Below, piece by piece: positions 1 to 33,665 of a stretch of DNA of 33,665 nt. The first letter of the stretch is position 1. Every line of letters begins with the position of its first letter. Location: contig LJSY01000039.1 of the NCBI GenBank assembly GCA_001314805.1, positions 1 through 33,665 on the forward strand, written 5' to 3'. This DNA is from Rhodobacteraceae bacterium HLUCCO18. Its GTDB lineage: Bacteria > Pseudomonadota > Alphaproteobacteria > Rhodobacterales > Rhodobacteraceae. The notes under the pieces were generated by a model, which saw only the letters and a list, made by a program, of their open reading frames with translations, was not told the origin of the DNA and did not search any database. Position numbers and translations under genes: made by a program.

Positions 1-361
1 ATGTGGCATATCCCTTTCTCGGCTGAGAATTGACGGCGACTCGACACCGCCATGATATGCCGCCCCTCAGGGCATCACCAACTTCCGACCATAGCTCGAT
101 GAGTGTCGGGGGTCAGAGCACCGCCCCTCAGGGCATCACCAACTTCCGACCATAGCTCGGATCAACTTGGCCGAAAACGCATTCAGGACGAACCTTCCGA
201 TCAAGCTTGCCATGGTTGGACCTCATCCTCATAGGAGCCGTGTGAGAGGATGGCCGTGGCGCTTGGACCCGTGTCAACGACGTCTGGAAAACCCTTTCGA
301 AACGAAAACGCGCATCATGCATGAATCGTCAACGCTGAGGCGGCGCATGATCAAGTGTGGC
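1..361. other. Gene-free left end
   Basis: No convincing gene is seen here. Short open frames exist on both strands but none has a clear ribosome-binding site or a recognisable protein. The stretch contains the 39-bp direct repeat listed separately and is followed by the terminator of the TetR-type gene. It may belong to a gene or element that begins left of the window. Confidence 0.5.
60..159. repeat. 39-bp direct repeat, two copies, 61-bp period
   Basis: A 39-bp sequence starting CCGCCCCTCAGGGCATCACC occurs at 60-98 and again, identically, at 121-159, with 22 unrelated bases between the copies. The arrangement looks like a local duplication. There are only two copies, so it is not a CRISPR array, and no function is apparent. 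Confidence 0.85.
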
Positions 362-385
362 AAAAAAATAAGGCCCTCTGGCCTT
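362..385 (-). terminator. Intrinsic terminator after the TetR-type gene
   Basis: Read on the minus strand this is AAGGCC-AGAG-GGCCTT followed by A and seven T. It is a 6-bp perfect stem with a 4-nt loop, about 43 nt beyond the stop codon of the TetR-type gene, in the right orientation to end its transcript. Confidence 0.7.
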
Positions 386-427
386 GTGTAAAAGGCACCA
401 TGTCCACAACTTTTTCAGAACGGAAAA

Positions 428-1057
428 TCACTCCTGACGCTCCCAAGGTCGCGGCCAATCCCTCGGGCGGCTGCCTTCCTCTGCGTACAACATGATGATT
501 CGGTCTACGGCCCGGCGAGTGATGTGCTTGTGCGCTTCGGAAAGACCGAGACTGGCGACCATTTTCCAGTGCCCATACATCAAGCATGTGAATAGGAAAG
601 AGATCTCGGCGCAATGCTCTAGAGTGAGCTGGGGGTGCGCCATCTTGATCTCGAGTGCAAGAACCTGTCCCAACAGAGAATATTGTTCCAGGAGTGCTGC
701 TCGAACCCTCGGCGCCCGCGCAGCATAGGCCATCATGGCATCATAGGCCAAGTCGTCCCTGGGCTTCGGGTGCTCCTCAACAAGGTCAAAATAGAAGTCG
801 AGGATGAAAATCAGTCGCTTCTGACCTTCAAGCCCCTCAACGCCGTTGACCAATGCCATTCGATACGCATCCGCGATACAATCGCAAACACCGAGGAGCA
901 TGTCGGTGGGCTCTTCGCAATGGTAGCGGAGCAACTGGCGTGATGCGGCGCCGCCTTCTGCAAGCTGTCCGAAAGTCGGTAGTGCAGCGCCCACTGTGCA
1001 AAGATGCTTTGCGACGTCTCGGCACATTTTTGTCTTCACATCTTTTTTTGTCGCCAT
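428..1057 (-). CDS. TetR/AcrR-type transcriptional regulator, orphan
   Basis: The 209-residue product has an N-terminal helix-turn-helix of TetR type. The stretch around residues 25-55 (PTFGQLAEGGAASRQLLRYH) fits the tF..lA...G.s...l.yHf pattern of that fold. The rest is predicted helical, as expected of a ligand-binding and dimerisation domain, but the ligand cannot be told. The open frame extends upstream to 1159; I chose the ATG at 1057 because AAAGG lies just upstream of it and because it places the DNA-binding fold at the usual distance from the N-terminus. No target gene is adjacent: the region upstream holds only an IS relic and downstream is gene-free. HTH assignment is from sequence pattern only and the second helix is slightly unusual (Cys in RYHCEEP). 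Confidence 0.7.
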   Translation of the reverse strand: MATKKDVKTKMCRDVAKHLCTVGAALPTFGQLAEGGAASRQLLRYHCEEPTDMLLGVCDCIADAYRMALVNGVEGLEGQKRLIFILDFYFDLVEEHPKPRDDLAYDAMMAYAARAPRVRAALLEQYSLLGQVLALEIKMAHPQLTLEHCAEISFLFTCLMYGHWKMVASLGLSEAHKHITRRAVDRIIMLYAEEGSRPRDWPRPWERQE

Positions 1058-1588
1058 GATCGCCTTTTTCTCCCTGTTGACGAGCTCTTGGTGCAAGGAA
1101 GCACAGGGTTGCGTGACGTTTGAACACACTGTGTGAGTCTTGAGCGCGCCCAAAACCATGCCTCCGCGAATGCACTATCGGAGATCGTCTTGAGTTGGCC
1201 TTTTTGCTGTAAGCGAATGGTGATGCTCTCGAGAACCCGTTCATGCGAAAGGCTGTTTCCAATTGCGGGAGCAGGCCGCAGCTTGTTGCGGTCTGCGTTC
1301 CAAGGGTCCCATGATTTGGCCAAACCGGCAAGGCTTCAGCTTGAGCGCGCATGAACCTGCTTGATGTCGCCTCGGGCGGTCTGCAGAGCGACTGGGGCGC
1401 AACCTGCCTACCGCTGGGCCCGAGCTCGCTGCACCAGGGCGCAGACGGTAAAGATAGGCCAATGCTCCTGAAGCCCGTCCCGTTCTGCGAGAAGCGATCG
1501 AGAATGTCCTTGCATCTCAACAACACTTGGTGCGGGGGTTTAGTTCATGGCTTGGCGAGCGCTTACGCCATCGAAGCAGTGCGGCCGT
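1058..1588. other. Gene-free stretch beside IS relic
   Basis: Several overlapping open frames are present in both directions, but none resembles a protein I know and none has a good ribosome-binding site. A TGAACTAAACCCCCGC-type sequence on the minus strand near 1530-1550, just past the transposase relic, could be the old terminal repeat of the IS3-type element. Nothing else could be identified. Confidence 0.4.
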
Positions 1589-1792
1589 TCAGGTGTCTCC
1601 AAGCTGTATTTTCGGCGAATGGCAGAACGATCCACGGTGCTGCCCGCGGCCTTCGTGGTACAGGTGCAACCGGGCCGGACCCAGTAGGTCCGCAAATGCC
1701 TCGGGCGCTGTCGCGGCGGTGGTCGTCAGGAACTCCATCGGTGACCTGTATCCGAGCGCGAAGTGCGGGCTGACCGTGGCGACATGTGGCAG
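1589..1792 (-). pseudogene. IS3-family transposase relic (C-terminal fragment)
   Basis: Translating the minus strand from 1792 to the TGA at 1589-1591 gives about 67 residues containing SPHFALGYRSPMEF. This matches the family pattern (rPHsaLGy.sPaeF) near the end of the integrase-type DDE domain of IS3 transposases. The frame has a stop just upstream (TGA at 1793-1795), no start codon, and the catalytic DDE residues are absent. It is therefore a decayed C-terminal remnant, not a working transposase. It lies between the orphan TetR-type gene and the end of the phosphorelay operon. Confidence 0.6.
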
Positions 1793-1970
1793 TCATTCCC
1801 AACAATCGCAGCGAACCGTTGCTTCGACCCCGAGGCGACGTGACGTCCCGCGTCCCGCGCATTCAGGCCTGCTGACAAAGGAAGCATGGGGTCTGAGGCA
1901 CCGGCGACACCGCACGCCCCAATGTCAAGGCGTGCGGTGACGGTTCCCAACGTGGCCGAGCCATTCCGTC

Positions 1971-3500
1971 CTACCGCATTTTGTTCCGATTCATTCGGAG
2001 CGTGACCTTGAAATCGTCCGTCGCTCGTCTCGGTTCGACGAGCCAGAAGCTGGCGATTACAAGGGCGAGCGCGCCCCATGCGAGGGCAGAGAGCTGTTCG
2101 CCCAGCAGCAGCATGCCCCACGCGATCCCAGCCAGTGTTTGGGAATATGCCATCTGGCTGGCAAAGACCGGACCAGCCATCGACACGAGGCGCAAAGCGA
2201 GCACGAGGGCCACCGCGGACGAGGCGCCGAGGACAAGGACAATCACTTCGCGCATGCCGGGAGCGGCAGCAGGCAAGAACAGCGCGCCCTCTGCTACGGC
2301 CAGAGGCGCCATCAGCACGGCCGCCAATCCCAACATGATCCCGACAGCGGCGGTGGCGTCCACCGACTCCGGCCGCCATGCCATAATCAGCGTGTGCAGC
2401 GACAGAAGGAACGGCAGGACCACGGCGGCAACGAGCCAGAAGAATTCCGCGTCGACGTCTCCGCCGCCCTGCAACAGGACTACCGCGATAGCCGAGAAAC
2501 CCAGACCAAGGCCAAGAAACCGCCTGAGACTGGGTCGCTCGAGTGAGAGCAGCGCCGCCAGCAGGAAGACCATGAATCCCCGCGTGCTGCCGACAAGCGA
2601 GATCAGCGAGGCCTCGACATGGCGGGCTATGATCACAGTGAACAATTGGTAGAGACAGCCCAGAACAATCGCCCAGAACAAGAAGAAGCCAAGATCGCGC
2701 AACGTGATGCGCGGAATCCCGTGGCGCGTAATCGAGACCGCGAGGCAGAGAACGGCCCCGAACGTGTTCGCCCATACAACGAGGCCCAACGCCGGTATCT
2801 CGTGCTGTGCCGCCATGCGCCCGAGCGCGGGCCCAAGACCGAATATACAGCCTGCCGCGAGGACCAGCAGCGTTCCCCGAAGCGTTCGAACGGTGAGGTC
2901 GAACCGTTTCTCGCGCTCGTAGATGTCCTCGGCCAGACCGCGGAACACCATGGCAAGCCGGCCCAGAGGGTCATCGCGCGCCACGACCCGGTCCACGTCC
3001 AGTTCGGACGGGCGAAAGGCGCCGCGCTCGATGATCTGCGCCGCTTCCGTCAGCCGCTCCATGTCACGGAAATACGCAAGCTCCCGGTCGCGCAAACGCT
3101 TGCGCGCGAGCGAAGCGTTCATTCGCGCCTTAAGGATGGTCGGTTCGAAGTCCTTGGGCAGGAAATCCTCCGCGCCCAGTTCGATCGCCCGCGCAACGCT
3201 GCCGATCTCGTCCTCGAGAGAGGACACCACGATGACGGGAATATCCCGCAACGCCTCGTCCTTTTTCATCTCGACCAGCACCGCGTAACCGTCCATCTCG
3301 GGCATGACGATATCGAGCAGGACAACGTCGAAGCGTTTCGCTGCCAGCATCTGCATCGCCTGCCTGCCGTTTCCGGCAATCTCGGCGGTATGCCCGAGCG
3401 CCCTCACCGCCATCGACAGCTTGCGGCCGCTGACGCGGCTGTCATCCACGATCAGGACAGAGCCCGCCGCTTCCTCGGTTTCAGCATCTGATTGGATCAC
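1971..3500 (-). CDS. Receiver domain fused to a DMT/EamA-type permease
   Basis: This 509-residue protein joins two modules in one uninterrupted frame. Residues about 13-130 form a CheY-like receiver: acidic pair D19/D20 (VLIVDDS), phospho-acceptor D63 (VVLLDIVMPEMDG), the S93/S94 switch region and K116 (FLPKDF). Residues about 145-200 form a charged helical linker with a HAMP-like DPLGRLAMVF segment. From about residue 205 to 492 there are some ten hydrophobic segments with the pattern of the EamA/DMT superfamily, usually exporters of amino acids or metabolites. No DNA-binding or enzymatic output domain is present. The GTG start overlaps the TGA of the upstream Hpt gene (GTGA at 3497-3500), so translation is probably coupled. 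I infer that phosphorylation of D63 by the neighbouring kinase/Hpt gates or localises the carrier. Substrate unknown. Confidence 0.88.
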   Translation of the reverse strand: MIQSDAETEEAAGSVLIVDDSRVSGRKLSMAVRALGHTAEIAGNGRQAMQMLAAKRFDVVLLDIVMPEMDGYAVLVEMKKDEALRDIPVIVVSSLEDEIGSVARAIELGAEDFLPKDFEPTILKARMNASLARKRLRDRELAYFRDMERLTEAAQIIERGAFRPSELDVDRVVARDDPLGRLAMVFRGLAEDIYEREKRFDLTVRTLRGTLLVLAAGCIFGLGPALGRMAAQHEIPALGLVVWANTFGAVLCLAVSITRHGIPRITLRDLGFFLFWAIVLGCLYQLFTVIIARHVEASLISLVGSTRGFMVFLLAALLSLERPSLRRFLGLGLGFSAIAVVLLQGGGDVDAEFFWLVAAVVLPFLLSLHTLIMAWRPESVDATAAVGIMLGLAAVLMAPLAVAEGALFLPAAAPGMREVIVLVLGASSAVALVLALRLVSMAGPVFASQMAYSQTLAGIAWGMLLLGEQLSALAWGALALVIASFWLVEPRRATDDFKVTLRMNRNKMR

Positions 3501-3898
3501 CCGGTGCCCGTCGAACCTCCGAGATCTTCCAGACTGACGTCCGCGAGCGCCTTCCGGGCGGCCTGTTCGGCGCGCGCGATGTCGTCAGCTGCGGCGGCAA
3601 GGTCGGCCACGTTCGCATCCGAGGTGCTTGCGGTTTCTGCAGCGGCACAGAGTTCCGACAGCTGCACCGCGCCAAAATCGCGGGCGTTGGATTTCAGAGT
3701 GTGGGCCGCGATGCGAAACGCGGTGCGGTCCCCGCTGGCGGACGCCTCGATCATGCGGCCCGCCAGATCGGGGGCATCCTCGAGGTAATCGCCCACCAGC
3801 TCTGCCAGTTCATCCGGATCGTTTCCGACGACGTTCAGCAATCTCAGAAGGGCTGTGCGGTCGATCCAACCCGGATCGGTTACGTCTTCGTTTTTCAT
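3497..3898 (-). CDS. Stand-alone histidine phosphotransfer (Hpt) protein
   Basis: The 133-residue protein is a single Hpt domain. The phospho-accepting histidine is H66 in IAAHTLKSNARDFGA, which matches the family pattern AHtLKssarnlGa. Before it lies an acidic helix (DELAELVGDYLEDAPDLAGRM) typical of the four-helix bundle. Its ATG overlaps the kinase stop codon (ATGA, 3895-3898) and its own TGA overlaps the GTG of the receiver-permease gene. In TorS/ArcB-type relays the Hpt module is usually the kinase's last domain; here it has been split off as a separate protein. Its evident role is to pass phosphate from the kinase's second receiver (D1128) to D63 of the receiver-permease. Confidence 0.9.
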   Translation of the reverse strand: MKNEDVTDPGWIDRTALLRLLNVVGNDPDELAELVGDYLEDAPDLAGRMIEASASGDRTAFRIAAHTLKSNARDFGAVQLSELCAAAETASTSDANVADLAAAADDIARAEQAARKALADVSLEDLGGSTGTG

Positions 3899-6800
3899 GT
3901 CGCTCTTTCCTGGGTGGTCTGGCGGCCAAGCTGCGCCTCGCGGAAGGCGGCGCCACGCCTGAGGCAGACAAGCAGGTCGTCCTCGTTCACGGGCTTGCTT
4001 AGGTAATCGTCCATCCCCGCCTTAAGGTAGGACTCGCGGTCCGACACCTGGGCATTGGCAGTCAGCGCCACGATGTAGGGCCTGAGGCGGTCCCCCATGG
4101 CCTCGCGAATCTTCGCAGACGCCGTCACGCCGTCCATGTCCGGCATTTCGATATCCATGAGGATGACATCGAACGCCCCGTCGAGAGCCATGGACACCGC
4201 CTCCGGTCCGCCGGTGGCTATCCGTGGCGCAAAACCGTTCCGTTCCAGAAGCTTGCAGCCGACCTTCCGGTTGATCCGGTTGTCATCCACCAGCAGAATG
4301 GACAGCTCTTCGGCATCCACTGTTCCTGTGGCGTCGGTGCTGTCCTCGGTAGTGGGAAGGGTGTCGGGGGCTACGGCGTTGGCCAGGGCGGAAAGAAGCT
4401 GCGAGGTTTTCGCGGGTTTCGCGATGATCGAGGAAAAACCGGCCGCTCGGAGTTCGGACCAGAAACCCGGCTCGCCGGGGGTCAGCGAGGTGAGCAGGAT
4501 CATCGGTGGCGTGCGGTCGCCGCACGCCACCCGGATGGCCGTCGCGAGGTCGAGCCCGTTCATGCCGGGCATCTTGTAGTCGATCAAGAGCGCGTCGAAC
4601 GTGTCCCCCTTTTTCATGCGCTCAAGCGCCGTGCCCGGAAGGCTGTCCGTTTCGGGGACGACGCCCCACGCGCGCAGGCGCTCTTCGAGTATTCTTCTGT
4701 TGGTTCCATTGTCGTCCACGACAAGTACCCGCGCCTCCTGCAGAGCGGCAATCTGGCGGCGCTGGTTCGCCACGGCCGGCGGGTTGCACGGGTGCATGGA
4801 AAGCTCGAAGGAAAAGGTCGATCCGGCCCCGACCTCGCTCGAGACCTCGATCTTGCCGCCCATGCGCTCGACAAGCCGCTGGCTTATCGCAAGGCCTAGC
4901 CCGGTGCCGCCGAACCGCCGCGTGGTCGAGGCGTCCACCTGGCTGAAGGAGCGGAACAGACGATCCATGCGATCTCCGGGAATTCCGATGCCCGTGTCGG
5001 AAACGACGAAGCGGATTGCCGGCGCCCCTTCGTCGCTCCCGGCGCGATCGGCGGGTTCGACCGTGAGTAGAACCTCGCCCTTTTCGGTGAACTTGACCGC
5101 GTTGTTCAGGAGGTTCAGCAGGACCTGCTTGAGTCGCGTCGGATCGCCGATAACGCCCATGGGCACGTCCGGACTGATCCGACAGGCAAGTTCGATGCCC
5201 TTTTCGTCGGCGCGCGGCATCACCAGTTCGACGGCCGATTCCACGGTCTCCGAGAGGTTGATCGGTATTTCCTCGAGCTCGAGGGCCCCGGCCTCGACCT
5301 TGGAGAAATCGAGTATGTCGTTGATGATCGAGAGCAAGGTATCCGCCGCCGTGCCGATCGTGGCAGCGAAGTCGCGTTGTTCCGCATCGAGCTTGGTCGT
5401 GGACAGAAGGCTGCTCATTCCGATGATCCCGTTCAGCGGCGTGCGGATCTCGTGGCTCATTGTTGCAAGGAAGGTGCTTTTCGCCTCATTGGCGGCCTCG
5501 GCCTGTTCCTTCGCTTCGGTCAGCTGTCCCTCTCTCGCTTTCAGTTCGCTGATATCGGAATACACGACGACCGTACCGCCATCGGTGGTCTTGCGCTTTT
5601 CGATCTTGACCCAACGCTCATCCGGCAACAGCCGGATACTCGGTTCATCGAAAACAGCCCCGGTTTTCGCCGCCGGCTGGTCCGGGGCACGACTGACGCC
5701 GACGCGGACGCCGGTCCCGGCCGGGGCCCGCGCGGCCAGTTGGGCAATGGATATTCCCGGCTGCACGAAACGTCCCTTCGGATCGCCCAGAAAATCCCGG
5801 TATCGCGCGTTGCACAGAACGAGATGATCGCTCTCGTCGAAGAAGGCGAAGCCGTCCGGGATGCTTTCGATTGCGTCGATCAGGCGTTGTCGGGTCTCCG
5901 CGATTTCGCGCAGGTTGGTGCGCTCCATCTCCACGGCCGTGTCGCGAAACACGGCAAGTGCGCGCATCAGCCGGGATACCTCGTCCCGTCCGGACGCCTC
6001 GGGAAGCGCGACGTGCAGGTTGCCGCCTGCCAATGAGAGCGCGGCATTGGAAAATGCGCTCAGCCGGGAGCCAAGGCTGCGATTGACGTAGAAGATCGCG
6101 CCGAGGATCACGACCAGAGAAGATAGCAGCACGATCGCGAGATTGACGCGGCTCGTCTCCAGCGTTTCCAGTACGCGCTCGGCCGAAGCATTCGCGGCGC
6201 CCCGCGTTTCGGCCACGATGGCGGCAGACAGATCGCCCATGTCACCGGTCAGATCGTTTGTGCTTTGCAGCAACTGGTCTGCGCGCTCAAGCGCGGCAAG
6301 CTCTCGGATCCGCAAATCGAAGACGTTGTTCCCGTCGACGCCGAACCCGATAAGCCGAGCGGCCAGTTCGGCGGTTTCGGACACTTCGGTTCGAACCATC
6401 AAGCTGTCGAGCAGGCGGGTGGTTTCCGCCTGCAGCCCGCGAAGATCGTCCTGGAGGTTCAGGAGTTCCGCTTCGTCTTCTGCGAAAGGGGCCAGAGAGA
6501 GGATGCCTACTGCCTGATTGCCGAGAGCCTCGAGCGTAAGCAGCGCGCCATACCCCTCGATACCCGCATCGTTGATCGCATCGAGGCTTTCCCCGACCTG
6601 CCGGCGCAGGTCGGCGGCGACCGTTACCGCCTGCCCCCGGATCTGGATGATCGAACTGCGCAGATTGAACTCCAGTTGGGAGACGACCTGCCGCAGATCA
6701 TTCCCGACCAAGGTGGCGTCCAGAAGCTCCGCATCGGGCCCCCTGATCATGGCGCGCCGCCGCTCAAAGATGCTGGTGTCGCCTGCGCCCAGCGTAACGA

Positions 6801-7536
6801 TGGAATCGAGGATGTCCGAGACGGCCTCGACAGCGACGACCTGCGATACGGATGAGTTTCGCCGCAATTCGTCAACATTGCGCAAGGCGGTGGAACTGGC
6901 CGGAACGAAAGTGCTCCACGCGTCCTGGACCGCCTCCTCGGTTTCGGCAGTCAGCGCCGCGCCAAGTGCCTGTTCCATCACGCCAAGCTGTATCTGCATG
7001 CTGAGAAGCGGGATCAGTCCCTCCACGCTGAGTTCGTTGAGATAGGTGACCGTGGCATCGGTGCCGCTGCCGACCCGTTCGCTCTCGGCACTCAGGACGG
7101 CCAGTTGGTCGTCGATCACGGGCGCGATCGAAGCTGAAAACGCGGCGTGTGTCCGCGCAAGCTCCTGCATGCGGCCGTTGAGCGTGATCTGGAGATCGAT
7201 GCGCCGTGCGATCGTTTCCGCAAGGGATCGCGAGACTGTCGCGACCTCGTCCACCGATTCCGCGAGCCGGGCGACGCGGTCGGAATTGTCCGCGCCCGCC
7301 TCGAAACGGTCGATGACGGTTTGCACACGGTCGAGATAAATGAGCAGCCTCTCGCGACGCGCGGACAATTGTTCGGGGAGGGCCGATGTTGCGACCGATG
7401 CCGCGGCACTGCGGATATTTGTGGTCGTATCCGAGACCTCGTAGGCGATGATCAGTGCCGGAATATCGTCGTTGGTGATGGAGGTAAGCTGCGACTGGAC
7501 GACGATGTTCGTCCGGTGCGCGATAAGCGCAGCCAC
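3895..7536 (-). CDS. TorS-like hybrid sensor histidine kinase with two receivers
   Basis: From the GTG at 7536 the protein has 1213 residues. A large, mostly helical periplasmic sensor region (about residues 10-455) is followed by a membrane segment (about 462-482), HAMP (480-535) and a PAS-like domain (about 555-670). Then come the phospho-acceptor H-box (ATMSHEIRTPLNGI, H695), an HATPase domain (DTGIGIPGDRM and GGTGLGLAI), receiver 1 (D986 in LLIDYKMPG) and receiver 2 (D1128 in ILMDIEMPDMDG). No Hpt domain follows; it is encoded by the next gene. The frame stays open upstream of 7536 and encodes a second hydrophobic segment (KLLLVIAIILVSAAVAALIA) that would be transmembrane helix 1. No ATG, GTG or TTG precedes that segment. 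A CTG at 7650, about 8 nt after AAAGG, is a possible true start. The upstream gene is a TRAP-type binding protein, its likely sensing partner. Confidence 0.9.
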   Translation of the reverse strand: MAALIAHRTNIVVQSQLTSITNDDIPALIIAYEVSDTTTNIRSAAASVATSALPEQLSARRERLLIYLDRVQTVIDRFEAGADNSDRVARLAESVDEVATVSRSLAETIARRIDLQITLNGRMQELARTHAAFSASIAPVIDDQLAVLSAESERVGSGTDATVTYLNELSVEGLIPLLSMQIQLGVMEQALGAALTAETEEAVQDAWSTFVPASSTALRNVDELRRNSSVSQVVAVEAVSDILDSIVTLGAGDTSIFERRRAMIRGPDAELLDATLVGNDLRQVVSQLEFNLRSSIIQIRGQAVTVAADLRRQVGESLDAINDAGIEGYGALLTLEALGNQAVGILSLAPFAEDEAELLNLQDDLRGLQAETTRLLDSLMVRTEVSETAELAARLIGFGVDGNNVFDLRIRELAALERADQLLQSTNDLTGDMGDLSAAIVAETRGAANASAERVLETLETSRVNLAIVLLSSLVVILGAIFYVNRSLGSRLSAFSNAALSLAGGNLHVALPEASGRDEVSRLMRALAVFRDTAVEMERTNLREIAETRQRLIDAIESIPDGFAFFDESDHLVLCNARYRDFLGDPKGRFVQPGISIAQLAARAPAGTGVRVGVSRAPDQPAAKTGAVFDEPSIRLLPDERWVKIEKRKTTDGGTVVVYSDISELKAREGQLTEAKEQAEAANEAKSTFLATMSHEIRTPLNGIIGMSSLLSTTKLDAEQRDFAATIGTAADTLLSIINDILDFSKVEAGALELEEIPINLSETVESAVELVMPRADEKGIELACRISPDVPMGVIGDPTRLKQVLLNLLNNAVKFTEKGEVLLTVEPADRAGSDEGAPAIRFVVSDTGIGIPGDRMDRLFRSFSQVDASTTRRFGGTGLGLAISQRLVERMGGKIEVSSEVGAGSTFSFELSMHPCNPPAVANQRRQIAALQEARVLVVDDNGTNRRILEERLRAWGVVPETDSLPGTALERMKKGDTFDALLIDYKMPGMNGLDLATAIRVACGDRTPPMILLTSLTPGEPGFWSELRAAGFSSIIAKPAKTSQLLSALANAVAPDTLPTTEDSTDATGTVDAEELSILLVDDNRINRKVGCKLLERNGFAPRIATGGPEAVSMALDGAFDVILMDIEMPDMDGVTASAKIREAMGDRLRPYIVALTANAQVSDRESYLKAGMDDYLSKPVNEDDLLVCLRRGAAFREAQLGRQTTQERAT

Positions 7537-7693
7537 CGCCGCCGAAACGAGGATGATTGCTATGACTAGCAGAAGCTTCGCCCGGATGGTGGACGGTAGA
7601 AGGCTGGCAACCCAGCCGATCCGGTTCCCTGTTGTACCGGCGTTGGACAGCGTGCCGACCTTTCTTAGTGACCCCGCCTCCGGGTAGGCTGCT

Positions 7694-8842
7694 TCAGAGG
7701 CGCAATTCCAATCCCGCGATGTCGTCCGGCGTGATATAGGCCACGGCCGGATTGAGCATCACCTGCAGGTGCAGCGCAAAGACCCGCGCGGAGTCCTGGT
7801 CCCGGTTGGCCCATTCGAACCAGAGCGGAATGGCGATCCGGCGAAATCTGTCGACATCCTCTTCCGACAATCGCGTGACCTCCACCCCGGCATCCGCGAA
7901 TTGCTGCCATGCGGCGATATTTGCCTGTTGGTGGGCCGTGAAGTGCTCAACGGAAAACGCGCGGACCAACTCGGTGAGGAGGTCTTGGGTCGGTGCCGAA
8001 AGACTGTCCCAGACGGTCTGGTTGAACACGACGATGGTCAGATCCACCGGCTGGTGCAGGCAGGGCGTCGAGGCCGGCCCCATGACGATGTAGTCACTCA
8101 CCTCCGCGAAGCCGAGATCGTAGTTCATGGCAGGGCCGGTGAAGTCGGCAGCATCGATGGCACCCGAGGCGAGCGCTGGGCGAACCTCCGAACCGGCAAG
8201 GGTGATCGTGCGGGCGCCAATTGCCTCGAAACAGTCCGCTATGATGCCGCCGGGCATCCGCAGACTGATCCCTTCGAAATCCTCCAAAGACCGGATCGGC
8301 ACGTTGGAGTGGATCAGGTTCATGTCATGATGGACATGGCCGACGAAGTGCAGTCCGTGCCGGGCGTATAGGTCCCGAGCGAGTTCCGTGCCGCCGTAGC
8401 TGTCGAACAGCATATCCCATTGATGGGGATGGGGCAGGCCCATCGGGAAGGAGGTGAAGAAGGCCCCGGCAGGCATGGCGCCGGTGATCGCGGCGTAGTG
8501 CGGGACCCAATGCATCCCGTCCAGTACGCCGGCCGAGGTGGCCGTCATCATGTCGAATATCTCGGTCACCGACCCGCCGGCATAGGGGACGAAATCGACC
8601 TCCCCGGACGTCAGTTCGACAACCCGTTCGCACCAATCGCGGAAAGTGTTGTAGCCGATCGTATTCTCGGTCCAGAGGGATTGCAGGGTCAGTCTGCGGC
8701 CTGCGGAGACTTGTGCATTTCCAATGAAGGGCGAAGCTAAGGCCCCGGCGCCAAGCGCCGCGGTGGCGATGAACGCCCTGCGCGTCCCGGCGGCACACAG
8801 CTTATCAGAGCCTTTGCCCGTCGGCGCGCTGACCTGGTGCAT
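7694..8842 (-). CDS. TRAP-type periplasmic binding protein, probable sensor partner
   Basis: This 382-residue protein starts with a Tat-type signal (TRRAFIATAALGAGALAS, about residues 20-37) followed by a DctP/TakP-like solute-binding fold. The family landmark is EGISLRMPGG with the conserved arginine that usually contacts a carboxylate, followed by EVRPALASGAIDAADFTGP. It is shorter in its conserved motifs and more divergent than the binding protein at 22082-23167. No DctQ or DctM permease is next to it; the next gene is a hybrid histidine kinase. This suggests it presents a bound organic acid to the kinase, as TorT does for TorS and as some TRAP binding proteins do for DctS-type sensors. 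The start has a nine-G tract as ribosome-binding site. The ligand cannot be named. Confidence 0.85.
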   Translation of the reverse strand: MHQVSAPTGKGSDKLCAAGTRRAFIATAALGAGALASPFIGNAQVSAGRRLTLQSLWTENTIGYNTFRDWCERVVELTSGEVDFVPYAGGSVTEIFDMMTATSAGVLDGMHWVPHYAAITGAMPAGAFFTSFPMGLPHPHQWDMLFDSYGGTELARDLYARHGLHFVGHVHHDMNLIHSNVPIRSLEDFEGISLRMPGGIIADCFEAIGARTITLAGSEVRPALASGAIDAADFTGPAMNYDLGFAEVSDYIVMGPASTPCLHQPVDLTIVVFNQTVWDSLSAPTQDLLTELVRAFSVEHFTAHQQANIAAWQQFADAGVEVTRLSEEDVDRFRRIAIPLWFEWANRDQDSARVFALHLQVMLNPAVAYITPDDIAGLELRL

Positions 8843-8844
8843 GT

Positions 8845-8856
8845 CATCCCCCCCCC
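8845..8856 (-). promoter_or_regulatory. Nine-G homopolymer acting as ribosome-binding site
   Basis: On the minus strand a run of nine G (8848-8856) ends 5 nt before the ATG of the binding-protein gene, with the sequence GATGACATG between. It is the only Shine-Dalgarno-like sequence. An out-of-frame ATG (8845-8847) overlaps the spacer. A homopolymer in this place could change length by slippage and alter initiation. Confidence 0.45.
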
Positions 8857-8879
8857 GCGACGGACAGCTGTCGCGTCGA

Positions 8880-8914
8880 TGTCCACGCTACGGACACCTT
8901 GAATGAAAAATCAA
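8880..8914 (-). promoter_or_regulatory. Putative promoter with operator dyad before the phosphorelay operon
   Basis: On the minus strand a possible -35 TTGATT (8909-8914) and -10 TAGCGT (8885-8890) are spaced by 18 bp. The dyad TGTCC-N7-GGACA (8880-8896) covers the -10. A second perfect dyad, GACAGCTGTC, lies at 8863-8872 in the 5' leader. The boxes match consensus only partly. The dyad is a plausible repressor or activator site, but no regulator with a DNA-binding domain is encoded in the operon. Confidence 0.35.
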
Positions 8915-9488
8915 TCCAAAACTGCGGTCATGAGGGGCGTCGGACGTCTGAAGATAAATGCCGATTGCGCCGAGCAGCGGGCTGTCTGCACGGGCTCCGG
9001 AACTCCGGAATGCAGTTCGAAACAGGGCTGGGTCACGCAAGCGCCTGCGCAAACCATGCCGCCCTAGCAAGCCCCCGCAGGACATTCTCGGCGAAGGGCC
9101 GGGTCTCCCCCACAATGGGCTGACGGTGTCGGGTTCATCCAGAACTGGTCGCCCGGAAAGCGGGTACCGGACCGTTGCAAGGCAACTGGCGCAAACGGCC
9201 CGCATTCATCGAACCTGCAATTCTCGTTTCATCTGGCTCGTCCGTCAAATGGGCGTCCGCATTCCGGATTGCGGCCCGCCAAAGCCCGGTGCGGACAGTA
9301 CGAATGGCCGCTCTTGAATATTGGGTACAGTTGACTGCTTCAGTCGACCGGCTCACCGGATCCGCTAATGTCGGGGCCGAAGCGCTTCCGCAAAGGGCTG
9401 AGGCAGACCTTCGCGATCCATGAAGACGCCCGCTGCGTGGTAGCCTCGACAAGCCCGCGCCGCGTGGAACCCGACCGGGGGGCCTGCC
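8915..9488. other. Gene-free stretch between phosphorelay operon and trpE
   Basis: About 570 bp carry only short, unconvincing open frames. No RNA gene, strong terminator or IS end was found. The minus-strand open frame ending near 9365 (GYHAAGVFMDREGLPQ) has no family I recognise. The stretch presumably holds the promoter of the phosphorelay operon and the 3' end of the trpE transcript. Confidence 0.4.
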
Positions 9489-10997
9489 CTAACCGTTCCG
9501 CCCGCTGAACAGCCCCGCATCCTCGGCCGCGCGGCGGATGGCGCGGGCCTTGTTCTCGGTTTCCTCGAACTCCGCCTGCGGATCGCTGTCATAGACCACG
9601 CCGCCGCCCGCCTGGATGTAGAGCGTGCCATCCTGCACCACGGCGGTCCTCAGCGCGATGCACATGTCCATGTCGCCACCCGCGCTGAAATAGCCCACGC
9701 CGCCGCCGTAGACGCCGCGTTTCTCCGGCTCCAGCTCGTCGATGATCTCCATCGCGCGGACCTTGGGCGCGCCCGACACGGTGCCCGCCGGAAGACCGGC
9801 CAGCAGCGCCGAGAGCGCGTCGTGATCCTCCGACAGCTCGCCCACCACGTTCGAGACGATATGCATCACGTGGGAATAGCGCTCGACGATGAATTCCTCG
9901 GTCGGGCGGACGGTGCCGATCTTGGCGACGCGGCCCACGTCGTTGCGCCCCAGATCGAGCAGCATCAGGTGCTCGGCCAGTTCCTTTTCGTCCGCCAGCA
10001 GGTCGGCCTCGAGCGCGCGGTCCTCCTCGGGCGTCTGCCCGCGTTTGCGGGTGCCGGCGATCGGGCGGATCGTGACCTCTCCGCCGAAGACCCGCACGAG
10101 GATCTCGGGGCTCGCGCCCACCACCTGGAACGGGCCGAAGTTGAAGTAGAACATGAAGGGCGAGGGGTTCGTGCGCCTGAGCGCGCGGTAAAGCGCGAAG
10201 GGCGGATGCGCGAAATCGATGCGCCAGCGCTGCGACGGCACCACCTGGAAGATGTCGCCCGCGCGGATGTAGTCCTTGGCCTTCTCCACGGCGGCGAGAT
10301 AGCCCGCATGGGAGAAATTCGAAACGGGCTCGCCCAGCGGCTGGGCGTCGCCCATCTCGCGCGCGGCGACCGAGGGCGCGCGTTCCAGATCGCGCAGCGC
10401 GTCCGACACACGCTCGGCCGCCTGCGCATAGGCCGCCCGCGCGGACAGGCCCGACCCCACCCAGGCGGGCGCCACGACGGTCACCTCGCCCTTCACCCCG
10501 TCGAGCACGGCGATGACCGAGGGGCGCATCAGCACCGCGTCGGGCAGGCCGAGCGGGTCCGGGTTCACGTCCGGCAGATGCTCCACCAGCCGGATCATGT
10601 CATAGCCGAGATAGCCGAAGAGGCCGGCGGCTGCGGCGGGCAGGTCGGCGGGCATGTCGATGGCGGACTCGGCCAGAAGACCGCGCAACGCCTCGAGCGG
10701 CGGGGCCTCGCACGGCTCGAACGCGTCGCGGTCGTAACGCGCGGCGCGGTTCACGCGGGCCCCTTTACCCCGGCATTCCCAGATCAGGTCGGGCTTCATC
10801 CCGATGATGGAGTAGCGCCCGCGCACCTCGCCGCCCGTCACCGATTCAAGAATGAACGCATCGCGCCCCGCATCGGTGAGCTTGAGCATCACCGAGACGG
10901 GCGTGTCGAGATCGGCGGCCAGCCGGGCATAGACCAGCTGGTTCCGGCCGGCGTTCCACCCGGCCTCGAAATCCGTGAACTCGGGGGTCAGGGCCAT
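9489..10997 (-). CDS. trpE: Anthranilate synthase component I
   Basis: The 502-residue protein makes anthranilate from chorismate, with ammonia from glutamine supplied by TrpG, in the first step of tryptophan synthesis. The N-terminal part carries the feedback region (FILESVTGGEVRGRYSIIG, close to the LLES tryptophan-binding motif). The C-terminal chorismate-binding domain is well preserved: GASPEILVRV, IRPIAGTRKRG, LLDLGRNDVGRVA, ERYSHVMHIVSNV, LPAGTVSGAPKVRAMEII and GGGVGYFSAGGDMD. Length is normal. It starts 10 nt after the stop of the PpiD-like gene with no strong ribosome-binding site, so it is probably co-transcribed and translationally coupled. No trpG or trpD is seen downstream within the window, and there is no trp leader peptide in the short gap. 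Confidence 0.96.
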   Translation of the reverse strand: MALTPEFTDFEAGWNAGRNQLVYARLAADLDTPVSVMLKLTDAGRDAFILESVTGGEVRGRYSIIGMKPDLIWECRGKGARVNRAARYDRDAFEPCEAPPLEALRGLLAESAIDMPADLPAAAAGLFGYLGYDMIRLVEHLPDVNPDPLGLPDAVLMRPSVIAVLDGVKGEVTVVAPAWVGSGLSARAAYAQAAERVSDALRDLERAPSVAAREMGDAQPLGEPVSNFSHAGYLAAVEKAKDYIRAGDIFQVVPSQRWRIDFAHPPFALYRALRRTNPSPFMFYFNFGPFQVVGASPEILVRVFGGEVTIRPIAGTRKRGQTPEEDRALEADLLADEKELAEHLMLLDLGRNDVGRVAKIGTVRPTEEFIVERYSHVMHIVSNVVGELSEDHDALSALLAGLPAGTVSGAPKVRAMEIIDELEPEKRGVYGGGVGYFSAGGDMDMCIALRTAVVQDGTLYIQAGGGVVYDSDPQAEFEETENKARAIRRAAEDAGLFSGRNG

Positions 10998-11007
10998 GGC
11001 CGCGCGC

Positions 11008-12861
11008 TCACGGGAACTGCGCGTGCACGGCGTTGATCACGCTCTGATCGAGGCGGATGCCCGCATCGTCCTGCAGCGCGCGCCCGTAGCTTTCGAAAAT
11101 GTCCTGCGCCATGGATTGCGCGACGGTCTGATCGAGGATCTGCAACAGCATGCCGGTGTCGTCCGCATCGCGCGCGGCGGGATTCACCGCGTCGAGCCGC
11201 ACGATATGGGCCGAGCGCGCGCCGGGGATCGCCACGACATCGCCGGGGCCGGAAAGCTCGAAGGCCTGCGCCACGAGCGTGGGCGGCATGTCGGGGATGA
11301 TGTCCTGCCGCCGCAGCTGCGTCTCGGTGGCGACATCGCCAAGGCTCTCCAGCGCCGCGCCGGTGGCGATCTGGCCCACCAGCTGATCGGCGCGCGCCGT
11401 CAGAGCCTCGCGGAGCGCCGTCACGCGCCAGGCCTCGGCGACCTCGTCCTCGATCTCGGCAAGGGGCGGCACGGTCGGCGGCACGATCTCGTCGAGGCGG
11501 AGCGCGAAGAGCCCGCCATCGGAAAGGTCCAGCACCTCGGGAAAGTCGCGCTCTTCGACCGCACGCGCGGCCTCGCGGAAGGTGTCATAGGCCGCGATCC
11601 CGTCCTCGGAGGCTGGGGTGAAATCGATCTGGCCAAGGGTCATCGGCGTCGTCTCGGCCAGTTCCTCCAGCGTCGCGCCGGAGGCCAGAAGATCGTCGAT
11701 TTCCTCGCGCATCACGGCGATCTGGCGACGCGCGGCATCATCGGCCAGTTCCTCGCGCAGATCGGCGCGGGCCTCCTCGAAGCTCGTCTCGGTGGCCTCC
11801 AGCACGGCGTTCACGCGATAAAGCGCGGGGCCGAGCCGCGAGGGCAGGGGGCCGATGATCTCGCTTTCGGTATCGGCGAAGATCACCTCGGCGGCCGCGG
11901 CGGGCAGGTCCTCGAAGGCGACCTCGCCAAGGTCCACGTCCGCCAGCGTCAGGTCGCGTTCCTCGACCAGCGTGTCGAAATCGGTCTCGCCGGCCGCGAT
12001 GGCGTCATAGGCGGCCCGGGCCGCGTCCTCGCTGCCGAAGGCGAGCCGTTCCAGCAGCCGCCGCTCGGGCTGGCGGTAGACGCCGATCCGGCTGTCATAG
12101 AGCCGACGCAGGCTGTCCTCGTCGACCTCGACCTCGTCCATGATCTGCGTCGGGACCAGCCAGGCATAGGTGATGCGCCGCGCCTCGGGGCGTTCGAACC
12201 GCTCGGGGAAGTCCTCGTAGAAGGCCGAGAGATCCTCGGGAGTGGGGTCCGGCAACGGGTCTGTCAGATCGGCCTCGGTCAGGGTCAGGATCGACAGGTC
12301 CCGCGTCTCGCCCTGAAAGGCCGCGATGCTTTCGCCATAGATCTGCGGCGCGCGGATGGCGCCGATCACGGCCGACTGCAGGAGCGCCCGGGCGGTGTCC
12401 TCGCGCGTGTCCTCCTCGAACTCGCGGGGGCTGAGCCCCTCCTGCGCGAGGAGGAATTCGTAGGCCTCGCGGTCGAAGCCGCCGTTCGCGCCCTCGAAGG
12501 CCTCGAAATCCTGGATCTGGCGCGCCACCGCCGCGTCGCCCACCGACAGCCCGAGCCGCTGCGCCTCATTGGCCAGCGCCGCGCGCGCCACCAGCGACTG
12601 CAGCACCGCCTCGTCAAGGCCGCGCGCGCGCAGGTCGGCGAGGTTCACGGGCGTCTGCGTCTGGGCGATCTGGGCGCGGATCTCGTTTTGCAGCGCGCGG
12701 GCGTAGTCCTCCGCGGTGATCTCGACCTCGCCCACCTCGCCGAGCCGGCTCGCCCCGCCCCCGAAGGAGCCGATGCCGAACCCCGCGAGCGCGATGAACA
12801 GGAGCCCGAGGATGATCCAGACGAAGAAGCGTGAGATCGATTTTCCGGCCGATGCCGCCAT
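11008..12861 (-). CDS. PpiD/SurA-like membrane-anchored peptidyl-prolyl isomerase
   Basis: The 617-residue protein has a cytoplasmic start rich in Lys/Ser, one membrane anchor (about residues 8-30, FFVWIILGLLFIALAGFGIG) and a large periplasmic part. A SurA-N-like helical chaperone region (about 35-220, with AALANEAQRLGLSVGD) is followed by a PPIC-type rotamase segment (about 250-365, with DLGEVAFEDLPAAAAEV). A further helical region, probably an extra degenerate parvulin-like unit, ends the protein. It matches PpiD in order and length and would help fold outer-membrane and exported proteins. In PpiD the isomerase activity is weak or absent; catalysis cannot be judged here. GAAGGA lies 8 nt before the ATG. 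It is followed after 10 nt by trpE, a pairing common in Rhodobacteraceae. Confidence 0.88.
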   Translation of the reverse strand: MAASAGKSISRFFVWIILGLLFIALAGFGIGSFGGGASRLGEVGEVEITAEDYARALQNEIRAQIAQTQTPVNLADLRARGLDEAVLQSLVARAALANEAQRLGLSVGDAAVARQIQDFEAFEGANGGFDREAYEFLLAQEGLSPREFEEDTREDTARALLQSAVIGAIRAPQIYGESIAAFQGETRDLSILTLTEADLTDPLPDPTPEDLSAFYEDFPERFERPEARRITYAWLVPTQIMDEVEVDEDSLRRLYDSRIGVYRQPERRLLERLAFGSEDAARAAYDAIAAGETDFDTLVEERDLTLADVDLGEVAFEDLPAAAAEVIFADTESEIIGPLPSRLGPALYRVNAVLEATETSFEEARADLREELADDAARRQIAVMREEIDDLLASGATLEELAETTPMTLGQIDFTPASEDGIAAYDTFREAARAVEERDFPEVLDLSDGGLFALRLDEIVPPTVPPLAEIEDEVAEAWRVTALREALTARADQLVGQIATGAALESLGDVATETQLRRQDIIPDMPPTLVAQAFELSGPGDVVAIPGARSAHIVRLDAVNPAARDADDTGMLLQILDQTVAQSMAQDIFESYGRALQDDAGIRLDQSVINAVHAQFP

Positions 12862-12986
12862 GGGCGTGATCCTTCGTTTCCGGTGTTCTTCGCGCGCGAG
12901 CAGATGCTGTCGGGGTGACTTACGCGCTCAGGCGCGGCCCGACAAGGCCCGGCCGATTGCGTGCGTCGCGACCAGGCGCATCACCG

Positions 12987-14174
12987 TCACGGGGTCACCG
13001 CGCCCAGCCGGTCGCAGACCTCGGCCAGGCCCGCGACGTCGGCATTGGCGAACGCGATCCTGAGCGTCGCCTCCGCCTGTCCGTCGCCGCCCTCCGCCAG
13101 CCGCGGTCCGAACATGGTGCCCGGCAGCGTCAGGATATGGGCGCTGTCGACAAGGTCCTTCGCGACCGCGTCGGAGGGCGCATCGAACGGGTGCCGCGCA
13201 TAGGCGAAATAGGCGCCGCAGCCCAGAAGCCGCCAGCCGGACAGGCGTTGGAAGCCCGCGACCATGGCATCGCGCCGCGCAAGGATCTCGGCCCGTTCCC
13301 CGGCCAGCCAGTCGCCGAGGTTCCGCATCCCCCAGAGCGCGCCGATCTGGCCGACCTGCGGCGGACAGATCGCGACCGTGTCGAGGAATTTCTCGACCTC
13401 CGCCAACCGTGCCTCGGAGGCCATGAGCGCACCGACCCGGTGGCCGGTCAGCCGGTAGGCCTTGGAAAAGGAATAGAGGTGGATGAGCGTGTCGTCCCAG
13501 TCGGGATCGGCGAAGAGGTCATGAGGCGCGTGCTCGCTGTCGAGATAGTCCCGATAGGTCTCGTCGACGATCAACGCGAGGCCGTGGGTCCTGGCGAGAT
13601 CGAAGAAGGCGCGGATCAGGGCGGGCGGATAGGCCACGCCGGCCGGGTTGTTGGGCGAGACGAGCACGATGGCGCGGGTCCGCGGCGTGATCAGCGCGGC
13701 CGCGCGTTCGGGGTCGGGCAGCAGGTCGTCGCCCGTGGGCAGGGTCCGCGTCTCCACGCCCGCCATGTCGAGCCACATCTTGTGGTTGAAATAGTAGGGC
13801 AGGGGCAGGATCACCGCGTCACCCGGCCCGGCGATGGTGGCCATGGCGGCGCAGAAGGCCTGATTGCAGCCAGCGGTGATGGCGACCTGCGCGGGCGTGA
13901 TCGCGCCCCCGTAGACGGCCGACCATTGGCGCGCCAGTTCCTCGCGAAGCGCGGGCAGGCCCAGCACGGGCCCGTAAAGATGGGAGGACGGGTCGCCGAT
14001 CAGCGCCTCGGCCATGGCGCGGACGAGCGGCTCGGGCGGGGGCGCGACGGGGGCTGCCTGGCTGAGGTTGACCAGGGGCTTCTCGGCGGGAAAGCTGCGC
14101 CCGTCGATCCAGCGCCGGGCCTCCATCACCGGAGGCGGGAAGGTCACGGCAAGGTTGTGGTTGATAGGCCGCAT
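12987..14174 (-). CDS. PLP-dependent class I/II aminotransferase
   Basis: The 395-residue protein is a fold-type I aminotransferase. The PLP lysine is K238 in SFSKAYRLTGHRVG. Other landmarks are the cofactor-binding AGCNQAF segment, the SPNNPAG motif with its conserved Asn, and DETYRDY, where the Asp pairs with the PLP ring nitrogen. The amino-donor cannot be told; aspartate-, aromatic- or methionine-type enzymes all share this pattern. I placed the start at 14174 because GGAGG lies 5 nt before that ATG. The in-frame ATG at 14216 sits inside the 23-bp dispersed repeat and lacks a good ribosome-binding site. The gene lies 125 bp upstream of the PpiD-like gene, in the same direction, and may share its transcript. 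Confidence 0.88.
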   Translation of the reverse strand: MRPINHNLAVTFPPPVMEARRWIDGRSFPAEKPLVNLSQAAPVAPPPEPLVRAMAEALIGDPSSHLYGPVLGLPALREELARQWSAVYGGAITPAQVAITAGCNQAFCAAMATIAGPGDAVILPLPYYFNHKMWLDMAGVETRTLPTGDDLLPDPERAAALITPRTRAIVLVSPNNPAGVAYPPALIRAFFDLARTHGLALIVDETYRDYLDSEHAPHDLFADPDWDDTLIHLYSFSKAYRLTGHRVGALMASEARLAEVEKFLDTVAICPPQVGQIGALWGMRNLGDWLAGERAEILARRDAMVAGFQRLSGWRLLGCGAYFAYARHPFDAPSDAVAKDLVDSAHILTLPGTMFGPRLAEGGDGQAEATLRIAFANADVAGLAEVCDRLGAVTP

Positions 14175-14210
14175 TTGCGCCTCCCCGGATGCCGGGCGGA
14201 TCGATCCGGC

Positions 14211-14233
14211 CTTCATCTTTCGAAAAATACGCC
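14211..14233 (-). repeat. Dispersed 23-bp intergenic repeat, copy A
   Basis: On the minus strand this reads GCGTATTTTTCGAAAGATGAAG plus flanks. It is one of three near-identical copies in the window (others at 14931-14953 and 31326-31348). It lies between ssb and the aminotransferase gene, overlapping the weak upstream ATG of the latter. Confidence 0.7.
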
Positions 14234-14245
14234 CGCCGGAGGCAT

Positions 14246-14269
14246 GCGAATTTTCGTACGAAAATTCGC
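14246..14269. repeat. 24-bp perfect palindrome downstream of ssb
   Basis: A perfect 24-bp palindrome centred on CGTACG, with half-site GCGAATTTTCGT. It begins 21 nt past the ssb stop codon and 12 bp from copy A of the dispersed repeat. It has no loop, so it is a poor terminator hairpin but a good candidate for a dimeric protein-binding site. Confidence 0.75.
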
Positions 14270-14290
14270 ACTCGCCGAGTGGCCAGAGGC

Positions 14291-14770
14291 TCAGAACGGG
14301 ATTTCGTCGTCCATGTCGCTGCCGCCACCACCCGGTCCGCCGCCGCGACCATCATGGCCGCCGCCGCCGCCGCGCTCATCGCCGTAGTTGTCGCCACCGC
14401 CACCACCACCGGGCCCATCGCGGCCGTCAAGCATCGTCAGGTTGGAGTTGTAGCCGCGTAGCACGATCTCTGTCGTGTACCGGTCCTGGCCCGACTGGTC
14501 CTGCCATTTGCGGGTCTCGAGTTGGCCCTCGATATAGACCTTGGAGCCCTTTCGCAGATATTGCTCGGCCACCTTGACGAGGCCCTCGGAAAAGATCGCG
14601 ACGGAGTGCCACTCGGTCTTTTCCCGCCGCTCGCCGGTGTTGCGGTCGCGCCAGGTCTCCGACGTCGCGATGCGCAGGTTGCAGACCTTTCCGCCGTTCT
14701 GGAAGGACCGGACCTCCGGGTCGCGGCCCAGGTTGCCGATCAGGATCACTTTGTTCACGGAGCCGGCCAT
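14291..14770 (-). CDS. ssb: Single-stranded DNA-binding protein
   Basis: The 159-residue protein coats single-stranded DNA during replication, repair and recombination. The OB-fold occupies residues 1-110 ([34 protein letters not shown] and [20 protein letters not shown]). A glycine-rich flexible linker follows, and the C-terminal tip DMDDEIPF is the acidic, Phe-ended peptide that recruits partner proteins. The start at 14770 is supported by GGGAG 7 nt upstream; the open frame reaches further, to 14848, but the extra residues are not SSB-like. I looked for a GTTC-N7-GTTC LexA box upstream and saw only a half site, so SOS control is not supported. Confidence 0.96.
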
Positions 14771-14930
14771 CTCGTTTCTCCCGCAGGCGTCGTTGTCACT
14801 CAGGTCGTCGTTCAGGTCGGGCGCACGGCGTCGAATCCCGCCCGGCACGTCTCGACGTTTAGAACATCCAAGTTTGATGAATGAAAGCTTAAAGAGGCAG
14901 GGGGCGAAGCCCGTGGCGGGCGTCGGGTTT

Positions 14931-14953
14931 GCGTATTTTTTGAAAGATGAAGG
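14931..14953 (+). repeat. Dispersed 23-bp intergenic repeat, copy B
   Basis: Plus-strand GCGTATTTTTTGAAAGATGA with flanks, one or two bases different from copies A and C. It begins directly after the stop codon of the small minus-strand gene and is in opposite orientation to copies A and C. A short GCCCG-TGG-CGGGC hairpin lies just before it. Confidence 0.7.
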
Positions 14954-15217
14954 TCAGGGGGCGTCGTCGGTCTCGGCGCCGCGCGCCACGAGACGGGCCT
15001 TGAGCGGAGCCGCGCGCGCATCGCCCGCCTCCAGCGCGAAGACATAGGCATGGGTGAGGTAGAAGGACCGCGCCACCGGGTCGTCCGCAGCTTCGGCGGC
15101 TTGCGTGTAAAGCCCGATCAGCGCCGTCCCGTCGCCCCGTCCATGGGCCGCGAGCAGAGCGGTGTCGAGGGCGGCTCGCGCGCCTGCGCTCCCGATACCG
15201 ATCACCGCCTCTTTCAC
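14954..15217 (-). CDS. Small hypothetical protein coupled to Rieske oxygenase
   Basis: The 87-residue product (VKEAVIGIGSAGARAALDTA...) is alanine-rich, helical and soluble, with no motif I recognise and no signal peptide. Its GTG start overlaps the TGA of the Rieske oxygenase gene (GTGA, 15214-15217), which argues that it is real and made in step with the oxygenase. The pattern of short paired helices with LLAAHGRGDGTALIGLYTQA and SFYLTHAYVFALEAG resembles a TPR-like or Sel1-like pair. It could be a small accessory or assembly factor, which is inference only. Copy B of the 23-bp repeat follows its stop codon. Confidence 0.6.
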   Translation of the reverse strand: MKEAVIGIGSAGARAALDTALLAAHGRGDGTALIGLYTQAAEAADDPVARSFYLTHAYVFALEAGDARAAPLKARLVARGAETDDAP

Positions 15218-16392
15218 CCTTGCGCCTCCTCCAGCGCCGCGACGCGTCCGGCGACCCAGGCATGGAAGCAATGGGTCGGTCCGTCCATGGCCGGGCTGAA
15301 GCGGCCACCGTCGAATCCAGCTGCGGCGCGGCCGCGCTGCATGCCCTCGACCACGCCGATATCCTCGATGAAGACCTCTTTCCACTGCGCCGCGTTGCGC
15401 GCGCGGAGCGCGGGGTCGGTATCGGCGACGGGATAGTAGAGGTGCACATGTTCCCGCGTGCGGTCATGGGCCACCGGTTCCAGCACGATGGCGTAGGCGT
15501 GATCGCGGTGCACGCCGAGGAGCAGGTTGGGATAGAGCGCGACATATTCCGCGCCTTCGTCCCATTTCGCGGAGAGGCCCGCGAAATCCGGGAAGACGGC
15601 GCCATCCTCGCCGCGCAGCTGGCGGTAGACATAGGTGCCCTGACCCGAAAACCGCCCCGGCGCTTCTATATGGTAGTGATCCTCCAGCCGGGAATAGCTG
15701 TTCAGGCCCGGATGCACCCAGGGCAGGTGGTAGCTTTCGCAATAGTTCTCGACCGCGAGCTTCCAGTTGGTGGCGACCTCCAGCGTGAAGCTGCTGCCAG
15801 GGCCGCCGTGATACAGCGTCTGGTCGAATTCCACCCAGCGTTCGAGCAGATCGGCATGCGTCTGCTCGAAGGGATCGGCGTCGCCGGAGAGGTTCACGAA
15901 GACCACGTCGCGCCACACATGGCTTGGCACCTCGATCAGGCCCAGCGTGTTTCGCGCGATGCCGGGATGGGCGTTCTGGCCCGGTCCGCCGACATGGGGC
16001 GTGGCCACCAGCCGCCCGTCCTTGGCGTAGCACCACGAATGGTAAGGGCAGCGGATCGCGCCCTCGATCCGGCGCGGCGCCTCGACGAGGATCATGCCGC
16101 GATGGCGGCAGATGTTGTAGTAGACCCTGAGCGCGCCGTCGTCATCGCGCAGCAGCAGGAGCGGCTGGCCGAGGAAGGAGATGGGCTTCGCGTCGCCGGG
16201 CTCCGGCACCTCCGCGCCGACGCCGATGGCGGCCCATGTCGTCTCGAGGCAGGCGCGGTTTTCGGCGGCGATGGTCGCGGGGTCGGTGTAATGGGCATTG
16301 GGCAGGCCGCGGGCCTGTTCGATCGGGGCGCGGACCTGCGCAAGCTGCGAGGTTTCTGTCAGCGGGGCTGTGGGGCGATGATCGTCGGGCAT
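15214..16392 (-). CDS. Rieske non-haem iron oxygenase alpha subunit
   Basis: The 392-residue protein is the catalytic subunit of a two-component oxygenase. The Rieske [2Fe-2S] ligands are C95, H97, C115 and H118 (ICRHRG and CPYHSW). The mononuclear iron ligands are H222 and H227 in NYCESYHLPWVHP, with the carboxylate expected in the later EDIGVVEGMQRG segment. This layout is nearest to the glycine-betaine/carnitine/choline-type monooxygenases (GbcA-like), though aromatic-ring oxygenases are also possible. No ferredoxin reductase partner is encoded nearby. The quaternary-amine guess gets mild support from the BCCT carrier 0.9 kb upstream. The start at 16392 has GGAG 7 nt before it; the frame extends to 16464 without a better site. 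The stop overlaps the next small gene. Confidence 0.85.
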   Translation of the reverse strand: MPDDHRPTAPLTETSQLAQVRAPIEQARGLPNAHYTDPATIAAENRACLETTWAAIGVGAEVPEPGDAKPISFLGQPLLLLRDDDGALRVYYNICRHRGMILVEAPRRIEGAIRCPYHSWCYAKDGRLVATPHVGGPGQNAHPGIARNTLGLIEVPSHVWRDVVFVNLSGDADPFEQTHADLLERWVEFDQTLYHGGPGSSFTLEVATNWKLAVENYCESYHLPWVHPGLNSYSRLEDHYHIEAPGRFSGQGTYVYRQLRGEDGAVFPDFAGLSAKWDEGAEYVALYPNLLLGVHRDHAYAIVLEPVAHDRTREHVHLYYPVADTDPALRARNAAQWKEVFIEDIGVVEGMQRGRAAAGFDGGRFSPAMDGPTHCFHAWVAGRVAALEEAQG

Positions 16393-16566
16393 GGCGCGGC
16401 TCCATCGAAGGTGATGGCGGATTCCACAGCGTGTCCGGCAAGGCGTCTTGCGCGGTCGCGACATGGCAAATGTCGGTAACGGATCAGATGGGCGCGCCGC
16501 CCAACGGCCGGATGAAGGTTGACGGACCCCTTGCGAGCCCTGGGCCGGCGCGCGCCGGTCGGACCG

Positions 16567-17127
16567 TCAAAGCCCGCGTGCGATGGCCGCGACGCCGGTC
16601 CGCGCCAGACGAACCTCGCCCAGCGGGCGCATCAGCTCGGTGAAGGCGTCGACCTTTTCCGGCGTGCCGGTGATCTCGAAGACGAAGCTCTCGAGCGTCG
16701 AGTCCACCACGTTGGCGCGGAAGATCTCGGCGATGCGGAGCGCCTCGACCCGGTGCTCGCCCCGCGCCACCACCTTGATCAGCGCAAGTTCGCGGCTGAC
16801 GAACGGTCCCTCGACGGTGAGGTCCGAGACCTCGTGGACCGGCACCATGCGCTCCAGCTGCATCTTGATCTGGTTGATCACCTGCGGGGTGCCGGACGTG
16901 ACGATGGTGATGCGGGAGCGCCCGCCCGCGTGATCGACCTCGGCCACGGTGAGGCTTTCGATGTTGTAGCCCCGGCCCGAGAAGAGTCCGATGACCCGCG
17001 CCAGCACGCCGGCCTCGTTCGTGACGAGGACGGCGAGCGTGTGGGTCTCGACCTCGTCTGACATGTGCGACCGCAGGTCATAGGCGGAATGGCTGGAGGA
17101 GCCTTTTTCGATGTTGAGCGGCGACAT
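16567..17127 (-). CDS. ilvH: Acetolactate synthase regulatory (small) subunit
   Basis: The 186-residue protein is the regulatory subunit that activates IlvI and makes it sensitive to valine. After a short lineage-specific N-terminus (about 25 residues) comes the ACT domain (HTLAVLVTNEAGVLARVIGL, SGRGYNIESLTV), then the C-terminal domain (SRELALIKV, FRANVVDSTLESFVFEITG). The start at 17127 follows an AGGGAGGG sequence; the frame runs open to 17166 without need. Unusually it is separated from ilvI by a BCCT-usp gene pair, each unit with its own terminator, so ilvH must have its own promoter in the 70-bp gap or depend on read-through. Confidence 0.94.
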   Translation of the reverse strand: MSPLNIEKGSSSHSAYDLRSHMSDEVETHTLAVLVTNEAGVLARVIGLFSGRGYNIESLTVAEVDHAGGRSRITIVTSGTPQVINQIKMQLERMVPVHEVSDLTVEGPFVSRELALIKVVARGEHRVEALRIAEIFRANVVDSTLESFVFEITGTPEKVDAFTELMRPLGEVRLARTGVAAIARGL

Positions 17128-17197
17128 TGTCCTGTCCCTCCCTTTGGGTCGGGCAGGTGAAAGCACGCGGCGCGCGTGCGTTCAAGGCCGAAAGGAG

Positions 17198-17223
17198 AAC
17201 GGGCGCCCCGCAAGGCGCCCGTT
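17198..17223 (-). terminator. Terminator after the BCCT gene
   Basis: A perfect 10-bp stem (AACGGGCGCC / GGCGCCCGTT) with a 6-nt loop lies 24 nt past the BCCT stop codon. On the minus strand it is followed by CTCCTTT, a modest T tract, so termination may be incomplete and ilvH could receive some read-through. Confidence 0.65.
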
Positions 17224-17246
17224 CGGTCCGTTTTCGTTGCTTCGGC

Positions 17247-18896
17247 TCAGGTGGGCTCGGCCCGCAGGCCGCGCCAGACGGCGTAGCACAGCAGAAGGAG
17301 CACGATCGTGAAGGGAAGGCCGGTGGAGATCACCATCGCCTGCAACGAGGCGAGACCGCCCCCGATCAGCAGCGCGATGGCCACCAGACCCTCGAAGGTG
17401 CACCAGAACACCCGCTGCGGCACGGGCGCGTCGATCTTGCCGCCCGCGGTGATCGTGTCGATCACGAGCGAGCCCGAGTCCGACGAGGTCACGAAGAACA
17501 CGATGACGAGGATGATGCCCAGCGTCGAGGTGATCGAGGCCAGCGGCAGGGTCTCGAGCATCGCGAAGAGCGACAGTTCCGGGCTGTAGGTGGCGATCAC
17601 GTTGGCGTAGACGGGCGAGTCCTGCCCGTTGGCGACGATGTCGTTGATCGCGGCCCCGCCGAAGACGGCCATCCACAGGACGCAGACGAGCGAGGGGATG
17701 ATCAGCACGCAGGTCACGAATTCGCGCACCGTGCGCCCGCGCGAAACACGGGCGATGAACATGCCCACGAAGGGCGACCAGCTGATCCACCACGCCCAGT
17801 AGAAGGCCGTCCAGCCCTCGCGGTAGCCGTCATCCTCGCGTCCGAACGGGTTGGACAGCGGTACGACCTCGCGGAAATAACCGACGATGCCTTGGCCGAA
17901 CTCCGTCAGGATCGTGGCAGCGCCCGCGGCGAAGAGCACGAAGAGCAGCAGCAGGAGCGCGAGGCCCATGTTGATTTCCGACAGGACCTTTACGCCGCCG
18001 TCCAGGCCGCGCAGCACCGAGATCAGGGCGATGGCCGTGATGGTGACGATCAGGATCACCTGCACGGTAACGCTCTGCGGAATGCCGTAGATGTAGTTCA
18101 GCCCGGCATTTGCCTGCTGTGCGCCGAAGCCCAGCGAGGTGGCGAGGCCGAAGAGCGTGGCGAAGACGGCGAGCGTGTCGATGATGTGACCCCACCAGCC
18201 CCAGACCCGTTCGCCCAGAAGCGGGTAGAAGGCCGACCGGATCGTCAGCGGCAGGCCCTTGTTGTAGGTGAAGAGCGCCAGCGCGAGCGCCACCACCGCG
18301 TAGATCGCCCATGGGTGCAGCGCCCAGTGATAGGAGGTGGCCGCGAGCGCCATCTGCCGGGCCTCCGCGATGTTGCCCTCGATCAGCATGCCATCCTCGG
18401 TGAAGGGCCGGATGGTGCCGAGGGGTTCGTCGCCCCACGGCGTGGCGAAGTAGTAGGCCGGCTCGAGCACGCCGAAGAACATCAGCCCGATGCCCATGCC
18501 TGCGGCAAAGAGCATCGCGAACCAGCCCGCATAACTGTAGTCCGGGGTGGCGTCCGCCCCGCCGAGCCGCACGCGGCCGACGGGCAGAACGATCAGCGCG
18601 AGGCAGAAGATGACGAAGATATTGGCCGACAGCAGGAAGAACCAGTCGAAGGTCGATGTCAGCGCGGGCCGCAGCCAGCCGAAGAAATCGGCCGCGTGTG
18701 TCGGCGCCAGAAGGGCGTAGACCACGAAGGCCACGACCGAGAGGCCCGAGATCAGGAAGACGGGATTGTGAATGTCGAAGCCGAAGGGCCCCACGGCGCC
18801 TTCGATATTGTCCTGACCGATGTCATAGTCGGTCTCGATGATGTCCACGTCCCCTTCGGGCTCGGGTATCCCTTGCATGTTCGTGTCGTCGGTCAT
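17247..18896 (-). CDS. BCCT-family betaine/choline/carnitine transporter
   Basis: The 549-residue protein has twelve hydrophobic segments and the marks of the BCCT family: GMGIGLMFFGVLEP near residue 135, WALHPWAIY, the Trp-rich AFYWAWWISWSPFVGMFIARVSRGRTVREF signature read as separate pieces around residue 365, and SSDSGSL. It carries a quaternary ammonium osmolyte or nutrient (glycine betaine, choline or carnitine) into the cell, driven by sodium or protons. The N-terminal tail is short and acidic; a long C-terminal osmosensing tail is absent, since the protein ends soon after the last helix. It is co-transcribed with the UspA-like gene 64 bp upstream. Confidence 0.93.
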   Translation of the reverse strand: MTDDTNMQGIPEPEGDVDIIETDYDIGQDNIEGAVGPFGFDIHNPVFLISGLSVVAFVVYALLAPTHAADFFGWLRPALTSTFDWFFLLSANIFVIFCLALIVLPVGRVRLGGADATPDYSYAGWFAMLFAAGMGIGLMFFGVLEPAYYFATPWGDEPLGTIRPFTEDGMLIEGNIAEARQMALAATSYHWALHPWAIYAVVALALALFTYNKGLPLTIRSAFYPLLGERVWGWWGHIIDTLAVFATLFGLATSLGFGAQQANAGLNYIYGIPQSVTVQVILIVTITAIALISVLRGLDGGVKVLSEINMGLALLLLLFVLFAAGAATILTEFGQGIVGYFREVVPLSNPFGREDDGYREGWTAFYWAWWISWSPFVGMFIARVSRGRTVREFVTCVLIIPSLVCVLWMAVFGGAAINDIVANGQDSPVYANVIATYSPELSLFAMLETLPLASITSTLGIILVIVFFVTSSDSGSLVIDTITAGGKIDAPVPQRVFWCTFEGLVAIALLIGGGLASLQAMVISTGLPFTIVLLLLCYAVWRGLRAEPT

Positions 18897-18960
18897 TCTT
18901 ATTATCCCTGTTTTTTCGGTGCGGCCGCCCTCTCGCGAGGCGCCGCGTCGTCGGGTGGCC

Positions 18961-19380
18961 TCAGGCCTCGTCGCGCACCAGCATCACCGAATGATGGCTG
19001 AGCGAGGCGAGGTGCCCGCCATGGCTTCTGAGGTCGAGGAACCGCGGGATGTGGCTTCCCATCACGATCAGATCGGCCTTCAGCTCCTCGGAGGCGGCCA
19101 GAAGCTGCTTGTCGAGGTCGACGGCCGGGTCATGGGAGACGATCGGATGGCTTGCGGGCGCCGCGACGCCCCGTGTCTCGCCCTGCACGGCGGCGAAAAG
19201 GGCAAGCTTTTCCGCGAATTCCTGCGGGGTGTGAGCCACGCTGCTGGGTTGTGGCACGGTCACGCCCACATAGGTGACGCGCGCACCGTAATGCCCGGCC
19301 AGATCCGCCGCGACACCGAGCGCCCGGTCAAGCTGCCCCTCATGCGCAAGGTCCACCGGAACCATGATATGTTTGAACAA
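18961..19380 (-). CDS. UspA-family universal stress protein
   Basis: The 139-residue protein is a single Usp domain: FKHIMVPVDLAHEGQLDRAL at the N-terminus and, near the C-terminus, DLIVMGSHIPRFLDLRSHG followed by SLSHHSVMLVRD. The usual ATP-binding G-x2-G-x9-G(S/T) motif is altered (GSHIPRF...SHGGHLASLSHH), so nucleotide binding may be weak. I chose the TTG at 19380 because GGAGG lies 6 nt upstream. The frame extends to an ATG at 19443, but this would add residues outside the fold. It precedes the BCCT gene in the same operon. TeaD, a Usp that regulates the TeaABC ectoine TRAP carrier, gives a precedent for a Usp modulating an osmolyte transporter; that role is inference here. Confidence 0.87.
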   Translation of the reverse strand: MFKHIMVPVDLAHEGQLDRALGVAADLAGHYGARVTYVGVTVPQPSSVAHTPQEFAEKLALFAAVQGETRGVAAPASHPIVSHDPAVDLDKQLLAASEELKADLIVMGSHIPRFLDLRSHGGHLASLSHHSVMLVRDEA

Positions 19381-19470
19381 GAGCCCCTCCTTCCTGTTAT
19401 TGTCTGTTCGACGCATCGGATGGGGAATGCGCCCGCCGAACATGGTGCGGGACGACGGGGCATAGCCAAA

Positions 19471-19492
19471 ATGCGACAGTGTCGTGTCGCAT
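19471..19492 (-). promoter_or_regulatory. 22-bp inverted repeat upstream of usp-BCCT operon
   Basis: A perfect dyad ATGCGACA-GTGTCG-TGTCGCAT lies 90-112 bp upstream of the usp TTG start, in the only free space between the ilvI terminator and usp. The 8-6-8 layout has the geometry of CRP/FNR-family sites, but the half-site does not match CRP (TGTGA) or FNR (TTGAT). It is the best operator candidate for the usp-BCCT unit. Confidence 0.45.
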
Positions 19493-19595
19493 AAAGGCTA
19501 ACAGCCTTGGCTCAGGTTGCAACCCGGCCGTGGAATTCGCCTGTCGCACCGCTCCGGGGCCTGCGCTCGGACGCAGGCCGCAAGGCCAAAAGCAA

Positions 19596-19624
19596 GCGGG
19601 CGGGCCCGTGTCGGACCCGCCCGC
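19596..19624 (-). terminator. Terminator after ilvI
   Basis: On the minus strand GCGGGCGGGTCC pairs with GGGCCCGCCCGC (12 bp, one G-T) around the loop GACAC, followed by TTGCTTTT. It lies 28 nt past the ilvI stop codon and separates ilvI from usp-BCCT. Confidence 0.75.
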
Positions 19625-19651
19625 GATACTCGTGCCGGCGTTTGGCGTGGC

Positions 19652-21418
19652 TCAGACCAGAACGCCGCCTTCGGCGTCGATCACGCCCTTTGTCTCGGCC
19701 TCGCCCAGCAGCATCTCGTTATGCGCCTTGCCGGACGGGATCATCGGGAAGCAGTTCTCGTGCTTTTCCACGAGGCAGTCGAAGATGACCGGGCCGTCAT
19801 GGTCCAGCATCTCCATGATCGCGTCGTCCAGATCCCCGGGGTCGGTGCAGAGGATGCCCTTGGCGCCGAAGGCCTCGGCCAGTTTCACGAAATCGGGCAG
19901 CGCCTCGGACCAGCTGTGCGAATAGCGCTCGCCGTGCAGAAGCTCCTGCCACTGGCGGACCATGCCCAGACGTTCGTTGTTGAGAATGAACTGCTTGACC
20001 GGCAGGCGGTACTGCACCGCCGTGCCCATCTCCTGCATGTTCATCAGCCACGACGCCTCGCCCGCCACGTTGATCACCAGCGCATCGGGGTGAGCGATCT
20101 GCACGCCGATGGAGGCGGGCGTGCCGTAGCCCATGGTGCCGAGGCCCCCGGAGGTCATCCAGCGGTTGGGGTCCTCGAAGCCCAGATATTGCGCCGCCCA
20201 CATCTGGTGCTGGCCGACCTCGGTGCAGATGTAGCGGTCGTGACCCTTCGTCAGGGCCTCCAGCCGTTCGAGCGCGTATTGCGGCTTGATGGTGGTCTCG
20301 GAGTTCTTGTAGCTCAGGCAGTCGACCGCGCGCCAGGCCTCGATCTGCTGCCACCAGGTCGCGACCGCGGCCGCGTTCGTCTTGCGTCCGCGCGCCTTCC
20401 AGATGCGCAGCATGTCTTCCAGCACATGGGCCACGTCACCGATGATCGGGAAATCGGCGTGGATCACCTTGTTGATCGAGGAAGGGTCGATATCGACATG
20501 CGCCTTGCGGCTGCCGGGGCTGAAATCCGCGATCCGTCCGGTGATGCGGTCGTCGAAACGCGCGCCGATGTTGATCATCAGGTCGCAGCCATGCATCGCG
20601 AGGTTGGCCTCGTAGAGCCCGTGCATGCCGAGCATGCCCAGCCAGTTCCTGCCCGAGGCCGGGTAGGCGCCGAGGCCCATCAGTGTCGAGGTGACCGGGA
20701 AGCCCGTCGCCTCCACCAGTTCCCGCAGGAGCGCGGAGGCCTTGGGCCCGGAGTTGATGACCCCGCCGCCGGTGTAGAAGACCGGCCGCTCGGCGGTTTC
20801 CATCGCCTCGACCAGCGCTTCGATCATGGCGGTATCGCCCTTCAGGCGGGGCTGGTAGTGGTCGACCCTGGCCTTCGGTTTCGCCGTGTAGCTGCCGGTG
20901 GCGAACTGCACATCCTTGGGAATGTCCACCAGCACCGGGCCCGGACGGCCGTGCGTGGCGATGTGGAACGCCTCGTGGATCGTGCCGGACAGCCTGTCGG
21001 TGTCCTTCACCAGCCAGTTCATCTTGGTGCAGGGACGGGTGATGCCGACCGTGTCGGCCTCCTGGAACGCGTCAGAGCCGATCATGAAGGTCGGCACCTG
21101 TCCCGTCAGCACGACGAGCGGGATCGAATCCATCAGCGCATCGACAAGGCCGGTGACCGCGTTGGTCGCGCCCGGGCCCGAGGTCACGAGAACCACGCCC
21201 GGCTTGCCGGTGGCGCGCGCATATCCTTCGGCGGCATGCACCGCGCCCTGTTCGTGACGGACAAGGATGTGGCGGATGGCGTTTTGCTGGAACACCTCGT
21301 CATAGATCGGCAGCACGGCGCCGCCGGGATACCCGAACACCACCTCGACGCCCTGTTCCTTGAGAGCTTCGACCACCATCTTCGCGCCTGTCATCTGGCC
21401 CGTTGCGTCGGGTTTCAT
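19652..21418 (-). CDS. ilvI: Acetolactate synthase catalytic (large) subunit
   Basis: The 588-residue thiamine-diphosphate enzyme condenses two pyruvates, or pyruvate and 2-oxobutyrate, in the first common step of valine, leucine and isoleucine synthesis. Landmarks are the catalytic glutamate in VRHEQGAVHAAEGYARATG near residue 48, GYPGGAVLPIYDE, and LTGQVPTFMIGSDAFQEAD. The C-terminal cofactor domain contains ILNNERLGMVRQWQ. The usual Mg-binding GDG motif reads NVAGEASWLMNMQE here. The start at 21418 is supported by GGAAGG 9 nt upstream; several upstream in-frame Met codons lie in the leader. Expression is evidently controlled by the leader peptide and attenuator at 21490-21590. The gene ends at its own terminator. 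Confidence 0.96.
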   Translation of the reverse strand: MKPDATGQMTGAKMVVEALKEQGVEVVFGYPGGAVLPIYDEVFQQNAIRHILVRHEQGAVHAAEGYARATGKPGVVLVTSGPGATNAVTGLVDALMDSIPLVVLTGQVPTFMIGSDAFQEADTVGITRPCTKMNWLVKDTDRLSGTIHEAFHIATHGRPGPVLVDIPKDVQFATGSYTAKPKARVDHYQPRLKGDTAMIEALVEAMETAERPVFYTGGGVINSGPKASALLRELVEATGFPVTSTLMGLGAYPASGRNWLGMLGMHGLYEANLAMHGCDLMINIGARFDDRITGRIADFSPGSRKAHVDIDPSSINKVIHADFPIIGDVAHVLEDMLRIWKARGRKTNAAAVATWWQQIEAWRAVDCLSYKNSETTIKPQYALERLEALTKGHDRYICTEVGQHQMWAAQYLGFEDPNRWMTSGGLGTMGYGTPASIGVQIAHPDALVINVAGEASWLMNMQEMGTAVQYRLPVKQFILNNERLGMVRQWQELLHGERYSHSWSEALPDFVKLAEAFGAKGILCTDPGDLDDAIMEMLDHDGPVIFDCLVEKHENCFPMIPSGKAHNEMLLGEAETKGVIDAEGGVLV

Positions 21419-21489
21419 CGCGGGCATCCTTCCATTTGTTCCACGATCCATTTGCGTATTCGGCCTGCTGCGTTCCATGCCGCCGGCAC

Positions 21490-21517
21490 AAAAAAGCCCC
21501 CGGAGGGTTCCGAGGGC
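21490..21517 (-). terminator. Attenuator terminator in the ilvI leader
   Basis: On the minus strand GCCCTCGG-AACCCT-CCGGGGGC forms an 8-bp stem with one T-G pair, followed at once by six T. It lies between the leader peptide and ilvI. Just upstream, CCCATGCGC (overlapping the 5' arm by two bases) can pair perfectly with GCGCATGGG inside the leader coding sequence, a likely antiterminator. A ribosome that reaches the leader stop codon would cover GCGCATGGG and let the terminator form. Confidence 0.75.
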
Positions 21518-21542
21518 GCATGGGCTTGCCATATGGCTGTCG

Positions 21543-21590
21543 TCACCGACCCATGCGCGTCCTGCCTACGATTACGATAAGGGAAATCAT
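21543..21590 (-). CDS. ilv attenuator leader peptide
   Basis: A 15-residue peptide, MISLIVIVGRTRMGR, with stop TGA, is preceded by CAGGAGG 7 nt before its ATG. Six of its first eight residues are Ile, Leu or Val (ATT, CTT, ATC, GTA, ATC, GTA), the products of the pathway that ilvI starts. This is the classical design for ribosome-mediated attenuation: scarcity of charged Ile/Leu/Val tRNA stalls the ribosome over the run, frees the downstream GCGCATGGG and favours the antiterminator. The peptide itself probably has no function. Confidence 0.78.
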   Translation of the reverse strand: MISLIVIVGRTRMGR

Positions 21591-21617
21591 CCCGGCCTCC
21601 TGTCTGCGTCGGGCGGA

Positions 21618-21646
21618 ACACTAGGTCCGCCACCGGGGGGCGTCAA
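21618..21646 (-). promoter_or_regulatory. Promoter of the ilvI leader
   Basis: TTGACG (21641-21646) and TAGTGT (21618-21623) on the minus strand, spaced by exactly 17 bp, fit a sigma-70-type promoter. A start near 21611 would give a leader of about 20 nt before the leader peptide ATG. Confidence 0.6.
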
Positions 21647-22081
21647 CCGCGAAACGGCGCGGTTCGTGAACAATATGTCGCGACAGGGGGTGGATGCGCA
21701 ACTTTCTACACGGCCTGCGCATCGGAGCCGAGGCGACGGCGCAGCTTGCCCGGCCCCGCAAGCCGGGCGTCGGTTGTCCGTCGGTGGCCCCGTTTGCGGG
21801 GTGGGGATGTTGGGCGCCAATTGTCCAGACGGGGCACAGTCGATTCACGACCGGCGGCCCGATTGGCCACGATGACAGGAGGATAGCGCTACCGACCTGC
21901 AACCTTGGGTTGAATAGCCGATGTCTGAGCCATTTTGGTAAGGAAATTTTACAAAAAAGTGCATTTCGGGGGCGAAAAACTGTTTCGCGACGCCAAACGC
22001 TTCGCTAACGTTCCGCGCACTGCGAATACCAAATCCGCGACCCGCAAGAGGTCTGCGGACTATCCAACTGGGAGGATACCA
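21647..22081. other. Intergenic region between divergent ilvI and TRAP operon
   Basis: No gene is seen in these 435 bp. It must contain the promoter of the TRAP operon. A dyad GCGAAA-AACTG-TTTCGC (21972-21988), about 100 bp before the binding-protein ATG, is a possible operator. The AT-richer stretch just upstream (21936-21960) could hold the promoter, but no clear -35/-10 pair was found. Confidence 0.4.
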
Positions 22082-23167
22082 ATGGATCGCCGTTCATTCC
22101 TGCGCACGTCGGCACTCGGCGGCGCAGCAGCCGCTACCACTACGCTTGCGGCACCGGCTTATGCCCAAGGCAACCGCACGCTGACCATGGTCACGTCGGT
22201 TCCCGACGGCTTCGCCGTTTTTGACGATGCCGCACAGCTCGCCATCGACTACATCACCGCGATGACCGACGGTCAGCTGTCGTTCAACAAGATGCCCGCG
22301 GGCTCCCTCGTGGGCGCCTTCGAGGTGTTCGACGCGGTCTCCGCCGGGCAGGCGGACGTCTACCACTCCGCCGAATACTACTTCCTCAACCAGCACCCGG
22401 CCTTCGCCTTCATGACGTCGGTGCCCTTCGGCATGACCAGCCAGGAAATGTCGAACTGGTACTACCGCCGCGGCGGGCAGGAACTGCACGATAACCTGTC
22501 GTCGCTGTTCAACCTCAAGCCGCTGATGTGCGGCATGACCGCGATGCAGCCCGGCGGCTGGTTCAACACCGAGATCAACTCGGCCGACGACCTGCAGGGC
22601 CTGCGCTTCCGCATGCCGGGCCAGGGCGGCCAGGTGCTCGGGCGTCTCGGCGCGTCGGTGCAGAACATCCCCGGCGGCGAAATCTACCAGGCGCTGGCCT
22701 CGGGCCAGATCGACGGTGCCGAGTGGATCGGTCCCTACGCGGACGAGCGTCTGGGCTTCCAGGAGGTCACGAACCTCTACTACACCGCCGGCTTCCACGA
22801 GCCGGGCTCGGCCCTGCACCTGTCGTTCAACCTCGAAGTGTGGGAATCGCTGACCGCGCAGCAGCAGCAGATCGTGAAGGTCGCCGCCGAAGCCGCACAT
22901 GCGCAGAACACCGCGCTCTCGCTGGCCGAGAATGGTGCCGCACTCGCCCGTCTGATGTCGGAAGGCGTGACGCCCCGCGAATTCCCGGACGACGTCTGGG
23001 ACGCGTTTGGTCGCGCCTCCGCCGAGGTCAACGCCGAGAACATGGACGACCCGATCTATGCCGAGATCGCCGAGAGCTACTTCGCGTCCATGGAGGAATC
23101 CTCGGCCTGGTACGAGATCGGCGACGGTGAGTACATGCGCCAGCGTAACCGCGTGAACGCGGCCTGA
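22082..23167 (+). CDS. TRAP transporter periplasmic binding protein (TakP-like)
   Basis: The 361-residue protein begins with a Tat signal (MDRRSFLRTSALGGAAAA; cleavage probably after AYA near residue 28). The mature part matches the TakP-like branch of DctP binding proteins: LQGLRFRMPGQGGQVLGRLG with the carboxylate-binding Arg, PGGEIYQALASGQIDGAEW, and GPYADERLGFQEV. TakP of Rhodobacter binds 2-oxo acids such as pyruvate, and related proteins bind lactate or other monocarboxylates, so a 2-oxo or hydroxy acid is the best guess. GGAGG lies 7 nt before the ATG. It is the first gene of a complete transporter operon. A strong hairpin follows its stop, which probably gives more binding protein than permease. 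Confidence 0.93.
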   Translation: MDRRSFLRTSALGGAAAATTTLAAPAYAQGNRTLTMVTSVPDGFAVFDDAAQLAIDYITAMTDGQLSFNKMPAGSLVGAFEVFDAVSAGQADVYHSAEYYFLNQHPAFAFMTSVPFGMTSQEMSNWYYRRGGQELHDNLSSLFNLKPLMCGMTAMQPGGWFNTEINSADDLQGLRFRMPGQGGQVLGRLGASVQNIPGGEIYQALASGQIDGAEWIGPYADERLGFQEVTNLYYTAGFHEPGSALHLSFNLEVWESLTAQQQQIVKVAAEAAHAQNTALSLAENGAALARLMSEGVTPREFPDDVWDAFGRASAEVNAENMDDPIYAEIAESYFASMEESSAWYEIGDGEYMRQRNRVNAA

Positions 23168-23183
23168 TCGCGACCCCAGCTAT

Positions 23184-23218
23184 GCCTCGCCCGGCGCCTT
23201 CTGCGCACCGGGCGGGGC
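23184..23218 (+). promoter_or_regulatory. Intercistronic hairpin between binding protein and DctQ
   Basis: GCCTCGCCCGG pairs with CCGGGCGGGGC (11 bp, one T-G) around a 13-nt loop and is followed by TCTTTC. It lies 17 nt after the binding-protein stop. It resembles the mRNA-stabilising or partially terminating hairpins found after binding-protein genes in transport operons. Confidence 0.6.
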
Positions 23219-23279
23219 TCTTTCAATTGCCGGGAGCGGACATGCCCGAGACCTGGGCTGGCCTTCGAGGGATCACCAC

Positions 23280-24191
23280 ATGATCGAATTCGTCCTTTGG
23301 GTGCTGCAGAACATCGCGATGTCGCCCTATTACCTGTTCGTCGCGATCACCAATCCCGGCGACTGGCTCGACTGGAGCAATCCCGAAGCGGTGATGCGCT
23401 TCATCTATTACGGCGCTTCGGTCGAATTCTTCTTCGTCGTGTTCACGACCTTTCTCATTCTCACCGCGCTCGGCATGGCCTGGAAGCGCGAGATCCTCTG
23501 GACCGCCGTCCGCATACTCGAGGCCGTCGCGAACGCGGTCGGACGGACCGCTGCCTGGGCGGGCCTCGTTATGGTGCTCATCCAGGTGATGATCGTGTTC
23601 CTGCAGCGCATCTTCCGCGTCGCCGCGATCGAGCTCGGACCGTTCGGCACGGCCGTCGCCTTCGACCTGAGCTGGTGGGCCGAGGGCCTGAAGTTCTGGA
23701 ATGCCATCGTGGTGACGCTCTGCGTTGCCTATACATTCGTGCAGGGCAGCCATGTGCGCGTCGACCTGGTCTATTCGGCGGTGAAGTTCCGCACGAAAAA
23801 GGTGATCGACATGTTCGGCGCGCTGTTTTTCATGATGCCCGCAATCGTCATCACCTATCTCTACGCGTGGTTCTTCATGTGGCGCCACCTGATGACGCCC
23901 TCGGTCACCTCCACCAGCGAGATCGACCGCATGCTGATGCAGGCCCGCATCTTCCGCTGGAACGTGGAGACCATCGGCTTCAGCCCGAACGGCTTCAACG
24001 CCTACTTCCTGTTCAAGGTGCTGATCGTGCTGTTCTGCGTAATGGTCTTCCTGCAGGCCATCGCCGTCTTCTGGCGATCCTACCTCGAATGGGTCGAGGG
24101 TGAAGAGAGCGAGAACAAGTATCTCGATCGCGACGAGACGGGCGACGAGGCCGAGGATCTGGAACACGCCATCCATTCCGGTTCAATCTGA
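23280..24191 (+). CDS. TRAP transporter small membrane subunit (DctQ type)
   Basis: The 303-residue integral membrane protein is the small subunit that couples binding protein and large permease. The usual four-helix DctQ core can be seen in the middle and C-terminal parts (LKFWNAIVVTLCVAYTFVQG, SHVRVDLVYSAV, MFGALFFMMPAIVITYLYAW and a last helix near FKVLIVLFCVMVFLQAIAVF). At 303 residues it is longer than the usual 160-200; the extra is an N-terminal part with at least two more hydrophobic segments, as in TakQ-like members that go with large DctM proteins. The C-terminal tail is strongly acidic. It lies 112 bp after the binding protein and 74 bp before DctM. Confidence 0.9.
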   Translation: MIEFVLWVLQNIAMSPYYLFVAITNPGDWLDWSNPEAVMRFIYYGASVEFFFVVFTTFLILTALGMAWKREILWTAVRILEAVANAVGRTAAWAGLVMVLIQVMIVFLQRIFRVAAIELGPFGTAVAFDLSWWAEGLKFWNAIVVTLCVAYTFVQGSHVRVDLVYSAVKFRTKKVIDMFGALFFMMPAIVITYLYAWFFMWRHLMTPSVTSTSEIDRMLMQARIFRWNVETIGFSPNGFNAYFLFKVLIVLFCVMVFLQAIAVFWRSYLEWVEGEESENKYLDRDETGDEAEDLEHAIHSGSI

Positions 24192-24265
24192 GCGGGCCGA
24201 AGACGGGGCGAATTGGGGACAGACGGCACGCAAGAAACGCGCCGTAATGAGGGGAAAGACGAACC

Positions 24266-26620
24266 ATGCTGTTCGGTTTGGATGGGGTCGAGATAGGCCT
24301 GATCATCGTGTTCCTGACGCTGTTCGCGGGGATCATGACAGGCTTTCCGGTGGCGTTCGCCATCGCCGGGGCGGGCATGATCTCGTTCGCGATCATCGCC
24401 GCGCTGGATTCCGCGGGGCTGCTGATCCACCAGGCCATCGACACGGGCTCGGCTGAATATTCCGCGCTTGTCGCCGAAGGCGTGGTACGAGAAGCGATAT
24501 CCGTCTTCCGATACCCTGAATTGCCACGCATCGAGGAACCGTTGTTTCCCGGCGGCTGGGAAGTGGCGATGGAGCGCAACATCTCCTTCATCGTCAACCG
24601 CATGAACGAGCGCGTGATTGCGGGCCAGTCCATCGAGACGCTTCTGGCCGTTCTGATGTTCGTCCTGATGGGCATCACGCTGGAGCGCTCCAAGATCGCC
24701 GAGGAACTGCTGACCACCATGGCGCGCGTCTTCGGCCCGCTGCCGGGCGGTCTGGCCGTATCCATCGTGATCGTGGGCGCTTTCCTCGCCGCCTCGACCG
24801 GCATCGTCGGCGCCACCGTGGTGACCATGGGCCTTCTGGCCCTGCCCACGATGCTCCGGAACAACTATTCGCCCGAGCTTGCCACCGGCGTGATCGCGGC
24901 CTCGGGCACCCTTGGGCAGATCATCCCGCCCTCGATCGTGATCGTACTGCTCGGAACGCTCGTGGGCGACCTCTACGCCACGGGGCAGGAGACCCGCGCG
25001 CAGCTCGCCGGCTGCAACGACGCGCTCACCTACCTCGGCGAGCCCGCGGTCCTGTCGGTCGGCACGCTCTTCCAGGCGGCACTTCTGCCCGGAATATTCC
25101 TGGCCGTTCTCTATGGCGCCTATGCCTTCGGCTTCGCGCTGATCAACCCGTCCAAGGCGCCCGCCGTCGAACTGGGCGGCACAAGCAAGTCCGAGCCGGT
25201 CACGCGGAACGAGGCCCTGACCTGGTTCCTGGCTGCGCCGGCGGCAATCCTCATCGCGGTCGGCCTTGCAAGCGGCGGCGGCCTGATCGGCAGTCAGACC
25301 GCCTTCCTGACGGAGACCGGCACACAGGAAGAACGGACGCTCAGGACCAACGTCTCCGAACAGTGCCAGGCCGCGATGATCGACCTGCACGGCCAGGAGG
25401 CCTGGGACCGCGCCGTCGAACTGCAGGCCGCGAATGCAACCGCCGCTGAGGAAGAAGTTGATCCGGAGGAACTGACCGAAGAAGAGATCGCCGACGCCTT
25501 CGCAGAGGCGCGCGACGCGGTCGCTCCGATCGGCTCGGGCGTGGCGACGATCTTTGTCCTGTTCGCGCTCATGCTCGTCGTGGCGCGTGGCGTTTCGCCG
25601 GCCTCGGACCCGACACCGCTCTATGTGGGGGCGGGGGGCGTGGCGTTGGCGCTGCTGTTCGACATCCTGTTCATAACGCCGGTCATGGGTTCCGGCGCGA
25701 CCTTCCTGATCCTCGCCGTGCCGACGATTCTCGCCATCTACGGCGTGCGAGAGGCGGTGATCCGCATGTCGCGCAACGAGCTTCTGCGCGTCGTCTTCCC
25801 GCCGCTGATCCTCATCGTCGCGGTGCTGGGCTCCATCCTCGGCGGCATCACCAATCCCACGCCGGCGGCCGCGCTCGGTGCGGCGGGCGCCATCATGCTC
25901 GCGGCCTATCGCAAGCTGAAGGAAGAAAACGGCAAGTCGAAGATCGTGATCTGGGCGAGCTTCGCGCTGGTCATCATGATCCTTCTGGGCGTGAATTTCG
26001 ACCTCAGGATCACCCGGCAGGTGGTGCCGTTCGAGGATTGGGTGGCGTATGTGCTGTCCCAGATCGCCTATCACTTCGCCTTCTTCGGGCTGCTGTTCTC
26101 CTGCTGGGTGCTGTTCCGGTCGAACATCCTCAGCCCGGTGGTGCGCGAGACGGCGAAGGTCACGTCGATGGTCTTCACCATCCTCATCGGCTCGCAACTG
26201 CTGAACCTGGTGCTGATCTCCTTCGGGGGAGAGCACCACATCCAGCAATATCTGCGCAGCTTCGACAACGAGATGGTCGTGTTCCTCGTCGTCATGGTGA
26301 TCCTCTTCATCCTCGGCTTCGTGCTCGACTTCCTCGAGATCATCTACATCGTGGTCCCGATCGTAGGGCCGGTGATCTATGGCGGCACGCTCGACCCGGC
26401 ATGGGTGACGATCATGATCGCGGTGAACCTGCAGACCTCGTTCCTGACACCGCCATTCGGCTTCGCGCTGTTCTACCTGCGCGGCGTGGCGCCACCGCAG
26501 GTGACGACGGGGAACATCTATCGCGGGGTGCTGCCCTTCGTGGTGATCCAGGTGCTGGGACTGGGGCTGCTGTGGCTGTTCCCGGCGATCGTGACGATCC
26601 TGCCGGACCTGCTGAACTAG
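24266..26620 (+). CDS. TRAP transporter large permease subunit (DctM type), enlarged
   Basis: The 784-residue protein is the ion-coupled permease of the TRAP carrier. The DctM core is recognisable in separated blocks: GLIIVFLTLFAGIMTGFPVA at the N-terminus, LMGITLERSKIAEELL, ASTGIVGATVVTMGLLALP, GVIAASGTLGQIIPPSIVIV, GGITNPTPAAALGAAGAIM, FILGFVLDFLEI and TSFLTPPFGFALFYLRG. Normal DctM is near 430 residues. Here two insertions account for most of the difference: about 60 residues after the first helices, and about 150-200 in the middle. The middle one includes a hydrophilic acidic stretch around residues 390-425 (EEEVDPEELTEEEIADAF) and extra membrane segments. Such long forms are known among roseobacter TakM-like proteins. 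It is the last gene of the operon. Confidence 0.92.
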   Translation: MLFGLDGVEIGLIIVFLTLFAGIMTGFPVAFAIAGAGMISFAIIAALDSAGLLIHQAIDTGSAEYSALVAEGVVREAISVFRYPELPRIEEPLFPGGWEVAMERNISFIVNRMNERVIAGQSIETLLAVLMFVLMGITLERSKIAEELLTTMARVFGPLPGGLAVSIVIVGAFLAASTGIVGATVVTMGLLALPTMLRNNYSPELATGVIAASGTLGQIIPPSIVIVLLGTLVGDLYATGQETRAQLAGCNDALTYLGEPAVLSVGTLFQAALLPGIFLAVLYGAYAFGFALINPSKAPAVELGGTSKSEPVTRNEALTWFLAAPAAILIAVGLASGGGLIGSQTAFLTETGTQEERTLRTNVSEQCQAAMIDLHGQEAWDRAVELQAANATAAEEEVDPEELTEEEIADAFAEARDAVAPIGSGVATIFVLFALMLVVARGVSPASDPTPLYVGAGGVALALLFDILFITPVMGSGATFLILAVPTILAIYGVREAVIRMSRNELLRVVFPPLILIVAVLGSILGGITNPTPAAALGAAGAIMLAAYRKLKEENGKSKIVIWASFALVIMILLGVNFDLRITRQVVPFEDWVAYVLSQIAYHFAFFGLLFSCWVLFRSNILSPVVRETAKVTSMVFTILIGSQLLNLVLISFGGEHHIQQYLRSFDNEMVVFLVVMVILFILGFVLDFLEIIYIVVPIVGPVIYGGTLDPAWVTIMIAVNLQTSFLTPPFGFALFYLRGVAPPQVTTGNIYRGVLPFVVIQVLGLGLLWLFPAIVTILPDLLN

Positions 26621-26645
26621 CGGGGCCTTCGGGCATAGCGTCGGG

Positions 26646-26670
26646 AAGGGGCCTTTCGGGGCCCCTTTTT
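26646..26670 (+). terminator. Terminator of the TRAP operon
   Basis: AAGGGGCC-TTTCGG-GGCCCCTT, an 8-bp perfect stem, is followed by further T. It lies 26 nt past the dctM-type stop and directly abuts the stop codon of the convergent VOC gene. It may work in both directions. Confidence 0.85.
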
Positions 26671-27044
26671 CATGGCCGCTCGATCAGGTCCCACAGGTTG
26701 CCCCATGGGTCGCGCCATTGGGCGACCTTGCCGTATGGTTCGAGCCGAGGTGCCTCGAGGAACGTTCCGCCGGCGGCGATGATGCGGCCCGCATCCGCAT
26801 CGAAATCCCGGGTTTCGAGGAAAAACCCCACGCGGTCGCCCGTTTGCCCCCCCAGGGCCGCCGATTGCCGTGCGGTCGTGGGAAGGGCAAGCACAAGCCC
26901 CGTGCCGCCGCCTGTCGGGGCCACGGTGACCCGGCGCTTGCGGCCCTGATCCTCGTCGCCGAGGCAGGTCCAGCCGAGGCCGTCCACGAAGAACCGCAGG
27001 CCGTCCTCATAGTCGGGAACAAGGAAAGTGACGAGCGCGAGCAC
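26670..27044 (-). CDS. VOC-superfamily (glyoxalase-like) protein
   Basis: The 124-residue protein has the paired beta-alpha-beta-beta-beta units of the vicinal oxygen chelate fold. Landmarks are VTFLVPDYEDGLRFFVDGLG at the start and, at the end, the usual EPYGKVAQWRDPWGNLWDLI (D-P-x-G-N-x-W/F). Many such small proteins bind metal and act in antibiotic or toxic-metabolite resistance, but the substrate cannot be told. The GTG start follows the stop codon of bpt without a gap (TGA then GTG at 27045/27044), so it is the second gene of a bpt operon and probably translated by reinitiation. Its stop lies inside the TRAP-operon terminator. Confidence 0.82.
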   Translation of the reverse strand: MLALVTFLVPDYEDGLRFFVDGLGWTCLGDEDQGRKRRVTVAPTGGGTGLVLALPTTARQSAALGGQTGDRVGFFLETRDFDADAGRIIAAGGTFLEAPRLEPYGKVAQWRDPWGNLWDLIERP

Positions 27045-27866
27045 TCAGTCCGCGCCGCGCAGGTCGGGCAGATTGATCTGCGCCACTTGCTGGGCAATGG
27101 GATCGATCGACAGGGGATGGGCCTGGTTGGAATAATCCGACGGATCGCCCAGCCGCTGCCACTCCCCGCCCAGGTAGACCTCCAGCCCCTGAAACTGCGC
27201 CTTGTAGCCCATCTTGTCCGACCCCGGCACCCAGTAGCCGAGATAGACGAAGGGTAGCCCGGCTTCGCGCGCGAGCGCCACGTGGTCCATGATCACGTAG
27301 GTCCCAAGCGAGTTGCGGGCCATGTCGGGGTCGAAGAAGGAATAGACGAGGCTGAGCCCGTCATCGAGGATGTCCGTCAGGCAAACCGCCGTCAGCGCAT
27401 CCCCGCGATCCTGGTCGCGGTACTCGACCACGCGGGTCTTGACCGGCGTCTCCTCGATCATCGCGGCGAATTCGAACACGTCCATGTCTGCCATGCCGCC
27501 TTCGGCGTGGCGTACGTCCAGATATCGCCGGAACAGCGCGTATTGCTCCTCCGTGGCCCAGGCCGAGCGCGCGGAGCGCACGAGGGACCCGTTGCGCTTG
27601 GCCACGCGCTTCTGGCTGCGGCGAGGCTTGAAATCCGCGACCCTTATCCGGGCCGACAGGCAGGCGGCGCATTCCGTGCAGGACGGGCGGTAGAGCACGT
27701 TCTGCGAGCGGCGAAAGCCCTGCTTGCTGAGCGCGTTGTTCAGTTTCTCGGCCTGTTCGCCCTGCAAGGCCGTGAAAAGCTTGCGCTCGCGCCGGCCAGA
27801 CAGGTACGGACAGCTCTGCGGAGCCGTCACGTAGAATTGTGGCGCTATCGGAAGTGTGTGACGCAT
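27045..27866 (-). CDS. bpt: Aspartate/glutamate leucyltransferase (Bpt)
   Basis: The 273-residue enzyme moves leucine from Leu-tRNA onto proteins that begin with Asp or Glu, marking them for ClpS/ClpAP degradation (N-end rule). Family marks are [16 protein letters not shown] near residue 19, [20 protein letters not shown] with its cysteine cluster, [20 protein letters not shown], and [20 protein letters not shown] near the C-terminus. Length is normal for Bpt. The related arginyltransferase Ate1 shares the fold; I prefer Bpt on length and organism. The ribosome-binding site before the ATG is weak. RDD-protein gene upstream is in the same direction, 84 bp away. Confidence 0.93.
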
Positions 27867-27950
27867 GGGTATGGTTCGGCCGGTCGTGTCGCTCGGCCAT
27901 AATGCTGCCCCAGCCGAGGACCCGGCCGCAACACGTTTTTTTGCCGCTGG

Positions 27951-28412
27951 TTAGTACAGGCCGCGCGGCCGGTTTATCGCGGCGCTGCCAAGGATGTGGT
28001 CGTGCAACCCCTGGTGGCGGCGCGAGGCCAGCATCAGGCCGACCGAGATCAGTTGCAGGATCACCGAGGCCGAGAGGAACAGGTAGAGACCGGTGTGAAT
28101 CATCGCCTCGGCCGGGGACAGGCGCTGACCGAGGCCGTTCCTGAGCTCGATATTCATCAGCCGCATGCCCAGCGTGGCCGAGCCTGTTCCGATCGTGGCC
28201 GACCGGTAGAGAAAGGAGACCGTGAAATAGAGGATCGGCCAGACCCAAAGCAGAACGGTCAGCGTCAACAGGCCGAGGATCAGCGACACGAGCGCGATCA
28301 GGATCACGTCGACGATCCAGGCGAAGAAGCGCTTGGCGGGCACGCCGTCATAGAAGGCGTGGTCGTATTCGGGATCTGGCAGGCCGGCGGAATGGGTCAT
28401 GGTATGGGTCAT
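27951..28412 (-). CDS. RDD-family membrane protein
   Basis: The 153-residue protein has three hydrophobic segments typical of the RDD family. The first follows the family-defining Arg/Asp element (KRFFAWIVDVILIALVSLI), the third is near YLFLSASVILQLISVGLML. ATLGMRLMNIEL is the conserved stretch between helices, and the end HQGLHDHILGS is typical. The family has no firm general function; some members are linked to sodium/proton exchange. The ATG at 28412 has no strong ribosome-binding site, and the ATG four codons further in is equally possible. Gene order RDD-bpt suggests co-transcription. Confidence 0.85.
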   Translation of the reverse strand: MTHTMTHSAGLPDPEYDHAFYDGVPAKRFFAWIVDVILIALVSLILGLLTLTVLLWVWPILYFTVSFLYRSATIGTGSATLGMRLMNIELRNGLGQRLSPAEAMIHTGLYLFLSASVILQLISVGLMLASRRHQGLHDHILGSAAINRPRGLY

Positions 28413-28585
28413 GGCTGTCGCGGTCTCGGATCAGGGGCAGGGTTGCCGTGAAGGGGCGCGCCGCGCAAGGGGTGGCATGTCGCGGTCGGGGCGGCCGGGT
28501 CCGGAATCGGGCAGGCTTGCGCCGACCCGGCCGCGGGTCTGCCACGGCGGCGGGGATGCGCCGCGGCAGGGGTGCCGGCAGGTGG

Positions 28586-29008
28586 TCAGGCCTGCGCCGT
28601 GTCGCCGGCATCGCGGTTCGCGCTGCGCGTGCGGTCATCCATGAACTGGTCGAACTCGGCCTTGTCCTTGGCGTCCCGCAGGCGTTGCAGGAACGCCTCG
28701 AACGCCTCCTGTTCCTCTTCGAGCCGGCGCAGCGTGTCGGCCTTGTAGGCGTCGAAGGCGCTGTTGCCCGAACTGCGGAATGCATGGCGGGTCGCGTGGC
28801 GGCTCTTGTTGCAGCTTCCGTTGAACATGCGTTTGCTCCAGATCATGTAGGCGAGAAGGGCGAGGCCGATCGGCCAGAAGATTATGAAGGCCAGCACGAG
28901 GGTGGCGATCCACGCGACCTTGCCGCGTGCGTCCAGCCACGCTTCGGCTCGCGCGAACCAGTTTTGCGCCTCCCGAACCATGGGGGCCTGGGTAGTGGAT
29001 GTCGTCAT
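28586..29008 (-). CDS. DUF2852-family membrane protein
   Basis: The 140-residue protein has one long hydrophobic segment (VAWIATLVLAFIIFWPIGLA, about residues 30-50). A basic stretch follows (SKRMFNGSCNKSRHATRHAF), then a charged coiled-coil-like helix (DTLRRLEEEQEAFEAFLQRL) ending near DDRTRSA. This is the DUF2852 pattern, found in alphaproteobacteria and without known function. AGGAG lies 6 nt before the ATG. A 15-bp dyad at 29044-29058 sits in its promoter region. A 173-bp gap separates it from the RDD gene. Confidence 0.82.
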   Translation of the reverse strand: MTTSTTQAPMVREAQNWFARAEAWLDARGKVAWIATLVLAFIIFWPIGLALLAYMIWSKRMFNGSCNKSRHATRHAFRSSGNSAFDAYKADTLRRLEEEQEAFEAFLQRLRDAKDKAEFDQFMDDRTRSANRDAGDTAQA

Positions 29009-29043
29009 CGGGGTCTCCTTTCGGTCTCGCCGTAGATGTTAAT

Positions 29044-29058
29044 GTAAATCACATTTAC
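29044..29058 (-). promoter_or_regulatory. 15-bp dyad upstream of the DUF2852 gene
   Basis: GTAAAT-CAC-ATTTAC is a perfect inverted repeat 36-50 bp before the start codon, in an AT-rich island of a GC-rich region. It is a probable operator or part of the promoter. The regulator is not known. Confidence 0.45.
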
Positions 29059-29149
29059 GAATATGGGAAGCCAGCCACCGCCCGCAAGAGGGGAAGTGAA
29101 GCTTTTTCACATTTTTCGTGCGAGTGGTTGGAGGCGCGGGAAAACAGGC

Positions 29150-29290
29150 AAAAAGAAACCCCACCGAAGCGGGGTAAGGCAATCCAATCAAAGGTTCAGT
29201 CTAACCTGTCCGCGGCCCAGTGCAGCGACACGAGGTGCACCTTAGCCGTCAAATTCGCCGCGCACTGGGCTGACTGCGGACATATCTTGG
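29150..29290 (-). ncRNA. Candidate structured small RNA
   Basis: This gene-free stretch folds, on the minus strand, into three successive hairpins. First is a long one with GCCCAGTGC pairing with GCACTGGGC (29262-29270 with 29215-29223), continued by GGCGA/TCGCT and topped by the palindrome AGGTGCACCT. Next comes AGGTT-AGACTG-AACCT (29192-29207). Last is a strong terminator, ACCCCGC-TTCG-GTGGGGT followed by TTTCTTTTT (29150-29175). It begins downstream of the mmsB terminator, so it is not simply the end of that transcript. A TTGACG (29326-29331) is a possible -35, but the matching -10 is weak. The 5' end is a guess. It could alternatively be a long 3' UTR of mmsB. Confidence 0.42.
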
Positions 29291-29332
29291 AGTGTCGAAA
29301 ATAACTGTGACACATTTGGCATTTCCGTCAAG

Positions 29333-29363
29333 AAAAATCCGCAACCGGTCGGCTGACGGTTGC
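29333..29363 (-). terminator. Terminator after mmsB
   Basis: On the minus strand GCAACCG and CGGTTGC (7-bp stem, 9-nt loop) are followed by GGATTTTTC, 12 nt past the mmsB stop codon. Confidence 0.7.
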
Positions 29364-29374
29364 GCCCTGCGATC

Positions 29375-30250
29375 CTAGTCCGAACGCCCCCGCCGCTCGA
29401 ACCGTGGAAGCATCGCGGAAAAATCCCGTCCCTTGCCGTCCTCTTCCTCCACGAACTGCGCGTAAAGCGCCATGGCGCGCGCGCCCATGGGCGTGTCGGC
29501 ATCCACGGCTTCGGCCGCTTGCTGGCTCAGGCGCAGGTCCTTGAGCATCAGGTCGGCGGCGAAACCCGGCCTGTAGTCGTTGTCCGCGGGGCTGGTCGGG
29601 CCGATACCGGGCGCGGGGCAATAGGCGTTCATCGACCACGAATAGCCCGAGGAGGTCGAGACCACGTCATACATCGCCTGCCGGTCCAGCCCCAGCTTGT
29701 CGGCCAGCGCGAAGGCCTCGCAGGTCGCGATCATGGTCGCCCCGAGGATCATGTTGTTGCAGATCTTCGCGGCCTGTCCGTTGCCGGCGGGCCCGCAATG
29801 CACCGCCTTCTGGCCCATGATCTCGAAAAGCGGCTTCGCGGTCTCGAAACCCGCGTCGCTTCCACCCACCATGAAGGTCAGCGTGCCCGCCGCAGCGCCC
29901 CCCACGCCGCCCGAGACCGGCGCGTCGAGAAAGCCGATCCCGGCCGCCGCCGCCTCGGCCGCCACGTCGCGGGCCGAGGCCACGTCGACGGTGGAACAAT
30001 CGAGCAGCACGGCCCCCGTGGTCATCGCAGGCAGCACCTCCGCCGCCACGCTGCGCAGGATCGCACCGTTGGGCAGCATGGTGATGACGATCTCGGCCCC
30101 CTTCGCCGCCTCCGCCCCGGTCGCGGCCTGCGCGACGCCCTCGACGGTCACGCCCGCCACGTCGAAGCCGGTCACCTGATGGCCGGCGGCCACGAGGTTG
30201 GCGGCCATCGGCGCGCCCATGTTGCCCAATCCGATGAAGCCGATCTTCAT
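29375..30250 (-). CDS. mmsB: 3-hydroxyisobutyrate dehydrogenase
   Basis: The 291-residue NAD-dependent enzyme oxidises 3-hydroxyisobutyrate to methylmalonate semialdehyde in valine degradation. The N-terminal Rossmann fold starts with GFIGLGNMGAPMAANL. The substrate-binding DAPVSGGVGGAAAGTL segment is near residue 118, and the catalytic lysine lies in GNGQAAKICNNMILG near residue 171. These are the classic marks of the beta-hydroxyacid dehydrogenase family, and the valine-cluster context fixes the substrate. AGGGAGG precedes the ATG. It is last in the operon, 25 bp after the hydrolase gene. Confidence 0.93.
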   Translation of the reverse strand: MKIGFIGLGNMGAPMAANLVAAGHQVTGFDVAGVTVEGVAQAATGAEAAKGAEIVITMLPNGAILRSVAAEVLPAMTTGAVLLDCSTVDVASARDVAAEAAAAGIGFLDAPVSGGVGGAAAGTLTFMVGGSDAGFETAKPLFEIMGQKAVHCGPAGNGQAAKICNNMILGATMIATCEAFALADKLGLDRQAMYDVVSTSSGYSWSMNAYCPAPGIGPTSPADNDYRPGFAADLMLKDLRLSQQAAEAVDADTPMGARAMALYAQFVEEEDGKGRDFSAMLPRFERRGRSD

Positions 30251-30275
30251 GGCCCGTCCTCCCTTTCGGTGTCTC

Positions 30276-31310
30276 TCAAAGCTTCAGCCCGTCGGCGCCC
30301 AGCGGCAGGAGCATGGCCGAGACCTCCCGGTTGGCAGGTCCCTCCATCGTCTCGTGCTGCCAGCGCGGCTGCCTGTCCTTGTCGATGATGGCCGCGCGGA
30401 TGCCCTCGAGGAAGTCACCCTTTTCCATCGACCGTGAGGTGAAGCGGTATTCCAGCTCCAGCGCCGCCTCGATCGTGTCGAGCGCGCGCACGCGGCGGAT
30501 CAGGTCGACGGCGCAGGCCATCGAAAGCGGACTGTTGCGGCCCATCGCCTCCAGCGTCTCACCCGCGAAATCCGTACCCGCATGGCGCAGCGCGTTGAGA
30601 ATGTCGCGCAGGGCGTCGCCGACAAACAGCCTGTCGATCTCGGCCCGCCGTGCCGCCAGCGGCGCGTCCGGGGCAGGGGCCGCGGCGCGGTCCACGGCCT
30701 CCCAGTCGGCGGTCTCGCCGAGCTCCGCCTTCAGCGCGTCCCACTTGTCCAGCGGCACGAGGTAGTCGGCGAAGCCCGCATGGATCGCGTCGCCCGGCCC
30801 CATGCGCGAGGCCGTGACGCCGAGATATTCCCCCAGCCGCCCCGGCGCGCGCGCAAGGATCAGCGAACCGCCCACATCCGGCACGAGGCCGATGCCGCAT
30901 TCGGGCATCGCGATCTTCGAAGTGTCGCAGACGATCCGGTGCGAGGCATGGCAGCCGACGCCCACGCCGCCGCCCATGGTAAAGCCCTGAAGGAATGTCG
31001 CCACGGGCTTCGGGAAATTGAACAGCTTGGCGTTCATCCGGTACTCGTCGGCCCAGAAGCGGCGGCCGTAGTCGAAATCCCCCGCCGTGCCCGTGGCATA
31101 CATCTCGGCGATGTCGCCGCCCGCGCAGAACGCCTTGTCGCCGGCCGCGTCGATCACCAGCATCGCGACGCTGTCGTCGCCCGCCCAGTCGTCGAGCGCC
31201 GCCTCGATCCGGCCGCACATGTCCCAGGTCAGGGCGTTGAGCGCCTTGGGCCGGTTCAGCGTGATGCGCCCGGCGCGCCCCTCGACCCGGATCACGATGT
31301 CATCGGTCAT
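30276..31310 (-). CDS. 3-hydroxyisobutyryl-CoA hydrolase
   Basis: The 344-residue protein is a crotonase-fold enzyme of the HIBCH type, releasing 3-hydroxyisobutyrate from its CoA ester in valine breakdown. Family marks are RPKALNALTWDMC, KAFCAGGDIAEMY (oxyanion hole), FTMGGGVGVGCHASHRI, and MPECGIGLVPDVGGS with the catalytic Glu/Asp pair. The C-terminal part RFTSRSMEKGDFLEGIRA with DKDRQPRW sets HIBCH apart from plain enoyl-CoA hydratases. Length is normal. It lies between isobutyryl-CoA dehydrogenase and mmsB. Copy C of the 23-bp repeat ends 15 bp before its ATG, and a GAGG sits about 6 nt before the start. Confidence 0.9.
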   Translation of the reverse strand: MTDDIVIRVEGRAGRITLNRPKALNALTWDMCGRIEAALDDWAGDDSVAMLVIDAAGDKAFCAGGDIAEMYATGTAGDFDYGRRFWADEYRMNAKLFNFPKPVATFLQGFTMGGGVGVGCHASHRIVCDTSKIAMPECGIGLVPDVGGSLILARAPGRLGEYLGVTASRMGPGDAIHAGFADYLVPLDKWDALKAELGETADWEAVDRAAAPAPDAPLAARRAEIDRLFVGDALRDILNALRHAGTDFAGETLEAMGRNSPLSMACAVDLIRRVRALDTIEAALELEYRFTSRSMEKGDFLEGIRAAIIDKDRQPRWQHETMEGPANREVSAMLLPLGADGLKL

Positions 31311-31325
31311 TCTCGGCCTCGATCC

Positions 31326-31348
31326 CCTTCATCTTTCCAAAAATACGC
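31326..31348 (-). repeat. Dispersed 23-bp intergenic repeat, copy C
   Basis: On the minus strand it reads GCGTATTTTTGGAAAGATGA plus flanks, differing from copies A and B by one or two bases. It fills much of the 55-bp gap between the acyl-CoA dehydrogenase and hydrolase genes, inside what looks like one operon. Confidence 0.7.
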
Positions 31349-31365
31349 AAATACCCGGCTTGCCC

Positions 31366-32508
31366 TCAGCGCGCCGCCAGCATCTGACGCGCCACGATCA
31401 GCCGCATGATCTCGTTCGTGCCCTCGAGGATCTGGTGTACGCGCAGGTCGCGCACCACCTTCTCGATCCCGTAATCCGCCAGGTACCCGTAGCCGCCATG
31501 AAGCTGCAGGCACTGGTCCGCCACGCGGCTGCCCGTCTCGGTCACCAGCTTCTTGGCCATCGCGCAGGCCTTGGTGGCGTCGGCCGCGCCCGTGTCGAGC
31601 TTCCACGCCGCCTGCCGAAGGAAGACGCGCGCGGCCTCGAGCTCGATCTCCATGTCAGCGAGCCGGAACTGCAGTCCCTGGAACTGGTCGATGGACTGGC
31701 CGAAGGCTTTCCGCTCGCCCATATAGGCCAGCGTCGCCTCGAGTGCGGCCTGCGCCGCGCCCAGCGAACAGGCCGCGATGTTGAGCCGCCCGCCGTCGAG
31801 CCCCGCCATGGCATAGCGGAAGCCGTGGCCTTCCTGCCCGAGCAGGTTCTCGCCCGGCACCCTGCAGGCGTCGAGCTGCACCTGCCGTGTGGGCTGCGAG
31901 CGCCAGCCCATCTTGTCCTCCAGCCCGCCGAAGCTGAGCCCCTCGGCGCCGTCCTCGACCACGATGGCCGAGATGCCGCGCGGGCCGTCCTCGCCGGTGC
32001 GGGCCATGACGATATAGGCATCCGAATAGCCGCCGCCCGAGATGAAGGCCTTGGTCCCGCTGAGCTCGAACCCCTCGTTGGTGCGCGCGGCCTTCGTCTT
32101 CAGCGCCGCCGCGTCCGAGCCCGATCCGGGTTCGGTGAGGCAATAGGACAGGAAGATCTCCATCCTGAGAGCGGGCGGCAGCAGACGGTCGCGCAGCGCA
32201 GGCGCGGCGTAGCTTTCCAGCATCTTCGCGCACATGTTGTGGATCGACAGGAACGCCGCCACCGAGGCGCAGGAGCGGCTGAGCGCCTCGAAGACCAGCG
32301 TCGCGTCGAGCCGCGTGAGGCCCGAGCCGCCCATCTCCTCGCCCACGTAAAGCCCGCCGAAGCCGAGCTCCGCCAGCTTCGGCCAGAGGTCCTTGGGGAT
32401 CTCGCCCGCCCGGTCCCAGTCCCGCGCATGGGGCGCGATCTCCGCCTCGCCGAAGGCGCGGGCCATGTCGAAAATGGCCTCCTGTTCCTCGCTCAGTGCG
32501 AAATCCAT
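31366..32508 (-). CDS. Acyl-CoA dehydrogenase, probably isobutyryl-CoA dehydrogenase
   Basis: The 380-residue FAD enzyme has the usual three-domain acyl-CoA dehydrogenase layout. The N-terminal helical part contains MGGSGLTRLDA. The FAD/substrate segment is YCLTEPGSGSDAAAL, with GTKAFISGGG following. The C-terminal part contains the FAD-contacting LQLHGGYGYL and the catalytic glutamate near residue 362 in HQILEGTNEI. The AFISGGG motif and the valine-cluster neighbours favour isobutyryl-CoA as substrate (ACAD8 type), giving methacrylyl-CoA. A dedicated methacrylyl-CoA hydratase is not present in the window. AGGGAGGG lies 7 nt before the ATG. First gene of the acd-hydrolase-mmsB operon. Confidence 0.9.
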   Translation of the reverse strand: MDFALSEEQEAIFDMARAFGEAEIAPHARDWDRAGEIPKDLWPKLAELGFGGLYVGEEMGGSGLTRLDATLVFEALSRSCASVAAFLSIHNMCAKMLESYAAPALRDRLLPPALRMEIFLSYCLTEPGSGSDAAALKTKAARTNEGFELSGTKAFISGGGYSDAYIVMARTGEDGPRGISAIVVEDGAEGLSFGGLEDKMGWRSQPTRQVQLDACRVPGENLLGQEGHGFRYAMAGLDGGRLNIAACSLGAAQAALEATLAYMGERKAFGQSIDQFQGLQFRLADMEIELEAARVFLRQAAWKLDTGAADATKACAMAKKLVTETGSRVADQCLQLHGGYGYLADYGIEKVVRDLRVHQILEGTNEIMRLIVARQMLAAR

Positions 32509-32542
32509 GGGCCAGCCCTCCCTGCCTGCCGACGGTGGAAAT

Positions 32543-32560
32543 GAACGCTCGTTTAATTAA
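32543..32560 (-). promoter_or_regulatory. Dyad elements upstream of the valine operon
   Basis: GAACGCTCGTTT (near-palindromic AACG-N2-CGTT) overlaps CGTTTAATTAACG, with the 8-bp palindrome TTAATTAA, 35-52 bp before the start codon of the acyl-CoA dehydrogenase. The AACGNNCGTT type is common at TetR-family sites that control acyl-CoA catabolism. It is a candidate operator only. Confidence 0.35.
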
Positions 32561-32965
32561 CGCCCCGCCGCATCCGAAGCAAGGGCGGAGCGAAGGTGGT
32601 GGAGGGGGCTTGCACGCCGCGCCTCCCGGTCCGGCGAGGCCAGTGCTACGCGCTCCCGCTTGGGATGATTCGGGCATTTTCGTGGCACGGCCTGCGGGTC
32701 CGCTGCGGACCGGAAAGGACGCGGGTGAAACGAAAATTCGGTGTTAGCGCTGACTGTTCTCAGCCTCGCAACAAAGGGGCCGGATCAGGCTCAGAAAAAG
32801 CCCGAAAACGCGCTTCAAAAGCAATTATCCGATTTTGGCAGAATTGTGACATTGATAGGATCCGACAATAGGCGGCTTGTCCGATTGCTATCGGTTGACC
32901 GCGATAAGCACCTGGCGGACCGTTGTCGCTGACGGGCGTCGGAATTATCCTTGGAAGGGGGAAAC
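32561..32965. other. Gene-free stretch between valine operon and secreted protein
   Basis: About 400 bp hold no convincing gene. GGTCCG-CTG-CGGACC (32697-32711) is a perfect 6-bp dyad of unknown role. The right half is AT-richer (32800-32880) and probably holds the promoter of the secreted-protein gene. No clear -35/-10 pair was found. Confidence 0.4.
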
Positions 32966-33586
32966 ATGATTAGGAATATCATTGCAGTTACTACGGTCGC
33001 GCTGCTTCTCGGCGCGAGCGCGGCGTCTGCCATCACGTTGCAATTCGACTCGTCCGCGACATCGTCGAACACTCCGGCGACCGGTGCGTCTGGCACTGCA
33101 ACGCTGGCCTTTTCGGATGTCGGTACGAACCAAGCGCAGATTGATGTATCCGTCGAAAACACGACCGATGCGTCTACGTTCGGGGCGGGTGCGACTGTTT
33201 CGAAGCTTACCGGCTTCGCGTTCAGTCTGCTTTCCGGAACCAGCCTCGCGTCGATCAGCACGACCGGGGCCTTTCTTGACTACGCGTTTGCTTCTGCTGT
33301 GTCCCTGCCGCCTTTCGGCAGTTTCGATGTGGCTTGGGGCGATAATTCCAACTTCCAAGGCGGCGGCCCGGGCGGAGCACTGCCAGAAGGTCAGATCGAC
33401 ACCGGGCTCAAGGCCATAGTCAATGTGGGCAGCCTCTACACTGCTGCGACACTGGAAAGCGCCTATCTCGCTGCGTTCAATGATGACTCAGATGATATCG
33501 GTGCCGTGATGCGGTTCCAGTCCGTAAACGCGGGCTCGGGCAGCGACAAACTGCTTTACGGAGGCGTTAGAGCGTGTCGCGTTTAA
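32966..33586 (+). CDS. Exported protein, C-terminus truncated by IS insertion
   Basis: The 206-residue product begins with a Sec signal peptide (MIRNIIAVTTVALLLGASAA, cleavage after ASA near residue 22). The mature part is Ser/Thr/Ala/Gly-rich and beta-like, with no cysteine before the tail, similar to exported proteins that carry a PEP-CTERM/VPLPA-CTERM sorting signal. The native frame runs to about residue 200 (NAGSGSDKLLYGG); the last residues RACRV and the stop are read from the end of an IS630-like element that starts at 33570. The hydrophobic C-terminal sorting segment and basic tail expected of the family are therefore missing, so the protein would probably be released or degraded. GGAAGGGGG precedes the ATG. 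Function unknown. Confidence 0.75.
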   Translation: MIRNIIAVTTVALLLGASAASAITLQFDSSATSSNTPATGASGTATLAFSDVGTNQAQIDVSVENTTDASTFGAGATVSKLTGFAFSLLSGTSLASISTTGAFLDYAFASAVSLPPFGSFDVAWGDNSNFQGGGPGGALPEGQIDTGLKAIVNVGSLYTAATLESAYLAAFNDDSDDIGAVMRFQSVNAGSGSDKLLYGGVRACRV

Positions 33587-33665
33587 TCGGTTTGGTATCC
33601 TGCTGCTCTGAAGAAGTTGTAGCATTCCTCGTCGCTGAACAGGCTGCATACATGTCCGACCACCT
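33570..33665 (-). mobile_element. IS630-like element, one end only
   Basis: The element begins at GAGCGTGTCGCGTTTAATC, preceded by a TA dinucleotide (33568-33569), which fits the TA target of the IS630/Tc1 group. It interrupts the exported-protein gene and continues beyond the window. Only the 3' end of its transposase is visible. Confidence 0.7.
33583..33665 (-). CDS. IS630-like transposase, C-terminal end (partial)
   Basis: Read on the minus strand from the window edge to the TAA at 33583-33585, this gives about 26 residues ending HVCSLFSDEECYNFFRAAGY-QTD. The pattern LF...EC.n.f..AGY is the usual end of IS630-family DDE transposases, which insert at TA. The catalytic domain lies outside the window, so activity cannot be judged. 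Confidence 0.68.
   Translation of the reverse strand, partial: VVGHVCSLFSDEECYNFFRAAGYQTD

Follow-up and report, generated by a model that had tools for sequence, protein, structure and literature searches.

The four minus-strand genes at positions 1971-8842 of the window (the whole 33,665-nucleotide stretch of DNA analyzed here) most likely encode a four-step phosphorelay with membrane transport as its output. The terminal receiver is fused to an EamA-type transporter, and phosphorylation of this receiver would, in a reading that we favor by a little, control transport by the fused EamA half. The reading builds on observed gene order, domains, residue conservation, linkage and purifying selection. 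The genes and the segments of the fusion protein are:

7694-8842, minus strand: DctP-family periplasmic binding protein (Pfam DctP 126.8 bits, cut-off 23.4)
3895-7650, minus strand: TorS-like hybrid kinase with two receiver domains (7650 being the probable CTG start)
3497-3898, minus strand: Hpt protein, 133 aa (H66 codon 3701-3703; Pfam Hpt 43.3 bits, cut-off 24.6)
1971-3500, minus strand: REC-EamA fusion, 509 aa (its GTG start overlaps the stop codon of Hpt)
3111-3461, minus strand: receiver domain, residues 14-130 of the fusion (D19, D20, D63 with codon 3312-3314, S93, K116)
2886-3110, minus strand: HAMP-like helical linker (residues 131-205) that runs on into TM1 (weak HAMP match; modelled helices)
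2031-2885, minus strand: EamA/DMT membrane half, residues 206-490, ten helices in two EamA repeats (Pfam, model and PDB matches)

Gene organization and the fusion protein

The co-directional DctP, hybrid kinase, Hpt and REC-EamA genes were found where the original prediction had placed them, all on the minus strand, and the 4-base overlaps it described were ATGA at the kinase/Hpt junction and GTGA at the Hpt/REC-EamA junction. The positions it gave for D63 in the receiver and H66 in the Hpt protein were also correct, and its full His-Asp-His-Asp set, with the last receiver forming part of a transporter, is supported by the domains and the kept phospho-acceptor residues. Based on Pfam (E up to 0.001), none of the four operon proteins contains a DNA-binding domain.

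REC-EamA is a single open frame matching Response_reg (80.2 bits, cut-off 30.2) and, in two stretches, EamA (60.4 bits, cut-off 28.2). The acidic pair D19 and D20 together with D63, S93 and K116, the residue set of response regulator receivers, is present. A DNA-binding output of the TorR/OmpR type was absent from the protein, which gave only Response_reg and EamA at E 0.001 and a weak HAMP match at E 1. The AlphaFold2 model (pLDDT 82.7) places the receiver first, then long helices (120-159 and 178-220) in the linker, then the DMT fold. The linker matched HAMP at 18.9 bits, short of the 25-bit cut-off; such matches at E up to 1 occurred in three of nine fusion proteins, the best at 24.7 bits against the same cut-off, and the linker is named HAMP-like only, since the matches are sub-threshold.

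Solved structures matching the membrane half included LicB (7paf) and 5y78. Export, as originally predicted, was not accepted as a settled direction: the choline importer LicB is the top solved match among the best 50 of 1105, and querying the PDB with the EamA half by phmmer gave nothing at E up to 1. The receiver end is placed in the cytoplasm mainly because the Hpt protein must reach it; the loop charges fit this placement, weakly and on hand-picked segments. In the G031-G1520 pair, dN/dS was 0.19 for REC, 0.05 for the linker (the lowest of the three) and 0.16 for EamA. Purifying selection acts on all three segments.

The kinase and the binding protein

The kinase contains HAMP, PAS_7, HisKA, HATPase_c and two Response_reg stretches (Pfam). 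The phospho-acceptors predicted as H695, D986 and D1128 are the right residues, with the numbering corrected: a start at GTG 7536, the first canonical start in the kinase frame, would truncate the first membrane helix. The open frame offers no earlier ATG, GTG or TTG, and the residues upstream of GTG 7536 look, by eye, like the start of the kinase from genome G031. A CTG at 7650 is the probable start and would give a kinase of 1251 aa with H733, D1024 and D1166. Against the NCBIfam model TMAO_torS the kinase scored 506.1 bits, below the curated cut-off of 676.5. For the TorS-type all-helical periplasmic domain (Pfam, cut-off 27), the scores were 25.2 for the window kinase, 29.4 for G031 and 30.5 for G250.

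DctP carries a twin-arginine signal, seen by eye. Its best solved match is the Ca2+-lactate-binding protein TTHA0766 (2zzv; E 1.2e-104 over residues 20-380), and it has full-length similarity to the lactate-binding TTHA0766 type. Y116 and D233, also found in G031 and G1520, align with the Tyr and Asp that an offset argument takes as Tyr80 and Asp444 of the eLACCO sensors. The closeness to TTHA0766 and the two shared residues tentatively mapped to the ligand site make an external 2-hydroxy acid the likely signal of the relay, with lactate, suggested by the binding protein, as a concrete first candidate ligand. In difference from its close relative TTHA0766 (known also from the eLACCO sensors), the window DctP adjoins a kinase and stands without TRAP permease partners, neither DctQ nor DctM being found in the operon by Pfam.

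In the proposed mechanism, exported DctP would bind a small 2-hydroxy acid (lactate together with Ca2+ is the probable one) and would act on the TorS-like kinase via its predicted all-helical periplasmic domain, in the manner of TorT and TorS. Phosphate would then pass from the kinase His to a kinase receiver Asp, to His66 of the Hpt protein and on to Asp63 of the fused receiver. Phospho-D63 would alter receiver pairing, the HAMP-like helical linker would relay this to the EamA transporter at TM1, and transport of some metabolite, more likely outward than inward, would be switched.

Recurrence across alphaproteobacteria

Searching alphaproteobacteria for the REC-EamA architecture and its genomic neighbors, a check suggested with the original prediction, yielded 12 distinct loci with kinase/Hpt linkage in nearly all; because of this recurrence, the fusion is far beyond chance. 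A hybrid kinase adjoins REC-EamA in 12/12 loci (that of G269 is split between frames and cut), and an Hpt gene is present in 11/12. The system is rare and patchy, found in 7/394 genomes of the family and in one of five in its own genus. Three of the 15 REC-EamA copies are damaged (the third copy of G244, G269 and G1349) and were left out of the residue counts for the fusion, which refer to 12 intact proteins from 10 loci. D19, D20, D63, S93 and K116 were identical in all 12. The kinase His and first-receiver Asp were kept in 12/12, the second-receiver Asp in all 11 that could be assessed and the phospho-acceptor His in 11/11 Hpt proteins. Mean identity across the 12 fusion proteins was 0.56 for REC, 0.45 for the linker and 0.39 for EamA.

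The kinase sensors and the periplasmic partners differ in type between loci, and the Hpt/REC-EamA end stays constant. This pattern marks EamA as the output, at the position that a receiver-nucleotide cyclase occupies in related relays, and the module looks portable, the same output being wired to different sensors. Two loci with GAF kinases gave no match to five periplasmic queries, so periplasmic sensing is not general. Two REC-EamA genes lie beside one relay in G280, and G244 has two intact copies in addition to the damaged third; in such genomes one Hpt protein may feed two or more transporters of this kind in a branched relay.

In a tree of the EamA half, the 12 fusions split at 100/99 from 15 stand-alone EamA proteins (the best matches within one family). 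The receiver tree gave 61/0 for the fusion grouping, which appeared in 54% of bootstrap trees, and one receiver-cyclase and one other receiver sit among the fusions at an open fork; the fusion may or may not have a single origin. Phage origin was rejected, as none of the 111 phage records with a match reached 80% query coverage, and the significant matches of a viral fold search were separate receiver and EamA-fold matches only.

Alternative roles of the fusion protein

The EamA half might be a membrane anchor or a substrate sensor, so that REC-EamA would be a membrane-tethered receiver acting on another protein, or its phosphorylation state would report EamA occupancy back to the kinase. Transporter-like domains in signaling proteins have precedent in KsAmt5 (PMC8534201) and the SLC5 transceptor CbrA (PMC13022988), and such domains can lose transport: the available text on KsAmt5, an Amt-kinase, states that it does not move NH4+ efficiently (PMC8534201). 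However, R327, G330, G334, G443, F446, Q449, Y452, G458, E468 and V488 were identical in the aligned 12 fusions and 15 stand-alone EamA proteins, the EamA segment shows the low dN/dS given above for G031-G1520, and the receiver ends the relay, with EamA constant while the sensory parts swap between loci. We regard an anchor or sensor role as unlikely.

Hpt proteins are able to serve several receivers, and the main output of the relay could be another regulator, with the REC-EamA receiver acting as a phosphate sink and the transporter unregulated. A LuxR-type (GerE) DNA-binding gene adjoins REC-EamA at two of the 12 loci, downstream on the same strand and overlapping the REC-EamA end in G250, and convergent in G1349, where its product is 55% identical to that of G250. 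A Trans_reg_C/TPR gene adjoins the second REC-EamA of G280 (1/12 loci; all these counts cover part of the neighboring genes). The LuxR-type neighbor could carry a transcriptional output, and its presence in both genomes slightly lowers our confidence in direct control of transport and slightly raises that in another regulator. Against this stand the small number of such loci, the lack of a Pfam receiver domain in the LuxR-type and Trans_reg_C neighbors, and the purifying selection on all three fusion segments, and we consider this explanation quite improbable. The predicted absence of a DNA-binding output holds in the window operon, from which the LuxR-type gene is missing, and fails in G250 and G1349; the broader prediction of a phosphorelay to a transporter is weakened at that point and finds partial support in the domain set, the linkage, the kept phospho-acceptors and the conserved EamA core.

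That an assembly or frameshift artefact joins separate REC and EamA genes is scarcely credible: the damaged copies in three genomes are split or cut, but the frame is uninterrupted in 12 copies from 10 loci (nine of them aligned), which rules out an assembly join, and Mesorhizobium plasmid records annotate the fusion as one CDS.

Comparison with known systems

Established outputs of two-component systems are DNA binding, protein binding and enzyme action, and in the TorS relay the DNA-binding output is TorR. If phosphorylation does control transport by REC-EamA, a transporter as phospho-acceptor would add a way of linking sensing to flux post-translationally. The system might then represent a class of response regulator with transport itself as output, in which a 2-hydroxy acid from outside the cell gates the flux of a solute without a transcription step, a proposal on which we are evenly divided. 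The operon resembles TorT-TorS-TorR, the TMAO-sensing system of E. coli, in its binding protein, predicted all-helical periplasmic kinase sensor and proposed multi-step relay (TorS/TorT as outlined in the available text of PMC8534201), whereas it has Hpt as a separate protein, a DctP-family binding protein and a transporter output.

Also related are receiver-nucleotide cyclase relays of the same family (G063, G251, G240, G005, G055, G266 and G141), which likewise combine a hybrid kinase with Hpt and end in a receiver that is 49-53% identical to that of the window. Between kinase and receiver, six of the seven have a short gene that matches Hpt weakly (E 7e-6 or better); G063 has its Hpt within the kinase and a convergent receiver-cyclase gene. 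Their output is Guanylate_cyc and not EamA (two by Pfam, five by similarity). This cyclase in the place of EamA and the likeness of DctP to a lactate-binding protein, both read from sequence, are new here.

By sequence, the receiver part finds its best solved match in PleD (receiver-GGDEF; chain E 2.4e-40, in two stretches). There too a receiver drives a fused output that does not bind DNA, in that case a soluble enzyme. SLC5/STAC kinases (CbrA) and KsAmt5 likewise fuse a transporter fold to a two-component protein, according to the available text of PMC13022988 and PMC8534201; in these the transporter is on the kinase as input, whereas in the window it is on the last receiver and the kinase is separate. 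No described REC-EamA precedent was found in the available text of the open-licence literature, including PMC12471899, PMC8648760, PMC12487129, PMC13022988 and PMC8534201. The word 'transporter' does not occur in the available main text of PMC12471899, and EamA and receiver domains are separate entries in a table of PMC12487129.

Elsewhere in the window no tRNA was found. The next large genes upstream of DctP encode anthranilate synthase and a SurA-like protein. A separate TRAP set is located at 21959-26620, with DctP (156.7 bits) and DctM (192 bits) over their cut-offs and DctQ (24.8 bits) below its cut-off of 28.3.

Operon anatomy, kinase start and predicted structure

All four genes lie on the minus strand in the order DctP, kinase, Hpt and REC-EamA, as originally predicted, and the 4-bp overlaps claimed for three of them are present as two 4-base junctions:

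7694-8842 (-), DctP, TRAP-type periplasmic binding protein, first of the four genes
3895-7650 (-), hybrid kinase, 3' end at 3895, 5' end at a probable CTG at 7650
3497-3898 (-), Hpt
1971-3500 (-), REC-EamA, 509 residues, last of the four genes

Response_reg, EamA, Hpt, DctP, HisKA, HATPase_c, PAS_7 and HAMP scored over the curated Pfam cut-offs, and the TorS sensor domain of the kinase fell just under its own (25.2 versus 27). The likeliest kinase start is the non-standard CTG at 7650, because the resulting N-terminus resembles that of the kinase in a relative, G031. No ATG, GTG or TTG was present upstream of GTG 7536 in the kinase frame, and a start at that GTG would truncate the first membrane helix. 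The predicted His/Asp/Asp set of the kinase was found, with the numbering shifting to H733, D1024 and D1166 if CTG 7650 is used. This operon anatomy supports a putative relay ending on the transporter.

An AlphaFold2 model of REC-EamA, built on nine sequences (pLDDT 82.7, pTM 0.62), predicts a receiver, a helix at 120-159, a short break, a helix at 178-220 running into TM1, and a DMT fold. In Foldseek, the receiver part matched many solved receivers, and the matches listed for the membrane half included LicB (7paf, TM 0.80 of target), a triose-phosphate translocator (5y78) and SLC35B1. Because positive charge clusters ahead of TM1 and in the tail (13 Lys/Arg, versus 4 in the loops), both ends of the protein, and hence the receiver, may tentatively be placed in the cytoplasm.

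Distribution of REC-EamA and conservation of the predicted relay

With the window protein as query, both-domain matches were obtained in 7 of 394 genomes sampled from the same family (its own, G031, G244, G280, G331, G269 and G250), that in G269 starting only at residue 78. Wider searches with a profile of nine sequences (E 1e-60) gave 1 of 385 genomes in the class (its own only), 2 of 398 in the phylum (its own and G250), 2 of 397 in the order of a Devosia genome (that Devosia and G1349), 1 of 5 in its own genus, and 2/5, 2/5 and 1/3 in the G031, G280 and G331 genera, respectively. The family, class, phylum and order searches scored the best three candidates per genome, so weak cases were possibly missed. 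A scan of genome contigs, which kept 80 loci of 390 relatives, found at least two both-domain loci, one in a Brevirhabdus MAG and one in Devosia sp. 66-14, and no EamA match at E 1e-4 in the other 78 loci kept. Among 72,556 plasmid records, three, all from Mesorhizobium, carried REC-EamA, which was labelled 'response regulator' in both records examined. Taking G244 and the Brevirhabdus MAG as one locus and the three plasmids as one, the architecture search gave 12 distinct loci, whose neighbours were compared, with 15 copies, 12 of them intact, in 10 loci.

A hybrid kinase adjoins REC-EamA in all 12 loci and Hpt in 11. The locus lacking Hpt is G269, where the kinase is broken across two frames and a transposase gene stands between it and the REC-EamA remnant. 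Two transposase-like genes with like beginnings, one of them the gene just placed between kinase and remnant, lie at 8259-9425 and 15014-16180 of this locus (L123); the first, the one scanned, has an rve domain.

Receiver residues D19, D20, D63, S93 and K116 are identical in the 12 intact proteins. Conservation was 12/12 for both the kinase His and the first-receiver Asp, 11/11 assessable for the second-receiver Asp, and 11/11 for the Hpt His (three Hpt proteins judged by eye). R327, G330, G334, G443, F446, Q449, Y452, G458, E468 and V488 are invariant in the 12 fusions and in 15 EamA proteins that stand alone. For receiver, linker and EamA, dN/dS was 0.19, 0.05 (75 codons) and 0.16 between G031 and G1520, 0.21, 0.16 and 0.16 between the window and G1520, and 0.15, 0.06 and 0.13 between the window and G031, with synonymous sites near saturation. 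Mean identity among the 12 proteins was 0.56, 0.45 and 0.39, respectively; the linker is thus not the best-conserved segment at long range.

Variation of the input

A DctP partner is found in the window, G031 and G1520, and an SBP_bac_3 partner in G331 (convergent) and G250, with a 58% relative of the G250 protein in G1349. G244, G280 and G269 share a related partner of about 255 residues, secreted-looking by eye, for which no Pfam match was obtained in the two proteins scanned. The G1524 partner is 59% identical to a Tll0287-like protein adjoining the G063 kinase. Queries with the periplasmic partners gave no matches at the Devosia and Mesorhizobium loci, those with GAF kinases (by Pfam and by annotation, respectively); the Devosia locus has another binding-protein gene, SBP_bac_8, at a distance of about 4 kb from REC-EamA. 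TorS-like sensors occur in the window, G031 and G250, and by similarity in G1520 and G1349. CHASE5 scored 27.1, 24.3 and 20.1 in the G244, G280 and G269 kinases, at or under the cut-off of 27; the G331 kinase is related to this group through similarity only, and the G1524 kinase has no named periplasmic domain. Given these varied partners and sensors, the input changes while the Hpt/REC-EamA end stays constant.

More than one REC-EamA gene stands beside a single Hpt at L121 8216-11664 and L120 8779-17180 (G244), the third L120 copy being split across frames. This arrangement suggests a branched relay.

Window DctP matched the Thermus lactate-binding protein TTHA0766 over residues 20-380 (E 1.2e-104). 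The eLACCO sensor study reports that Tyr80Phe abolishes a hydrogen bond to lactate, that Asp444Asn no longer binds, and that Ca2+ is required (PMC8648760). In our own mapping, with numbering adjusted for signal removal and fluorescent-protein insertion, Y116 and D233 are candidate equivalents of these two residues; both are also kept in the G031 and G1520 DctP proteins. We infer that the ligand may be lactate or a similar 2-hydroxy acid. On a Mesorhizobium plasmid, a hydroxyacid dehydrogenase gene (L137 10709-11734) lies directly 3' of REC-EamA, possibly a hint to the substrate.

Alternative outputs, precedent and origin

Two relatives carry a DNA-binding neighbour:

L124 431-2278 (-), LuxR-type GerE protein of G250, 615-residue ORF, same strand as and 3' of REC-EamA, overlapping its end
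L149 15654-17414 (-), LuxR-type GerE protein of G1349, 55% identical to that of G250, convergent with REC-EamA

GerE proteins were not found in the remaining loci of the 12, and a Trans_reg_C/TPR gene adjoins the second REC-EamA of G280 alone; domain scans covered part of the neighbouring genes. Pfam detected no receiver domain in any of these proteins. The GerE neighbours go against a simple reading in which the transporter is the only output, and a second, DNA-binding output is possible in these two relatives. The other main caution is that a transporter fold built into a signalling protein can cease to transport, as described for KsAmt5 (PMC8534201).

The original prediction knew of no characterised example; searches of the open-licence literature likewise yielded no described receiver-EamA protein or transporter-output response regulator. 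In the transporter/two-component fusions found, the transporter is on the kinase, as input, whereas here it is on the receiver.

The terminal output looks exchangeable, because in seven family genomes kinases are accompanied by a terminal receiver 49-53% identical to that of the window, with a nucleotide cyclase (two by Pfam, five by similarity to one of those) replacing EamA. In six of these relays, the kinase gene is followed by a short gene weakly matching Hpt and then by the receiver-cyclase gene; the seventh, G063, has Hpt within the kinase and a convergent receiver-cyclase gene. L127-L132 encode hybrid kinases of 1,970-3,038 aa with a terminal receiver-nucleotide cyclase; the single kinase scanned has nine GAF stretches. 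L125 1729-6829 holds a possible periplasmic protein, a hybrid kinase, an EamA-less receiver of 245 aa and a ParA/MinD-like gene (by eye), perhaps a further output of this receiver type.

In the EamA tree, the fusions form one group apart from the 15 stand-alone proteins (support 100/99), while the receiver tree did not resolve. Third-position GC was 0.72-0.79 in the four operon genes versus 0.87-0.90 in three neighbours; this difference and the patchy distribution are each consistent with horizontal transfer.

Elsewhere in the window, a separate TRAP set (21959-26620, +) comprises DctP, a DctQ-like protein under cut-off and DctM. Positions 1-1970 form a low-GC stretch (0.577). It contains two identical direct copies of a 39-base sequence, at 60-98 and 121-159, and an ORF at 428-1159 (-), which gave no hit in Pfam and is regulator-like by eye.
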